The notes beneath the pieces were generated by a model. It did not search any database, was not told the origin of the DNA, and saw nothing but the letters and a program-made list of their open reading frames with translations. From NCBI RefSeq assembly GCF_021533835.1, contig NZ_JAKFYQ010000001.1, positions 191,001 through 255,000 on the forward strand: a stretch of DNA of 64,000 nt. The letters are read 5' to 3'. Of the stretch, positions 1 through 64,000 are shown in pieces (position 1 is the stretch's first letter; every line of letters starts with the position of its first letter). The position numbers and the translations under genes are program-made. This stretch comes from Synechococcus sp. Nb3U1 (GTDB taxonomy: Bacteria > Cyanobacteriota > Cyanobacteriia > Thermostichales > Thermostichaceae).

Positions 1-344
1 CTTTTGTTAAAGGAACAGATCTCAGCGGCGGTGAGTGGCAACGGATTGCCCTAGCAAGAGCGTTTTACCGACAGGCCCCAATCATACTTTTAGATGAGCC
101 GACTAGTGCATTGGATCCCTGGGCTGAATTGGAGTGGGTAAGTCGTTTCCGCAAAGTTAGTGAGGGAAAGACATCGCTACTGATTACACACAGGCTAAAT
201 CTGGCTCGTCATGCAGATTTAATCTATGTGATGCGTAAGGGGAAAATTTTAGAGTCAGGATCCCACAACGAACTATTAGCTAGCTCAGGATCCTATGCGC
301 ACTCCTGGAAAGCACAATTGCAACATCAACCTATTGCCATTTAG
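1..344 (+). CDS. ABC exporter, C-terminal ATP-binding part (5' end outside window)
   Basis: The frame is open from the left edge and ends at TAG 342-344, so only about the last 113 codons are visible. They hold the ABC signature LSGGEWQR (about base 28 onward), Walker B with D-loop ILLDEPTSALD, the H-loop LLITHRL and the tail GKILESGSHNELL. This order is typical of the nucleotide-binding domain at the C-terminus of permease-ATPase fusion exporters for peptides, lipids or drugs. The Walker A and membrane part must lie upstream. The next gene starts 11 nt downstream on the same strand, so the two are probably co-transcribed. Codon use is AT-richer than most of the window. The substrate cannot be told; a peptide exporter is suggested only by the neighbour. 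Confidence 0.9.
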   Translation, partial: FVKGTDLSGGEWQRIALARAFYRQAPIILLDEPTSALDPWAELEWVSRFRKVSEGKTSLLITHRLNLARHADLIYVMRKGKILESGSHNELLASSGSYAHSWKAQLQHQPIAI

Positions 345-355
345 GGATCCAATAA

Positions 356-1540
356 ATGTTAATCTCTGGCAATTACCAATTGAGCCCAGAAGCAAGGCTA
401 TTGCTTTCAGCATTACGTAAGACATTAAATTGGCCACATCAACAGCAGGTAGAGCATCAACTTGACCAGGTGGGTAATTATAATTCCGAACACCTGCTCA
501 ATCTGGCAATCAGAAACGGAGTAGAAGCGCTCCTTGAGGTTGGGTGGCAAACTGACGATCTGCCCGAATGGCGGATAAATCTGAGAGCATTTCTAAACCG
601 GAAAAGGCTTCAGAATCTTAGCTTGCTTGGGGAATTCCTCCAACTGCAATATCGATGCCAAAAGGAAGGGATCCCGATCCTTGGCTTCAAAGGCCCCATC
701 TTGGCACATCAACTTTTTGGGGATGTTGCGAAACGTAGCTATTGTGATCTTGACATCTTAGTAGAAGAAAAAAACCTGAATCGATTGACTGAATTACTAC
801 AAACCTGGGGATATCAGGCACGACAGATTACAGAATTTATCGAAAATGGAGACCGCTATTTCGTAGATCCAACCAGGAGATATTCTATCGATCTACATTC
901 AGCCCTGACTCCAAGTTACTACCCGATTCCAATTGATTATACAAAGCTATGGAAAGAATTAATTTGGATTGATCTTCAGGGTAACTCTGTATTAGCCTTA
1001 ACACCAGAGACACTTCTTATTTTACTTTGTATTCATGGCACCAAGGATAATTGGCAGCAATTAAAGTGGATTTGTGACATCTCCCAACTGCTGACAAGTT
1101 TCCCGGAGCTAAACTGGAGCTATATCCATGAACTAACCAATGACTTTCGGACTTCTCGGGCTCTAGATTTAGGTTTAAACCTTTGCGAGGAAGTTTTTGG
1201 ATCATCTGACTTGATTCCAAAGATGCTTGGGTCTAGATCCAATCTTTTCAGCCTTTTACAGAAGCATCTGACTTGCTGTATCATAAGTCGTTTCTTTTCT
1301 GACTCAAGTCAGCCACCTGGCCTTTTAGAGAATCTGTTATTTTGCTGTATACGTGGACATGTATACCCGTTTCGGCGCTGGCTAGAGAAGAGAATACTAC
1401 CTAACGAACTTGATAAGTCTTGGTTTAGGGAAATAAAATTTTTAAATCAAAAATCTATCTTTTGGATATCGGGAACACTATCACTTCTGATAAGGCCAAT
1501 ACGACTAATTATTAAAACATCCCGCAAACTTTTAATTTAG
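356..1540 (+). CDS. NTP_transf_5-type nucleotidyltransferase family protein
   Basis: 394 residues. The segment GFKGPILAHQLFG followed by CDLDILVEE gives the G-K-G and D-x-D pattern of the uncharacterised nucleotidyltransferase family PF14907, which is related to minimal nucleotidyltransferases. The rest is helical and poorly conserved. Members of this family are often found in ribosomal-peptide (lasso peptide and similar) gene clusters beside ABC exporters, where they are thought to modify a product; that role is not proven. Here the gene directly follows an ABC exporter (11 nt gap), which fits that setting. The sequence is AT-rich compared with the rest of the window, suggesting acquisition by transfer. 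No precursor peptide is seen in the window. Family call is good; function is unknown. Confidence 0.75.
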   Translation: MLISGNYQLSPEARLLLSALRKTLNWPHQQQVEHQLDQVGNYNSEHLLNLAIRNGVEALLEVGWQTDDLPEWRINLRAFLNRKRLQNLSLLGEFLQLQYRCQKEGIPILGFKGPILAHQLFGDVAKRSYCDLDILVEEKNLNRLTELLQTWGYQARQITEFIENGDRYFVDPTRRYSIDLHSALTPSYYPIPIDYTKLWKELIWIDLQGNSVLALTPETLLILLCIHGTKDNWQQLKWICDISQLLTSFPELNWSYIHELTNDFRTSRALDLGLNLCEEVFGSSDLIPKMLGSRSNLFSLLQKHLTCCIISRFFSDSSQPPGLLENLLFCCIRGHVYPFRRWLEKRILPNELDKSWFREIKFLNQKSIFWISGTLSLLIRPIRLIIKTSRKLLI

Positions 1541-1595
1541 CCCATAGAACCCCGTAAGATTATCCAGCATCAGTACTCAAGGGGGATCCCATTCA

Positions 1596-2709
<1,114 letters not shown>

Positions 2710-2789
2710 GGGCTAGAAAGCTGGCATCCTGCTGTTCAAAAAACTTGAGGATCTGGGGATCCTGCTCCTGACATCGCAATTGAATTGCT

Positions 2790-3554
2790 CTAAGCTGTGG
2801 CTAAGGCTTGGTAGTTGGCAATCCGGGCAAACTCTTTCGGCTCCAGGCTGGCTCCCCCCACCAAAACCCCGTCAATCTGCGGTTGAGCCATGATCTCGTC
2901 GATGTTGCTGGCTTTTACAGAGCCCCCATACTGAATGGGTAGTTGCGCTTGGCCCACGTGTTGCCGAATCAACCCAATCACACGGTTAGCCTCCTGAGCT
3001 GCACAGGTCTCTCCGGTGCCAATCGCCCAAATCGGCTCGTAAGCGATGACCAAACGCTCTAGATCAATACCGACTAAGCCGCGATCCAATTGCCCAAAAA
3101 TCCAGGATTCCGTTAGCCCTTGATCCCGTTGTTGCTTGCTTTCCCCTACACACAAGATGGGAATGAGGCCGTGCCGTTGCGCTGCCATTAGACGTTGGTT
3201 CACGGTTGCATCGCTCTCACCAAAATACTGCCGCCGTTCACTGTGGCCGACGATCACATACTTCACCCCTAATTCCACTAGCATTGGGCCAGAAATTTCC
3301 CCCGTGAAGGCCCCCTGATCTTCCCAATGGAGGTTTTGCGCACCCACCGCTATGCCGGATCTCTGGGTTTGCTCCACCACCAAAGCTAGGTCTGTAAATG
3401 GCACACACAGAATCACCTGTCGCTCTGATACTGTTCGCGTCGGCGGGACGGAGGGCGACGACTGTAGGGCTACTCCAAACTCTCGGAGAAACTCACGGGC
3501 CTGAGCCTGAGTCTTGTGCATTTTCCAGTTGCCAGCGATGAGGATGGGGCGCAA
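2790..3554 (-). CDS. tpiA: Triosephosphate isomerase
   Basis: Interconverts dihydroxyacetone phosphate and glyceraldehyde 3-phosphate in the Calvin cycle and glycolysis. The 254-residue protein starts [14 protein letters not shown] (catalytic Lys in NWKM), with [14 protein letters not shown] (catalytic His), [11 protein letters not shown] (catalytic Glu and loop 6) and [11 protein letters not shown] plus GVLVGGASL for phosphate binding. Compared with E. coli TpiA there are about ten extra residues between helix 1 and strand 2 (PSVPPTRTV region); these coincide with a dispersed DNA repeat at 3433-3453. The gene converges with the adhC pseudogene and appears monocistronic. Confidence 0.97.
3433..3453 (+). 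repeat. Dispersed coding repeat, copy in tpiA
   Basis: GTTCGCGTCGGCGGGACGGAG matches the family core (GCGTTAGCGGGACGGAGTCC with GTTC before it) at 19 of 21 positions. It lies antisense to tpiA and encodes SVPPTR in the extra loop of the isomerase. Confidence 0.7.
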
Positions 3555-3714
3555 GAGGGGATCCTCCGTAGGGGACAGTGAAGAAAAGGGATCCCACCAA
3601 CAAACAAAAAGCAGTGGCAGTGGAATGACGCGGATCCCAAGCTTCTGTTTTTTCGTATGTCACAGTGTATCAGCAAGCGGTAACGGGATCCTGCTAAGCC
3701 TATCTGAGTAAGCG

Positions 3715-4410
3715 TTAGACCTCTTGGTTAGCTTCCTGTTCCAGGCTCGCGGCCAGAGCAGCCATGCAGTCTTGCCAAGGGGATCCCTGCTCTAGGTGTT
3801 GAACCACAATTGCATAGGTTTCAGGATGGGCTTGTAACAGCGCTTGGCTCTGGCGCAGAAATCGATTCAGTTGGGCTTTCAATTTTGCGGAGGTGACCCA
3901 AGGGTGAGCGGAGGGGATCCCTGACAACAGCCGAATCACCTGCTGCCGATCCTGAGCATCCCCATCGGCATGGCCATAATGCAACGTTTCTGCGGCTGCC
4001 CCCGCCATCCAGAAGGTGCCGTAGCGATCCACATCTCCCCAAGGGATCCCCCCTTGAGCCTGCCAGCATCGGATAGGAGCCTGATCCAACTCCACCCCGC
4101 CATAGCCAGGGATCCCCCGACGAAAGGCTTGCCACGGGTTGAGCACATACCCCACCAACGGGATCCCAAGCAGATAAGCCACCACCATATGCCCCGCCTC
4201 GTGACGAATGACCCGTTGCCGATATTGCGGCGAAGCCCAATCCAGCCAAGCTCCCAATAGACCAGACAGCCGCCCACCCAAAGCCACCTGCTCCAGGATC
4301 AGCAGCGCCACCCCAGCCACCCAAGGCAATGCTACCCGTGGCCCTAGTACCGTGGAAACTACCAAAGCCGCCACCATCAAAGCGGCACGAGTCACACCCG
4401 CCTCCGACAT
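3715..4410 (-). CDS. Membrane protein with M41 (FtsH-like) zinc peptidase domain, no AAA domain
   Basis: 231 residues. Residues about 8-45 form one or two hydrophobic segments. Then comes RHEAGHMVVAYLLG with the HExxH zinc motif, as in the FtsH peptidase domain (usually HEAGHA). Further on, GAAAETLHYG...GDAQDRQQV resembles the FtsH stretch that supplies the third zinc ligand (Asp). There is no Walker A or AAA module, so it cannot unfold proteins itself. Similar stand-alone M41-like proteins exist in cyanobacteria and plastids; their substrates are unknown to me. It lies on the minus strand between tpiA and a HEAT-repeat gene, with 84 nt to the latter. Peptidase fold is likely; activity is inferred from the motif only. 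Confidence 0.7.
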   Translation of the reverse strand: MSEAGVTRAALMVAALVVSTVLGPRVALPWVAGVALLILEQVALGGRLSGLLGAWLDWASPQYRQRVIRHEAGHMVVAYLLGIPLVGYVLNPWQAFRRGIPGYGGVELDQAPIRCWQAQGGIPWGDVDRYGTFWMAGAAAETLHYGHADGDAQDRQQVIRLLSGIPSAHPWVTSAKLKAQLNRFLRQSQALLQAHPETYAIVVQHLEQGSPWQDCMAALAASLEQEANQEV

Positions 4411-4494
4411 TCCAGCCTCACTCCAACTTTTTCCCAGCCTAGCCAGAGCCAGGGATCCCTTTCCCGATGCAGAACTGTGAAAGCCAATTGGTCT

Positions 4495-5199
4495 TCAGTC
4501 CAGTGAGCCTTTATTTTGCAAGCGGCGTAAAGAGTCTAGAGCTGCGGCTGCCACACTATCATGCGGATCTTTGGAGAGGTAGTTGAGGGCAGAGAGGCTC
4601 TTGGCAGAGGGTAAATTCCCTAAAGCTTGTGCCAGCCGTTGCCGTACCAGCCAATCTTCGGATTGGGCAAATTCTAGAATCCGATCCAATGCCCGCAAAT
4701 CCCCCACCTCCCCTAACGCAGCGATAGCCGCCTGCTGCAGCAACACCTCTGGGGCATCCAAAGCTCGCACCAACACTTCATAAGCGCGGGGATCCTTCAG
4801 GTTGCCCAAGGCCACTGCTGCACTAAAGCGTACCAGCCATTCCACATCTTCATAAAAAGCCCGCACCAAAGCCTCAAAAGCCCGCGGATCCTCCAAATAT
4901 CCAAGGGCACCCGCAGCATCGGCGCGGATCCCGTAGTCCGGATCCTGAGTCAAAATTTCCAGTAGCTTAGGCAGCGAGGCTTCTGTCTGCTTCACCCCTA
5001 GGGCAAAAACCGCAAAAGAGCGTACCTGGAGATTTTCATCATCCACCACCTGCAAAATCAGAGGCACCGCATCTTCATCGGGAACCTCTCGCAAATGGGC
5101 CAGTGCCACCATGCGGTCAGCAGGCCGTTGGCTGCGCAGTTGCTGGGCAATCTGTTGCAAGCGCGCCGGGTTGACGGGATCCAAGGCAGATGCAGGCAT
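4495..5199 (-). CDS. HEAT-repeat protein
   Basis: 234 residues made almost wholly of HEAT-like helical pairs: units such as LQVRSFAVFALGVKQTEASL, YGIRADAAGALGYLEDPRAF, WLVRFSAAVALGNLKDPRAY and WLVRQRLAQALGNL recur every ~31 residues, each with the VR...AA.ALG.L..P pattern. Cyanobacteria carry many such proteins; some are phycobilin lyases (CpcE/F type) or phycobilisome-degradation factors (NblB type), others are scaffolds. I cannot assign it to one of these, as nothing nearby encodes phycobiliproteins. No catalytic motif is seen. The start ATG at 5199 gives MPASALDPVNPARL; a promoter should lie in 5200-5422. Confidence 0.85.
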   Translation of the reverse strand: MPASALDPVNPARLQQIAQQLRSQRPADRMVALAHLREVPDEDAVPLILQVVDDENLQVRSFAVFALGVKQTEASLPKLLEILTQDPDYGIRADAAGALGYLEDPRAFEALVRAFYEDVEWLVRFSAAVALGNLKDPRAYEVLVRALDAPEVLLQQAAIAALGEVGDLRALDRILEFAQSEDWLVRQRLAQALGNLPSAKSLSALNYLSKDPHDSVAAAALDSLRRLQNKGSLD

Positions 5200-5422
5200 A
5201 ATCTTAATAATTGTTTACACCCTCTCAGTATGACAGATTTCCGTTTGGCTTGGCTGGGTATGGGGACAGAGGGATTCCTATCCCTTATTCTTGAGACCAA
5301 TCTAGGGCTTATTCCAGTTGTGGAAAAAGGGCCACACCTTAGCCCCGTCAGAGGGATTTTGGGTATTTTAGGTAGAGAAGGTGCCCTAAGCTCAAGGGCA
5401 CAAGGCACGAGGCTCTTTCCCG

Positions 5423-6322
5423 ATGGTCTTTATGCTGAAATCTTTACCGACTCGCCAACTGTCCTGTCTTGCTATCGGCCTACTGTCGGCAGGAGGGATG
5501 TTGTTTTTGGTTCCTCGTTTGCCCCTGGCTTTGGCCAACGAACGGGCGGTTCCCGAAGCCGAACTGGCGATTCAGCCCCTTTTGCCCCAGGGATCCCGTC
5601 TAATAAGCTCCCGCCGATTGAGGGAAAGAGAAGCCGAGATTTGGGTGGAATCTCGCGGTGGAGCCAGCCCCGTGATCATGCGGCTGAATGCCTCAGGCAC
5701 TTGGGAACAGGATATGAGCGCCACCTTGGCCCGTGGAGCCAGCCAAATGCAAACTCTGGCTCAGCAACAAACGATGAATTTGCCTGCTGGTTTTGGCCAG
5801 ACCGCGCCGGATCAGCCTGCTCCTCCCCCGGTGCCCTCTCTGTTGCAAACCACCCAAGCTGCTTCTAGCTTGATTCCACCTGTGGATCGAGAGCAAGAAA
5901 CCCAGCGGGCCTTGAGTGGAGCGGGTCGTGTGGATCCCTTTGTGCCCCAAAATATTCGCACCCCTGAACCGGAAATTGCCCTGCCGCCTTTGCCGCCACC
6001 CCCGGTTTTGCCTCCCCTTGGAGATGGCAATGGCAATGGCGCACCAGTCGCTGTGGCCACTCCGGTTCCCACCCCTACTCCGGATCCGGCTGCATTTGCT
6101 CGCAGTGTGCAGGTTTCTGGCATTCTGCAAATCGGGGGAGAATCGTTTGCCCTCATCTCCGGCCCGGGTACTGTGCCTTCCGTGGTACAGGCTGGACAGG
6201 ATTATCAAACGGCCAATGTGGCAGGTGTCTCGGCCCGGGAGCGCCGGGTGGTACTCTCAGAGGGGGGAGAAAACGTGGTGAAGACGATGGAAGATACGAC
6301 GGTGATTGTCGGTGCCCCCTAA
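5423..6322 (+). CDS. Secreted/periplasmic proline-rich protein with a PilP/GspC-like C-terminal domain
   Basis: 299 residues. An N-terminal hydrophobic stretch (about residues 15-36, LAIGLLSAGGMLFLVPRLPLA then LAN) looks like a signal peptide or anchor. A second ATG at 5432 is an alternative start. The middle is rich in Pro, Gln and Ala (about 120-225). The segment GRVDPFVP near residue 168 and the end (VSGILQIGGESFALIS, then VVQAGQDY, then RRVVLSEGG) resemble the pattern of PilP/PulC-type proteins of type IV pili and type II secretion: a GR-DPF motif, a linker, then a small beta domain. That assignment is by pattern only. No pilus genes adjoin it. A hairpin and T-run follow at 6369-6404. Confidence 0.65.
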   Translation: MVFMLKSLPTRQLSCLAIGLLSAGGMLFLVPRLPLALANERAVPEAELAIQPLLPQGSRLISSRRLREREAEIWVESRGGASPVIMRLNASGTWEQDMSATLARGASQMQTLAQQQTMNLPAGFGQTAPDQPAPPPVPSLLQTTQAASSLIPPVDREQETQRALSGAGRVDPFVPQNIRTPEPEIALPPLPPPPVLPPLGDGNGNGAPVAVATPVPTPTPDPAAFARSVQVSGILQIGGESFALISGPGTVPSVVQAGQDYQTANVAGVSARERRVVLSEGGENVVKTMEDTTVIVGAP

Positions 6323-6368
6323 GCCGAACTTGTTTGTCATAACTTTGTACCATTGGAAGTGCCGTTAG

Positions 6369-6404
6369 AAGGTCGGATTCCTTCTCTGGGGTTTGGCCTT
6401 TTTT
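6369..6404 (+). terminator. Probable rho-independent terminator after the PilP-like gene
   Basis: AAGGTC (6369-6374) can pair with GGCCTT (6395-6400), with one G-U pair, and is followed directly by TTTT and an AT-rich stretch. It lies 47 nt after the upstream stop. Confidence 0.5.
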
Positions 6405-6464
6405 ATTGCGAGTTTTTTATTACGAATTTATTGTGAATTTATTGTGATTGAGCGGGATCCCGGA

Positions 6465-7052
6465 CTAAAAGTTAGATTCACTGTTCAGGCGAGGCGGTTG
6501 CTGCTTCAGGTGGCGGAGAAACTCCCTAAGCTCCGCATCGGTTAATTGGTGGCGGGATTTTTTGTGAAAGCGCTTTTCCAAGAATTCTCGCCCTTCTTTG
6601 GCACTCCAGCCGATGCGCTGCAGTTCCACATCTGTTTGGGCAATGATATCGGAAAGATCATCCATATCTGTTCCAGATTCCATCAACCCCGGCAGTCTTG
6701 AGGAGGGAGTAGGGGTTGTTTGAATAGGGGCTGGAATGGGCTCAGGGGGAATCGGCAGGGAGCTTGTGTGTCCGTTGGCTAAATCGGGATTTGGCAGATA
6801 AGCAGCTCTTCCAGATGGCTCTATTCCCAAACCCAGGGGCGTTGAGGGGCGACCCAAACCCGCGTGGTTCAAAGCACGTTTGATCGCGGCATCTTCAGCT
6901 TCTTCAACCGTATTGGATCCAGCGATACCACTGCCCAACACTGTGTTGTTCACCATCACCTGCGCCTTGACGATGTAAATCCCCTCTTCCACACGCAACA
7001 GATCCGTGAGCAAACTGCCCATGGGGTATCGATCTCGAAAGTGTTGAATCAT
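6465..7052 (-). CDS. Conserved cyanobacterial protein of unknown function
   Basis: 195 residues. The N-terminal ~70 residues (MIQHFRDRYPMGSLLTDLL... IVKAQVMVNNTVLGSGIAG... VEEAEDAAIKRAL) read as a mixed alpha/beta domain in which a strand pair is followed by a helix rich in Glu and Ala, reminiscent of double-strand-break-annealing or dsRNA-binding-like folds; that is only a shape impression. A proline-rich linker (about 75-135) follows. The C-terminal ~50 residues (DIIAQTDVELQRIGW then GREFLEKRF, KKSRHQLTDAELREFL) look like a compact helical domain that I recall from other cyanobacterial hypothetical proteins. Start ATG at 7052. It is transcribed away from the TPR gene at 7366. I cannot assign a function. 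Confidence 0.7.
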   Translation of the reverse strand: MIQHFRDRYPMGSLLTDLLRVEEGIYIVKAQVMVNNTVLGSGIAGSNTVEEAEDAAIKRALNHAGLGRPSTPLGLGIEPSGRAAYLPNPDLANGHTSSLPIPPEPIPAPIQTTPTPSSRLPGLMESGTDMDDLSDIIAQTDVELQRIGWSAKEGREFLEKRFHKKSRHQLTDAELREFLRHLKQQPPRLNSESNF

Positions 7053-7268
7053 GTCTGTGCCAGTAGAGGAACCGTGTCAAAGTCTGCAAATCGGCAACTG
7101 CATTGGCTACAACCTAACCCGAAGAATAACCGCTTGAGAAGAGAAGTTGAACAGGACTTCTCTGGGCATCCTCTAGAGAGTTTCAATTAGAGAGTCTCAA
7201 GGAGGACAGAAGGTATATGTTCTGTTTATCCAATTTATCCAATTCGCAATGCCCAGGGTAGCAAGGTT

Positions 7269-7373
7269 ATGCTACTGCTAGGGATCCAGTTACAAATGAT
7301 GCTCCAAGTAGCTGGCTTGGAAGAACTGATCTATCATCAGCGCACAGAAGGCATTACGGGGAAATATGGCTAG
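7269..7373 (+). CDS. Possible short leader ORF overlapping the TPR gene
   Basis: ATG at 7269 opens 34 codons ending with TAG at 7371-7373, overlapping the start of the next gene by 8 nt, so translation could be coupled. The same frame stays open upstream as far as about 7213, where AAGGAGGA (7199-7206) would be a strong ribosome-binding site but no good start codon follows in that frame. The peptide (MLLLGIQLQMM... EGITGKYG) matches nothing I know. The remainder of 7053-7268 shows no other clear feature and probably holds the divergent promoters. Confidence 0.25.
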   Translation: MLLLGIQLQMMLQVAGLEELIYHQRTEGITGKYG

Positions 7374-8277
7374 CGATACCACCGGAGCCAGCTCGGCTAG
7401 TTTGGGGCAGGCGGCTATCCGAGAACGCAATTATGGCACCGCCTTACAGCTGCTCCGACGTGCCTACCGCGGGGATCCCAGCGCAGAAAATGCCCGTTGG
7501 CTAGCCACCGCCTATGAGGAGGCTGGGTACACCCAATTGGCTTCTCTGTACCGGGAGTTATCCCAGGAGCGCAAAGAGATTCAGTTTCAAGCACCTAAGC
7601 CCCCTAGCACTCTTGAGCAGCTCAAGCAACTGCCCGCCGAGCCGCCGGATCGCAAAACTATTCCCCTGCCGCAGCCGATCCCTCGCCCTACTCCCCCACC
7701 TACCCCCTCGGACCAGCCGATCTGGGTGTATAAACCCACCCCTATCGACCCCAAAAGCATCAGCCGACAGACCCCGCTGCGCCCTCAAAAAACAGAGTCT
7801 GCTGTTTCCCCTGAGAAATCCGGCGAGGGATCAACCTATTTACCGGTTCAACATGCTCCGGATCTAAACAACCCGCAGCAGGGATCCCCTTTTGCGCGGC
7901 GACTGAACCAACTGCATCGGCAATTCAAGGATGAACCCACGGCTGAGCTGGCCCTGCAGCTGGCGGAAGCCTACGACGAGCAGAACAACCTCAAAGAGGC
8001 ACAACGCTATTACCGCGAGGTGTTGGATCGGGATCAATCGCTGCTGCTGCGACCGATGGTGCAGGAGCGTCTGGAGGAGCTGCGGCAAATTCAGGATCCG
8101 ACGGCAGATCTCTCGGTACAAAATTTGCTCAAGTTGGGAGCGAAGTTGGAACAAGATGGGGAAGTGGCCCGCGCTGAGCAGGTTTACCGCAAGATCCTGA
8201 AAATGGATGCCCCTCTTGATGCCCATGCTGCCGCCCGCAAAGGATTGAACCGGCTTTATCCAGATGGCAAACGGTGA
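7366..8277 (+). CDS. TPR-repeat protein with proline-rich linker
   Basis: 303 residues. An N-terminal helical repeat (about 13-68: AAIRERNYGTALQLLRRAYR, ENARWLATAYEEAGYTQLA) is separated from a C-terminal repeat region (about 180-300: AELALQLAEAYDEQNNLKEAQRYYREVL, then LLKLGAKLEQDGEVARAEQVYRKIL) by a linker rich in Pro, Thr and Lys (about 80-170). The repeats have the TPR pattern (A..Y...G...A...Y...L), so the protein is probably a scaffold for protein-protein contacts. No signal peptide or membrane segment is seen, so it is likely cytoplasmic. A 34-codon reading frame overlaps its start. No partner is evident; the next gene (pgm) is convergent. Confidence 0.8.
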   Translation: MASDTTGASSASLGQAAIRERNYGTALQLLRRAYRGDPSAENARWLATAYEEAGYTQLASLYRELSQERKEIQFQAPKPPSTLEQLKQLPAEPPDRKTIPLPQPIPRPTPPPTPSDQPIWVYKPTPIDPKSISRQTPLRPQKTESAVSPEKSGEGSTYLPVQHAPDLNNPQQGSPFARRLNQLHRQFKDEPTAELALQLAEAYDEQNNLKEAQRYYREVLDRDQSLLLRPMVQERLEELRQIQDPTADLSVQNLLKLGAKLEQDGEVARAEQVYRKILKMDAPLDAHAAARKGLNRLYPDGKR

Positions 8278-8338
8278 AGTTTGCTCAGCTTTGTGGGGGA
8301 ATCGTTGGGCTGGATCCAGTCATGGGTGTTGGTTAGGG

Positions 8339-10000
<1,662 letters not shown>

Positions 10001-10046
10001 CTATCTCATCTGAGTTCTCGTCTGAGTTGTCTGAGCAGTTCTCTTC

Positions 10047-11333
10047 TCAATCCCCTGGCTTGACCACCCACTTCACCGGCCCTTTGGTCGGATCCGGCAA
10101 TTTCAGGGAGAAGATCCCTGCTGCCAAGATCAAAATTGTGGAAAACCAAAGGCAGCCCTGCAAGCCATAGAACTGGAAGATCAAGCCGGAGGTCACCGTG
10201 CCCAGGAGCCGCCCACCGGAGTTGGCCATGTAGTAAAAGCCCACATTCAAGGCCACATCGTCATCTTCTGTATAGGCCAGCACCAGGTAGGAATGCACCG
10301 CCGAATTGAAGGCAAAGACGATCCCGAACAGGATCAAGCCGCCGGTGATCACCAGTTCAGGAGCCAGACCCGCCATAAAGGCCGTGGCGATGATCGCTGG
10401 CACCACCGTCAGCACAAAAGTCCAAATCTGAATGGTACGGGCTTTGGGAGCCCGTCCGGGGCGATTGCTCCCCAACAGTTGCGGGGCGAGAAATTGCACG
10501 ATGCCATAGCCGATCACCCAGGTGGCCATGTAGGTGCCTACCTGCATAAATGTCCAGCCGAGGCTGTCGTAGAGAAATACGGGCAAGGCCACCACAAACC
10601 ACACATCCCGCGATCCAAACAGGAAAAAGCGGGCCGCCGAGAGGATGTTGATCTCTTTGCTTTTGGAAAACAGTTGTTTAAAGGGGATCTTGGCCTTAAC
10701 TTTGCCCATATCAGCAGGCAGTAAAATCCCGGAACAAAAGATTAAAGCCAGAGCGCCTGCCTGCACAAAGTTAGCGATGCGAAACCCCATGATTTCGCCA
10801 TACAGTTCCCCAAATACCTGCAATAGCGCTGCCCCCACGAAGAACCCTACCCCCTTGAGGGCATTTTTGGATCCCGTCAACATCGCTACCCAACGAAATA
10901 GCCGTGATTCGGCTTCTTTGGGCACCACCAACCGGATGGCACTTTTAGAACTCATCTTGGTGAGATCTTTGGCGATCCCGGCAAAAGCCTGGGCCACCAT
11001 TACATAGGTAACCTGACCCCAAATCGGCCATTGCATATTCAATACACCCAGCATGACCAAGCCAAAAATTTGCAGGGCAATACCACCATAAAGAGTGAGC
11101 CGCAGGCCAAACAGGGATCCAATCCAACCGCCCAGAAAGTTGGTTACGACCCCAAAGATTTCGTAGAAAAGAAACAAGGTAGCAATTTGAATCGGGGTAA
11201 ACCCCAACTTGTGGAAGTGCAAAAGCACTAACATGCGGATCGCCCCATCGGTGATGGTGAATCCCCAGTAGGCGGCGGTGATCAGCGCGTAGTTGCGGAG
11301 CGGAGCTTGCTGGGCCGCGGGAGCTGTGGTCAT
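10047..11333 (-). CDS. arsJ: ArsJ, MFS exporter of 1-arseno-3-phosphoglycerate
   Basis: 428 residues with about twelve hydrophobic segments and an MFS layout. The N-terminus (LRNYALITAAYWGFTITDGA, then RMLVLLHFHKLGFTPIQIA) and the loop AGIAKDLTKMSSKSA are characteristic of ArsJ. In the known pathway a dedicated GAPDH joins arsenate to glyceraldehyde 3-phosphate, and ArsJ expels the unstable product, which breaks down outside the cell to arsenate. The matching GAPDH gene lies upstream on the same strand (11757-12773), but unusually 423 bp away. GGAG lies 8 nt before the ATG at 11333. Neither ArsR nor ArsC is seen nearby. Family call is strong because of the paired gene. Confidence 0.92.
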   Translation of the reverse strand: MTTAPAAQQAPLRNYALITAAYWGFTITDGAIRMLVLLHFHKLGFTPIQIATLFLFYEIFGVVTNFLGGWIGSLFGLRLTLYGGIALQIFGLVMLGVLNMQWPIWGQVTYVMVAQAFAGIAKDLTKMSSKSAIRLVVPKEAESRLFRWVAMLTGSKNALKGVGFFVGAALLQVFGELYGEIMGFRIANFVQAGALALIFCSGILLPADMGKVKAKIPFKQLFSKSKEINILSAARFFLFGSRDVWFVVALPVFLYDSLGWTFMQVGTYMATWVIGYGIVQFLAPQLLGSNRPGRAPKARTIQIWTFVLTVVPAIIATAFMAGLAPELVITGGLILFGIVFAFNSAVHSYLVLAYTEDDDVALNVGFYYMANSGGRLLGTVTSGLIFQFYGLQGCLWFSTILILAAGIFSLKLPDPTKGPVKWVVKPGD

Positions 11334-11507
11334 GGTGCGTTCTCCAGAGATTTCAAAAGGGATTGCAAAGTTCTTCCCAATCAGATCTCAATCAGATCTC
11401 AGGTCTCAACTAATGCAACTTCTATGGGAGTTAGATTAGACAGGGTTAGCTGAGTATCATCTTACTTTTTTTGTAAACTGATGCCGACTTCCCGAGAAAG
11501 ACTCCTC

Positions 11508-11550
11508 AATATCTCAACATCAAATATCTCAACAAATATCTCAACATCAA
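11508..11550. repeat. Three direct repeats AATATCTCAACA in the gapdh-arsJ intergenic region
   Basis: AATATCTCAACATCAA occurs at 11508-11523 and 11535-11550, with a shorter AATATCTCAACA copy at 11523-11534; spacings are 15 and 12 bp. The 423-bp region 11334-11756 has no convincing gene. A 60-codon minus-strand frame crosses it (11462-11644), and in that frame the repeats encode VEIF-like units. The repeats could be binding sites of a regulator of arsJ or just slippage products. A smaller repeat, AGAGCATA, occurs near 11740. Confidence 0.6.
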
Positions 11551-11756
11551 GTGACTTCAGGTATGGAATCCGCTCTGAACGCTTGTCGAACCAAAACTGG
11601 GTATTAAGCAACATCCTCCGTCTAGATTCTGCATAGATATGCACAGAGAGTATAATAGAGGACGTAATAGAGAGTGTATGGACAAAAGCTCGATCAAGGT
11701 TGAGAGCGATACCCTAGGAATAGGGAGGCAGTCAGAGCATACTCTCAGAGCATAGC

Positions 11757-12773
11757 CTAGGTCTCCAAACTCAGGGCCACTTTGCGGGCCAGCTCCGCCA
11801 TACGGTTGGCATAGCCCCATTCGTTGTCGTACCAAGCCAGGATTTTCACCTGCGTGCCATCTACCACCAGGGTTGAGGGGCCATCCACAATGCTTGAGCG
11901 GGGATCCCCTTTGAAATCCACCGAGACGAGGGGCAGTTCTTCGTAGCCGAGGATCCCTTGGAGTTCTCCTTCCGCCGAAGTTTTCAGCAGTTGATTCACT
12001 TCTTCAACGGTGGTGGGCCGCTTGACCTCAAACACAGCATCTGTTAAAGAGGCATTCAAGAGGGGAACTCGCACGGCTAAGCCATTCAATTTGCCGTTTA
12101 ATTCGGGGTAAATCAGACCAATCGCTGTAGCAGATCCAGTGGTGGTGGGCACCAAAGACAACAGAGCCGACCGAGCCCGCCGTAGATCTTTGTGAGGGGC
12201 ATCCACCATGGTTTGGGTATTGGTGACATCGTGGACGGTGGTGATCACCCCGTGGCTGATGCCGATGCCTTCGTGGATTACTTTCACCAAAGGGGCCAGA
12301 CAGTTGGTGGTACAAGAAGCAGCCGTGAGCAGATGATGTTGGGCCGGATCATAAAGATGATCGTTGACCCCCATGACGAGATTCAGGGCGTTGCCATCCT
12401 TGACCGGCGCGGCCACGATCACCTTGCGAACCCCCGCTTTGAAATAGAGATCCAACTCCGCCGCTTTCACAAATTTGCCAGAGCTTTCCACCACCAGATC
12501 CACGCCCAACTCCGCCCAGGGCACCTCACCAGGGGACTTGTACTCGCTGAAGGTGAGGAATTTGTCTTGAATGCGCAGGCGATCGCCGGATCCTGCTACA
12601 TCAATATCCCAGCGGCCCTGCACGGAGTCGAATTTGAGCAGATGGGCAGCCGTCGCCGCCCCTCCCTTAATTTCGTTGATGTGGATGAACTCCAGTTCTT
12701 CCCAGCCCCAAGCGGCTCGCAGAACCAGTCGCCCAATCCGACCAAAACCGTTGATCCCAACCCGTATCGTCAT
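11757..12773 (-). CDS. ArsJ-associated glyceraldehyde-3-phosphate dehydrogenase
   Basis: 338 residues from the ATG at 12773 ([20 protein letters not shown]); a further 27 codons upstream are open but lack homology. GGGGGAAAA provides a ribosome-binding site. The NAD-binding GFGRIGR, the catalytic [10 protein letters not shown] and [12 protein letters not shown] are those of GAPDH. This type ([23 protein letters not shown]) is the variant that travels with arsJ and makes 1-arseno-3-phosphoglycerate from glyceraldehyde 3-phosphate and arsenate. arsJ follows downstream on the same strand. The housekeeping Gap1/Gap2 enzymes should be elsewhere. The role is inferred from family and neighbourhood. 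Confidence 0.92.
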
Positions 12774-12897
12774 CGGTTTTCCCCCTGCACACGCGCCCAC
12801 AAGGGAGCCTGTTCTCAGCACAGAACCTCGCCCCGAGCTTACCAGAATGGCCAATTCATTTCAAGATAATTTGATGGGTAAAGGATGGGTCGGCCGC

Positions 12898-14319
12898 CTA
12901 ACCAGGGGGGTAAGCCCGCCAGGTACCATGGAACCCCAACGGGATCGGCTCGGGCAGTTCCAATCGACAGCAGGGATCCCCATCCAGTTCGGCAGCATCC
13001 CAAATCCACACCTGCGAGCGGTTCTGATGGCCATCGAAGACTAAGCTCAACAGCCAACCGCGACCGGGATCCTCAGCATCAGGGGCATAGAGAGGTTCGC
13101 TAGGGTAACGTCCTGCTCCCAGATCTGCCTCAAGCAGGGATCCCGTTTGCACATCCACACGGCCAACACCGCTGAACAGTTCACGGGCGGGATCCACGCC
13201 ATGCCGGTGAAGGAGCAGATAGAGATGGCGATGAGGCTGACCCACTACTGCTGGATCCACGATAGGGAACTCACAGCCCCGCTCTAGCAGAGGTTCTGAC
13301 TGCAACACTTGGCCTGTTAGCGGATCCACACGCATTTGCCAGAGGAAGGCTATTGCGGCTGTTTGGGTTTGCCCGCTCACCACTTCTGCCAAATAGCGGT
13401 TGGTGGCAAAGTCTGGGTAGCGAACTTGGGTGAATATCACTGACCCATCCTGATCTTCGTAACCATTGCCGAAATGCCACTGAAAGGCGGGATCCGTCTC
13501 GTTGCGGCTCACAAATTGCAATGTTTCGCGGTCGAAGATCCACACTTGGCTGGGTTGGTTGGGATCCCAACGCAGGCTATCGCTGTAGCTCTTCAGGGTA
13601 GCGAGCACAGGCCAGGGGTTGAGGCGTACAGGCGGCACCAGAAAGACAAGATAGCGCCCCGCCAAAACAAAATCGTGAATAAAAGGCAGCCCTGGCAAGG
13701 GATGACGAGTATGGGCTTGCAACTGACCCTGGGCATTGCTGCGATAAAGGTGCAGGATCCCTTTTTGGCCCAATTCCACCCCAAAGTTGTAAATGTCTCC
13801 TGTTAGGGGATCCCGTTTGGGATGGGCGGAGTAGGAGGGTAGGGCTCTCGTTTGCCCCAGACTATCCAAACCTCGGGTGGTTAAGGTGGTCGGATCCAGT
13901 TGGTGGGGGGCTCCAGCTTCCCACAGGGCTAGCAACCGATCCGGCAAAGCCAGTACTGAGGTATTGGCAGCATTTTTGGGGGCTTGTCCCAGCCGTTTGG
14001 CCCGCATTCCATATCCCCCGAATAGATAACGCCCCGCCTGTTCTTCCGCCTGGTAGCCAGCGGTTTGCACATAGCGGTATAGCCCCGTCGCCTGACCGGA
14101 TCGGAAATGAACCGCCAAAATGGCACCATCCCCATCAAACCAGTGGCCCACCCGCTGGTCTCCTCGCTGTAAGCGACCCGGCCCATTGCGATACAGGGAT
14201 CCTTGTAATCCGGGTGGGATTGACCCAGACAGGAGGATCAGTTCGGTTGGGCCAAATTCTCGACCGGGTTTAGCCAGGGCTAAAGACCAGAGGGGAACCT
14301 GTTGAGCAACAGCAGACAT
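12898..14319 (-). CDS. Carotenoid oxygenase (RPE65/ACO family)
   Basis: 473 residues. Four histidines in the family positions for iron binding are visible: H166 (SYSAHPKRDP), H215 (LPFIHDFVLAGRY), H282 (FQWHFGNGYED) and H464 (GFHGTW). The N-terminus has GLQGSLYRNGPGR and HWFDGDGAI, also typical. Such iron enzymes cleave carotenoids or apocarotenoids with oxygen; apocarotenoid 15,15'-oxygenase (Diox1) of Synechocystis makes retinal. Which substrate is used here cannot be told. The gene lies upstream of the ArsJ-associated GAPDH on the same strand (124 nt gap), but shared function is unlikely. The start ATG at 14319 gives MSAVAQQVPLWSLAL. Confidence 0.9.
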   Translation of the reverse strand: MSAVAQQVPLWSLALAKPGREFGPTELILLSGSIPPGLQGSLYRNGPGRLQRGDQRVGHWFDGDGAILAVHFRSGQATGLYRYVQTAGYQAEEQAGRYLFGGYGMRAKRLGQAPKNAANTSVLALPDRLLALWEAGAPHQLDPTTLTTRGLDSLGQTRALPSYSAHPKRDPLTGDIYNFGVELGQKGILHLYRSNAQGQLQAHTRHPLPGLPFIHDFVLAGRYLVFLVPPVRLNPWPVLATLKSYSDSLRWDPNQPSQVWIFDRETLQFVSRNETDPAFQWHFGNGYEDQDGSVIFTQVRYPDFATNRYLAEVVSGQTQTAAIAFLWQMRVDPLTGQVLQSEPLLERGCEFPIVDPAVVGQPHRHLYLLLHRHGVDPARELFSGVGRVDVQTGSLLEADLGAGRYPSEPLYAPDAEDPGRGWLLSLVFDGHQNRSQVWIWDAAELDGDPCCRLELPEPIPLGFHGTWRAYPPG

Positions 14320-14551
14320 AAAACCAGCATGGGGGGCTGTTCTAGGCTAGCCCTAAGTGCTGGAGCATCAGCCCGTGCAGAAGACTCTTTGTCAGGTACA
14401 GCTATGAGCACAGGAATTAGCCCATTTACACAAGACACAAGAGACTCCCCCATTCACCTTTTGCTGCACAGGATCCCGTAGCAGACACTACCGCTGGCGG
14501 CCTGAATCTCTGATTGGATATCGGTAAACTTGCCAAAGGCCTGGGAATTTC

Positions 14552-15601
14552 ATGAAGATCGGACTCTTTCACCAGATGTGGGCCCATGCGGCCCTTTCCG
14601 ATGCGGAGTTCTTCGCGCAAGCCATTACCGATGTGCGTTGGGCGGATGAATTGGGGTTCGATTCCTTCTGGATGGGGGAGCACCATTTGGTGCGCAACAC
14701 CCCTTTCTACGGTCGGGTACCGATTCCAGAATTGATGGTGGCCCGCCTAGCGGGAGAAACAAGCCAGATCAAGTTGGGCACTGGGGTGAAAATCCTGACG
14801 GTGGCCCATCCGATGCGTTTTGCCGAATCGATCACCACTCTCAATCTCCTCACCCAAGGTCGGGTGGTGTTCGGGGTGGGGCAAGGCAGCGGTGGCGATA
14901 TTCAACAGGCGGGCTTTGCGGGCATTGACAAACGGGCACAGTTCCGCGCCAACCTGATGCAGGTGATCGAGTATTTGAATACCGGCCCTGAGGCCGACAA
15001 ACCTTGTCTGACCCCTCCTCCTAGCCCTGGATTGGTGGATAAACTTTGGGTTGCCTCCCGCGATGCCGAAACCGTTAGCCTCATCGCTCAGCAAGGGCTG
15101 AATCTGCTGGTGGGTCAGGCGGAAGCTCCTGTGAAACAAGCCGAATACGTGCAGCACTATCGCCAACAGGGGCCGCTATTCCTACGGAACGCTGGCACGA
15201 TAGGATCCAGCAGCCAGGGCGGCAAAGTCTGTGGCTGCCGACTGGTGCATGTGGCGGAAACCGATGCCGAAGCCCTCCGCCAGGTGGAAGCGGGGGCTAC
15301 CCTCTATTTCAACCTCTACTCCAAAGGGGTCTATTACCAAGAGGCCATCGCCGAAGGGCGGATCCCGGCCACCCCTCCCGAGTACCTGACGGAAATGTTG
15401 GATCGCCTGGATTATTTGGTGGGATCCCCGCAGACGGTGGCCCAAAAGCTGCAAAGCTACTGCGATACCGTCGGCTTGGATTTTCTCAATGTGATGGTGC
15501 ATATCCCTGGTTTGGCAGAAGAAGATGTGCGGCGTTCCATGCAGTTGGTGATTCAAGAGGTGGCTCCGCAATTGCGACCAACTCTGCAACCGGTGGCCTA
15601 A
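14552..15601 (+). CDS. LLM-class flavin-dependent oxidoreductase
   Basis: 349 residues in the bacterial luciferase-like fold. MKIGLFHQMW, FAQAITDVRWADELGFDSFW, MGEHHL, KLGTGVKILTVAHPMRFAE and GRVVFGVGQGSGGD follow the usual strand and flavin-binding order of F420/FMN-dependent monooxygenases. The C-terminal GSPQTVAQKLQSY is also a family hallmark. These enzymes oxidise small organic compounds (alkanesulfonates, aldehydes and others); no substrate can be read from the sequence. The gene starts a plus-strand run and is followed after 27 nt by a DUF2232 membrane protein, so the two may share a transcript. Confidence 0.9.
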   Translation: MKIGLFHQMWAHAALSDAEFFAQAITDVRWADELGFDSFWMGEHHLVRNTPFYGRVPIPELMVARLAGETSQIKLGTGVKILTVAHPMRFAESITTLNLLTQGRVVFGVGQGSGGDIQQAGFAGIDKRAQFRANLMQVIEYLNTGPEADKPCLTPPPSPGLVDKLWVASRDAETVSLIAQQGLNLLVGQAEAPVKQAEYVQHYRQQGPLFLRNAGTIGSSSQGGKVCGCRLVHVAETDAEALRQVEAGATLYFNLYSKGVYYQEAIAEGRIPATPPEYLTEMLDRLDYLVGSPQTVAQKLQSYCDTVGLDFLNVMVHIPGLAEEDVRRSMQLVIQEVAPQLRPTLQPVA

Positions 15602-15628
15602 GCTGGGGAAGGTGTTTTTCCCCGTATC

Positions 15629-16312
15629 GTGACCCTGCCCCCTCAGCCTTCTTTGCAGGATGATTTTCCGCCCCTGCCCCCACCCCCGCCTCGATCTGAG
15701 GCCCTGAAGCTGGTGGAAACGGCCTTTTTGGCCAGTACCTCCGCCTTGATCTGGATCTTGAGCTACACGCCGCTGGCCCCTTTTATGCGCTTGTTTTTCC
15801 CGATTCCTGTGGCGCTAGCAGTGATGCGCTGGGATCCCCGCACCGGGGCAATGGCTCTGGTGGTCTCCAGCCTGTTGCTGACGGTGCTGATGGGGCCGAC
15901 CCGCAGCGTTCTCTATGTCATCCCCTATGGCATCCTTGGGTACTGGTGTGCCCGCCTGTGGCAGCGTCGCCTTTCCTGGTATGTCTCGGTGTTGAGCGGG
16001 GCCTTGATCAGCGCTTTTGGCTTGATCTTTCAACTGTTGTTCTCCTCGCTGCTGGTGGGGGAAAACCTCTGGACTTACGTGACCATTCAACTGACCAGCC
16101 TGACCAACTGGTTGCTGGATGTCTCTCTGAGCTGGCTGGGGGTGTACTGGGTGGCGGAGCCCTGGATGATCCAGGTGGTGGTGGTGGGGTTTATCGCCTT
16201 TAACTCGTTGATTTATGTGTTTACGGTGCATTTGGTGGCAGCCTTGGTCATGGAGCATTTTCGTTGCCCACTGCCCCCTCCCCCCAAGTGGGTGCAGTTT
16301 TTGCTGGATTAG
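15629..16312 (+). CDS. DUF2232 (YybS-like) integral membrane protein
   Basis: 227 residues, starting with GTG at 15629. After a proline-rich N-terminus (PPQPSLQDDFPPLPPPPP) come about six hydrophobic segments; the first (FLASTSALIWILSYTP) and the motif FFPIPVALAVMRWDPRTGAMA are typical of the DUF2232 family found in cyanobacteria and Bacillus (YybS). The fold resembles small-molecule importers of the ECF S-component type, but no function is established. It lies 27 nt downstream of the flavin oxidoreductase and ahead of a hypothetical gene 182 nt away. Confidence 0.8.
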   Translation: MTLPPQPSLQDDFPPLPPPPPRSEALKLVETAFLASTSALIWILSYTPLAPFMRLFFPIPVALAVMRWDPRTGAMALVVSSLLLTVLMGPTRSVLYVIPYGILGYWCARLWQRRLSWYVSVLSGALISAFGLIFQLLFSSLLVGENLWTYVTIQLTSLTNWLLDVSLSWLGVYWVAEPWMIQVVVVGFIAFNSLIYVFTVHLVAALVMEHFRCPLPPPPKWVQFLLD

Positions 16313-16494
16313 TTGGATTAGCTGGGTTGATCTGGCTCAGGATGGGGTATCCAGGTTTTGTATCTAGCCTGCGGGTCAATTTCAAATCCGCTGTCTAGGG
16401 TGTAGCCTAGAGCAAGTCTCGATTTGCAGCCTGCTGTTGTAGTGGTGTTGCTGGAGACTTCCTTGTCCGCACAGTATTTTTCGATTTTTAGCCC

Positions 16495-17055
16495 ATGACC
16501 CCACTGCCTGCCCCTGCCCACGCATACCAGTTTCGTGCCCTTGGCCTGGTTAAGGGATCCCTGCAGCCAATTCCCGATACCTATGCTCAGGCGATGTTGG
16601 TTACCCCAGAGGGAGAAGAATACCCAGCCACACCTGGCCGAGCCAATCTCCTCCGCCGCTTCACCCACTGCATCGAAAGTGGGCATACCTACTGGTTTTT
16701 TGTGCAGCCGCAGCCACGGCCAGGGGGAGCTTTGGGTTTGAGCGTCATCCGTATCCTTGCCCTGCCGGAAGAAGAGCAAGATCCCGAACTCGAGGAAGAA
16801 CCGTTTTTGCCCGCTCCTGAGGATGTGGAGGAGGGTTTTAACATTCGGGGCATTGTCGAACCCCACGATGGCTTCATTTCCGTAACGGTGCGGCGTAAAC
16901 CACAAGGAAAGAAACAATTCCCACCGTTGCAGTTGCGTCTGGAGGGGTTCTTGCCTGGAGCCTCGGTAGGAGAGTTTTGGGATCTGTTGGCGGAGCGGGA
17001 TGGCAACGAACTGCTGCTGGTGGATGGCAGCCGCCTATTGACAGCTGTGGCCTAA
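16495..17055 (+). CDS. Conserved hypothetical protein
   Basis: 186 residues, soluble, without signal peptide. Two mainly beta parts are seen: residues about 10-88 (FRALGLVKGSLQP, YWFFVQPQPRPGG) and about 115-180 (GFNIRGIVEPHDGFISVTVRR, then FPPLQLRLEGFLPG, GEFWDLLAERDGNELLLVDG), joined by an acidic stretch (PEEEQDPELEEEP). The repeated strand-turn pattern suggests two related beta domains. I do not recognise the family and infer no function. The intergenic 16313-16494 ahead of it shows nothing distinct. An aminotransferase gene follows 45 nt downstream. Confidence 0.7.
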   Translation: MTPLPAPAHAYQFRALGLVKGSLQPIPDTYAQAMLVTPEGEEYPATPGRANLLRRFTHCIESGHTYWFFVQPQPRPGGALGLSVIRILALPEEEQDPELEEEPFLPAPEDVEEGFNIRGIVEPHDGFISVTVRRKPQGKKQFPPLQLRLEGFLPGASVGEFWDLLAERDGNELLLVDGSRLLTAVA

Positions 17056-17100
17056 CTGCCTAAAACTAACCCAACCTTAACCAAGAGAGATCCCCGACTG

Positions 17101-18285
17101 ATGGTGTCTGCTGCCGGATTGTCCCAACGGGTTGCCCATCTATCCCCTTCCGCGACTTTGTCAATCTCCGCCACCGCCAAAGCCATGCAGGCAGAGGGGA
17201 TGGATGTTTGCAGTTTTAGCGCTGGTGAGCCAGACTTTGAAACCCCCAACCACATTCGGGCTGCCGCCATCCGCGCTTTAGAAGAGGGCAAAACCCGCTA
17301 TGGCCCTGCTGCTGGGATCCCGGCCCTGCGACAGGCGGTTGCCGACAAATTGCAGCAGGACAATGGCCTCCCTTTCAGCCGTGAACAGGTCATGATCAGC
17401 AATGGGGGCAAACAAACTCTGTTCAATCTGGCGATAGTCCTGTTGGATCCCGGCGACGAGGTGATCCTGCCCGTTCCCTATTGGGTTAGCTATCCCGAGA
17501 TTGTCACCTTGGCGGGAGCAAAAGTCGTGCGGGTGCAGACTGAAGAGGCCCAAGGCTTCAAACTCACCGCCGAGCAACTCCGCCAAGCCCTCACTCCCCG
17601 AAGTAAACTGCTCATCCTCAACTCGCCGGCCAACCCCACCGGGGCGGTTTACCGTCGTCATGAGCTAGAAGCCCTGGCGGAAGTGATCCTCTCTGTGCCC
17701 GATCTCTACGTGGTGTGCGATGAGATCTACGAAAAATTGGTTTATGGAGGAGCCTGCCATGTCAGTTTGGGATCCCTGTCTCCAGATCTGTTCCAGCGCA
17801 CGATTCTCAGTAGCGGCTTTGCCAAGGCCTATGCTATGACCGGCTGGCGAATGGGCTACTTAGCAGGGCCAAAACCGGTCATCGATGCGGCCATCAACCT
17901 GCAAAGCCACAGCACCTCCAATGTTTGCACCTTCGCCCAATACGGAGCTTTAGAGGCCCTGACCAACCCTCTGTCTGCGGCTTCCATTGAAAAAATGCGC
18001 CAAGAATTCTCGCAGCGGCGGGATCTGATGGTGCAAGGGATCCAGACTTTGCCGGGGGTAACCTGCCCACAACCGGATGGAGCGTTTTATGTATTCCCCA
18101 ATATCCGTCAGACGGGGTTAAGTTCTGTAGAATTTTGTCAGCGCCTCCTCAAAGAACAGCATGTGGCTGCTGTGCCTGGGGTTGCCTTCGGAGCCGATCA
18201 CTGCATTCGCCTTTCCTATGCCACCGACCGCGCCACCATCGAAAAAGGCCTGCAACGGCTACACCAGTTTGTCCGCTCCCTCTAG
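17101..18285 (+). CDS. aspC: Class I PLP-dependent aminotransferase (aspartate aminotransferase type)
   Basis: 394 residues. Family landmarks in order: FSAGEPDFETPNHI, SNGGKQTLFNLA, NSPANPTGAVY, VVCDEIYEKLVY, the PLP-lysine motif SGFAKAYAMTGWRMGY and the C-terminal IRLSYATD with the substrate-carboxylate Arg. This is the Ib-gamma aspartate (and often prephenate) aminotransferase type common in cyanobacteria, which moves the amino group between aspartate or glutamate and 2-oxo acids. Substrate choice cannot be told from the sequence. It follows the hypothetical gene at 16495 with 45 nt between, perhaps as one transcript. Confidence 0.92.
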   Translation: MVSAAGLSQRVAHLSPSATLSISATAKAMQAEGMDVCSFSAGEPDFETPNHIRAAAIRALEEGKTRYGPAAGIPALRQAVADKLQQDNGLPFSREQVMISNGGKQTLFNLAIVLLDPGDEVILPVPYWVSYPEIVTLAGAKVVRVQTEEAQGFKLTAEQLRQALTPRSKLLILNSPANPTGAVYRRHELEALAEVILSVPDLYVVCDEIYEKLVYGGACHVSLGSLSPDLFQRTILSSGFAKAYAMTGWRMGYLAGPKPVIDAAINLQSHSTSNVCTFAQYGALEALTNPLSAASIEKMRQEFSQRRDLMVQGIQTLPGVTCPQPDGAFYVFPNIRQTGLSSVEFCQRLLKEQHVAAVPGVAFGADHCIRLSYATDRATIEKGLQRLHQFVRSL

Positions 18286-18552
18286 AGGCCGGTCTTGACT
18301 TGGCAACTCCACTGACAGCCCTTTCGCTAGCACAGTAACAGCACTGGGTTATCCAATTGACAAATGCAGACTGCTCAATTAGAGATAGTCCGGTCTCTAT
18401 TAGCTTTTGTCAGGTAGGCTGTGACAATCTTCAAGTGGAAATCAGGGGAGTATTAGCTTATCAGGGTATCTAGAGCCAGGTTCACCCTCTATCCTAGACA
18501 ACTAGGATGGTTGAAGGGCTGTAGGTTCAACTTAATCCCTATATAAAGTGCG

Positions 18553-18583
18553 AACACTATTGCTTAACGCTAGCTATAGTGTT
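18553..18583. promoter_or_regulatory. Inverted repeat upstream of the ParA-type gene
   Basis: AACACTAT (18553-18560) and ATAGTGTT (18576-18583) are perfect inverted arms with a 15-nt spacer, ending 28 nt before the ParA start codon. The arms are spaced about two helical turns apart, as expected for a dimeric repressor or partition-protein site. The rest of the 326-bp gap 18286-18611 holds the probable promoter (TATAAA near 18543) and no gene. Confidence 0.55.
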
Positions 18584-18611
18584 ATGGAACGGACTAGGAG
18601 GGGATCAACTC

Positions 18612-19412
18612 ATGTCTAGCAGAACGGCGCTTGTCGTCACCGTTGCCTGTTTGAGTGGGGGATCCGGCAAAACCACAGCCGCCCTCAACTTGGCCACCAT
18701 GCTGGCGGATCATGGCAAAACCTTGGCCATCGATTTCGACCCTCAGGGTAATTTAAGCCAGTGGATGGGCTGGACGAATCTATCGGAGTCGGCCACGATT
18801 GCTGAGACCATTTTGCCAGGGGCGGATCGGGTTCACATCACTGAAATCATTCGCGCTCCCCTGAATGAGGATCGCCAGGAGCGGCTTTGGCTGGCCCCCA
18901 GCGATTACAGTCTGTCGCGGGCCATGGATGCGATTGTCATGGAACCGGGGCGGGAACTCTTTTTGAAGCGCGCCCTACGGCCCATCTTGTCCGATTATGA
19001 CTTTTTGGTCATCGATAGCCCTCCCTCGAAGGGCTTGCTCACCTACAACAGCATTCTCAGTGCCGATCTCCTGGTGGTGCCCACCGAATGTACCCAAAAG
19101 GGGGTGATGGGGGCCTTGAGCACCCTAGTTTTGCTCAAAGAATTGGAGGAGCTGGACTTTCATGTGCCCAAGTTTTTGGGGGTGCTGCCAACACGAGAGC
19201 AATGGGCGGGCAACAATCGCACCAAAATGTCACGGGCGGCAGTGGAAGCTCTAACAGAAATGATGCAAGGGATCCCAATTTTTACCCCGGTGCGGCAAAG
19301 TACAGTGGTACAGCAAACCAACAGCATGGGCTGGTCGCTGGCGGAATCTGGGGAAGAAGTTTTGGCTCAACCCTATCGCGAGGTCATCGAGGCTGTGTTG
19401 GAGGCTCGCTGA
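18612..19412 (+). CDS. ParA/MinD-type ATPase lacking the signature lysine
   Basis: 266 residues from ATG 18612, chosen because AGGAGGGG ends 8 nt before it; a GTG at 18579 is upstream in frame. The P-loop reads LSGGSGKTT at residues 14-22: the catalytic Walker A lysine (K20) is there, but the signature lysine of the ParA family (K in KGG.GKT) is Ser15. Switch I IDFDPQGNLS and Walker B FLVIDSPPS are normal, as is LLVVPTECTQKG. ParA ATPases dimerise on DNA and position plasmids, chromosomes or protein cargo. From memory, the carboxysome-positioning McdA ATPases also lack this lysine. The stop is 1 nt before the next gene, a probable partner. Confidence 0.85.
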   Translation: MSSRTALVVTVACLSGGSGKTTAALNLATMLADHGKTLAIDFDPQGNLSQWMGWTNLSESATIAETILPGADRVHITEIIRAPLNEDRQERLWLAPSDYSLSRAMDAIVMEPGRELFLKRALRPILSDYDFLVIDSPPSKGLLTYNSILSADLLVVPTECTQKGVMGALSTLVLLKELEELDFHVPKFLGVLPTREQWAGNNRTKMSRAAVEALTEMMQGIPIFTPVRQSTVVQQTNSMGWSLAESGEEVLAQPYREVIEAVLEAR

Positions 19413-19413
19413 C

Positions 19414-20274
19414 ATGGCCACTCCCAAAAAGCCCCCCAAGAAAAAGCTGCCCACCGGCCCTACCAAGGCGGATTTGCTCTTGCGCATGGGGGTCAGTCAG
19501 CAAACGGGTGAAGCACTCCCTTTGGAGGAGGTTCCTGCACCCTCTGAAGCAACCCCAGTAGCTACTTCCCCGCTATCACCATCAGAGCCTAGAGTTTCCG
19601 AGCAGTCGCCTATCTCCCCAACAGCTATCCCTTCGCCCGAGCCTGAGGATCCACTGCCGGAGCTGGATCCCCTGCCACAGCCCTCTGCCCCGGATCCTCC
19701 CAAACCCATAGAGGTTGCTGCCTCTGTTGCGCTCCCACCCGCCGCTGCACCTGTCGAGTCTACCAAACCAAAACCCATTGAACTCGAAGTCAAGCTGCCT
19801 GAGTTGGCTATCTTGCAGGCTGAATTCCTAGCTCCGGCTACGGCCCGTAATGGTAATGGCAACGGTTCCCATACCCATGGCTCTGTTGGGAATGGCTCAA
19901 GCAACGGACAGGTGGCCCCACCCGCAAAGACTCCCGCAGCCTCATCACACTTGCCTGCGACCCAAGCTCGCGAGCCTGCTCCTGCCCTGCCGGATCCCCG
20001 CGATGCTCTAGATGCGCAACTGGGCCTCCAAAAGCTCACCCTCAAGTGTTCTGCCGAGATGCTGGACAAACTGGGATCCCTGCAAACCACTACCGGACTA
20101 CCCGGCGAGATTTTGCTGGAGGTGCTGCTGGATCACTGGGAGCACCTGCCCAAGCCTGTGCAACAGGACTGTCTCATGCAAGCCCACCGCATACGGGTGG
20201 AACGGCTGGTGATCAGCCAAAACCACACCATCGCCACCATCGAGCAGCTTTTGAACGAGCAGAACTTGCTCTGA
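19414..20274 (+). CDS. Probable ParA partner with a ribbon-helix-helix-like C-terminal domain
   Basis: 286 residues, starting 1 nt after the ParA stop, so the two are translationally coupled. The N-terminus is basic (MATPKKPPKKKLPTGP), followed by ~170 residues of low-complexity Pro, Glu, Ala and Ser with a Gly-Asn patch (about 148-170), probably disordered. Near residue 208, LQKLTLKCSAEML, then DKLGSLQTTTGLPGEIL, then LEVLLDHWEHL fit a strand, helix, turn, helix as in ribbon-helix-helix DNA-binding proteins. The last ~45 residues are helical. A basic N-terminus is what stimulates ParA ATPases in many partners. A ParB/ParG-like adaptor is likely; a McdB-like carboxysome adaptor is an alternative, though the C-terminal Trp I recall for McdB is absent. 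Confidence 0.7.
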   Translation: MATPKKPPKKKLPTGPTKADLLLRMGVSQQTGEALPLEEVPAPSEATPVATSPLSPSEPRVSEQSPISPTAIPSPEPEDPLPELDPLPQPSAPDPPKPIEVAASVALPPAAAPVESTKPKPIELEVKLPELAILQAEFLAPATARNGNGNGSHTHGSVGNGSSNGQVAPPAKTPAASSHLPATQAREPAPALPDPRDALDAQLGLQKLTLKCSAEMLDKLGSLQTTTGLPGEILLEVLLDHWEHLPKPVQQDCLMQAHRIRVERLVISQNHTIATIEQLLNEQNLL

Positions 20275-20473
20275 TTCACGTCTGTGCTGGCCCACCTGCG
20301 TGTATGCAGGAAAACAAAGGCTGCGGTTCTTATGCTAGGGTCAGAGTGGCTTTGCTCACCCTTATTGCCCTTTTGCCTGTGCTCTCTCCTCCCTGATTCT
20401 ATGGATACTTGGCTGATACTTGCCAAACCTTTTTTTGATGTGAATCAGGTTGCGATTTGGAGCGACGATCCCT

Positions 20474-22096
20474 ATGCAAGAACTCGATTTGGCCAAGGCA
20501 GCAGAACAGCGACGCACCTTCGCCATCATTTCCCACCCCGATGCCGGGAAGACCACCCTCACCGAAAAACTCTTGCTCTATGGGGGTGCCATTCAAGAGG
20601 CTGGGGCAGTCAAAGCCCATCGAGCCCAAAAGCGGGTCACCTCTGACTGGATGGAGCTGGAAAAGCAGCGGGGTATCTCGATTACCTCAACCGTGTTGCA
20701 ATTTGATTATCAAAATATTCGCCTCAATCTGCTGGATACCCCCGGTCACCAAGACTTTAGCGAAGATACCTACCGCACGCTGGCGGCGGCTGATAATGCG
20801 GTGATGTTGGAGGATGCCAGTAAAGGATTGGAAACCCAGACCCGCAAGCTGTTTGAAGTGTGTCAGATGCGGTCGTTGCCCATTTTCACCTTCATCAACA
20901 AGATGGATCGCCCAACCCGGGATCCTTTGGATCTGATGGATGAAATCGAGACGGAACTGGGCCTCAAACCTTATCCGGTCAACTGGCCGATTGGCTCAGG
21001 CGATCGCTTTACGGGTGTATTTGATCGCCGTACCCAGGAGTTTCACCTTTTTGAGCGGGTCTCTAAGGGCCGGGTGCGAGTGAAAGATACTGTCATTAAA
21101 CTTGGGGATCCGGATATTGAAGAGGTCATTGACAAAGATCTGTACTACCAATTCAAGGAAGAACTGGAACTGTTGGATGGCTTAATGCCCAGTTTGGATC
21201 TGAAACAGGTGCATTCTGGCCAGCAAACCCCGGTCTTTTTCGGCAGCGCCATGACCAACTTTGGGGTGGAGCTTTTCCTTAATTCGTTTTTAGAGTATGC
21301 TCTACCGCCAGCCCCCCACGAGAGTACCTTGGGGTTGATCCCGCCCGAACATCCTGAATTCACCGGTTTTGTCTTTAAGTTGCAAGCCAATATGGATCCC
21401 CGACATCGGGATCGCATTGCTTTTGTGCGTATCTGTTCTGGAAAATTCGAGAAAGATATGGTGGTCAATCATGCCCGCCTCAACCGCAGCGTTCGCCTTT
21501 CCTATCCACAAAAGCTGTTTGCTCAGGATCGGATCTCTATTGATGAAGCCTATCCCGGCGATGTGATCGGCCTGAATAATCCTGGGATTTTCACCATTGG
21601 CGATACCATCTACACCGGCTCTAAACTTCGCTATGCAGGGATCCCCAGCTTTTCTCCTGAGCTATTTGCTTACTTGAAAAACCCTAATCCCTCCAAATTT
21701 AAGCAGTTCCAAAAAGGGGTGAGCGAGCTGCGGGAAGAAGGGGCCGTACAAATCATGTATTCTATGGACGAGTCCAGGCGGGATCCGATCGTGGCGGCGG
21801 TGGGCCAGTTGCAGTTTGAAGTGGTGCAATATCGCCTTGAACATGAATACAACGTCGAGACTCGTCTGGAGATGCTGCCCTACACGCTGGCACGTTGGGT
21901 GGAGAATGGCTGGGCGGTGCTAGAAAACATCCCCAGTTTGTTTAACACGATCCTTGTCAAGGATGTTCAGGAGCGGCCCGTTCTCTTGTTTAAGAATGAA
22001 TGGACTTTACAACAGTTTGTTGGCAGTAACCCAAAAATTAAGCTCAGCAAGATTGCCCCTGTTTTGGAACTTGGCCCAGAATCCGGCAATGTCTAG
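20474..22096 (+). CDS. prfC: Peptide chain release factor 3
   Basis: 540 residues from ATG 20474 ([20 protein letters not shown]); a TTG at 20450 is less likely. This translational GTPase recycles RF1 and RF2 after peptide release. GTPase motifs: [14 protein letters not shown] (G1), [12 protein letters not shown] (G2), [10 protein letters not shown] (G3), [12 protein letters not shown] (G4). The ~50-residue region after G2, the RF3-specific domain II and the end ([23 protein letters not shown]) are complete. It follows the ParA pair on the same strand, 199 nt after the partner gene, and converges with the lipid kinase gene. Confidence 0.96.
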
Positions 22097-22110
22097 TAGA
22101 TGAACCAAAG

Positions 22111-24120
22111 TTAATTTGGGCGCTCTTCACCCACCTTCTCAGACTGTCTTAAGTCCTGGATTCGCCACATGGTGATGCAGGTAATCAACCACAAGGCTCC
22201 CAGGCTATACCCTGCCAACAGATCGCTGGGCCAGTTCAAGCCCAGGTAAGCCCGGCTCAAGCTGATCAGAAGCAGGATCCCCAGCACGCCCCAGCGGATC
22301 CGCCGCCGTTGCTCAGGGAAATGTCTTGCCAGCAAGTAGCCCAGCAGACCGTAGATCACCGTCGCCCCGATCACCTGCCCACTGGGAAAGCTGTAGCCCA
22401 TCTCCGGTAGGATGGGATCCCACAAATTGGGGCGCTCCCGCGAAAAAGTGGGCTTAAGAACCCCAGCCAGGATCCCGGCCCCTAACCCAGCCAGAATCAG
22501 TCCCCCGGCCTGACGCATATGTCGCTGCTGCCAAAGCCAACCTGTTCCTACAAGCAACAGAGCAACTAAGCCAATCGGATGGCCCAATCCCCACCCCACC
22601 CAAGCCAGAGGATCCAGCCAGGGGCTAGCCCGATGCAACCCTTGCAAAATCCATTCTTCCAAGGCTTGGCTGGGGGACTTCAATTCTTCTAGGGCTTTAC
22701 CCAATCCCCATAGGGCCAAGGCAGATCCGAGGATCCCGCCTAGGCCAACGGTTGCAGTCAACATCGTTAAGCTAGGGGAGATGCGCTTGACCCAGAAGAG
22801 AGCAATTTTTTCGGCGGAGTTGGGCCGCTGTACAGGTGGTGCGATCACCGTCAGGCCGCCTGGAATGACCTCGATCTGCACAGGGGTTGTGCCCACTACC
22901 TCTCCATCGATGACTACTTTTTGGGGTGGGGTCGTCTCCACCTGGATGCGGGAAGCTTTGAGGGTGAGGATCCCTTCCATCTGCGGCACCTGCTTAGCCA
23001 AAGAAGCCCCCAACAGATGCACCATATCTCCAAGAGGTTGCACCCGTCGTGCCAAAGCCTGGGAAAGCCCATTTGAATCGGGGTTATCTTGACTACGCAC
23101 CAACGTCACATCCAGTCGCCCATCCCCCGGATTAACGCGCCCACGTCCTTGCGCCAAAACGGAAGTGGCCGGGGCAGCGTTGGCAATAGTGAGGGCGGTT
23201 GCCTGCACATGTTCCGGCTCAGAACCATCCACCTGCATCGTCACCTGAAAGGGCTGTTGATCCCCCAGTTGTTGTAATCCCGCTACCAGATAGGCTAGGG
23301 GCCCCAAGCGTGTTTTCAGCTCGCGGCTAGCCCGTTCGACAGTGTCTGCCTCAAACCCGATCCCGGCCAGGAGGATCATCGGCTGCCCATCGCAGCGAGC
23401 GGCATCTACCACCCGGGTAGAACCTGCCAAGATCAGATCGCACGCCTTTTCCAACTCACTCGGGATCCCTAGTGCTGCGGCAAAGGCATTGGCTGTTCCC
23501 CGTGGGATCACCCCCAACGGAATGCCGGAACCAAACAACACGCCCGCAACAGCCGAAACAGTGCCATCCCCTCCAGAGGCGATGATCAGATCCGGTTGGG
23601 CTGCTAGGGCTTCTTCTGCCAAGCTTTTTGCATCACGATCCGGCTGGGTGAGCAGCACATGCAGGCGCATCCCTACCCCTAACCGCTGCCGGATCAAGGC
23701 CAACTGTTGGGTTTCATCCCCCTGCCCAGCAATGGGGTTGAAGATCAAGTACCCCAGGCGCTGCCCTGCCAAAGAAAGCATCAGTGCCCGGGCCGTGGCC
23801 ACATTCAGTGCCAAAGGAAGATTCGCCTGTGCGCAATCTTGGACTAGCTCTGCCAACCCCACGGGATCCACCTCGGGATCCCAAAGGGCGATGACCGCCT
23901 GGATCCTTTCCTCGAACAGGTGAGAACGCCATTCCGCACAAGATGCAACTGGTTTTGTCGTTAGCTGGTGATGCTGACTTAATTGGATGGCTAGGGATCC
24001 TGCTGCCACCAACCGAAAGCGAGCCAAAATCCCCCGCTGCTGCTGTAGCCAATCCACCAAGGCCGTCTGTTGGGTTTCTGCTGCCCACAGCAAAAGTTCA
24101 GGTTTCATACTAGAGCCCAT
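22111..24120 (-). CDS. Lipid kinase fused to degenerate methylglyoxal-synthase-like and PAP2 domains
   Basis: 669 residues from ATG 24120, 6 nt after GGAGG; other ATGs lie at 24126 and 24108. Residues about 5-115 resemble methylglyoxal synthase (LWDPEVDP...ANLPLALNVATA), but the phosphate loop and the GGDQQ-type catalytic segment are missing. Residues about 120-430 are a YegS/BmrU diacylglycerol-kinase domain with IASGGDGTVSAV and IPRGTANAFA. Several membrane segments and a PAP2 domain follow: KPTFSRERP keeps motif 1, but PSGQ replaces PSGH and SRAYLGLNWPSD has Asn where the catalytic His should be. The kinase is probably active; the phosphatase probably is not. It converges with prfC. Confidence 0.88.
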   Translation of the reverse strand: MGSSMKPELLLWAAETQQTALVDWLQQQRGILARFRLVAAGSLAIQLSQHHQLTTKPVASCAEWRSHLFEERIQAVIALWDPEVDPVGLAELVQDCAQANLPLALNVATARALMLSLAGQRLGYLIFNPIAGQGDETQQLALIRQRLGVGMRLHVLLTQPDRDAKSLAEEALAAQPDLIIASGGDGTVSAVAGVLFGSGIPLGVIPRGTANAFAAALGIPSELEKACDLILAGSTRVVDAARCDGQPMILLAGIGFEADTVERASRELKTRLGPLAYLVAGLQQLGDQQPFQVTMQVDGSEPEHVQATALTIANAAPATSVLAQGRGRVNPGDGRLDVTLVRSQDNPDSNGLSQALARRVQPLGDMVHLLGASLAKQVPQMEGILTLKASRIQVETTPPQKVVIDGEVVGTTPVQIEVIPGGLTVIAPPVQRPNSAEKIALFWVKRISPSLTMLTATVGLGGILGSALALWGLGKALEELKSPSQALEEWILQGLHRASPWLDPLAWVGWGLGHPIGLVALLLVGTGWLWQQRHMRQAGGLILAGLGAGILAGVLKPTFSRERPNLWDPILPEMGYSFPSGQVIGATVIYGLLGYLLARHFPEQRRRIRWGVLGILLLISLSRAYLGLNWPSDLLAGYSLGALWLITCITMWRIQDLRQSEKVGEERPN

Positions 24121-24164
24121 GGCCATCCTCCAGATCTAGAGGAGATTCGGAGTCACTCACCCAA

Positions 24165-26228
24165 TCATTCACCCCAATGTTCTGCCGGGATCCCCAGCAC
24201 CTGTACCAAAAAGGCCCAACGATCGGCGGCTTCTTCGATGATCTTGGCGGTGGGTTTACCGGCCCCATGCCCCGCTTTGGTCTCGATGCGAATCAACACC
24301 GGCTGGGATCCCTGGTGGGCCGCCTGTAGGGCTGCTGCGAACTTAAAACTGTGGGCGGGCACAACACGGTCGTCGTGGTCACCCGTGGTGATCATCGTAG
24401 CGGGGTAAGCAGTGCCTGGTTTGAGGTTATGCAACGGCGAATAGGCATAAAGCATCTGAAATTCCTCCGGGTTTTCCGGGGATCCATATTCGGAAATCCA
24501 GGCCCAGCCGATGGTGAATTTGTGGAACCGCAGCATATCCATTACCCCCACCGCCGGCAGTGCCGCTGCGAACAGATCCGGTCGTTGGGTCATGCAGGCT
24601 CCCACCAACAGGCCCCCATTGCTGCCCCCGGAAATGGCCAGCTTAGAGGAGTTGGTATAGCCATTGGCAATCAACCACTCAGCAGCAGCAATAAAATCGT
24701 CGAATACCTTTTGCTTATTCAGCTTGGTGCCCGCTTGGTGCCAATCTTCCCCATATTCGCCACCCCCGCGCAGGTTGGGTTGGGCATAGACACCGCCCAT
24801 CTCCAGCCAAACCACCAGGCTAATAGAAAAATTGGGGGTTAACGATACCCCAAATCCGCCATAGCCGTATAGCAGCGTGGGATGATCTCCAGTCAGTTTC
24901 AGGCCCTTTTTGTGGGTAATGAACATAGGCACTTGTGTGCCATCTGGGCTGGTGTAAAACACTTGCTTCACTTCATAGGCATCCGGGTCGAAGTTCACCT
25001 GGGGCTGACGGAATAGGGTGCTTGTACCGGTGGCAAAATCATACCGATAGATGGTGGGGGGAGTGGTAAAGCTGGTGAAAGTATAGAAAGTTTCGATATC
25101 GTAGCGCTTGCCGCCAAATCCACCGGCAGATCCCAATCCAGGTAAGGGGATTTCCCCCAAAAAGCTGCCATCCAAAGCAAAGCTTTTGATCTGGGTATGG
25201 GCATCTTTGAGGTAAAAAGCAACAAATTGATTGTTGATTAGGCTGATTCCCTGTAGGGTTTCCTCTGCTTGGGGGATGATCTCCTGCATCTGCTGCGGCT
25301 GCGTGACATCAATGGCCACCAAACGGCTGCGGGGTGCGTTGAGATCGGTGCTGAGCCAAAAGAGGGATCCCTCGTTGCCGATAAAATTGTATTCTGCCTC
25401 GAAATCCCGGATCAATTCCACCACCGGCGATTGCGGATTCCTGAGATCTTTGTAAAAGATCAGATTTTTGGGATCGGTGCCCCGCCACACGGAGATGATC
25501 AAATAGGTTCCATCTTCGGTGACCCCTGCACCAAATCCCCACTCTTTCTGATCGGGCCGGTGATACACCAAAATATCTTCGGTTTGGGGTGTACCAAGAC
25601 GATGGTAGTAGAGCTTTTGGAAATAGTTGGTTCCTTCGTATTCGGTGCCTTCCGCGGGCTCATCGTAGCGGCTGTAGTAAAAGCCTTGGCCATCCTTTGT
25701 CCAGCTTGCCCCTGAGAATTTTACCCAACGGATGTGGTCAGCTAAATCTTGGCCGGTTTCAATATCACGTACCTTCCATTCCTGCCAATCGGAGCCAGAT
25801 CTGGAGAGACCATAGGCCAAGTACCTTGCATCTTCGCTAATGGCAATTCCCGAAAGGGCCACTGTGCCATCTTCCGAAAGGGTGTTGGGATCCAACAGCA
25901 CCCGCGCCTCGCCTTCGAGGCTCTTTTGGGTATACAAAACGCTCTGATTTTGCAGGCCGTCATTTTTGAAATAAAAGTAGCGCTGGCCTTCTTTGAAAGG
26001 TTGGCTGTATTTTTCGTAATCCCACAACTGGGTCAAGCGCTCTTGCAGCCGTTGCCGGGCTGGGATTCCTTTTAGGTAGTCAAAGGTGACCTGGTTCTGG
26101 GCCTCTACCCAAGCCCGCGTTTCATCGGAGTCAAGATCCTCCAACCAACGGTAGGGATCCGCCACCCTCTGGCCATGGTAATCATCGACAACTTGCGGAT
26201 CTGGGCGGCTGGGAGGGTAGCTGAGCAT
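24165..26228 (-). CDS. Prolyl oligopeptidase (S9A)
   Basis: 687 residues. Begins with YPPSRPDPQVVDDYHGQRVADPYRWLED, typical of the propeller start, and ends with the hydrolase domain. The catalytic Ser lies in SGGSNGGLLVGA, the Asp in TTGDHDDRVVPAHSFK, and the His in ETKAGHGAGKPT. The enzyme cleaves short peptides after proline in the cytoplasm (no signal peptide is seen) or possibly the periplasm. It lies 44 nt from the lipid kinase gene on the same strand, but the functions do not connect. The gene is complete, of standard length and with all landmarks. Confidence 0.95.
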   Translation of the reverse strand: MLSYPPSRPDPQVVDDYHGQRVADPYRWLEDLDSDETRAWVEAQNQVTFDYLKGIPARQRLQERLTQLWDYEKYSQPFKEGQRYFYFKNDGLQNQSVLYTQKSLEGEARVLLDPNTLSEDGTVALSGIAISEDARYLAYGLSRSGSDWQEWKVRDIETGQDLADHIRWVKFSGASWTKDGQGFYYSRYDEPAEGTEYEGTNYFQKLYYHRLGTPQTEDILVYHRPDQKEWGFGAGVTEDGTYLIISVWRGTDPKNLIFYKDLRNPQSPVVELIRDFEAEYNFIGNEGSLFWLSTDLNAPRSRLVAIDVTQPQQMQEIIPQAEETLQGISLINNQFVAFYLKDAHTQIKSFALDGSFLGEIPLPGLGSAGGFGGKRYDIETFYTFTSFTTPPTIYRYDFATGTSTLFRQPQVNFDPDAYEVKQVFYTSPDGTQVPMFITHKKGLKLTGDHPTLLYGYGGFGVSLTPNFSISLVVWLEMGGVYAQPNLRGGGEYGEDWHQAGTKLNKQKVFDDFIAAAEWLIANGYTNSSKLAISGGSNGGLLVGACMTQRPDLFAAALPAVGVMDMLRFHKFTIGWAWISEYGSPENPEEFQMLYAYSPLHNLKPGTAYPATMITTGDHDDRVVPAHSFKFAAALQAAHQGSQPVLIRIETKAGHGAGKPTAKIIEEAADRWAFLVQVLGIPAEHWGE

Positions 26229-26375
26229 AGGGACATGACAGGAAAGAGCTATTCCACTATGACAAAGGTTTGGGGCAAAGGTCTGGCTGTAGAGGGGGGC
26301 CGCAGCGTCACGTGTGAAGTATGCGTGGATCCCTGAGTAGGGGAAGCATCCCGCTATAGTGGGAACCGTGTTTCC

Positions 26376-28265
26376 TTGCCTAGATCTGTGTTGAATACTT
26401 CTTCTTCCTCCGCCTTGGATCCCACACGCCGCATGGGGGCCTATCCTCTGGATTCTGGCTGTTATCGCTTCTCGGTGTGGGGGCCTTTACTGCAGCAGAT
26501 AGAGCTGAAAATGCTCTGCCCCATTGAACGAAAAATACCCCTACAGCAAGATGAGGAGGGCTACTGGCAGGTTGAGCTAGAAGGGATCCCGGCGGGGCCG
26601 GTGGAGTATCTGTTTGTGCTCCATCATGAGCAAGGCCAAGTAGAACGACCGGATCCGGCTTCCCGCTGGCAACCCCACGGCGTTCATGGCCCCTCCCGCA
26701 TTCTGGATCCCAGCTTTGACTGGCAGGATGGGGCTTGGCAAGGGATCCCGTTGCCGCAGTGGATCCTCTACGAGCTGCATGTGGGCACCTTTACTCCAGA
26801 AGGCACCTTTGCCGCGATCATCCCCCGCCTGCCGGAGCTGCTGGATTTGGGGGTAAATGTGCTGGAGCTGATGCCAGTGGCCCAATGTCCGGGAGGACGC
26901 AACTGGGGCTATGACGGCGTGTATCCCTACGCTGTGCAGACGGCCTATGGGGGGGCGCAGGGCCTGAAACAGTTGGTGGATGCCTGCCATCAGGCGGGAA
27001 TGGCGGTGATCCTGGATGTTGTTTACAACCACATGGGGCCCGAAGGCAATTACCTGCGCGAGTTTGGCCCCTACTTCACCGACAAATACCATACTCCCTG
27101 GGGCGCCGCCCTCAATTTCGACGATCGCTATTGTGATGGGGTACGGGAGTTTTTTCTGCAGAATGCTGAGTTTTGGCTGGAGGAATTCCACCTAGACGGG
27201 CTGCGGTTGGACGCCATTCACGCCATTTATGACTTTAGCGCCCGCCCTTTTTTGCGGGAACTGTCGGAACGGGTGGAGGCGCTAGGTCAACGCACCGGCT
27301 GGAAACGACAGTTGATTGCCGAAACCGACCTAAACGATGTCAAGATCATCTCTCCGCGGGAGCAGGGGGGGTACGGCATCGACGCCCAGTGGTGCGATGA
27401 CTTTCATCACTGTGTTCACACCCTGCTCACCGGCGAGAAAGAGGGCTACTACGAAGACTTCGGCCAGTTGGAGCAATTGGCAAAATCCTACCGAGAAAGC
27501 TACGTTTTTTCCGGCCAATACTCGCCTCATCGGGCCAGACGCTATGGCAACTCCGCCGCCCAGCACCCGGGATCCCAATTTGTGATCTGCATCCAAAATC
27601 ATGACCAGATCGGCAATCGTATGTTGGGGGAGCGCCTCAGCCAGCTCACCTCTTTTGAGGGGTTAAAATTGGCAGCTGCCACCCTGCTCTTGGCCCCGAT
27701 GCTGCCGATGCTCTATATGGGTGAAGAGTATGGCGAAACCGCACCCTTTCAGTATTTTGTCAGCCACGGGGATCCCGACTTGGTAGAAGCCGTGCGACAG
27801 GGGCGGAGAAAGGAGTTTAGCGCCTTTACCTGGAAGGGAGAGGTGCCGGATCCGCAGTCGGAAGAGACCTTTTACCGCTCTAAGCTGAATTGGGATCTCA
27901 AATCAGCAGGTCAACACCAGGCCCTTTGGCGGTGGTATCAAACCCTGATTCGGCTGCGCAAAACTTTACCCGCCCTACAGACCTTTCAGCGAGAGTCGGT
28001 ACAGGCCCACCTGTTTGCAGACTGCGGCCTCGCCCTGCAACGGTGCCAGGGATCCCATGCCCTCCTTGCCCTTTTCAACTTCAGCCCAGACCACTCGGCA
28101 ACCTACTCTGGGTGGTCGGCTGGCACCTGGCAAAAAGTCCTGGACAGCAACGATCCGGATTGGCTGGGGGCTGGTTCTCAGCTCCCCTACCAAAGTCAAG
28201 GGGATCCCGTCGAGGTGCCGGCCTACGGGGTGGTGGTCTATGGTCTGAGCGGTCTGAGCGTTTAA
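26376..28265 (+). CDS. treZ: Malto-oligosyltrehalose trehalohydrolase
   Basis: GH13 enzyme that releases trehalose from maltooligosyl-trehalose made by TreY. About 610-629 residues: TTG at 26376, GTG at 26388 and ATG at 26433 are possible starts, and homology begins close to the ATG (RRMGAYPLDSGCYRFSVWGP). The N-terminal CBM48-like part is followed by YELHVGTFTPEGTF, DVVYNHMGPEGNY, LDGLRLDAIHAIYD (nucleophile Asp), LIAETDLND (acid Glu) and IQNHDQIGNR (transition-state Asp). treY is not in the window. The gene converges with the DUF4278 gene. Trehalose protects against heat and desiccation, which fits the organism. Confidence 0.92.
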   Translation: MPRSVLNTSSSSALDPTRRMGAYPLDSGCYRFSVWGPLLQQIELKMLCPIERKIPLQQDEEGYWQVELEGIPAGPVEYLFVLHHEQGQVERPDPASRWQPHGVHGPSRILDPSFDWQDGAWQGIPLPQWILYELHVGTFTPEGTFAAIIPRLPELLDLGVNVLELMPVAQCPGGRNWGYDGVYPYAVQTAYGGAQGLKQLVDACHQAGMAVILDVVYNHMGPEGNYLREFGPYFTDKYHTPWGAALNFDDRYCDGVREFFLQNAEFWLEEFHLDGLRLDAIHAIYDFSARPFLRELSERVEALGQRTGWKRQLIAETDLNDVKIISPREQGGYGIDAQWCDDFHHCVHTLLTGEKEGYYEDFGQLEQLAKSYRESYVFSGQYSPHRARRYGNSAAQHPGSQFVICIQNHDQIGNRMLGERLSQLTSFEGLKLAAATLLLAPMLPMLYMGEEYGETAPFQYFVSHGDPDLVEAVRQGRRKEFSAFTWKGEVPDPQSEETFYRSKLNWDLKSAGQHQALWRWYQTLIRLRKTLPALQTFQRESVQAHLFADCGLALQRCQGSHALLALFNFSPDHSATYSGWSAGTWQKVLDSNDPDWLGAGSQLPYQSQGDPVEVPAYGVVVYGLSGLSV

Positions 28266-28278
28266 GAGGGGGCGATGC

Positions 28279-28734
28279 TCAACCCATCTTGACGCCCCGA
28301 AAATAGAGGGAATCGGGGAGAACAAGCGGGGCTGGGTCGGCGCTTGGCTCGGCTATCTTTTGACCCCGGTAGGTGAGGGGCTTTTGTACAGGGGCGGCAT
28401 TGCCAGAGGGCCTGCTCAAGGGTTGGCCGCGATAGGTCAGCACAGGTTTGGCAGGGTCAGTTGCAGGGATGGCGACCTGGGTTTGTCCCTTGGGCTGTAC
28501 CGGAACGGTCGTTAAAAGCTGCGCCCACACCTCGGCATGATCGTTAAATTCCACCACAATGCTACGAAACCCGCTCTCTACATCAGCCCGGCAGGCAGAC
28601 ACTGCATCTTGGGTGCGCTTGTACAGTCGCCGAATGGCGTAAAAATGGTTCTGGAACTTGATCGCCTCTACTAAGCCCTGGGGGGTAGAGGCCCAAAAGC
28701 CGCTATCTGCTTCGCTGTAATCCAGAATGACCAT
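28279..28734 (-). CDS. DUF4278-type protein with three YRG repeats
   Basis: 151 residues from ATG 28734 (MVILDYSEADSGFW); a GTG at 28749 is open upstream. The N-terminal ~75 residues (EAIKFQNHFYAIRRLYKRTQDAV, GFRSIVVEFNDHAEVW) form an alpha/beta region of unknown kind. The C-terminal half holds the motif LTYRGQPL, LTYRGQKI and LYFRGVKM, spaced by Pro/Ala linkers; this is the small repeat of DUF4278 proteins, found mainly in cyanobacteria. Function is unknown. It is convergent with treZ, 13 nt apart. Confidence 0.7.
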   Translation of the reverse strand: MVILDYSEADSGFWASTPQGLVEAIKFQNHFYAIRRLYKRTQDAVSACRADVESGFRSIVVEFNDHAEVWAQLLTTVPVQPKGQTQVAIPATDPAKPVLTYRGQPLSRPSGNAAPVQKPLTYRGQKIAEPSADPAPLVLPDSLYFRGVKMG

Positions 28735-28944
28735 GTGATTGCACCCCACTGGATGGTTTAAGATTTCCCACCCTTACAAGCTTTTATATCAGATGCAAGG
28801 CAAAACAACCGTGCGATTGAGGATGTAGACTCTGCTGTGATCTTCGCCGACCACCAGTTCTGACCCTCAGATAGCGGTATCCAGATTGGGGGTCAAGAGG
28901 AGGTGAACGGCGCGCCCTCATAATACAGCCTTTTCCAGCGTTAC

Positions 28945-29028
28945 CTGATACAGCAGATTCAGGTCAATCCCTTGCTCCATCAGGTTTTTTACCTAGCTCA
29001 AGGGCTTGTGTGAAGTCGGAAAAGGCTG
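28945..29028 (-). repeat. 84-bp dispersed repeat, copy A
   Basis: On the minus strand this 84-bp stretch matches 53257-53340 with 8 mismatches, all transitions, and no gap. It reads as coding remnants (AFSDFTQALELGK, then after a one-base shift LMEQGIDLNLLYQ). The surrounding gap 28735-29140 (about 400 bp) holds no intact gene. Confidence 0.75.
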
Positions 29029-29140
29029 TACTGAACCATTCAACGGCAATATTTTTCAATTTGGGAGAAACTCAGCTTGCAGGAACGATCTGGCCTAGAG
29101 TAACGGTGGCCCAAATCCTTCTCACCTGAGGAGTTTAGCC

Positions 29141-32100
29141 ATGGGATCCCCACCTGCAGAGGACTCACGGTCTTATCCATTTAACTTCACCATTTCTGGA
29201 TCCCGACAAACGGTGTTGCGGGGGTTGTGGGCTTGGGCGGAGCTGGGCTTACTAACACCAGAACAGGTGCGTTCTATCGCGGAAGCCTATCAACTGGATC
29301 AGCCGGGGGAACTGGCGGCAGGGGAGCAGTCTTCTACGCCAGCCGCCCTTTCAACTCGTGGGATCCCTTCTGGGGCATTGGTACTCGCGGGAATCGGCCC
29401 TGCCTATGTGCTGTGGGGTCTAGCTTTGTTTGGCATTTGTGGCATACACCGTTTTTACCTGGGGCGCTGGCGAACGGGGCTACTTTGGCTGTGTACCTTT
29501 GGGCTGCTGGGCATTGGCCAGGTGATCGACTTGGTGTTGATCCCGCGCATGGTGCAGAAAAAAAATGCGGCCCGGCAGGGCACTCACTCCACTCCGCCCT
29601 CTAAGGACTATGTCCTGCTGTCGCGAACAGCCGCACAACCCTCCCAGGAAGAAGCTACCCCGCAAGCAGGGGGTGAACCCGAAACCCGGACTTCCGGGGC
29701 CAGTCCACCTGTTCCCGTAGCATCCTTACCACCTTCTTGGGCAGGTCGGATGCTGCAAAACCTGCTGGCAGAGCTGAGCGTGCGCTGGCTATTGGTCTTG
29801 GGGCTGTTTTTGGTGGTGGTGTCGTCGGGGGTATTGGCGGGTAGCCAGTGGGAGCAATTTTCCCCAACCGGACAATATGCGGTGCTTTTAGCCTATACCG
29901 CTGCTTTTGGGGCCGGGGCTTGGTGGGCACATCAGCAAGAAGGATTGCGCCTAACCGGCCAAACCCTGGAAGCGATCGCTCTGCTGTTGTTACCGGTGAA
30001 CGTGTGGGCGTTGGATGGCCTCAACATCGCCTGGGGGATCCGCGGGGTTGCGCTGGGGCTGCTGGTGGGGATCCCATTGGCGGCTTGGGGGCGGGTGCGG
30101 GCTTCTGGATCAGGGGCGGGCTATGCCTTTTACAGCACTTTGATGAATTTCTTGGCGCTCTCTGGTTTGCACGTGCTGTGGGGGTTGGGGCCACTGGGGA
30201 TCACCTACCTGGGCATTGTCAGCACGGTGGTCTACACCTGGAGTCGCCGGTCTCTGGCCCTACGGGGATCCAAGCTGTGGCTGTTGGGGGCTGCCGGATC
30301 CCTGTTGGTTCTGCGGGGGCTGCTCTCAGGGCAGATGCAGGTATCGCAGTTGGGGTTGGCGGTGGCTCTATTGGGTTGGTTGATGGGCGAGTGGCAAGAG
30401 CCGGGATCCCTACCCGCAGAGGAGGTTGAATCTATCGAGTCTTCTGTTCCCGTTAGCGGGCCGGAGGCCTTATCCAGAATACCTTCCTCAGCATCGGTAG
30501 AAACGGGAACTCCATGGGCCAGTACCGGGCCCGCCCTACCAAGCTGGGTCTCTCAAGATTGGGGCCGGGCTGGATTGGTGCTGCTGGTGCTGGGCGGGCT
30601 GTTGGCCTGGAGTGGCTTGTCGGATCCGGGGGCTATACCCGCGGCAGAGAGTCCTTCCATACGTTCTGCTGTCGCCAACGACTGGCAGTTGTTGGGCATC
30701 AGCCTGTTGGGAATCCATTTCTTGGTTAGGCGTTTGAGCCATCGCAAGCAGGTTGTGGATTTGGCACTGCTGTTTTTGCTGGGTTTGGAGACCATCTGGG
30801 TATTTTGGCAGGTGTTGCCGGGGAGCTGGCAGTTGGGGGTCTTGGATCGGCTGGCAGGCTGGTTTGGCCCCATCTTTTTCCCTTGGGGAGTGCTGGGCTT
30901 GGCCCTGTTGCCCTACGAGGGGCTGTGGTTGGGTTTGGCGGCTCGCTGGCAGCAAAGGACGCAGGATGGTGAACCGGGCTTTTCTGTTTTGGTGAGGCCG
31001 ACGGAAGGGTTGGTGCTGGGGTTAGGGGGATCCCTGTTGTTGCTGAGCTTGCCCAATCTGGCGATTCGTTTTTGGCATCTCCTTTTGGGTACTGGGATCC
31101 TGGCCGGGTGGCTGTGGTATCAGTCCAAGTTTAGGACGGCTGCCGAAGAGGAAGGAGTCGAAGATTCAGAGCCCTCGCTTGCCCAACGCCCTTTTTGGGT
31201 ATTCCTGACCCATGCCTATGGGGTGGCAGCCCTTCTGGCCGGGATCCACTGGCTGCTGCCGGAGTTGGAGGGGTCAAGTTGGGGGGTGATTTTGCTGGTG
31301 CTGGCTCTGCTGGAATGGGCAGGGGGAGTGGCTCTTTACCGGTGGCCAGTGGGACAGGGTTCGTCGCGCACGCGGGCGGGAGGCCCATGGTTGCAGGTGT
31401 GGCAGCAGAGTGCTGGTTGGCTGGGCCTAGTGTTGGCTCTGGCCAGCTACGGAAACTTTTTCATCCAACGCTTTCACTTTTTGGGCAGTTTCCTGGGGTA
31501 TTGGCTCCCTGATCGCGTTAGCGGGACGGAGTCCATTGAATTGGATTTTCACGGTTGGCTGTGGTTGGGGGTGCCTCTCACTTTGACGGTGGCTCAGGTG
31601 CTGGCTTGGCCGTCGCTGGAGTTTATGCCACTGTGGCTGCAATCGCGTCAGCGGGCCGGAGGTCTTTCTTGGCGACAGGGGATCCCCGCTCGAGAATCCT
31701 TTGGCTCTCTGACTCTTGCCTCCATCCTGATGTCGCAGCTTCTCACCCTCGGCGTACCGGGGAGCAGTCTGTGGGGGCTGGGGCTAGGGGCCTTTTTGAT
31801 AGCAACTCAGGTGTGGCTATTTGCTCGCCTGCCCATTGCGCTGCTGACGGTGACTTTTGGGCTAGGGTTTGGCATTGAGGCCATTAACCAGGCTTTTCCG
31901 GCGCTGACGGAGCAGGAGTGGCTGGCTGCTTTGTCGGCACTGCTGTTGCTTTTGAGTGGCTGTCGCTATGGCGTTAAGCACCTCTCCACAAGGACTCCTT
32001 CCCGCTGTTGCGAACGGCTACAAGAATCTTATCGGTCGGCCCTCGATGGGTTGGGTACTCTGCTGGGGTTGGTGCTTCTGCTGGCGATAACAACAACCCT

Positions 32101-34009
32101 CTTCACCCCCCCATATCAGACCGTCACAGGGGCCCTCCCTTTAGCAACTGGAGGGATCCTCTTGGCGATTGGGCTCCGACTTTGGGTGGAGGTTACTCCA
32201 GCGCTAGGGATCCCCAGGACGGAGTCCTTGCCCACTTCTCAGGACAGGGACACAGAAGAAGGTGAAAGAGGGGATGCGATCCCACCCAGAGAAGTTCTAG
32301 ATGTAGAACCTATAAGCCTAGATGGGCTGCTTTACGGGCTGGGTTGGGCTTTGGAACTGCTGGTAATCAGCGCTGTGCTGTGGCGGTGGCCGGGATCCCC
32401 ACCGATTGTGCCGGAGATTCTCTCCCTAGTGGCGACGATTAACCTGGGTTTAGGGATCCTGTTTTGGATTGGGCCGGAAAGGACGGTATTCCTCAAGGCA
32501 TGGGGACAACCTTGGCGGCGACTGACTAGTTTCTGGGCGGGGCCACTGATTTATGGCTTTTTGGGCTGGCTGGGATCCCATCTGGAGTGGGATGAGCTGA
32601 CGGGGCTGGGCAGCTTAGGCTTTTCCATCATCCTGTTGGGGTTGGGCCGCCGACAACAGTGGCCCCAGAGACGGTTTCACCTCGGGGTTCTGGGGGCGCT
32701 AGGGGTATCGCTGGCCGCCTACGAAAGCTGGATATACTTCCTCAGCCAGCAATCCGGCGGCTCCTTGGGGGATGGGTTGGTGCTCATCAGCTTGCTGGGG
32801 TTGGTGCTGGCGCTGGCTTACCGACTTTGCCCCCGTTGGATCGCCGACTACTTATACTTACCCACCTCTGCAGCACCCTGGCGGAGTTGGCTAGGCAGGA
32901 TTGGTTACCTCAATTGGGGTTTGGCCAGCCTTGGTCTGTTGCCCGCCCTTTTGGATCTCAGCGCGTTGGGAGAGATCCTCTGGCTGCTGACGGGATCCGG
33001 ATTGGCGGCTTATGCCGCGTGGCAAGGGAGAAAATTGGGTGCGCTACTCGTATTCAATTCCGACACGCTAGGACTCCGTCCCGCTGACGCAACCCCAGAA
33101 CCCTCCTCACACCCCGCGACCCCAGAAAACGAGGTCAATTCTCCAAAGACGCTTTCAGAAGCTGCTTGGGTACAATGCTTCTGGAGTTACCTGAGTGCTC
33201 TTCAATGGGCAGGGATCCTGGCTGTGGCCGTGTACCTATGGCTACCGGTGGATCTGGGGATTTGGGGGGGATCCCTAGCCTGTGGGTTGGGGCTGGTGTA
33301 CTATTTTCTTCCCTGGCAACGGTGGGGCTGGTGGCCGGATCCCTGGCAAAATACGGCCCTGGTCTTACCGATTACGGTCATGCTCCTAACGGCCAGCGAA
33401 ACCAACAGCAGCAACCTTCTACTTGGGGCGGTGTACTACGCCTTCCTATCCATTGCGCCAAGGGGGCACTGGCGCGAGCAGCGCTCCCAGGTGCGTCTGG
33501 GCTATGTCAGCTTGTTTTTGAGCAACTGGATCCTCCTGGATTACGGCTGGCAGCAGGAGTGGTCTTCGCTCACCCTCTATGCCCTACCGCTGGTGGGATC
33601 CCTGCTCTACGTGGCCCAGGTGGATCCCGGACTGCAACAGGCTAGCGCTCGTCAGAGTCGGCATGGGCTACGCTCTTTTTCCTCGGGCCTTTTGGTTCTG
33701 GTGACGTTGATCGAAACCCACGGGCAACTTTGGGCGGGGTTCTGGCCAGTGGGATTGGGATTGGCCCTGGGGCTACTGGGGTTGGCTCTGCGGGTGCGGG
33801 CCTATCTGTTTATGGGCACCCTCAGCTTTGGGTTGGGAGTCCTGCGGCAGGGGTGGTTGCTGGTGACGGCCTACTCACTGTTGTTGTGGGGAATCGGCAT
33901 TCTCTTGGGGCTGCTCTTGATTTGGGTAGCAGCCAACTTTGAACAGCGACGGGAACAACTCAGAGCCTGGCTAGACTCCTGGTTAGGGCAGTTGCAGAGC
34001 TGGGAATAA
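29141..34009 (+). CDS. Giant polytopic membrane protein with an N-terminal TM2 domain (DUF2157-like)
   Basis: 1622 residues, mostly hydrophobic segments. Residues about 20-57 (RGLWAWAELGLLTPEQVRSI) may be a small soluble start; about 82-142 is a TM2-like domain (LFGICGIHRFYLGRWRTGLL, then LCTFGLLGIGQVIDL). After a linker come dozens of membrane helices in blocks (WLLVLGLFLVVVSSGVLAGS, GQYAVLLAYTAAFGAGAWWA and others), as in the DUF2157-type proteins of cyanobacteria. Soluble linkers near residues 430-460, 955, 1035-1060 and 1310-1345 contain copies of a dispersed DNA repeat. No enzymatic motif is seen. It has no obvious partner, and rodA follows 146 nt downstream. Function unknown. Confidence 0.85.
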   Translation: MGSPPAEDSRSYPFNFTISGSRQTVLRGLWAWAELGLLTPEQVRSIAEAYQLDQPGELAAGEQSSTPAALSTRGIPSGALVLAGIGPAYVLWGLALFGICGIHRFYLGRWRTGLLWLCTFGLLGIGQVIDLVLIPRMVQKKNAARQGTHSTPPSKDYVLLSRTAAQPSQEEATPQAGGEPETRTSGASPPVPVASLPPSWAGRMLQNLLAELSVRWLLVLGLFLVVVSSGVLAGSQWEQFSPTGQYAVLLAYTAAFGAGAWWAHQQEGLRLTGQTLEAIALLLLPVNVWALDGLNIAWGIRGVALGLLVGIPLAAWGRVRASGSGAGYAFYSTLMNFLALSGLHVLWGLGPLGITYLGIVSTVVYTWSRRSLALRGSKLWLLGAAGSLLVLRGLLSGQMQVSQLGLAVALLGWLMGEWQEPGSLPAEEVESIESSVPVSGPEALSRIPSSASVETGTPWASTGPALPSWVSQDWGRAGLVLLVLGGLLAWSGLSDPGAIPAAESPSIRSAVANDWQLLGISLLGIHFLVRRLSHRKQVVDLALLFLLGLETIWVFWQVLPGSWQLGVLDRLAGWFGPIFFPWGVLGLALLPYEGLWLGLAARWQQRTQDGEPGFSVLVRPTEGLVLGLGGSLLLLSLPNLAIRFWHLLLGTGILAGWLWYQSKFRTAAEEEGVEDSEPSLAQRPFWVFLTHAYGVAALLAGIHWLLPELEGSSWGVILLVLALLEWAGGVALYRWPVGQGSSRTRAGGPWLQVWQQSAGWLGLVLALASYGNFFIQRFHFLGSFLGYWLPDRVSGTESIELDFHGWLWLGVPLTLTVAQVLAWPSLEFMPLWLQSRQRAGGLSWRQGIPARESFGSLTLASILMSQLLTLGVPGSSLWGLGLGAFLIATQVWLFARLPIALLTVTFGLGFGIEAINQAFPALTEQEWLAALSALLLLLSGCRYGVKHLSTRTPSRCCERLQESYRSALDGLGTLLGLVLLLAITTTLFTPPYQTVTGALPLATGGILLAIGLRLWVEVTPALGIPRTESLPTSQDRDTEEGERGDAIPPREVLDVEPISLDGLLYGLGWALELLVISAVLWRWPGSPPIVPEILSLVATINLGLGILFWIGPERTVFLKAWGQPWRRLTSFWAGPLIYGFLGWLGSHLEWDELTGLGSLGFSIILLGLGRRQQWPQRRFHLGVLGALGVSLAAYESWIYFLSQQSGGSLGDGLVLISLLGLVLALAYRLCPRWIADYLYLPTSAAPWRSWLGRIGYLNWGLASLGLLPALLDLSALGEILWLLTGSGLAAYAAWQGRKLGALLVFNSDTLGLRPADATPEPSSHPATPENEVNSPKTLSEAAWVQCFWSYLSALQWAGILAVAVYLWLPVDLGIWGGSLACGLGLVYYFLPWQRWGWWPDPWQNTALVLPITVMLLTASETNSSNLLLGAVYYAFLSIAPRGHWREQRSQVRLGYVSLFLSNWILLDYGWQQEWSSLTLYALPLVGSLLYVAQVDPGLQQASARQSRHGLRSFSSGLLVLVTLIETHGQLWAGFWPVGLGLALGLLGLALRVRAYLFMGTLSFGLGVLRQGWLLVTAYSLLLWGIGILLGLLLIWVAANFEQRREQLRAWLDSWLGQLQSWE
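30446..30466 (+). repeat. Dispersed coding repeat, copy in the giant membrane protein gene
   Basis: Matches the family core at 19 of 21 positions in the forward orientation and encodes VPVSGPE in a soluble linker of the 1622-residue protein. Confidence 0.65.
31511..31534 (+). repeat. Dispersed coding repeat, near-perfect copy
   Basis: 23 of 24 positions match the consensus (core GCGTTAGCGGGACGGAGTCC). Encodes RVSGTES between two membrane segments of the giant protein. Confidence 0.75.
31992..32015 (-). repeat. Dispersed coding repeat, inverted copy
   Basis: Reverse orientation, about 20 of 24 positions match. Encodes TPSRCCER in a loop of the giant membrane protein; its GCTGTTGCGA end matches the copy in recG. 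Confidence 0.6.
33071..33096 (-). repeat. Dispersed coding repeat, inverted copy in a linker
   Basis: GGACTCCGTCCCGCT is identical to the copy in rodA. It encodes GLRPADATP in a hydrophilic linker of the giant protein. Confidence 0.7.
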
Positions 34010-34155
34010 GTATGAACTTGAACTGTATGAACTCTGTCCCACTGCCGCATAAGTCCCATAAGAGTTGCATAGCAACAACGCGATTAACCTCGTTAGCAGG
34101 GTTGTTCTCCCATCTAGGTCTACACTGGTGTCGGTGTGACTGGATGTAGACTTCT

Positions 34156-35481
34156 ATGGCCTTGCTGCAGCCGCGATTGGACTCCGTCCCGCTAACACGA
34201 ACCCCACAATCTGCGTGGAAAAAGTTCTGGCAAGTCTTTGCTGCCTGGCGCGAGTTCGATGGTATTTTGTTGGCAACAGTGTTGGTCTTAACCGGCATCG
34301 GCATCTTGGCCATCCACAGCACCGTCCGGGAACGCCCCATCAGCAATTACTGGCTACAGCAGTTGATTATGGCTGGGATTAGTTTAATCCCGCTGGGGGT
34401 GTTGGCGCGGATCCCTTACGAGCGGTTGTTGCGCTGGCATTGGGTCACCTACTTTCTGACGCTAGGGGGGTTGACCGCCGTCTTGTTCTTCGGCACAGCA
34501 GGGGGAGGGGCAGAGCGGTGGATCTCCATTGCCGGGCTCCAGATCCAACCTTCCGAGTTCGCCAAATTAGGGGTCATCCTCACCCTAGCCGCCATCCTGC
34601 ACCACTGGCCGATCAAATATTTCAGCCAAATTTGGGTGGCCGTCGCCGTGATTACCCCTCCCTGGGTGCTGATCTTCCTCCAACCCAACCTAGGAACAGC
34701 ACTGGTGTTTGTGGTGATCTTGCTGGCGATGCTCTACTGGGCTGGAGCAAAGGGCAGTTGGATCATCTTGCTCATGTCACCTGGAGTGGGGGCAATTCTC
34801 TATGGCTTGCACACTCGCTCTGAGCTGAGCTGGATGCTATGGGTGTGGTTGATTTGGTGCTTGGGCATGGCGGGGCTGGCAGCTTGGCGGCTCCCCTGGC
34901 GTTGGACAGGGGCAACCACATTTGGGGTGATCAACCTGCTCTCTGGACATCTGGGACAAGTGGCTTGGCACTTCCTTAAGCCCTACCAACGTCGGCGATT
35001 GGAGATCTTCATCGATCCGGCCCAAGAACCCTGGGGATCCGGCTATCACTTGATTCAATCACGCATCGCCATCGGGGCAGGTGGCTTTTGGGGGCAAGGG
35101 CTCCAACAGGGCACCCAAACCCAACTGGACTTTATCCCCGAGCAACATACCGATTTCATCTTCTCGGCCATTGGAGAAGAGATGGGCTTTTTCGGCACTC
35201 TGACGGTGTTGATGCTGCTTTGGATCTTGTGTGTGCGCTTGATCTTCATCGCTCAAGGGGCCAAAGACAATTTCGGATCCCTGATTGCGATCGGGGTACT
35301 GGCGATGATCCTGTTTCAGTCGGTGGTGAATATCGGCATGACGATTGGCTTGGCCCCGATTACCGGTTTACCCCTGCCCTTTCTCAGCTATGGCCGCTCT
35401 GCTCTGCTGACCAATTTTCTGGCGATTGGATTAGTGGAATCGGTGGTGATGCACCGGCAACGCACCACGTTCTTCAGCTAA
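34156..35481 (+). CDS. rodA: RodA, SEDS-family peptidoglycan polymerase
   Basis: 441 residues, a multi-pass SEDS protein that polymerises glycan strands for side-wall growth with a class B PBP. Landmarks: LATVLVLTGIGILAIHST at the first helix, the periplasmic WISIAGLQIQPSEFAKLG, QPNLGTALVF, and the C-terminal GAGGFWGQGLQQGTQTQLDF, then PEQHTDFIFSAIGEEMGFFG and GLPLPFLSYGRSALLTNF. It is RodA rather than FtsW, judging by the overall pattern. The first ~15 residues (LDSVPLTRTP) come from a dispersed DNA repeat at 34179-34202 and are not part of the fold. The upstream gene is the giant membrane protein; no mreBCD genes are seen here. Confidence 0.93.
   Translation: MALLQPRLDSVPLTRTPQSAWKKFWQVFAAWREFDGILLATVLVLTGIGILAIHSTVRERPISNYWLQQLIMAGISLIPLGVLARIPYERLLRWHWVTYFLTLGGLTAVLFFGTAGGGAERWISIAGLQIQPSEFAKLGVILTLAAILHHWPIKYFSQIWVAVAVITPPWVLIFLQPNLGTALVFVVILLAMLYWAGAKGSWIILLMSPGVGAILYGLHTRSELSWMLWVWLIWCLGMAGLAAWRLPWRWTGATTFGVINLLSGHLGQVAWHFLKPYQRRRLEIFIDPAQEPWGSGYHLIQSRIAIGAGGFWGQGLQQGTQTQLDFIPEQHTDFIFSAIGEEMGFFGTLTVLMLLWILCVRLIFIAQGAKDNFGSLIAIGVLAMILFQSVVNIGMTIGLAPITGLPLPFLSYGRSALLTNFLAIGLVESVVMHRQRTTFFS
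34179..34202 (-). repeat. Dispersed coding repeat in the 5' end of rodA
   Basis: Inverted orientation, 23 of 24 positions match the consensus. Encodes LDSVPLTRT in the cytoplasmic N-terminal tail of RodA. Confidence 0.75.
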
Positions 35482-35508
35482 ACCCAGTCACCTCAACAAC
35501 AGGGATCC

Positions 35509-36381
35509 CTAGGCGACTTTGGGCGTGTGCTCCTGAAACGCCTCTTGGTCGAACATATAGACGGTGCGAATTGGGTAAGGGATCACCAATCCGGCCTCGT
35601 CGCAGGCCTGTTTGAGAGCCATCATCACCTGGGTGCGAGCAAGGCGCACTTCCGGTTTGCGGGGCCGAGTCCAGTAGCGCACGATAAAATCGATGGAACT
35701 ATCCCCAAAGCCGACAATGTCGATTTCAAAAGACGGCTCCGACAGCACCCCCTCTACCCCCTGCATGGCTTCCTTCAACACCTGTAGTCCATGGGGAAGG
35801 GGCGTGTTGTAGTCAAGGCCAATTTCCAAGTCGGTGCGGCGGTAGGGGCGATCCGTCAGAACCGTAATCGGGCTGGTGAACACCATGGCATTGGGGATCA
35901 CCACCCGCTCCCCTTGGTAGGTACGAATCTGGGTGGAGCGAATGTTGATCTCTTCCACAGTGCCTTCAAAGTCGCCGACGATGACTTGATCGTTCAACTG
36001 AAAAGGCTCGTTCAGCAATAGCAATACGCCTGCCAAGAAGTTCTTGAAAATATCTTGAAAGGCAAAACCGATTGCCACCGACCCCAAACCCAGCAGCCCG
36101 ATCAAATCTCCTAGGCGCAGATCCGGGAAAGCGATGACGCTGGCGGCCAGGATCCCCACCGCCCAAGCCCCCACCTGGCTGGTTTGTACCAGGAGCGACT
36201 GCAGAGAACGACTGGGGATCCATCGAGCAGCAGCAGAACTGACCAGGCGGCGGATCCCTTGAATGCCGTAGCGGGTAGCCCAGAGAATGGCAGCAGCGAT
36301 CAAAAAGCCCGGCAATAGCTCAATGCCTCGGCCCACCAGCTCCAGTAGGCTACGGTTGATGGTTTGCAGCAATTCACTCAT
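35509..36381 (-). CDS. MscS-family mechanosensitive channel
   Basis: 290 residues. Three membrane segments lie in the first ~140 residues; the pore helix and beta domain follow: LLGLGSVAIGFAFQDIFKNFLAG, then NEPFQLNDQVIVGDFEGTVEEI, RSTQIRTYQGERVVIPNAMVF. This is the MscS pattern, a channel that opens under membrane tension during hypo-osmotic shock. The last ~100 residues form the cytoplasmic cage. It is convergent with rodA (27 nt apart) and transcribed away from the FAD oxidoreductase gene at 36520. Confidence 0.92.
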   Translation of the reverse strand: MSELLQTINRSLLELVGRGIELLPGFLIAAAILWATRYGIQGIRRLVSSAAARWIPSRSLQSLLVQTSQVGAWAVGILAASVIAFPDLRLGDLIGLLGLGSVAIGFAFQDIFKNFLAGVLLLLNEPFQLNDQVIVGDFEGTVEEINIRSTQIRTYQGERVVIPNAMVFTSPITVLTDRPYRRTDLEIGLDYNTPLPHGLQVLKEAMQGVEGVLSEPSFEIDIVGFGDSSIDFIVRYWTRPRKPEVRLARTQVMMALKQACDEAGLVIPYPIRTVYMFDQEAFQEHTPKVA

Positions 36382-36519
36382 AATTCAGCCCTCTCAATCG
36401 GCTCCCTCGACTAGTATCGATCAGGAGGCTTACTCCGGATCCGTTTTCGCCATGCCCGATACCCCAAACTCACCCTTTTTAAGGCAACAATAAGTGGCGC
36501 TCAAGCAAAAAGTAAGGCT

Positions 36520-37704
36520 ATGGCGAACTACGACTGGATTGTCATCGGGGGTGGGATCACAGGGGCAGCCCTGAGCTATGAACTAGCTCACCAAGGGGGA
36601 TCCGTGCTGCTGGTGGAAAAAGAGGGGGTATTGAACGGGGCGACCCGCTACAGCTACGGGGGCTTGGCCCATTGGGCGGGCAAAACGCCGCTGCTCAAAG
36701 CTCTCGGGGAAGAAGGGATCCAACGCTACCGCACTTTATCTGGAGAATTACAGGCCGATATCCAATTTCGGGAGCTGGATCTGCTCATGCCGATTGCCCC
36801 CGGCTACGATGCTGATGCGGTGGAAGCAGATATGGCTCAGTGCCGGATCCCGCCCCGCCCCATTTCCGTAGAGGCCGCCTGTGAGCTGGAACCGCTGCTG
36901 GATCCGGCAGCTCTGGAGCGAGTCCTCTGGGTGAGCCACGGCCATATCAACCCCTTCCTGACAGCACTGGCTTTTCAAAAGGCTTTTCAACGCTTGGGGG
37001 GATCCCTTTTAACGGGAACAGTGACAGGCTTGCGCAGGCAGGGGGATTGCATTGTCGGGGTCGAGATCGGAGAGGTCTGGCACGGGGCGGCTCAGGTGGT
37101 GGTGTGTGCTGGGGGCTGGACAAGGGCTTTGTTGCGCCAAGCTGGGATCCGCGTGCCCATTTATTTCACCCATGCTGAGTCGGTGGAGTTGGAACCCTCC
37201 CATTTGAAGTTAAATGCCCTGGTCATGAGCACACCTGTGCAGCGCTTTGAACTGGAGCAGGCCTCCACCCGACCCGAGCAGGATCCTCTCTGGGATGAGC
37301 CGGGACAGGAACCCTGCCCACCCATTTTGGATGCGGGGGTACTGCAATTTGTCGATGGCAGCCTTCGCATGGGCCAGATCAGCCGTGTTTTGACGGATCC
37401 CAATGCGGTAGTAGATAGTGCAGCCAGCGAAGCGCAAATCCGCGAACAAGCCGGTCGCTACCTGCCCAAATTGGCCCACCTCCCCGGCCAGTGGTACCAC
37501 TGCTTGGTGGCCTTCAGTGGCGATCAACAGCCTTTGGTGGGATCCCTGCCGGGGTTAGAAGGGTTGCAACTGTTCTCCGGTTTCAGTAACCCCCTGGCTG
37601 TGGTGCCCGTTTTGGCCCGCCGTTTCGCCCAGCAGGCCTACGGACAAGAGGATGAATGGATTCCTGGGTTGTCTCCGGGCCGGTTTGCCGACATTTTGAA
37701 CTGA
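36520..37704 (+). CDS. FAD-dependent amine/D-amino acid oxidase (DAO family)
   Basis: 394 residues. The N-terminal WIVIGGGITGAALSYELAHQ is the Rossmann FAD motif, with GAT.YSYGGLAHW soon after. The middle (VVVCAGGWTRALLRQAGI) and the C-terminal FSGDQQPLVGSLPGLEGLQLFSGFSN follow the glycine/D-amino acid oxidase (DAO) family order. It probably oxidises a secondary or primary amine such as sarcosine, glycine or proline, but the substrate is not evident. A hairpin (37714-37737) follows 10 nt after the stop. Downstream lies the decayed IS605. Confidence 0.85.
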   Translation: MANYDWIVIGGGITGAALSYELAHQGGSVLLVEKEGVLNGATRYSYGGLAHWAGKTPLLKALGEEGIQRYRTLSGELQADIQFRELDLLMPIAPGYDADAVEADMAQCRIPPRPISVEAACELEPLLDPAALERVLWVSHGHINPFLTALAFQKAFQRLGGSLLTGTVTGLRRQGDCIVGVEIGEVWHGAAQVVVCAGGWTRALLRQAGIRVPIYFTHAESVELEPSHLKLNALVMSTPVQRFELEQASTRPEQDPLWDEPGQEPCPPILDAGVLQFVDGSLRMGQISRVLTDPNAVVDSAASEAQIREQAGRYLPKLAHLPGQWYHCLVAFSGDQQPLVGSLPGLEGLQLFSGFSNPLAVVPVLARRFAQQAYGQEDEWIPGLSPGRFADILN

Positions 37705-37713
37705 TAATGAACT

Positions 37714-37737
37714 ACTGTCTGCTTTAGAGCAGACAGT
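37714..37737 (+). terminator. Hairpin after the DAO gene
   Basis: ACTGTCTGCT (37714-37723), loop TTAG, and AGCAGACAGT (37728-37737) form a perfect 10-bp stem followed by TTTC. It may terminate the oxidase gene. It could equally be part of the IS605-end structure, since it borders that remnant. Confidence 0.5.
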
Positions 37738-38180
37738 TTCTGACGCTTCAACGAGCCAAGTTGCTTGAGGGATCCGCAGGGTAATGGTGCGTTCTTCCGC
37801 GCTTCCCCTCGTGTAGTGATATTCCCTAAGTTGGTGAGAGCCCACGCACCATGCCTGCCAGTTGTGTGGGCTTTCCAGCCTGAACGATAGGAATATGTCC
37901 ACCCCGAATAACGACGGGATGCTTTGAACTTGGGATAGCCACCTAACCCCTTTAAGAAGCGCTGAAACAAAAAATCAACTCGCTTTAACGTTGCTTGTAA
38001 AGCGTAAGAACCCAACACCTTAAACTCTGGTAATCGGTTTTGCTGGTCAAAGTAACCGACAGACCTAACCAGCTTTTGATAACTAGACTTCTGATCTGCA
38101 ACGGCTGAGTTGTACAACATGCAGTGCAGCCACCGCCATTGATGCAAGATGTTCTCTTGCTCAACAGTTGGGTATGAACA
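37738..38180 (-). pseudogene. TnpB (IS605 OrfB) remnant
   Basis: Minus-strand N-terminal part of an IS200/IS605 TnpB: LHQWRWLHCMLYNSAVADQK, then LKRVDFLFQRFLKGLGGYPKFKASRRYSGWTY and LTNLGNITTRGEARK, all with TnpB-like spacing. It breaks into two frames around 37830-37860, with the second frame continuing TITLRIPQATW. The RuvC-like catalytic part is missing altogether, so the guide-RNA nuclease is dead. Start codon unclear near 38147-38180. Divergent from the TnpA remnant. Confidence 0.8.
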
Positions 38181-38239
38181 GAACGTAGTGCGTTGTGTGA
38201 CTATGCAACCAGCATATCAGGTGGGGGTAGGTGAAGTGC

Positions 38240-38460
38240 GGCCTAGAAAAGGCTCTCACAGTGTTTTCTCTATTCGGTTGCATTACGTTTTTGCAACCAA
38301 ATATCGCAGGAAAGTCATCAACTCAGTGCTTATGGATAGCTTATGGATACCTTGAGAGGTGTTCTTGCGTCTTTGTTTGGCTACTCAGTGTGAGCTGTCG
38401 GGTGAAAATGACTTAAGGAGTACATCAGAAACCAAGCTCACCCGAAACCTGATGAGTAGT
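38240..38460 (+). pseudogene. TnpA (IS200-type Y1 transposase) remnant
   Basis: Plus-strand fragments SHSVFSIRLHYVFATKYRRKVI and, in another frame further on, CELSGENDL match the N-terminal third of Y1 transposases. The HUH motif and catalytic tyrosine are not found, and the frame breaks near 38350. Together with the divergent tnpB fragment this marks a decayed IS605-type element between the oxidase and the urease genes. The end of the element could not be fixed. Confidence 0.7.
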
Positions 38461-38468
38461 GTTCAGGG

Positions 38469-38744
38469 CTAACCGCAAACGGTATAGCGCGAGCCTTCTT
38501 GAGACATTACATTGCTCGGCGCCTGCTCTGATTGGGATCCCAGTTGTCGCTGTTGACTTTGCCAGAGCCAGTACCCTCGTACCAGTTGTCCATCCCCGAT
38601 CAGCTTCAACATGACAGCTACCCCCGTTCCCGTCCAGCCCACTGGCCCCAAAATGGTACCTACTGCCGCCAACAGGGCCAGCCCGGATAAGTTTAACCCT
38701 AAGCCTTGCACCCACATCCACAAGACCGTTTCGCGCTCCGACAT
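38469..38744 (-). CDS. Small membrane protein of unknown function
   Basis: 91 residues from ATG 38744 (MSERETVLWMWVQGLGLNL), with AGGAG 8 nt upstream; a longer frame to 38918 has no homology. Two adjacent hydrophobic segments (LGLNLSGLALLAAVGTILG and TGTGVAVMLKLIG) are followed by a polar tail rich in Gln and Ser. It lies 139 nt downstream of ureB on the same strand, so it could belong to that transcript, but no link to urease is known. I do not recognise the family. Confidence 0.6.
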   Translation of the reverse strand: MSERETVLWMWVQGLGLNLSGLALLAAVGTILGPVGWTGTGVAVMLKLIGDGQLVRGYWLWQSQQRQLGSQSEQAPSNVMSQEGSRYTVCG

Positions 38745-38883
38745 TGTGCTGACTCCTAGAGGAAGAAGAAGGGATAGCACTACTGTTACGGATTCGGACT
38801 GTGAATAGGATGTGACTGAGCCTCGGTTCAGATGCTCAAACCTGCATAGTTGAGGGGGCGTTACCCCTCCATCGCTTGACCCT

Positions 38884-39297
38884 TTAGCCCATCCACTCCT
38901 GCAAGCGCGCCAATGCAAGCCGTTTTTGGGTGCCTGAGCGCACGCTGCCCTCTGTCAGATTGTTGAATCCGTGCACCAATCCCTTGCCCCCCAGCGCCAC
39001 CAAGCTCACCTGATGGGTTTGGCCCGGCTCGAAGCGCACCGCATTACCTGAAGGGATATTCAAACGCATACCAAAACTGGCAGCCCGATCAAACACCAAA
39101 GCCCGGTTCACCTCGAAAAAATGAAAATGGGATCCCACTTGGATGGGGCGATCCCCTTGGTTGGTCACCTGCAGAGTGATGATAGCCCGCCCAACATTGG
39201 CTTGGATAGGTTCTTCCGCTAACAAAAGCTCCCCCGGGATCAACCTGGCTTCAGCCTCGGCGCTAGGCTTAATTTTCGATTTGCGAGCAGCGGCCAT
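38884..39297 (-). CDS. ureB: Urease beta subunit
   Basis: 137 residues from ATG 39297 ([19 protein letters not shown]); a TTG at 39342 is open upstream but only the ATG has a ribosome-binding site (GGGAG). [33 protein letters not shown], then [38 protein letters not shown] and VHGFNNL are the family signatures. The protein is a structural subunit of the nickel enzyme that hydrolyses urea. It lies 86 nt downstream of ureA; ureC, which carries the active site, is not in this window. In cyanobacteria such as Synechocystis the urease genes are scattered, so this need not mean loss. Confidence 0.95.
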
Positions 39298-39383
39298 GAG
39301 GGCAGTCTCCCATAGTTTTAGGAATCCAGTCTTGGTCGTCAAGTCTTAGTTGTCAAGGTCCGAACTCAGGGATCCCAACCGAC

Positions 39384-39686
39384 TTAGCGAATCGGGTGGT
39401 GCAGGGTTACCAACTTGGTGCCATCGGGGAAGGTTGCCTCCACCTGGATCTCAGGGATCATCTCTGGGATCCCGGCCATCACATCCTCCCGGCTCAACCA
39501 GGTCAGACCTTCACTCATCAGTTGTGCCACTGTCTTGCCCTCTCGGGCTCCCTCCAGCACCGCCGCACTCAAAAAAGCCACTGCCTCCGGGTAATTGAGC
39601 TTGAGGCCCCGCTGCCGGCGATCCTGAGCCAATTGAGCAGCCAAGTAAACCAGCAGCTTGTCTTTCTCCTGGGGCGATAAGTGCAT
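39384..39686 (-). CDS. ureA: Urease gamma subunit
   Basis: 100 residues, full length: [77 protein letters not shown]. This is the small helical subunit of urease. It is the first gene of the ureA-ureB pair on the minus strand. Upstream (39687-40003) the sequence holds the probable promoter and the divergent start of hrcA; no NtcA-type site was identified with confidence. Confidence 0.96.
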
Positions 39687-40003
39687 AGGGCCTACCTAAT
39701 GGGATCCAACAACACAGCGGACGTGAGAGCTGACTTACTTTTACCACCTCCCGGCCCAAAAGGTGTGCCAAGCCCTACTGCTCAGGGAACTCTCAAGCTC
39801 AGGTAGGCTACATAAGACTTAACAGCAGAGTTCAATGAATGACCGACCCTTCCTTCTGTCCTTCTCAGGCGCAACTCATCGTGAAAGAGTAAAAATAGAC
39901 GTAAAGGTTGATATGGATTCGTAATCAAGCCCCAAGTTGATTTATCGTAGAGCGATTCGGCGGTTCCCCTTGGTGATGTGTTGACTTTGCTTTTTGAGCA
40001 GCC

Positions 40004-41341
40004 ATGAGACTGAAACTGACTCCCCGACAGCGAAAGATCTTGTGGGCAACGGTGCGCAGTTACGTTGCCACGGCTGAGCCTGTAGGATCCAAAACCTTGG
40101 CCCAATCTTATGATCTGGGGGTGAGCACAGCCACCATTCGCAACGACCTGGCCACCCTCGAACAGGTGGGGTTACTGTTTCAGCCCCATACTTCCGCAGG
40201 GCGGATCCCCTCTGACTTTGGCTATCGGGTTTATGTTAACGATCTGCTAGCCACGCTTCCCTCCCAGAGCACTGGGATCCCTCACGATGCACCCCAGCCC
40301 GCACCCCATCCAGCCCTGCAACTGTTGATGGATCATCTGAATCGGCAATTGGGAGATGACCTGGATAGCCTGCTGCAGCGGGTGGCTCAGCTCTTGGCCC
40401 ACTTGAGTGGCTGCATTGCTCTGATTACTCCTCCACAGGGGCCAGTGGTTGCCATTCATCATGTGCAGTTGGTGGCGGTCTCACCGGGGCGGGTGATGGT
40501 ACTGGTGGTGACTGACTCTTACCAAACCTACTCGGCCATGGTCAGTCCTCCGGAATGGCCCAGTGACCGTCTAGAAGACGAACTCCAGTTGCTCAGCAAC
40601 TTTCTCACCCTAAAGCTGCGGGGCAAAACCTTTGCAGAATTGCAGGACTTGAGCTGGCTGAAGCTAGACGAAGAATTCCGTACCTATGGCCATTGGCTAC
40701 AACAACTGCTGCGCTCTGTGGTGCAACGCTATCTACAGCCCCCCCTTGGGCAGGTGTTTAGTGCCGGGATGACGGAGCTGATGCGGCAACCGGAGTTTTC
40801 CCAGGCCCAGCAAGTGCAGGCGGTGGTGCAGTTGATCGAGGAGGGATCCCAGCAGCTGCAAGGCATGATAGGCCTCCGGCCCATGGACATGACAGGCCTC
40901 CGGCCCATGGACATGACAGGCCTCCGGCCCATGGACATGACAGGCCTCCGGCCCATGGACATGACAGGCCTCCGGCCCATGGACATGACAGGCCTCCGGC
41001 CCATGGACATGACAGGCCTCCGGCCCATGGACATGACAGGCCTCCAATCCTCTAAGACAAGACAGTCCTCATCCCCCAAAGCAAAGGCCGGTTCCACCGA
41101 TGAGGAGGAGGGAAATGGGGAACAGGATCCCCACCACCCCAGGATCCCTGTGATCATTTATATTGGCAGTGAAAATCCTCTGGAATCCCTGCACCACTGC
41201 ACAGTCATCGCCTCTACCTATCACCGTCGATCTTCTCCCCTTGGTACTGTCACCCTGTTGGGGCCAACCCGGATGGCCTACGAACGCAGTATTGCGGCAG
41301 TGCAGACGGTAGCCTCTCATCTCACTCGCGCCCTTGCCTGA
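40004..41341 (+). CDS. hrcA: Heat-inducible transcription repressor HrcA with a tandem-repeat insert
   Basis: 445 residues, against about 340 in most HrcA proteins. The N-terminal winged helix (MRLKLTPRQRKILWATVRSY, then ATAEPVGSKTLA, STATIRNDLATLE, HTSAGRIPSDFGYRVYVN) and the C-terminal GSENPLESLHHCTVI, GTVTLLGPTRMAYERSI are intact. Between them, about residues 288-385 carry seven copies of the eight-residue unit GLRPMDMT plus an acidic stretch (DEEEGNGEQD). HrcA binds CIRCE operators and represses chaperone genes; a perfect CIRCE precedes groL at 60057-60083. The insert falls in a linker, so function may persist, but its effect is unknown. Confidence 0.93.
   Translation: MRLKLTPRQRKILWATVRSYVATAEPVGSKTLAQSYDLGVSTATIRNDLATLEQVGLLFQPHTSAGRIPSDFGYRVYVNDLLATLPSQSTGIPHDAPQPAPHPALQLLMDHLNRQLGDDLDSLLQRVAQLLAHLSGCIALITPPQGPVVAIHHVQLVAVSPGRVMVLVVTDSYQTYSAMVSPPEWPSDRLEDELQLLSNFLTLKLRGKTFAELQDLSWLKLDEEFRTYGHWLQQLLRSVVQRYLQPPLGQVFSAGMTELMRQPEFSQAQQVQAVVQLIEEGSQQLQGMIGLRPMDMTGLRPMDMTGLRPMDMTGLRPMDMTGLRPMDMTGLRPMDMTGLRPMDMTGLQSSKTRQSSSPKAKAGSTDEEEGNGEQDPHHPRIPVIIYIGSENPLESLHHCTVIASTYHRRSSPLGTVTLLGPTRMAYERSIAAVQTVASHLTRALA
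40865..41045 (+). repeat. Tandem 24-bp repeat in hrcA (7 full units)
   Basis: Seven 24-bp units containing GGCCTCCGGCCCATGGAC run from 40865 to 41032, with a partial eighth to 41045; the first has one difference (GATA for GACA), the rest appear identical. Because 24 is a multiple of three, it keeps the frame. Confidence 0.97.
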
Positions 41342-41378
41342 GGAACCTCGTCGCGCTTGAAGGGGATCCGGTGTAACT

Positions 41379-42368
41379 GTGGCCAGGCTCTCTCCTCTGC
41401 ACCTGCGAGTACAGCACACCATCCGACAGAAACAACTTTTCCACCCTGGTCAGCGGCTGCTGGTGGGGCTTTCTGGTGGCCAAGATTCCTTTTGTCTGCT
41501 CAAGATTCTCCAGGATTTGCAACCTCGCTGGGACTGGAAACTGTTTGTCCTCCACTGTGATCACCGCTGGTCAGAAGATGAAACCGATTGTGCTCAATTT
41601 TTGCAGAAATGGCTGCAGCAGCAGGGCCTACCCCACGCTGTGGAAACCGCTGATCCCATCCGCTGGGATGAGGCTGGGGCTAGGGCTTGGCGCTACCAAC
41701 AACTGTCCAAATGGGCCAAGGCTTGGGATTGTTCTGCTGTGGTGACTGGGCACACCGCCAGCGACCGAGCGGAAACCTTTTTGTTTAATTTACTGCGGGG
41801 CACAGGAGTATCTGGGTTAACCAGCCTGGATTGGCAACGTTCTTTGGAGGGTAGGGATCTCGATTCTCCGCTTTTGGTACGGCCTTTATTGGATGTTTCC
41901 CGTCACGAAACAGAGCAATTTTGCCAAGTCTATTCCTTACCCGTCTGGCCAGATCGCAGCAATCTGGACTTAGCCCATGCCCGGAATCGGTTGCGCCTGG
42001 AAGTGATCCCCTATTTGCGGGAGCATCTCAACCCTCAATTGGAATCGGCTTTGAACCGTGTGGCCTCTTTGCTGGAGGCTGAACATGAGCTGGTGTTGGC
42101 CCAAACCGCCCAACTTTGGCTCGTGGTATACCGGCCGGATCCGCCAAGGCTGTTGCGGGATCCCTTGCGAAAAGCTCCTTTAGCCATTCAGCGGCAAATG
42201 CTATTCCAGTTTCTAGAGAGGGTACTGCCTCATCACCCAAGCTTTGCACAGGTGGAAGCCGGGATCCGCTTGTTGCACACAGGCCGTGGCAGCCGGACTC
42301 CCGATTACCCTGGTGGCGGTTGGATGGAGGTACAAGGAGAACATTTGATTTGGAGGGATCCCAGCTAA
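41379..42368 (+). CDS. tilS: tRNA(Ile)-lysidine synthetase
   Basis: 329 residues, starting with GTG at 41379. The N-type ATP pyrophosphatase P-loop SGGQDSFCLLK, the motif HCDHRWSEDE, and GHTASDRAETFLFNLLRGTG are hallmarks of TilS, which converts C34 of tRNA-Ile(CAU) to lysidine so it decodes AUA. The length is that of the short cyanobacterial type that lacks the extra C-terminal domains. It starts 37 nt after hrcA and may be co-transcribed with it; tRNA-Gly lies 141 nt downstream. Confidence 0.95.
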   Translation: MARLSPLHLRVQHTIRQKQLFHPGQRLLVGLSGGQDSFCLLKILQDLQPRWDWKLFVLHCDHRWSEDETDCAQFLQKWLQQQGLPHAVETADPIRWDEAGARAWRYQQLSKWAKAWDCSAVVTGHTASDRAETFLFNLLRGTGVSGLTSLDWQRSLEGRDLDSPLLVRPLLDVSRHETEQFCQVYSLPVWPDRSNLDLAHARNRLRLEVIPYLREHLNPQLESALNRVASLLEAEHELVLAQTAQLWLVVYRPDPPRLLRDPLRKAPLAIQRQMLFQFLERVLPHHPSFAQVEAGIRLLHTGRGSRTPDYPGGGWMEVQGEHLIWRDPS

Positions 42369-42509
42369 GGTTAGGCCAAGGTTCACCACTCCCAATCTGG
42401 GAGTGGTTCGCGTATATATCCGCGTACATACATGGGTTCTGGTGTTCTGTTCCCCTTTGACCCGCTCTTGACAAGCCTCTTGAGGAACTGCTAGCTTTAA
42501 CTACCTAGT

Positions 42510-42581
42510 GCGGATGTAGCTCAGTGGTAGAGCTTCTCGTTGCCAACGAGACGGTCGCGCGTTCGAATCGCGTCATCCGCT
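42510..42581 (+). tRNA. tRNA-Gly (anticodon GCC)
   Basis: 72 nt that folds as a tRNA: acceptor stem GCGGATG with CATCCGC (7 bp), D-arm GCTC...GAGC, anticodon arm TCTCG-TTGCCAA-CGAGA with anticodon GCC, T-arm GCGCG-TTCGAAT-CGCGT (outermost pair G-T). No CCA is encoded; the discriminator is T. It decodes GGC and GGU. Confidence 0.95.
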
Positions 42582-42653
42582 TCCTGGCTCCCTCCCTTTC
42601 CTCAGATTTTCAAGCTGAGATCCTCTCTCTCTCAAATCCTCTCTGTGACGGGT

Positions 42654-45023
42654 CTAGGGGTCTGTTTGTCCCGGCCCTTTTATTCTGGGCATCATTCCGA
42701 GGTGAGTGCCCACGGGAGTGGGAAATGGTTCTTGGAACACCGATTCCATCTCCCGCAAAGACAAGATCAACACGGGATCCCCCTCATCCGTGCTCAGAGA
42801 CAAGGGATCCGCTGCGGTACCTACCTGCCCCAAGTGCTGCCAATTGCCGGGTAGCTGGGATCCCAGATAGTCCTCCCAGGCTGGCTGATGGGCGGGATCC
42901 ACCGAGACCAGAATGCGGCTGGATCCCTCCCCAAACAGCACTTGATCCCAGCGGTGGGATTGGGTACTGGGGATCCGGATCGTTGCTCCCTGCCCGCCGC
43001 TCAGACAAGCCTCTGCCAGGGCCACCCCCAGTCCGCCATCGCTGCAATCGTGAGCCGACCGAACCCAGCCTTGCCGAATACCGAATCGACAGGCCGCTTG
43101 CACTTGCTTTTCCAGCTCCAGATCGACCGGGGCAGGGCGGCCCGTTACTTTTTCATGGAGGGTTGCTAGGTATTCGCTCCCTCCTAAGGTGGTTTGGGCG
43201 GTGGATCCCAGCAGATAAATTGGATCCCCTGTGTGCTGCCAGCCTTGCCCACAGGTGCGCTTGAGATCCATAACCAAGCCAACCATGCCAATGACCGGTG
43301 TAGGGTAAATGGCCTGGGATCTTTTGCTAGTCAGAGTCTCGTTGTACAGCGATACATTCCCCCCCGTCACCGGCGTACCCAAGGCTCGACACGCTGCGCC
43401 AATGCCCCGACAGGCCAGCGCCAGTTGCCAATACACGGTCGGGTTTTCTGGGTTGCCAAAGTTGAGGTTATCGGTAATGGCCAAAGGCTCCGCCCCTACA
43501 CAGGAGAGGTTGCGGGCGGCTTCAGCCACGGCGGCTTTGGCCCCTTCGTAGGGATCCAGGTACACCCAGCGACCGTTGCCATCGACAGTAGCGGCCACTC
43601 CTTTGGGGGACGGTTTGAGCGGGGGCACCTCTCCTGGGCCAAATCCTTGCGGGCGAATGCGAATCACGGCGGCATCCCCCTGCCCCGGCCAGAGGCGGGT
43701 GTTGTTCTGCACCTGGTGATCGTATTGGTGGTACACCCAGGCTTTGCTGGCGATGTTGGGGCTGGCCAAGAGGTTGAGGAGCACCTGCTCCCAGCTCAGC
43801 CGTTCGGCACCTAGAAGGATCCCTCGATGATCACATTTTGGAAGAGTGTGGGGATCCCATTGCCAAGCCGCTTGCACGTAGTCTGGGGGTTCAGACAGAA
43901 TCGGGCGCGGGTAAAGGGGGGTATCCTCTGCCAAAGAGCGGGCTGGCAGGTTCACCACCCGGGATCCCTGATGCCAAATCTCAACGACCGGCTCCGCCAC
44001 CACTTCTCCGGCTACGGTGGCTTGCAGGCCCCAGCGATGAAAGATCTCGATCAGCTCCTGTTCCCGACCTTTCTGGGCCACCAACAACATGCGCTCCTGG
44101 GACTCCGAGAGCAAGTACTCCCAGGCCTGCATACCGCTTTCTCGTACCGGCACGCGATCTAAATTGAAGCGGATGCCAACCCCTCCTTTGGCCGCCATTT
44201 CGGAAGTAGAACAAGTGATGCCCGCCGCCCCCATATCCTGGGCCGCCACCACCGCCCCGGTTTGAAAGGCTTCCAAACAGGCCTCGATCAGGCATTTACC
44301 TAGAAAGGGATCCCCCACCTGCACTGCAGGCCGATCCTGTTGCGATTGTTCGCTCAGCTCGGCACTGGCAAAGCTGGCCCCACGGATCCCATCCCGCCCG
44401 GTGGTGGATCCCACGTACAAAACCGGATTGCCGATCCCTTTGGCCCCAGACTTCACCACCTCGGCAGTTTCCAGTAGCCCCAAGGCCATCACATTCACCA
44501 GGGGATTGCCAGAATAGCAGGGATCCACCGCCAGCTCCCCCCCCACCGTCGGTACCCCGGAGCAATTGCCATAATGGGCGATGCCCTCCACCACCCCCGC
44601 CAACAGCCGCCGGTTGCTCGCTTCAAAAAGGGGCCCAAAGCGCAGCGAATTGAGCAGGGCAATGGGTCTAGCCCCCATCGTGAAAATATCCCGCAAAATG
44701 CCTCCCACCCCCGTGGCCGCCCCCTGGAACGGCTCCACCGCAGACGGATGGTTGTGGGACTCGATTTTGAAGGCCAGCCGATCCCCATCCCCTAAATCCA
44801 CCACCCCGGCGTTTTCTCCCGGCCCCACCAAAATCCGCTCACCCGTAGTCGGGAAGCCCTTGAGCAGCGGGCGGGAATTTTTGTAGCAGCAGTGCTCCGA
44901 CCACATCACCCCAAACATGGCCAATTCGTTCGGGTTGGGATCCCGTCCCAGCCGCTTCACAATCATCTGATATTCGTCGGGGGAGAGGCCGTGGGTTTTT
45001 AGCTCAGCAGGGGTGTAAGACAT
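42654..45023 (-). CDS. purL: Phosphoribosylformylglycinamidine synthase subunit PurL
   Basis: 789 residues, the small-PurL form that works with PurQ and PurS. It adds ammonia to FGAR in purine synthesis. The ATP and substrate segments are present: [36 protein letters not shown], then [16 protein letters not shown] and GSSRILVSV. Start ATG 45023 ([19 protein letters not shown]). It is downstream of recG on the same strand with only 12 nt between. The 3' end approaches tRNA-Gly (72 nt away) on the opposite strand. Confidence 0.97.
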
Positions 45024-45035
45024 GGAAGCAAGGAA

Positions 45036-47585
45036 TCAGGTGAAAAGGCCAGGCCCCAACAGATGCGCCTGACGCTCCTCTAGTATGCGACCTAACAGTG
45101 GCCATTGATTCAGGCTGGGATCCGCCGCCATGAGCTGTTCTGCCGCTTGGCGCGCCAACTCCAGCACCTCTTGATCGTCCATCAAGCTGGCCAAGGCAAA
45201 ATCCGGCAAGCCCGACTGACGAGTACCCATCACCTCCCCAGGCCCACGGAAGCGCAAGTCCATTTCGGCAATGAAAAAGCCATCGTTAGACTGCTCTAGC
45301 ACCTTCAGCCGCCGCAGAGCATCTTCCCCCTTGGATCCTGTCATCAACACACAATAGGATTGGTCGGATCCCCGCCCTACCCGTCCCCGCAGTTGGTGTA
45401 GCTGTGATAGGCCAAAGCGTTCCGCATGTTCGATCACCATTACCGAAGCATTGGGCACATCTACCCCTACCTCCACCACTGTGGTGGAAACGAGAATATC
45501 CAGTTCTCGCTTGCGAAAGGCTTGAATAACGGCATCCTTGTCGCTGCTGCTCATGCGCCCGTGCAACAGTCCCACCTTGAACCGGGGGAAAACCTTTTCC
45601 TGTAGGCGTTGATGCTCGTCGATGGCGGATTTAAGATCCAGCTTTTCCGACTCCTCGATCAGCGGCAAGACCACGTACACCTGCCGCCCCTGGGCGATCT
45701 CCCGCTCCATCAGCCGTACCACCTGCAATCGATCCCCGGGCCGGGCAACCACGGTATGAATCGGTTTGCGGCCAGGGGGCAACTCATCAATTGCGCTGAC
45801 ATCCAAATCCCCGTGCAGAGCCAGGGTCAGGGTACGCGGGATCGGCGTGGCGGTCATGGTCAACACATCCGGGTGATCCCCTTTCTGTTGTAGGGCAGCC
45901 CGTTGCTCTACCCCAAAACGGTGCTGCTCATCGATGATCACCAGACCGAGGTTTTGAAAGTTCACCGTCGGTTGAATCAGGGCATGGGTACCCACCACTA
46001 GGGGTAGTTCCCCTGTTTGCAGTTGCCGCAGGATCTCTCGGCGTTTGGCGGCTGGAGTAGATCCAGTCAGAAGGTCTACGGGCAAGTGCAGCTGGCTGAA
46101 CCAATCCACCAGTTTGCGGTAGTGCTGCTCCGCCAATACCTCGGTGGGAGCCATCAGGGCCGTTTGCCAGCCGGATTGGATCGCCGCCAGCAGGGCCACC
46201 ACGGCTACCACCGTTTTGCCGGATCCGACATCCCCCTGCACCAGGCGGTTCATGGGCAAGGGATCCCGTAGATCCGCCAGAATCTCGGCGATCACCCGTT
46301 GTTGAGCGGCGGTGAGTTGAAAGGGCAACATTTGGTAGAAGCGATCCACCAGTTCCCCGCTCACGGGTTGATAACGGGGCAGCGATTGGGCCTGTTCTCG
46401 GTAGCGTTGCCGCCGTTGCAAGAGGCCCAGTTGCAGATAAAAGAACTCATCAAACACCAATCTGCGCCGGGCCTGGGCCAGATGTTCGCCCGTCTCAGGA
46501 AAATGAATCTGCTGCAGCGCCAGGGACAAATCCAACAGTTGAAAGGTTTGCTTTAAGTCTTGGGGCAAGGGATCCGCCACCCAAGCCACGGCAGGGAGGG
46601 CTAGTTGCACCGCTTTGCGCACCAGATCGGCGGTGATCCCTTCGGTGAGGGGGTAGATGGGTAGGATCTTGCCAGTCGCAACAGCGGGACGGAGTCCTTT
46701 CTGGAGGGAGCGACTATCCACTCCTTCGTCAGCTAAAACTTCGATTTGCGGGTTATCCAAGGTGATGCCAAATTTGCTTTTTTTCACCAGGCCACTGGCA
46801 GCCACCCTTGCCCCCCGTGGATATTGCCGTTGTAGCGATTCTTGCCAACCCCGCTGGGTAAATTGCTGCCCGGCATAGAAGCGGGTAAGGGTGAGGCTGC
46901 CGCTGCTATCAGCTATTTTCAAATTAAAAATGCTCAGAGATTTGTTCTTGGGGCTGGTGAAGCAGGTACAGCTTTTGATGGTGCCCACCAGGGTGACGGT
47001 TTCCCCCACTTTCGCCTGCCGGATCAACACCTGCTCCGAGTAATTGACGTGATCCCGGGGGAAGTAATAGAGGGCATTCCGCACGGTGAGCAAACCCAGT
47101 TGCGCCAATTTTTCCGCTGATTTGGGGCCGATCCCTTTCAGAAATTGCAGCGGTTGCTCCAGGCTCAGGCCCTCCGGCTTGGGCAGGGGGGCGGGGCGGG
47201 GGGCGGGGGGTGGTTCTTGTTGGCGGCGGATTTGATCCAACCAGCGGCGGGTTTCCGCCACCAAGTGCTGGCGTTCTGGCAGATCGAGCTCCGGGTAAAG
47301 AGCATAATGGGATCCCAGTTCCTGCCATTTACGGCGATCCTCCCCATCTAGTACCCAATCGGAGGGGGGATCCTGCCCCAAAACACCGCTAAGAAATCGG
47401 GAGAAAGTCTGTGCTCGCCCTTGCAAATCCCCAAACCCAGACTCCGCCTCCACCGAGAGGGCACGATTCAGCCGTTTGAGATCGACCTGTTCCGCCTGCT
47501 CTGATGTTTCTCTGAGGTTTCCTGAGCCACCCCTCTCAGGGAGGAGGGCATGATCTGTGGTGGCAGAGGCAGCAACTTCGGTCAC
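45036..47585 (-). CDS. recG: ATP-dependent DNA helicase RecG
   Basis: 849 residues, starting with GTG at 47585. RecG reverses stalled replication forks and processes branched DNA. The N-terminal extension of about 130 residues is typical of cyanobacteria. The wedge (OB) domain follows, then the helicase: QGDVGSGKTVVA (Walker A), LVIIDEQHRFGVEQR (DEQH), TMTATPIPRTL, STTVVEVGVDVPNASVMVIE and QLRGRVGRG (motif VI). Near residue 300 the sequence RSLQKGLRPAVATGKI has extra residues coded by a dispersed repeat (46675-46697). It lies 12 nt upstream of purL. Confidence 0.96.
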   Translation of the reverse strand: MTEVAASATTDHALLPERGGSGNLRETSEQAEQVDLKRLNRALSVEAESGFGDLQGRAQTFSRFLSGVLGQDPPSDWVLDGEDRRKWQELGSHYALYPELDLPERQHLVAETRRWLDQIRRQQEPPPAPRPAPLPKPEGLSLEQPLQFLKGIGPKSAEKLAQLGLLTVRNALYYFPRDHVNYSEQVLIRQAKVGETVTLVGTIKSCTCFTSPKNKSLSIFNLKIADSSGSLTLTRFYAGQQFTQRGWQESLQRQYPRGARVAASGLVKKSKFGITLDNPQIEVLADEGVDSRSLQKGLRPAVATGKILPIYPLTEGITADLVRKAVQLALPAVAWVADPLPQDLKQTFQLLDLSLALQQIHFPETGEHLAQARRRLVFDEFFYLQLGLLQRRQRYREQAQSLPRYQPVSGELVDRFYQMLPFQLTAAQQRVIAEILADLRDPLPMNRLVQGDVGSGKTVVAVVALLAAIQSGWQTALMAPTEVLAEQHYRKLVDWFSQLHLPVDLLTGSTPAAKRREILRQLQTGELPLVVGTHALIQPTVNFQNLGLVIIDEQHRFGVEQRAALQQKGDHPDVLTMTATPIPRTLTLALHGDLDVSAIDELPPGRKPIHTVVARPGDRLQVVRLMEREIAQGRQVYVVLPLIEESEKLDLKSAIDEHQRLQEKVFPRFKVGLLHGRMSSSDKDAVIQAFRKRELDILVSTTVVEVGVDVPNASVMVIEHAERFGLSQLHQLRGRVGRGSDQSYCVLMTGSKGEDALRRLKVLEQSNDGFFIAEMDLRFRGPGEVMGTRQSGLPDFALASLMDDQEVLELARQAAEQLMAADPSLNQWPLLGRILEERQAHLLGPGLFT
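46675..46697 (+). repeat. Dispersed coding repeat in recG
   Basis: AGCGGGACGGAGTCC is identical to the core. Antisense to recG it encodes GLRPAVAT between the wedge domain and the helicase domain. The end GCAACAGCGGG matches the copy at 31992-32015. Confidence 0.7.
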
Positions 47586-47638
47586 AACGCTTGGCTAGAA
47601 GGTTAATCTACAATTTAGCTAGAAGAATAATCTGCAAG

Positions 47639-48241
47639 TCACGCAAAGGCACAGGGGATCCCGACACACTGTTGCAACAGCTCCAGATAGGTTGGGCCAT
47701 CCATTTGAAACGCACCAAAACGGGCCAAATGCGGGTTCATCAACTGAGCATCGAACAGGCGAAACCTCCGCGCCCGTAAATGCTGCACCAACTTCACCAT
47801 CACCACCTTGGAACCATTGGGAATGCGATAAAACATTGACTCGCCAATAAAGGCCGCCCCGATGGTGATGCCGAGGATCCCGCCCGCCAGAGTTTCTCCC
47901 TGCCAGGTTTCAAAGCTGTGGGCAAACCCTGCCCGATGCAAAGCCCTATAGATCTGTTTGAGCTGGGGACTAATCCACGTTTGAGGACGTGCCGCACATC
48001 CTTCCACCACCTGGTCAAAAGCACGATTGATCTGCACCTGAAAGCGCTCGCTGCGTACCAGAGGCCGCAGAGAACGGGGACAATGAAACCGCTCATCGAG
48101 GGGGATCACCGTATGCTGCTCCGTGCCATACCAATCCAGGGATCCCGTCTCTTCATCCGCCATCAAGAAGTAGCCCTGGGCATAGCCTCCCAAAATGGCA
48201 GCAATATCGATCTCGATCGAGTGACTCACCGTCCCCATCAT
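47639..48241 (-). CDS. aat: Leucyl/phenylalanyl-tRNA-protein transferase
   Basis: About 200 residues, with ATGs at 48241 and 48238 as starts ([12 protein letters not shown]); the frame remains open to 48280. It moves Leu or Phe from tRNA to N-terminal Arg or Lys of proteins, marking them for ClpS-ClpAP. [40 protein letters not shown], the [41 protein letters not shown] and [12 protein letters not shown] motifs fit the family. The gene follows the dihaem cytochrome gene after 7 nt, so they are translated in series. Confidence 0.94.
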
Positions 48242-48248
48242 GCCCCGC

Positions 48249-48746
48249 TCAAGACTGCCAATCGGGAGAAAGGCTGGCAAAGTCTCCGAAATCCACCCGT
48301 GGGTGACAATCGACGCAACTGCTCACCCGCACTGGGCTAGGAAACTCAACTTGCAAATGCAAAGCCCGAAAGTAACGAGAATCCGCCAGACGATAGGGCA
48401 CCTGTTCCCGTTGCATCAAGGGGCGGGAATGGGCCCGCAGATACCCCCAGGCCAACTGCAAAGGTACACCCGTCAGGGGCTGAATCTGCTGGCCGTAGTG
48501 GTTGGGATCCTGGAGTAGCCGTCGCCAAGTTTCGGTGGGCAACACTTGCGCAGGCAAGGCGACATGGCAACTGCCACAACTGCGTACATACTGGGCCTGC
48601 TCCAGTTGGGCTTGACTCAAACCCTGCTGTGCTTGCGCTCCTAGGTTCTGCCCTGATCCCGTCAGCAGGGATCCCGCCAACCCGACCAGAAGCGCGATCA
48701 CCCCCCAAATCCAAACCCGTCTGCGTTGTCCTCGTAAGCGAGGCAT
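48249..48746 (-). CDS. Dihaem cytochrome c (DHC family), membrane-anchored or secreted
   Basis: 165 residues from ATG 48746 ([20 protein letters not shown]); an upstream frame to 48803 is not needed. A basic N-terminus with a hydrophobic segment (about 11-28) directs it to the membrane or periplasm. Two haem c sites follow: CGSCH (about residue 58) and CVDCH (about 148). Between them are [17 protein letters not shown] and other helical stretches like those of the dihaem cytochrome family PF09626. It may carry electrons in the periplasm or lumen; no partner is seen. It is followed closely by aat. Confidence 0.8.
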
Positions 48747-48849
48747 TCTCTCACACCTACTGCCAATGCTTCCCCAATCTAAACCAGATGCCGAGAGATA
48801 CAACCCGATCCCTACCGTAAGGATCCCATCCGCCCAGACTCCTCATGGA

Positions 48850-48877
48850 AAACTCATGGATCTAAACTCATGGATCT
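48850..48877. repeat. Two 14-bp tandem units upstream of purN
   Basis: AAACTCATGGATCT occurs twice in tandem (48850-48863, 48864-48877), 38 nt before the purN start. It could be slippage or a binding site. Confidence 0.55.
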
Positions 48878-48914
48878 AAAATAGCGAGGCTGCCGCTCCT
48901 CCAACAGCAACCTC

Positions 48915-49583
48915 ATGGGCCAACCCAGTTTACTCTGGCCAGATCCCGTTGAAATTCCTGCCCCATCGGAGCCTGTCCTTTTGGGGATTTTGGCTTCCGG
49001 CAACGGCAGCAACTTCGCAGCGATTGCCCAAGCCATCCAGTCGGGAGACCTGAAGGCCGAAATTGCCGTGGTGATCACCAACAATCCAAAGGCTTATGTG
49101 CGCCAGCGGGCAGAACAATTGGGGATCCCTTGCGTTCTCCTCAACCACCGGGAGTATCCTCAACGGGAAGCTTTGGATACGGCCATGATTGAGGTGCTCA
49201 AGCAGTATCGGGTGGAATGGGTGATCATGGCTGGGTGGATGCGCTTGGTGACCGAGGTTTTGATCGCAGCTTATCCGGGGCGGATTTTGAACCTCCATCC
49301 CAGCCTGTTGCCCAGCTTTAAGGGGTTACACGCCGTTGAGCAAGCCCTGGAGTACGGGGTGAAAATTACCGGCTGCACCGTGCATTTGGTAACTTTGGAG
49401 ATGGATAGCGGCCCGATTGTGGCCCAAGCGGCTGTGCCCATTTTGCCGGGCGATACGGCTGAGTCCCTTTACCAACGCATTCAAGCCCAAGAACACCGAC
49501 TCTACCCGCAAGCCATTCGCCTCTGCATTGCTCCCATAGAGGGATCCCGGCTACCCAAGCCGATGGGAAACCCGCACAATTGA
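48915..49583 (+). CDS. purN: Phosphoribosylglycinamide formyltransferase
   Basis: 222 residues. Transfers a formyl group from 10-formyltetrahydrofolate to GAR in purine synthesis. LGILASGNGSNFAAIAQAI (phosphate loop) and HPSLLPSFKGLHAVEQAL, with GVKITGCTVHLVTLEMDSGPIVAQAAV, contain the catalytic Asn, His and Asp and folate-binding elements. Start ATG 48915. The stop TGA at 49581-49583 overlaps a TTG of the following PIN-domain gene, or is 20 nt from its ATG, so the two are probably one transcript. Confidence 0.96.
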   Translation: MGQPSLLWPDPVEIPAPSEPVLLGILASGNGSNFAAIAQAIQSGDLKAEIAVVITNNPKAYVRQRAEQLGIPCVLLNHREYPQREALDTAMIEVLKQYRVEWVIMAGWMRLVTEVLIAAYPGRILNLHPSLLPSFKGLHAVEQALEYGVKITGCTVHLVTLEMDSGPIVAQAAVPILPGDTAESLYQRIQAQEHRLYPQAIRLCIAPIEGSRLPKPMGNPHN

Positions 49584-49603
49584 GGAAACGATTGGCATCC
49601 ACT

Positions 49604-50431
49604 ATGGCCGAGATCCCACCCCTCCTGATTTTCGATAGCCCGGTGATTTTGGCCGGTCGCCTAGCTCTGTGGCAAGAATGGGGAAGATTTGGGGTTTGCG
49701 TGCTGCCCCGTGCCGTCATGACGGAGCTGGAGCGCCTCACCCGACAGGCCATTGAACCTCAAGAAGAATCCGTAGCCCGCGAGTTTTTGCGCCAGTGGCC
49801 CAGCTTGGGATTTCAAGTCTCCGAAGCCAGCGCTTTGGTGGGCGGGGTCAACCCTGCTGGACAATCCATGAGCCAGCGGACCCGTTTGGAAGAAGCGATT
49901 GCCGAGTGTGCCTATGCCTTGGCTCAGCAACAACCAGGTACCTTGGTGGTGTTGGTGAGCAACGATCGGCCTTTGGTGGGTCGTGTGCAAGCGCTGGGCC
50001 ATACCAACCTCTGCGGCATCTCACTGGCGGAGCTGAACCAATGGATGCGCCAACAGCAGCGCCCGCAAGGGGTGGTAACTGCTCTCAATCGGTTGCCGGG
50101 GCCAGCCATTCCAGCCTCCAGGCTGGTTTCCGCCTCTGCCAATGCTCAGGCGCCCACAAGCTCCGCCCCAGCCCGCCCATTGACACCCTCTCCCGCTGCT
50201 CCAAAGCCCCAATCCCAGCCCCGTAAATCTGGCGCTGCTCAAGTGAACCCAACAGCAGCCCATCTCTGGCGGAGTCTGAAAACCCTACAAAACGGCATCA
50301 CTCTACTTTTAGCCGTGATGTTGTTCTCGGCAGCCGGGTTACTGGCTTGGCGTTTGGCAGATCCAGAAGGGAGCGAGGGAATTTGGAGGCGTTTGCCTCT
50401 TTCTGGGATCCCTTGGATTCGCGATTTGTAA
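49604..50431 (+). CDS. PIN-domain protein with C-terminal membrane anchor
   Basis: 275 residues from ATG 49604; a TTG at 49580 (overlapping the purN stop) is an alternative. Residues about 5-145 fit a PIN nuclease fold: LIFDSPVILAGRLALW, VCVLPRAVMTELERL, EEAIAECAYALA, VVLVSNDRPLVGRVQ, with the acidic residues expected to bind metal. A linker rich in Pro, Ser and Ala (about 168-223) leads to a single membrane segment (LLLAVMLFSAAGLLAWRLA) and a short tail. The nuclease domain would thus be tethered to a membrane. Target and role are unknown; no antitoxin-like gene adjoins it. Confidence 0.75.
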   Translation: MAEIPPLLIFDSPVILAGRLALWQEWGRFGVCVLPRAVMTELERLTRQAIEPQEESVAREFLRQWPSLGFQVSEASALVGGVNPAGQSMSQRTRLEEAIAECAYALAQQQPGTLVVLVSNDRPLVGRVQALGHTNLCGISLAELNQWMRQQQRPQGVVTALNRLPGPAIPASRLVSASANAQAPTSSAPARPLTPSPAAPKPQSQPRKSGAAQVNPTAAHLWRSLKTLQNGITLLLAVMLFSAAGLLAWRLADPEGSEGIWRRLPLSGIPWIRDL

Positions 50432-50573
50432 AGGTAAGGTGCTGTTCAACCTGGCGATACTTGTCATATCTGCTAGTTCTACTTGCTAGGCTGCAAATCG
50501 ATAGCATTGGCTCTGCTAGCCCCTATGAACTTCTGGCATCAGGCATAGCGCTGGATAGTTGACCTGCAATCTG

Positions 50574-51293
50574 CTAGTTGGAAAGAGTTGGGGGGGGAAC
50601 GACCGCAGCCGGTTCAGATTCAGAAGTCCGTGGCCAAAGGAAATAAGCCCCTAGGCCAATGCCCGCCACCGCCAGAGCAGCCACAGTGGCTTTCCAAATC
50701 CAGCCAGGAGCTGTTTGGGTTGGTGCTTGTGGGAGAACCGATGCAGAGGGTTGAGGGGCACCAGCAGCCCCAAAAGCAGCAGGTAAATTGCTTGGTGTAG
50801 GCACCTCTGCATCCACAGATGTATCTCCCAGCACCAGCTCCTGAATACAGAGGGGTGCGGGTAAGGTCTGCTCTCTGGATTGGGAATTGGCGGTGGAGCG
50901 GCTGCGGGAGGGAGGGACTCCTGGCATCAAGACCTGGGTGGCATCCGAGTGGCTAGTGCCTTCTGGTGAAATCCGAAACACTTTCTGCCATTGGGGCAGG
51001 ATTTGTCCACTCACCCGACCGTAGATGATGACCTGATCCAACCCCGGTAGGGGCGGACGGCTGCGAATGTAGGTTCCCAGCTTGAGCAGTAAAGGGACTC
51101 GGTCAAAGGGAGGCTCAGCAGGGTATTCCACCATCAGGTGCAACTTACCTTGGCTGACAGAAAGACGACTAAAGAGGGGCTGAACCAATTTCTGCAACTC
51201 ACGCCCCAGATCTTCTGGGGATTGGATGCCTGCTCCGGTTGCTGTGCTGACCATGTTGCCCTTGCCTTTTTTTGAGTCACCGAGCGATGCCAT
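50574..51293 (-). CDS. Hypothetical protein with C-terminal membrane segment
   Basis: 239 residues. Residues about 25-105 form a soluble alpha/beta domain (LGRELQKLVQPLFSRLSVSQ, LHLMVEYPAEPPFDRVPLLL, IIYGRVSGQILPQWQKVF). A long linker rich in Pro, Ser and Ala follows, and a single hydrophobic segment (ATVAALAVAGIGLGAYFLW, about 203-221) leads to a short tail. The architecture is like that of the PIN-domain protein just upstream on the other strand, but the soluble domain differs. No family recognised. Start is ATG 51293 or 51254; the second has AAGG 8 nt upstream. Confidence 0.65.
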   Translation of the reverse strand: MASLGDSKKGKGNMVSTATGAGIQSPEDLGRELQKLVQPLFSRLSVSQGKLHLMVEYPAEPPFDRVPLLLKLGTYIRSRPPLPGLDQVIIYGRVSGQILPQWQKVFRISPEGTSHSDATQVLMPGVPPSRSRSTANSQSREQTLPAPLCIQELVLGDTSVDAEVPTPSNLPAAFGAAGAPQPSASVLPQAPTQTAPGWIWKATVAALAVAGIGLGAYFLWPRTSESEPAAVVPPPTLSN

Positions 51294-51499
51294 CTCTACC
51301 CATTTCCATTTTGCAAATCTGGAAGGGCTTGCTCATCGGGGGTTTGGCTTGTGCAACTCGGCAGAATCGCGCAAAACCCGAGATTATCTACTACAGCGTA
51401 TCATTCTGTCCGTAGACCTGCGTAAATTTAATGAATTCTTTGCGAGAGTATTTTTAGGTAACTTTTGGATCTGTAACCCAGGTGGTGGCTTAATCCCTG

Positions 51500-51533
51500 A
51501 AAAACAAAAGGTGGATCTTTTCAGAGCTCCACC
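51500..51533 (-). terminator. Rho-independent terminator of the NTRC gene
   Basis: On the minus strand GGTGGA (51533-51528) and TCCACC (51515-51510) form a stem followed by TTTTGTTTTT. It lies 30 nt beyond the stop of the reductase gene. The remaining part of 51294-51563 shows no gene. Confidence 0.75.
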
Positions 51534-51563
51534 CCTATCCTGATCAAAAGGGTTGACCGAAAT

Positions 51564-52967
51564 CTAGTTGAGGTTAGCCTGGATTACCTCTCGGTACTGG
51601 GCTTTGGGCTTCACGCCGATCAACTGGGCCACCATTGCTTTGTCTTTGAAGAACTGCACGGTGGGCGTACCGGTTACGCCACCTGCTTCGGCAATCTCCG
51701 GATCCTTCTCGATGTCGATATCCACCACATGCAGCTTGTCTTCGAACTCATCGACGATCTTGTTCAGGATCGGTTTGAGGGCATGGCAAGGACCACAAGT
51801 GGGGGCGGTGTACTTCACCATGATCAGGCGATGGCTTTCGTGATAGAGCCGCCGCAGAGCATAACCCCCTTCATGGCGCACAGCGTTCAAATCAAAGCCA
51901 TTGTCGCCATTCTCCGCAAAGCTGGCCTCCTCAACGGTAGACTCCGCCTCGGGTGCAGCAGTATGACTAGGTTCGGGATGACCTTCGGAAAGGGCATGAA
52001 ACTCCTGGGCCAAACCGTGTTCTGAGAGCCAACGTTCTGCCAGCATCGCCGCCATACAGCCCGTCCCAGCGGCGGTGATCGCCTGACGAAACTCGTGATC
52101 TTGCACATCCCCAGCCGCAAATACCCCCTCCACACTGGTGGCTACGGATCCCGGTTGAGTGACGATGTAGCCGATCTCATCCAGTTCCAATTGCCCTTTG
52201 AATAGGTCGGTGTTGGGTTTGTGGCCAATGGCGTAAAACAGGCCGCCCGCCGGTAGCTCACTGATTTCGCCGGTTTGATTGTTGCGCACTTTCACCCCGG
52301 TTAAGCGCAGATCGTTGCCCACGACATCTACAGCTTCGCTATGCCAATGCACGGTGATCTTGGGGTTGCTGAGGACGCGGTCTTGCATGGCTTTACTGGC
52401 CCGCATTTTGTCGCCTCGCACCAGCATGTGTACACGGGATCCGAACTTGGTCAGGTAGGTAGCCTCTTCGCAGGCGGTATCTCCGCCGCCGATCACCACC
52501 AATTCCACCCCCTTAAACATCGGCATGGCCCCATCACAAATGGCACAGGCGGACATGCCCCGATTCCAGTAGGTGGTCTCTCCCGGCAGGTGCAACCGTT
52601 TGGCGGTGGCCCCAGTGGCAATGATAAGGCTGTGGGCGCGAACTTCCCGCTCTTCTGAACGGACAACAAAAGGTCGCTGGCTCAAATCCACGAAGGTGAC
52701 ATCCTCCGTGTACAGTTCAGCCCCCCACCGTACCGCTTGCGCTTTCATGTCCTGCATCAGTTGCGGGCCGGTGATGCCTTGGGGAAAGCCAGGAAAATTT
52801 TCCACTTCGGTCGTGGTCATCAGTTGTCCGCCCGGGATCCCTCCAGCCTGGAAACCCTCAAACACGACTGGCTTCAGGTTGGCACGCCCAGCATAAATGG
52901 CGGCGGTAAACCCAGCAGGGCCGGAACCGATGATCACCACATTCTCAACCCGACTTTGCTCTGTCAT
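51564..52967 (-). CDS. trxB: NADPH-thioredoxin reductase fused to thioredoxin (NTRC)
   Basis: 467 residues. Residues 1-315 are a thioredoxin reductase: [20 protein letters not shown] (FAD), redox motif CAIC followed by [18 protein letters not shown] (NADPH). After a ~40-residue linker the C-terminal ~110 residues are a thioredoxin with the active site CGPC ([13 protein letters not shown]) and [12 protein letters not shown]. This fusion is the NTRC type of chloroplasts and many cyanobacteria, which reduces 2-Cys peroxiredoxin with NADPH. AAGGAG precedes the ATG at 52967. The terminator at 51500-51533 ends the unit. No peroxiredoxin gene is adjacent. Confidence 0.96.
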
Positions 52968-53110
52968 GCGCTGTCTCCTTTTGCAATGGGGGGCACTAAG
53001 TCAAACTCATAATGACTACGTCTTAGCTTAGCATTTTTTGGCGGATGGGGCGAGGCCTGGGTTTGATGTTCTCATTTTCGCTCCAGTCGGGGTGGGGTGC
53101 TAAGTCCAGT

Positions 53111-53134
53111 GCAAAAGTGCTGAGGCACTTTTGC
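53111..53134. other. Perfect 10-bp inverted repeat
   Basis: GCAAAAGTGC (53111-53120), loop TGAG and GCACTTTTGC (53125-53134) form a strong hairpin. No T-run follows on either strand, so it is not a typical terminator; role unknown. Confidence 0.7.
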
Positions 53135-53256
53135 GCCACAGTTAGACCTGGGCCGATGTCCTCGATTTTGCCGACATTACCGGCGCTGAAACAGCTCAAA
53201 CAGGTGCTCTTGGTCTTTTAACCCAACTGGCTCCGTTGCAAGTTTTTCTCGGCCAA

Positions 53257-53340
53257 CAGCCTTTTCCGACTTTACACAGGCTCTTGAGCTAGGCAAAGAA
53301 TCTGATGGAGCAAAGGATTGACCTGAATCTGCTATATCAG
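53257..53340 (+). repeat. 84-bp dispersed repeat, copy B
   Basis: Matches copy A (28945-29028, minus strand) at 76 of 84 positions. All differences are transitions and most are silent if read as AFSDFTQALELGK and, one base shifted, LMEQRIDLNLLYQ. It is a remnant, as the frame is broken in both copies at the same place. Confidence 0.75.
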
Positions 53341-53551
53341 ATGTCGAGATCCTGATATTGAACAGTCTTGAACATCGCTCTTCCTATCCATGGCTAGGAG
53401 AAGCGCTTTCAGTTTCTGCAAAGTGGTTTTGCTCATGATAGGGATCCCTGTGGTTGTGCTCCCCGGCGGTATTGTGAGCATAGTGAACATTCTAGCCAGC
53501 CGCAGATCCTCTACAGTCTTGGCACGATACTCTTGGGAGAAAGATTGCAGT

Positions 53552-54712
53552 ATGACTTTAGGCAGTGACGTTTCCCGCTGGTGGTCTCGCTTGAGCAGCC
53601 CCTCTAACCGTCCGCGCTGGCGCGGAGTACCTTTGCTCTCTTTACTACTAGGCATGGTGCTGGTGCTGACAACGGTACTGGGAGTGGGATCCCAGGCCCA
53701 AAGCCAGTTGGTGGATGTCAAACTTCAACTGAAATGGTTCCCACAAGCTCAATTTGCCGGTTACCTGATTGCCAAGGAAAAAGGCTTCTACGAGGCAGAA
53801 GGTCTGAATGTCGAGCTGTTGCCGATTGGGGATCAGTCCCCAATCCAGACCGTGGTCGTGGGTGGGGCCGACTTTGGCAATACCTGGATCACGGACTTGC
53901 TGACGGCACGAGCCCAGGGTTTGCCTGTCGTTCATATTGCTCAAATCTTCCAGCAGTCGGGCTATGCGATGGTCTCCCTCAAATCCAGCGGCATCGAATC
54001 TCCGATCGATTTCAAGGGCAAGAAGGTGGGCATTTGGCCCTCGGGCAATGAATATCCGGCCTTGGCCCTGATGAAAGCCTTCGACCTGACCACCAGCTTG
54101 GATACGGGGGTGAGCAACCCGGATGTGGAGCTGATCACCTATGGTTTCGATCCGGCTTTGGTCTTCCCCGATCAGGTGGATGTGGCCTCGGCCATGCTTT
54201 ACAACGAGTTGAACCAAATTGTGGGCTTGGGCTACCCCTTGAGCGAGCTGAACGTGATCCACCTGCCAGACTACGATATCAATCTCCTAGAAGACCTGCT
54301 CTTCACCACCGAGCGGGTCCTGAACGACAGCAATTTCAAGGGATCCGGCCAATCGGGCAAAGAGATCGCAGCCAAACTGGTGAAAGCCTCGATCGAGGGC
54401 TGGGATTATGCCGTGGCCAACCCAGAAGAAACCGTGCAAGTGGTTCTCACCTTTTGTGGGGCCACCTGCCAGGGATCCGGCTCTGAATCCGATCCGCTCA
54501 AGCACCAAACCTGGCAAATGACTGAGATTGCCAAGCTGTACCAGGCTGGCCCCACCCTAGAGGGCAATGCCGGCTTGTTGGTGCCCTCGGTGTACCAGGC
54601 CAATGTGGAAACCCTGAAGGCTTTGGGCATTCTCAGTGGGGATCCCCCTGCAGCAGTGGTGGATTATTCGGTGTGGGAAATGGCTACTGGCAAGTCGGCC
54701 CCCGCTAGCTAA
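53552..54712 (+). CDS. ABC transporter substrate-binding protein (NMT1/ThiY-like), orphan
   Basis: 386 residues from ATG 53552 (MTLGSDVSRWWSRLS), preceded by GGGAGAAAG; an open stretch upstream to 53390 is not used. A signal segment (about 29-50, LLSLLLGMVLVLTTVLGVGSQA) leads to KLQLKWFPQAQFAGYLIAKEKGFYEAEGLNVELLP, the start of NMT1/THI5-like periplasmic binding proteins that take up thiamine precursors (pyrimidines) or related compounds. GGADFGNTW and DFKGKKVGIWPSGNEYPALALM are also typical. No ABC permease or ATPase adjoins it, so it must work with components elsewhere. A hairpin follows at 54751-54775. Confidence 0.85.
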   Translation: MTLGSDVSRWWSRLSSPSNRPRWRGVPLLSLLLGMVLVLTTVLGVGSQAQSQLVDVKLQLKWFPQAQFAGYLIAKEKGFYEAEGLNVELLPIGDQSPIQTVVVGGADFGNTWITDLLTARAQGLPVVHIAQIFQQSGYAMVSLKSSGIESPIDFKGKKVGIWPSGNEYPALALMKAFDLTTSLDTGVSNPDVELITYGFDPALVFPDQVDVASAMLYNELNQIVGLGYPLSELNVIHLPDYDINLLEDLLFTTERVLNDSNFKGSGQSGKEIAAKLVKASIEGWDYAVANPEETVQVVLTFCGATCQGSGSESDPLKHQTWQMTEIAKLYQAGPTLEGNAGLLVPSVYQANVETLKALGILSGDPPAAVVDYSVWEMATGKSAPAS

Positions 54713-54750
54713 CGGATCCCAATCACGGGAATCAATAGGGATCCATATAG

Positions 54751-54775
54751 GAAGGGGTCTGACCGAGATCCCTTC
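54751..54775 (+). terminator. Hairpin downstream of the substrate-binding protein gene
   Basis: GAAGGGGTCT (54751-54760), loop GACCG, AGATCCCTTC (54766-54775) pair over 10 bp with one G-U, followed by TTGTAG. Just after it, GGGATCTTC is repeated three times (about 54783-54809). Confidence 0.45.
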
Positions 54776-54937
54776 TTGTAGTGGGATCTTCGGGATCTTC
54801 GGGATCTTAATTGTGGGAGAAACGCAAAGATTGCTGACTGATGTTTGTTCGCCGTCAAATATTTTGACCAAATCCTTTACATTCGCCGCCGCAAATCGGG
54901 GATCGCTGTAACGTATGGATATGAACTTAGGTTAACA

Positions 54938-57544
54938 ATGATGCCGAGTGGCTCTCAACCTTCCGCTAAGCCAGCGGCACAATCAGGGCAAGACACCTCC
55001 CCTTCTTCCCAACCTGACGCCGCTTCTCCTGTCAAAGTTCGGGCAACGGTTAGCGCGCCCTACGTCATTTTGCACGGGCACTTTTATCAGCCCCCCCGTG
55101 AGGATCCCAGTCTCAACCGCATTCAACGGCAACCCAGTGCCAGCCCTTTTCACGATTGGAATGAGCGCATTCTGGCGGAGTGCTATCGTCCTAATGCCTT
55201 TGCCCGCATCCTCGATGATCAGGGGCAGGTGGTGCGCATTGTAAACAACTATGAATATCTCAGCTTTAACTTCGGCCCGACCCTCCTGTCCTGGCTGGAA
55301 CAGCAAGACATGGAAGTTTACCAGCGCATCCTCGCAGCGGATCGGCTGAGCGCTGAGCGACTCGATGGCCACGGTAACGGCATCGCCCAAGTGTACAACC
55401 ACATTATTCTGCCCCTGGCCAACGAGCGAGATAAATATACCCAAATCCGCTGGGGCATCGCCGACTTCCAGCACCGCTTTGGGCGTTATCCCCAGGGCAT
55501 GTGGCTAGCCGAAACCGCCATCGATGCAGCGACGGTGATTGCCTTGGTAGAGTGTGGGATCCGCTTCGTCATTTTGGCCCCTAGCCAAGCCCAGCGGATT
55601 CGTCCTTTGGGGCAGAGCGAATGGATAGATGTCAGCCAAAATCAAATTGATCCGCGGCGACCCTACCGTTGCTTCACTCCCGACCGGGATGGCTACTTAG
55701 ATATTTTCTTCTTCGACGGCCCTATTTCTCGGGATCTCGGTTTCGGAGATATAATCTACAGCAGCTATCACCTGGCAGAACGCATTCAATCAGCGTTGCG
55801 CCCAGTCAGAGAAGCCAACCTGTTGCAAGAAGCTCCATTGCTCAACTGTGCCACCGATGGCGAAACCTTTGGGCATCACAAGCGTGGGGTGGAACGAACG
55901 CTAGCCTATGCTTTTAGCGAAGAATTTCCCCGCCGGGGCTGGCAGGTCACCAATTACAGCCATTTCCTCAGCCAGCATCCTCACACTTGGGAAGTGCAAC
56001 TCAAACCTGTAACCGCCTGGAGCTGTGCCCATGGGGTGGGGCGCTGGTCAAGAGACTGTGGCTGTGGTGGGGGTGGGGGCTGGCATCAGCGCTGGCGGCA
56101 ACCGCTGCGGGAAGCTCTCAATTGGTTACGGGATCACCTGGCGGAGATCTACGAGACAGAGGCCAAAGCCTATCTACGGGATCCCTGGCTAGCGCGGGAT
56201 CGCTACATTGAGGTGATTTTGGATCGGGAACGGTGTGACGCCTTTTTGCGAGAACACCAAAGCCACCGCCTCAGTGCTGAAGATCGGGTCGAGGTGTTGC
56301 GCCTGTTGGAGATGCAGCGCTATGGCCAGCTGATGTTTACCAGTTGTGGCTGGTTTTTTGAGGAGCTCTCCCGACCGGAGGGGGTTCAGATTCTGCGCTA
56401 TGCAGCCCGGGCCATCGAGTTGGCGGCTGAAGTCAGCGAGTTAAACCTGGAAGAGGAGTTTTTGCACCGCCTAAACAAAGCCCCCAGCAACCTTGACACC
56501 TATAAGTATGGGGATGCCGTTTACCGGGCCTTGGTGCGCCCCAGCTTGATCAGCCCCCATCGGCTTGTGGCCAACTATGCCATGTCTTCTCTGTTTGACG
56601 GCATGCCCTACCGACAAGGTGGATCCCATGGTTATGTGCTGGATCAAGTGGATCGGGAGCGGCTGCAACTGGGGGCATCTACCCTGACCATTGGGCGGGT
56701 CAAGCTCACCTATCCCACCACGCGGGAGGAACATGATCTGAACTATGCTGTGCTCCACATTGGTGGCTGGGACTTTCAGTGTGGTGTAAAGTCCTTTGCC
56801 GGTCGGCGGAGCTACGAACAGTTAAAAACCCGTTTGCTGTCGGGATCCCATAGTCGGGTGCAGTTGATCCTGACCCTGCAGGATCTATTTGGGCCGGAGA
56901 TGTATGATCTGAACGCCCTAGCCGATGAAGATCGGCAGCAAATGATGCGCTGGCTCACCCAGGATACCCTGACCCGTCTGGCACAGCTCTATCGGCAAAC
57001 CTATCTGGACAATTACGGGATCTTGATGGCTTTCCGTGCTGATGGCTTACCGATCCCCGAGGAATTGTTGGCAGCAGCCCAGATCACCCTCAACCAACGC
57101 CTTTTGGCCAGCTTGCGAGCCATGGAAATGGAGGAGGGCAAACGGGATCACCTGATGGAGTTGCGGGCTATTGCCCAGGAAGCGGAGCAGTTGGGATGCC
57201 AGTTGCGGCGAGAAGAAGCAGCCCATACCTTGGATCGGCTCCTCCATCGAGGGATGTGGCATTTGGCCCATGCCTTTGAACCGGAGACCTTCAGCGAACA
57301 GCTCTACAACCTAGAAGAGTGGCTGCAACTGGCGGCAGATCTGCGCCTACCCATCGATATGGATCGGCTTCAGGAACTCTACCTGACGGGATTAGAGCGC
57401 CAGATCAGCCCCCGCTGTCCCGCTTGGCCGCAGAAAGAGTGTCGGGATATTTCCGCCGATAACTTGCACCGCCTATTGCAGGTTGGGCAGCGGATTCGGG
57501 TCAACGTCAGCGCTTGGCTACGTCATCTACAACCCCAGGAGTAA
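54938..57544 (+). CDS. Glycoside hydrolase family 57 protein (DUF3536 type)
   Basis: 868 residues from ATG 54938 (MMPSGSQPSAKPAAQ); the frame stays open to 54845 but without homology. After a Ser/Pro-rich start, YVILHGHFYQPPREDP, WNERILAECYRPNAFARI, EYLSFNFGPTLLSWLEQQD, DFQHRFGRYPQGMWLAETAID and the ATDGETFGHHKRGVERTL motif follow the GH57 order, with the conserved acidic DGE residues. GH57 enzymes act on alpha-glucans (amylase, branching, 4-alpha-glucanotransferase). The extended C-terminal domain (DUF3536) is common in cyanobacterial members, whose exact reaction is not established. It converges with a UspA gene 25 nt away. Confidence 0.88.
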   Translation: MMPSGSQPSAKPAAQSGQDTSPSSQPDAASPVKVRATVSAPYVILHGHFYQPPREDPSLNRIQRQPSASPFHDWNERILAECYRPNAFARILDDQGQVVRIVNNYEYLSFNFGPTLLSWLEQQDMEVYQRILAADRLSAERLDGHGNGIAQVYNHIILPLANERDKYTQIRWGIADFQHRFGRYPQGMWLAETAIDAATVIALVECGIRFVILAPSQAQRIRPLGQSEWIDVSQNQIDPRRPYRCFTPDRDGYLDIFFFDGPISRDLGFGDIIYSSYHLAERIQSALRPVREANLLQEAPLLNCATDGETFGHHKRGVERTLAYAFSEEFPRRGWQVTNYSHFLSQHPHTWEVQLKPVTAWSCAHGVGRWSRDCGCGGGGGWHQRWRQPLREALNWLRDHLAEIYETEAKAYLRDPWLARDRYIEVILDRERCDAFLREHQSHRLSAEDRVEVLRLLEMQRYGQLMFTSCGWFFEELSRPEGVQILRYAARAIELAAEVSELNLEEEFLHRLNKAPSNLDTYKYGDAVYRALVRPSLISPHRLVANYAMSSLFDGMPYRQGGSHGYVLDQVDRERLQLGASTLTIGRVKLTYPTTREEHDLNYAVLHIGGWDFQCGVKSFAGRRSYEQLKTRLLSGSHSRVQLILTLQDLFGPEMYDLNALADEDRQQMMRWLTQDTLTRLAQLYRQTYLDNYGILMAFRADGLPIPEELLAAAQITLNQRLLASLRAMEMEEGKRDHLMELRAIAQEAEQLGCQLRREEAAHTLDRLLHRGMWHLAHAFEPETFSEQLYNLEEWLQLAADLRLPIDMDRLQELYLTGLERQISPRCPAWPQKECRDISADNLHRLLQVGQRIRVNVSAWLRHLQPQE

Positions 57545-57569
57545 GGGTTTGGCCTCGATCATTAGATCA

Positions 57570-58412
57570 TTAGTCAGTGTCTTGGGGTGAGCGCACCATC
57601 AGAACCGGGCAACCGATGTGAACCCGGACATAGTCGGAGATAGAACGCCCCAACAGCCGATCCAGGTCAGGAATGCTGCGGGCAATGGTAGGCCGGCGAT
57701 CCGGGGATCCCATCACCAAGAGGTCGGCATTGCTTTGTTCGGCCAAACGCACGATCTCTGTACCAGGATCCCCGATAGCGGTGAATACTTGATGGCCAAT
57801 TTGCCGATGTCTCAGGGTGTCGATCGCCCGATTCAAAACCGTATCGCTGCTTTGGTTGTCGGCATCCAGTTGTACACGGGCCAGAAAGATCTGGGTTCCC
57901 GAAATGCCAGCGACCAGCTCCATGGCGGTGGATAAAGCCTCTTGAGAACTGGGGGAATTGTTGAGCGCCACCATAATACGATTGGGCTGCTTGATATAGG
58001 CATCATCTTTCACTAGCAACATCGGGCAAGAGGAAAGCTGGAAAACATACTGGCTCACCGAATTTTGCAGAATGGCGACAATACGGCTACGGCCCCGGGA
58101 TCCCATCACGATCAACGGATCCGGCAGGGACTCGGCCACCTCCAACACCACCACCTTGGGATCCCCTTCCACCAATTGGGTGCTGATCTTGACACCGGGC
58201 TGAGCCGGAAAGCTTTGTAGGGTTTTGGCCAACAGTTCCTGCCCCTTTTGCCATTCGGTGCGCATATCTTCTGCTGAGGTTTGAGAAGGTACCGCATGCA
58301 GCAACGTCACATTGCACTTGGCAAAAGCTGGCAACGACAATAGGGTGTGGATCATCTGCTCAGTGGTACCACTGCCATCGATGGCGGCAATCACGTTTTC
58401 AAATCGAGGCAT
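57570..58412 (-). CDS. Tandem universal stress protein (UspA family)
   Basis: 280 residues from ATG 58412 (MPRFENVIAAIDGSGTTEQM), with GGAAGGAG 7 nt upstream. Two UspA domains are joined: the first (about 1-135) contains VMGSRGRSRIVAILQ and PMLLVKDD, the second (about 145-278) contains LLVMGSPDRRPTIARSIP and GCPVLMVRS. The first keeps the G-2x-G-9x pattern of ATP-binding Usp proteins; the second is more diverged. Such proteins help survive stress and starvation by mechanisms still unclear. It converges with the GH57 gene. Confidence 0.9.
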   Translation of the reverse strand: MPRFENVIAAIDGSGTTEQMIHTLLSLPAFAKCNVTLLHAVPSQTSAEDMRTEWQKGQELLAKTLQSFPAQPGVKISTQLVEGDPKVVVLEVAESLPDPLIVMGSRGRSRIVAILQNSVSQYVFQLSSCPMLLVKDDAYIKQPNRIMVALNNSPSSQEALSTAMELVAGISGTQIFLARVQLDADNQSSDTVLNRAIDTLRHRQIGHQVFTAIGDPGTEIVRLAEQSNADLLVMGSPDRRPTIARSIPDLDRLLGRSISDYVRVHIGCPVLMVRSPQDTD

Positions 58413-58538
58413 GAGAGGACTCCTTCCCGTGGACGCGATGGTTCTCTGATCGGGGGCCAAAATTCACAGAACTCATCCTAGATCTGCCTAAGCGGATCCC
58501 TGTTACCGGAGCGGATATCCTGCAACATTTCGTCTAAT

Positions 58539-59387
58539 TCAATAACTTAGCCACACATAGCCGGTGATCCCGCCACCCGCGCTGGTATTACGGCCACTCA
58601 CGTAATGAAACCCTCCCAAGCCCAGCGTCCAGCCGGGATCCAGCCGCCAGTTGAATTGGCCGGAGAGCTTCAGGCTGTCGTAGTCTGGGTCTTGCACGGG
58701 GGTGCCTTCTAGCAGCAGCGGTGCGCCATTGCCCAGGGTAAAATCTCCGTCCAACGAAACGATGGTTTGCAGGCGGGGGAGCAAATCTGCCCCGACGGTC
58801 AGGTTGGCCTTAATGCGATTGCCGGGATAGCCGAGGTAATCCCGAAAGGTGAGGCAGGAGTCAAAAAAACTGGGCAGGGATCCGACAAGTCCAGAGACCG
58901 CCACACCTCCACTCAGGTCATAGCCAAAAACGCCATATCCCAGCGGCAAGGGGGTGCTGGTCGTGTCATAACCAGGGGGGATCAAGGCCGTCAGTTGCCC
59001 AGAAAAGAAAGGATCCCCGTCCCCCCAAGAGTAGCGTAAGCCCACTTCCACATCTTGCAGGCCCTGATTGCGTTGGGTGATGGTTTCCAAACCACTCGCA
59101 AAGCGATTTTCCAAGAAAACATAGGCTGTATTCACATTCAGGGTCAGGCGATCCGTCAGGCCCGCTTCTGCAAAAACATTGAGGCTGGTCTCGTCAAACT
59201 CTGAAAGGGCCGACACAACACGCCCCCCTTCGTCGAAGCGAGTACGAGGCCGAAAGATCTCCGGTTGTAAGGAAAAAAACAAATTCCCCACCCCGCGCGG
59301 AAACCCGCACCCCGCCCAGCTAGGCTGCGCCCAAAACAGGATCCCTACCCCCCCAACCTGCAACCCCAGTGATAGCCACTTCCTCAT
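58539..59387 (-). CDS. Probable outer-membrane beta-barrel protein
   Basis: 282 residues from ATG 59387 (MRKWLSLGLQVGGVGILFW, then QPSWA as a likely signal-peptide cleavage site). The rest is a series of alternating amphipathic strands with Gly and aromatic residues (LTLNVNTAYVFLENRF, LQDVEVGLRYSWGDG, YGVFGYDLSGGVAVSGLVG, WTLGLGGFHYVSGRN), ending in an aromatic residue (VWLSY), as expected for outer-membrane barrels. It may be a porin of the kind that takes up hydrophobic compounds; the exact family is not clear. Conserved Cys in AGCGFPRG follows the signal peptide. Monocistronic. Confidence 0.75.
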   Translation of the reverse strand: MRKWLSLGLQVGGVGILFWAQPSWAGCGFPRGVGNLFFSLQPEIFRPRTRFDEGGRVVSALSEFDETSLNVFAEAGLTDRLTLNVNTAYVFLENRFASGLETITQRNQGLQDVEVGLRYSWGDGDPFFSGQLTALIPPGYDTTSTPLPLGYGVFGYDLSGGVAVSGLVGSLPSFFDSCLTFRDYLGYPGNRIKANLTVGADLLPRLQTIVSLDGDFTLGNGAPLLLEGTPVQDPDYDSLKLSGQFNWRLDPGWTLGLGGFHYVSGRNTSAGGGITGYVWLSY

Positions 59388-59711
59388 CGCCCAACTCTCA
59401 ATTGATCCAGGAGCCAACAACGGATCCGTTGACGGATCCTTCAACAGGGATTGTAGGCAACAAATGCTAGGTTGGCCCCATCGACCTGTAATCGGTCAAT
59501 TCAATCGGTTAATTGATGTACGCAACAGCCAAGGCTCTGGGTGCTATATCAGGTGCTATTCACTTTGCCGGCTCCGGTAGCCCCTGCTTCAGAACACCTT
59601 TCTAGTCTCAGCCAGAGAAAACTTGTGCCAGAATAGGAGGCTGCCCGGTCAGGTTCAGATCGGGCGCGGTACTTGCGCTAGAGCATTAAACACGCGAAGG
59701 AGAAGAGAACC

Positions 59712-60011
59712 TTGCCGAAGTTTGCCCTGAAAGCCCTGTGGCTGGAAAATGACTTGGCCATTGCCGTGGATCAGGTGGTGGCCAAAAACCGCAGCCCCCT
59801 CACCCACTACTTTTTCTGGCCCCGTGATGATGCTTGGGAACAGCTCAAAACTGAGCTAGAAGGCAAGACTTGGATCAACGAGGTGGATCGCATCGAATTG
59901 CTCAACCAAGCCACGGAAGTGATCAACTACTGGCAAAATGGCGGACGCAACCGTTCCGTCAGCGAGGCCCAGTCTCAGTTTCCGGATGTCTTGATCGGGG
60001 GGAGCTCCTAG
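59712..60011 (+). CDS. ycf65: 30S ribosomal protein PSRP-3 (Ycf65)
   Basis: 99 residues, starting with TTG at 59712, AGGAG being about 10 nt upstream. [58 protein letters not shown] and [14 protein letters not shown] match plastid-specific ribosomal protein 3, present in cyanobacteria and plastids. It sits at the 30S subunit. It precedes the CIRCE-groL unit by 46 nt, but the groL promoter is separate. Its presence supports a cyanobacterial origin. Confidence 0.95.
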
Positions 60012-60056
60012 CTTCTAACCGGGGCATCTTGCTCAGGATCCCGCCTTTGGGCTAAA

Positions 60057-60083
60057 TTAGCACTCAGGGTTTTAGAGTGCTAA
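60057..60083. promoter_or_regulatory. CIRCE operator (HrcA binding site) upstream of groL
   Basis: TTAGCACTC (60057-60065), 9-nt spacer AGGGTTTTA, GAGTGCTAA (60075-60083) is a perfect match to the CIRCE element bound by HrcA. It lies 103 nt upstream of the groL start. HrcA is coded at 40004-41341. Confidence 0.97.
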
Positions 60084-60099
60084 TTCTGTATTGGTCTAG

Positions 60100-61833
<1,734 letters not shown>

Positions 61834-61858
61834 CCCATTCCTATCATCTAGTTTCTTG

Positions 61859-61881
61859 GCCCCTACCCAGGGGCTTTTTTT
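61859..61881 (+). terminator. Rho-independent terminator of groL
   Basis: GCCCC (61859-61863), loop TACCCA, GGGGC (61870-61874), followed by seven T. It lies 26 nt after the groL stop. Confidence 0.85.
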
Positions 61882-61897
61882 GGCTTTTTTTTCATGA

Positions 61898-63490
61898 TCA
61901 AGGGGACAGGGAAACCCTCACCTGACCTCGCCGCTCTTCAAAATCGCTGATCAACAAAGCTAGATCGATCTGCCACTCCCCTGGCAAAGCCAGTTGTACC
62001 TCTTGCAGGACCCATTGCCCCGACTCATCCGGCAAAATAGAACGACGAAACGGTGGGATCCCTCGTTCCGGTAGAGAAAACGCCAGGGTCAATTCTTGGG
62101 CAGGGATCCCTTCCACCTCCACCAGCACTTGATTGGAGCCGGGGCGACAGGGAGAAAGGCGCAAGTGAATGGGGGGATCGTCCGACTGCTCTTGGCAAAC
62201 TGAACTGGCCAGGGATCCCTCTCCATGAGCCAAACCATGACTGGGGGGAGCTTGAGCAACCAAAAAACTGCTCAGTGCTAACACTGCTAGCAAGCCTACC
62301 CACTCCAAACGGACAATGCTCCGCAAGGCTTTTCTGACCGCCAAGCTACCTTCTCGCAAAGCTGGTACCAAGCGAAATTTGTTGTGGGCCCCCAGCGCCA
62401 TGATCATCAGTACCAGGATTAACTTGGCCCAGAGATACTGCCCATAGGAATCCGCCATCGTCCAGCCGCGATGGATCCCACCCATACCCACTCCCGCCAA
62501 GATCAACCCTGGCACCGCCCAAGTGGCCACATCAGAAAACCGCTGCACCACAGCGACGGACTCAGAGGTAGGATCCCGCTTCAGAAGCTGATCTAGCCCC
62601 CACAAGCCCCCCAGCCAAAAGGCGGATCCCGCTAGGTGTAGCCCCAGCAAAGCCATCGTCCACAGGGGGTATTCGCTAGTCAAGGCATGGCCAATCGGCA
62701 AAAAGGAGCCAATCACCAAAAGGGATCCTACTAACCCGCTCACCCAAGCCCCACCCCCTTCACAGGCCCAAATCAGGAGCCCAAGGCCTAGCAGCCGCAA
62801 TTGAATGCCCCAGCCGTAGGGGGATCCCAGCACCGCTACAAAATTCCCTCCTGTGAAGTGAGGATACAACTGGGCCAGATGCAAACAAAAGGCCACCACC
62901 GTTAAACTCAACGTGATCCAAGCTGCCGCAAAGGCCCAGGATGCAGCTTCAGCACTCAACCGTCCTCGCAAAAGCCGCCACCCCCCCAGCACTCCCACGC
63001 CAAACAAGCTGCCCACATAGATTCCCCAGCGCACTATCAGCAAGGGCCACCGCAGGGGATCCGCCGAGCCGTGGGTGGCCAACAACACTTGCAGAGCCTC
63101 CGGATTGGCTTCCCCCACTTGAAACACGAACGAACCACTGACCGGATGAGAATCGGCAGAAATGGCCCGCCAACTGACGATGTAACTGCCCGCCGGGATC
63201 CGGATCCCTATAGGGGCTTGAGGGGCATCGGCTGAACCGGCTAACTCCCCCAACTCCACCGCTTGCCCTGTACTGCTCAACACCTGTAGCTGAGTGATCT
63301 GGACCGGCTCATTAAACCGCAACTCAATTTGAGCAGGCGGTTCCGCTAATACCGCCCCATCTGCTGGGAAGGTAGCCAACAAGCTGGCATGAGCCCACCC
63401 TGGTTGGATCCCGGCTAGCCAAAGAAGGAAGCAGAGGATCCCGCTCAAGATCCCTTGAGGCAGCAAACGGGTCAATACTGATTCACGCAT
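61898..63490 (-). CDS. CopC-CopD fusion copper-resistance protein
   Basis: 530 residues from ATG 63490 (MRESVLTRLLPQGILSG), with GGGAGAAAG close upstream; the frame is open further to 63667. A signal peptide ends at HASLLATFPADG, where the first His of mature CopC binds copper. CopC follows (ELRFNEPVQITQLQVL, then SADSHPVSGSFVFQV). CopD has about eight membrane segments (GGNFVAVLGSPYGWGIQLRL, then LHLAGSAFWLGGLWGLDQLL), ending in a ~120-residue soluble domain. The fusion probably moves copper across or into the membrane. It converges with groL. Confidence 0.9.
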   Translation of the reverse strand: MRESVLTRLLPQGILSGILCFLLWLAGIQPGWAHASLLATFPADGAVLAEPPAQIELRFNEPVQITQLQVLSSTGQAVELGELAGSADAPQAPIGIRIPAGSYIVSWRAISADSHPVSGSFVFQVGEANPEALQVLLATHGSADPLRWPLLIVRWGIYVGSLFGVGVLGGWRLLRGRLSAEAASWAFAAAWITLSLTVVAFCLHLAQLYPHFTGGNFVAVLGSPYGWGIQLRLLGLGLLIWACEGGGAWVSGLVGSLLVIGSFLPIGHALTSEYPLWTMALLGLHLAGSAFWLGGLWGLDQLLKRDPTSESVAVVQRFSDVATWAVPGLILAGVGMGGIHRGWTMADSYGQYLWAKLILVLMIMALGAHNKFRLVPALREGSLAVRKALRSIVRLEWVGLLAVLALSSFLVAQAPPSHGLAHGEGSLASSVCQEQSDDPPIHLRLSPCRPGSNQVLVEVEGIPAQELTLAFSLPERGIPPFRRSILPDESGQWVLQEVQLALPGEWQIDLALLISDFEERRGQVRVSLSP

Positions 63491-63790
63491 CACTTTCTCC
63501 CGCAAAAGCTGCTGCAACAGTTCCTTCCCAAAGCGTAATCCACCCAGAAAATAGGTGTAGGCACTGAAGTTGGCCCGCTCTTCTTCTTTCACTTTCACCT
63601 GTGGCGATTGGGTTGGGCGCAAAAAAAGGACAATTTGCAATCTTTTGCATTGGTACTGTCGCCACAAACGAACCTAGTCATCCAGATGGAAAACTGACCC
63701 CTTCTCCCACCTCATCAAGCCAAACCCGGCCAGACTGTACACATCTGATGTACACCTCTGAATTGAGGATGAATTGAGGAGGCTGCGGCG

Positions 63791-64000
63791 ATGGACTACT
63801 ACAGAATGTTCTATCCAGTTGGGGGTGCGGGGCTGTTTTTGGTAGTTTTCGGAGGGATCCTATTTGGGATCTTTCGGGCCTTGAATTTACAAATTGGGGA
63901 ATTGGCAGATTGGGCAATCGGCATTGCTAGTTTTTGGTGGTTGGTGGTGATCCTCACTATTCCCTGGAATATCTACTTTCAGGCCAAGGCCGTCCATCAC
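63791..64000 (+). CDS. Start of a small membrane protein (3' end cut)
   Basis: ATG at 63791 with AGGAGG 9 nt upstream; the frame is open to the end of the window (70 codons). MDYYRMFYPVGGAGLFLVVF, then GILFGIFRALNLQIGE, and WWLVVILTIPWNIYFQAKAV suggest two membrane segments and a NIYFQAK motif that I recall in conserved cyanobacterial hypothetical proteins. Function unknown. Confidence 0.75.
   Translation, partial: MDYYRMFYPVGGAGLFLVVFGGILFGIFRALNLQIGELADWAIGIASFWWLVVILTIPWNIYFQAKAVHH

Follow-up and report, generated by a model that had tools for sequence, protein, structure and literature searches.

The window, a stretch of 64,000 nucleotides (G000:C1:191001-255000) from a host genome of 3.49 Mb, encodes a two-gene cassette composed of a small ParA-type ATPase (P0001) and a largely disordered partner (P0002) with a ribbon-helix-helix (RHH)-like domain at its C-terminus. 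The host genome is close to Synechococcus-type MAGs, and its genus is termed Thermostichus-type here, as gene content and relatives suggest. The pair is probably a plasmid-type ParA-RHH partition cassette that is now stably established on the chromosome in the Thermostichaceae, and it most likely works in the manner of ParF-ParG or McdAB while being filed as neither. Speaking against a partition cassette are the chromosomal location of the locus and the composition of the nearest experimentally studied family outside its clade, which includes the carboxysome McdA. The original prediction had described the gene pair and an inverted repeat ahead of it, and had read them as either a partition system of unusual design or a positioning system for cargo such as carboxysomes. 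The overall observation was confirmed; of the interpretation, the partition system of unusual design and, with moderate confidence, the RHH tail were retained, and carboxysome positioning was not.

The features of the locus are as follows, with positions counted in the window:
18553..18583, no strand assigned: inverted repeat AACACTATTGCT-N7-AGCTATAGTGTT with a perfect 8+15+8 core, a candidate operator and/or centromere to which the partner would bind.
18596..18603, plus strand: Shine-Dalgarno-like AGGAGGGG ahead of the ATPase ATG at 18612, read directly.
18612..19412, plus strand: P0001, an SGG-type Walker ATPase of the ParA/MinD family (266 aa), assigned from Pfam AAA_31, solved structures, the tree and dN/dS.
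18654..18674, plus strand: Walker A motif SGGSGKT (residues 15-21), with Ser15 at the position of the ParA signature lysine.
19098..19100, plus strand: Lys163 (in CTQKGV), a candidate compensating lysine, equivalent to Lys151 of 6NOO in the alignment.
19414..20274, plus strand: partner P0002 (286 aa), with a basic N-terminus, a disordered linker and a C-terminal RHH-like domain.
19426..19461, plus strand: conserved basic motif KKPPKKKLPTGP (residues 5-16), reading KKKLPTGP or KKKLSTKP in relatives, plasmid ones included, and a candidate ATPase-contact peptide.
19495..19989, plus strand: hypervariable linker rich in Pro, Ala and Ser (residues 28-192).
19990..20271, plus strand: C-terminal domain (residues 193-286), predicted to hold an extended segment, two RHH helices and a long C-terminal helix.

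The mechanical open reading frame of the ATPase spans 18579-19412, with the conserved start further in, at ATG 18612. Its TGA occupies 19410-19412 and the ATG of the partner lies at 19414, leaving the 1-nt gap and the 286-residue partner that had been predicted. The predicted LSGGSGKTT motif, with serine at the signature-lysine position, was likewise found (CLSGGSGKTT). P0001 matches the Pfam families AAA_31 (E=2.5e-34) and CbiA (2e-13), which places it in the ParA/MinD superfamily of Walker ATPases, and its best solved relatives in the PDB are 6NOO, 6NON and 6NOP, filed as McdA; Soj and ParF were also matched. It is a small ParA without an N-terminal HTH and with a partner gene immediately 3′, as in type Ib systems. 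Plasmid location, the further mark of that type, is missing, as the contig of the pair has ordinary chromosomal neighbors.

The signature lysine of the KGGxxK[ST] motif is absent from P0001, which has SGGSGKT and Lys163 instead. Among the ParA-like proteins collected in the analysis (25 of the SGG/AGG type and 31 of the KGG type), a lysine aligned with Lys151 of 6NOO in 25/25 SGG/AGG proteins vs. 0/31 KGG proteins. From this alignment, the missing lysine of P0001 appears to be compensated by Lys163. In the work on 6NOO, Lys151 is said to stand in for the signature lysine in the ATP sandwich dimer. Several SGG/AGG ParAs are followed by ParB-like partners: loci L027, L030, L031 and L033 hold cyanobacterial SGGVGK or AGGVGK ParAs with Spo0J/ParB-like partners, constituting pairs without the signature lysine. 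The original prediction had noted that McdA also lacks this lysine; the likeness to P0001 is real, but because the absence is common to plasmid ParAs, including ones with ParB-like partners, it is no carboxysome marker. An absent ParA signature lysine is therefore unusable for calling McdA systems, since SGG/AGG enzymes, plasmid ones included, have their lysine elsewhere.

The partner has a tripartite architecture. Residues 1-26, which include the KKPPKKKLPTGP motif, carry a net charge of +6, and residues 27-195 are composed of 21% P, 15% A, 11% S and 4% Q with 18% bulky hydrophobics, in line with the basic N-terminus and the long low-complexity region described earlier; residues 196-286 look globular. 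Identity among genus members is 85-94% for residues 1-27 and 193-286, against 30-42%, with numerous gaps, for the linker. AlphaFold2 modeling of the C-terminal domain from five sequences (mean pLDDT 78) gave an extended stretch, helices at 22-35 and 39-48, and a long helix at 55-93. In a Foldseek search of the PDB with this model, the top eight matches were all known RHH folds, namely, Reg576 of plasmid p576, CopG, MazE-mt1 and ParG, with E-values of 0.29-5.8, none individually significant; several CopG chains aligned at 1.7 Å over 38-39 residues, with target-based TM values of 0.70-0.74. The ribbon itself is not formed in the monomer model. Weak sequence matches also point toward RHH proteins (yiiF, E=0.29; CopG_antitoxin, E=0.0096), and phmmer found no match of P0002 in the PDB. 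The divergent L005 domain, modeled by AlphaFold from a single sequence at lower confidence (pLDDT 69), did not retrieve RHH proteins by Foldseek. Taken on the model and its structural neighbors, the C-terminal domain is quite likely an RHH fold. The earlier call of an RHH-like tail is thus upheld by the eight top matches and weakened by the lack of a significant E-value and by the L005 result. The partners at L006 and L009 have an 8-residue insertion, FTSALRNN, near the C-terminus. At L004 (~6830-6900), the partner has no in-frame ATG beside a CCCCCCC run, probably through a homopolymer error in this low-coverage MAG.

The inverted repeat predicted upstream was located at 18553-18583, with its core reading AACACTAT-N15-ATAGTGTT and its end 28 nt ahead of the ATPase start. 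It overlaps TATAGT, a -10-like element read by eye in the promoter region. At up to 3 mismatches, the window holds one instance of the 8+15+8 core pattern vs. 0.05 expected. Five Thermostichus-type genomes keep the palindrome block ahead of the gene but not the sequence further upstream; at L008, the right arm is kept better than the left. In the same place in two other genera, G006 (L011) has TTCTACAC-N15-GTGTAGAA, an 8+15+8 repeat of different sequence, and G221 (L044) has TAAACAAGAA-N14-TTCTTGTTTA, a 10+14+10 repeat that also differs in sequence. When the sequences were dinucleotide-shuffled, 2, 2 and 0 of 300 shuffles contained a repeat of this kind (gap 13-16). A palindrome of the same geometry was not found at L012, L036 and L037. 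Such a change of sequence at constant geometry from genus to genus is consistent with a putative DNA-binding partner that co-evolves with the palindrome. The host genome has one exact copy of the palindrome, and no genome-wide set was found: the other matches had 3 mismatches and were fewer than those of a reversed-pattern control. A search for iterated centromere-like repeats beside the operon found none, only the one conserved palindrome.

Upstream of the pair is an aspartate-aminotransferase-like gene, and downstream of it is prfC (release factor 3); the genes beyond these two are ordinary metabolic ones. The order aminotransferase-pair-prfC is found at L003 and L006, and partner-prfC at four further loci of the genus. 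Elsewhere in the window, a 1622-aa open reading frame at 29141-34009 has TM2 as its only recognized domain. Between genus members, the dN/dS of the ATPase is 0.02-0.07 and that of the C-terminal domain of the partner is 0.06-0.14; the pair is therefore being maintained, and in the host family it is chromosomal and under strong purifying selection. In G001, a complete genome in a single contig, the aminotransferase and prfC flank only a relic (L097; G001:C1, ~827 kb; locus positions 740-1170), in which most of the ATPase is deleted and a 3′-end remnant is left. The partner frame of this relic has 85 aa, with the N-terminal motif joined directly to the C-terminal domain, the linker gone and the RHH loop shortened. 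The pair is thus dispensable, at least in G001.

Close relatives were identified in 8/390 genomes of the cyanobacterial class. Seven of these belong to the Thermostichaceae (five of the six genus members, among them the window genome, plus two other genera). The eighth is from outside the family, and its relative lies on a contig of 416 kb that also carries transposases and umuCD-like genes. Two further relatives are carried by plasmids, namely, AP025020 (Calothrix Cal7716_p2, 218 kb; 69% identical) and NC_014533 (Gloeothece verrucosa Cy782201, 879 kb; 64% identical). In each case the next gene encodes a partner whose N-terminus is KKKLPTGP-like and whose C-terminal domain is related, and on both plasmids the ATPase of the pair is the sole ParA-type partition gene; neither plasmid has a ParB_N match. 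The family is read as a DNA partition family mainly because of these two observations, and the earlier phrase "partition system of unusual design" is supported by these closest relatives outside the Thermostichaceae. Each plasmid has a second AAA_31 match, to a KGGAGR-type protein on the former and to a Wzc-like kinase on the latter; at L112 (AP025020, ~92.6 kb), the KGGAGR-variant ATPase domain sits in a protein of about 464-472 aa that is not a partition ParA. The linkers of the plasmid partners (L037, 8797-9696; L036, 8829-9446) are made up of short Ser/Thr/Glu/Pro-rich repeats (e.g., QDSSLPE), and those of the chromosomal partners are Pro/Ala-rich. A scan of viral contigs found no relative.

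In the tree, P0001 belongs to a clade of 10 rows, two of which are plasmid-borne; this clade is sister to an SGGQGK clade, each with 100% UFBoot. The SGGQGK clade contains S. elongatus McdA (L013, with a partner of 152 aa ending in Trp) and a plasmid ATPase of G. citriformis, so that P0001 falls outside the clade of S. elongatus McdA. Because the tree is midpoint-rooted and was flagged for long branches, only clade membership was taken from it. Over 258 residues, the 6NOO chain matches at 100% identity the ATPase encoded by pP742402, a plasmid of Gloeothece citriformis PCC 7424, and the partner structure 6NOY is identical to the product of the next gene on that plasmid. Since the 6NOO chain is plasmid-encoded, the match of P0001 to a PDB entry named McdA is no evidence for a carboxysome function.

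It is very unlikely that the pair is an McdAB-like carboxysome positioner in the Thermostichaceae, even though P0001 shares the missing signature lysine with McdA, its clade is sister to the one that holds S. elongatus McdA, and its partner combines a charged N-terminus with extensive disorder. Trp is the sole residue invariant in all McdBs, and β-McdBs have an acidic C-terminus with Trp, for which Tyr can substitute in S. elongatus McdB (PMC11321042). P0002 has no C-terminal Trp and zero aromatics in its last 20 residues, and with its 4% Q, the linker is not glutamine-rich. McdA is described as having a large mid-protein extension (PMC8262871); P0001 has 266 aa vs. 258 in 6NOO, and its alignment with S. 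elongatus McdA contains small insertions only, the boundaries of the extension not being defined in it. No carboxysome genes were recognized among the neighbors scanned, the complete sister genome G001 has lost the pair, and plasmid ParAs commonly lack the lysine as well. Furthermore, all six Thermostichus-type genomes have a different ParA/coiled-coil pair (G000:C2:510869-512184; L002, L084, L101), which consists of a KGGTGKS ATPase and a coiled-coil partner ending in MPPYLLD, beside a glgC-like gene. The KGGTGKS ATPase was found in all six genus members, G006, G007 and G027, and the coiled-coil partner, read in the genus members, G006 and G007, ends in aromatic-x-LD after acidic residues (MPPYLLD, MPPYMLD, MPSFMLD or MPTFLLD). 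As a lead, this second pair, with Tyr or Phe for Trp, would be a stronger carboxysome candidate than P0001-P0002.

Canonical ParABS of the Spo0J/ParB HTH type was rejected because no ParB domain was found in P0002 by either Pfam or NCBIfam. An unlikely alternative is that the captured pair segregates or positions the chromosome, or one region of it, in place of an absent ParB/parS. In its favor, the host genome has no convincing Spo0J-type ParB (the single ParB_N match is a 95-aa frame), and the pair combines strong purifying selection on a chromosome with a partner predicted to bind DNA and a palindrome that is conserved. The single full palindrome in the genome argues against it, as do the loss in G001 and the distance to dnaN (346 kb in G004, a separate contig in G000); the origin could not be placed in G004, where the sampled GC skew was too weak. 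It is also quite unlikely that the pair positions some other, protein-based cargo and uses the RHH-like domain for dimerization only. ParA-family systems for protein cargo are common (PMC8262871) and the linker varies freely, but the promoter palindrome, with its altered sequence and constant geometry from genus to genus, fits a DNA-binding partner, and the replicons of the plasmid relatives have no other ParA-type partition candidate.

A plasmid-type partition cassette of this kind would probably act as follows. The ATPase would bind nucleoid DNA as an ATP-bound dimer, with Lys163 in the role of the missing signature lysine. The partner would dimerize through its C-terminal RHH domain and bind the promoter palindrome, so repressing its own operon, and on plasmids this binding would mark the DNA as cargo. 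Its basic KKKLPTGP tail, carried on a long flexible linker, would touch the ATPase and trigger ATP hydrolysis, and the cargo would then follow the ATPase gradient by a diffusion-ratchet. A broader and rather doubtful proposal is that domestication of SGG-type plasmid cassettes for partition took place on cyanobacterial chromosomes at least two times, once yielding the carboxysome McdAB of S. elongatus and separately the RHH-bearing pair, which would now position its own chromosomal or cellular cargo in the Thermostichaceae. P0001-P0002 is a rare pair near the McdA clade whose partner is predicted to retain a DNA-binding domain, and the step from moving plasmids to moving organelles thereby becomes testable.

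Among known systems, type 1 McdA/McdB of S. elongatus (PMC6328274) resembles the pair in having no signature lysine, a lysine at the 151 equivalent and an adjacent partner gene, but its McdA is about 36% identical to P0001 and belongs to the other clade, and its McdB ends in Trp152 and binds carboxysomes, whereas P0002 has no C-terminal aromatic. The plasmid pairs of Calothrix and Gloeothece verrucosa share a 64-69% identical SGGSGK ATPase, adjacent genes, the same N-terminal motif of the partner and the same C-terminal domain (about 29% identity); they differ in being plasmid-borne, in their Ser/Thr/Glu-rich repeat linkers and in an upstream palindrome that is different or imperfect. The "McdA/McdB" pair of G. 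citriformis (Cyanothece) PCC 7424 (6NOO/6NOY), encoded on pP742402, has an SGG Walker A together with Lys151, and a small partner with a basic N-terminus and a C-terminal domain. Its ATPase is about 33% identical and falls in the sister clade, while the C-terminal domains of the 6NOY-type partner and P0002 are weakly alike (hhalign E=4e-4, probability 35%), a suggestive resemblance only. ParF-ParG of TP228 (type Ib) likewise consists of a small ParA without an N-terminal HTH and a partner with a mobile basic N-terminus and an RHH C-terminus, and ParG was among the Foldseek matches of the C-terminal model of P0002. ParF has the signature lysine, ParG is 76 aa long without a long linker, and TP228 has iterated centromere repeats.
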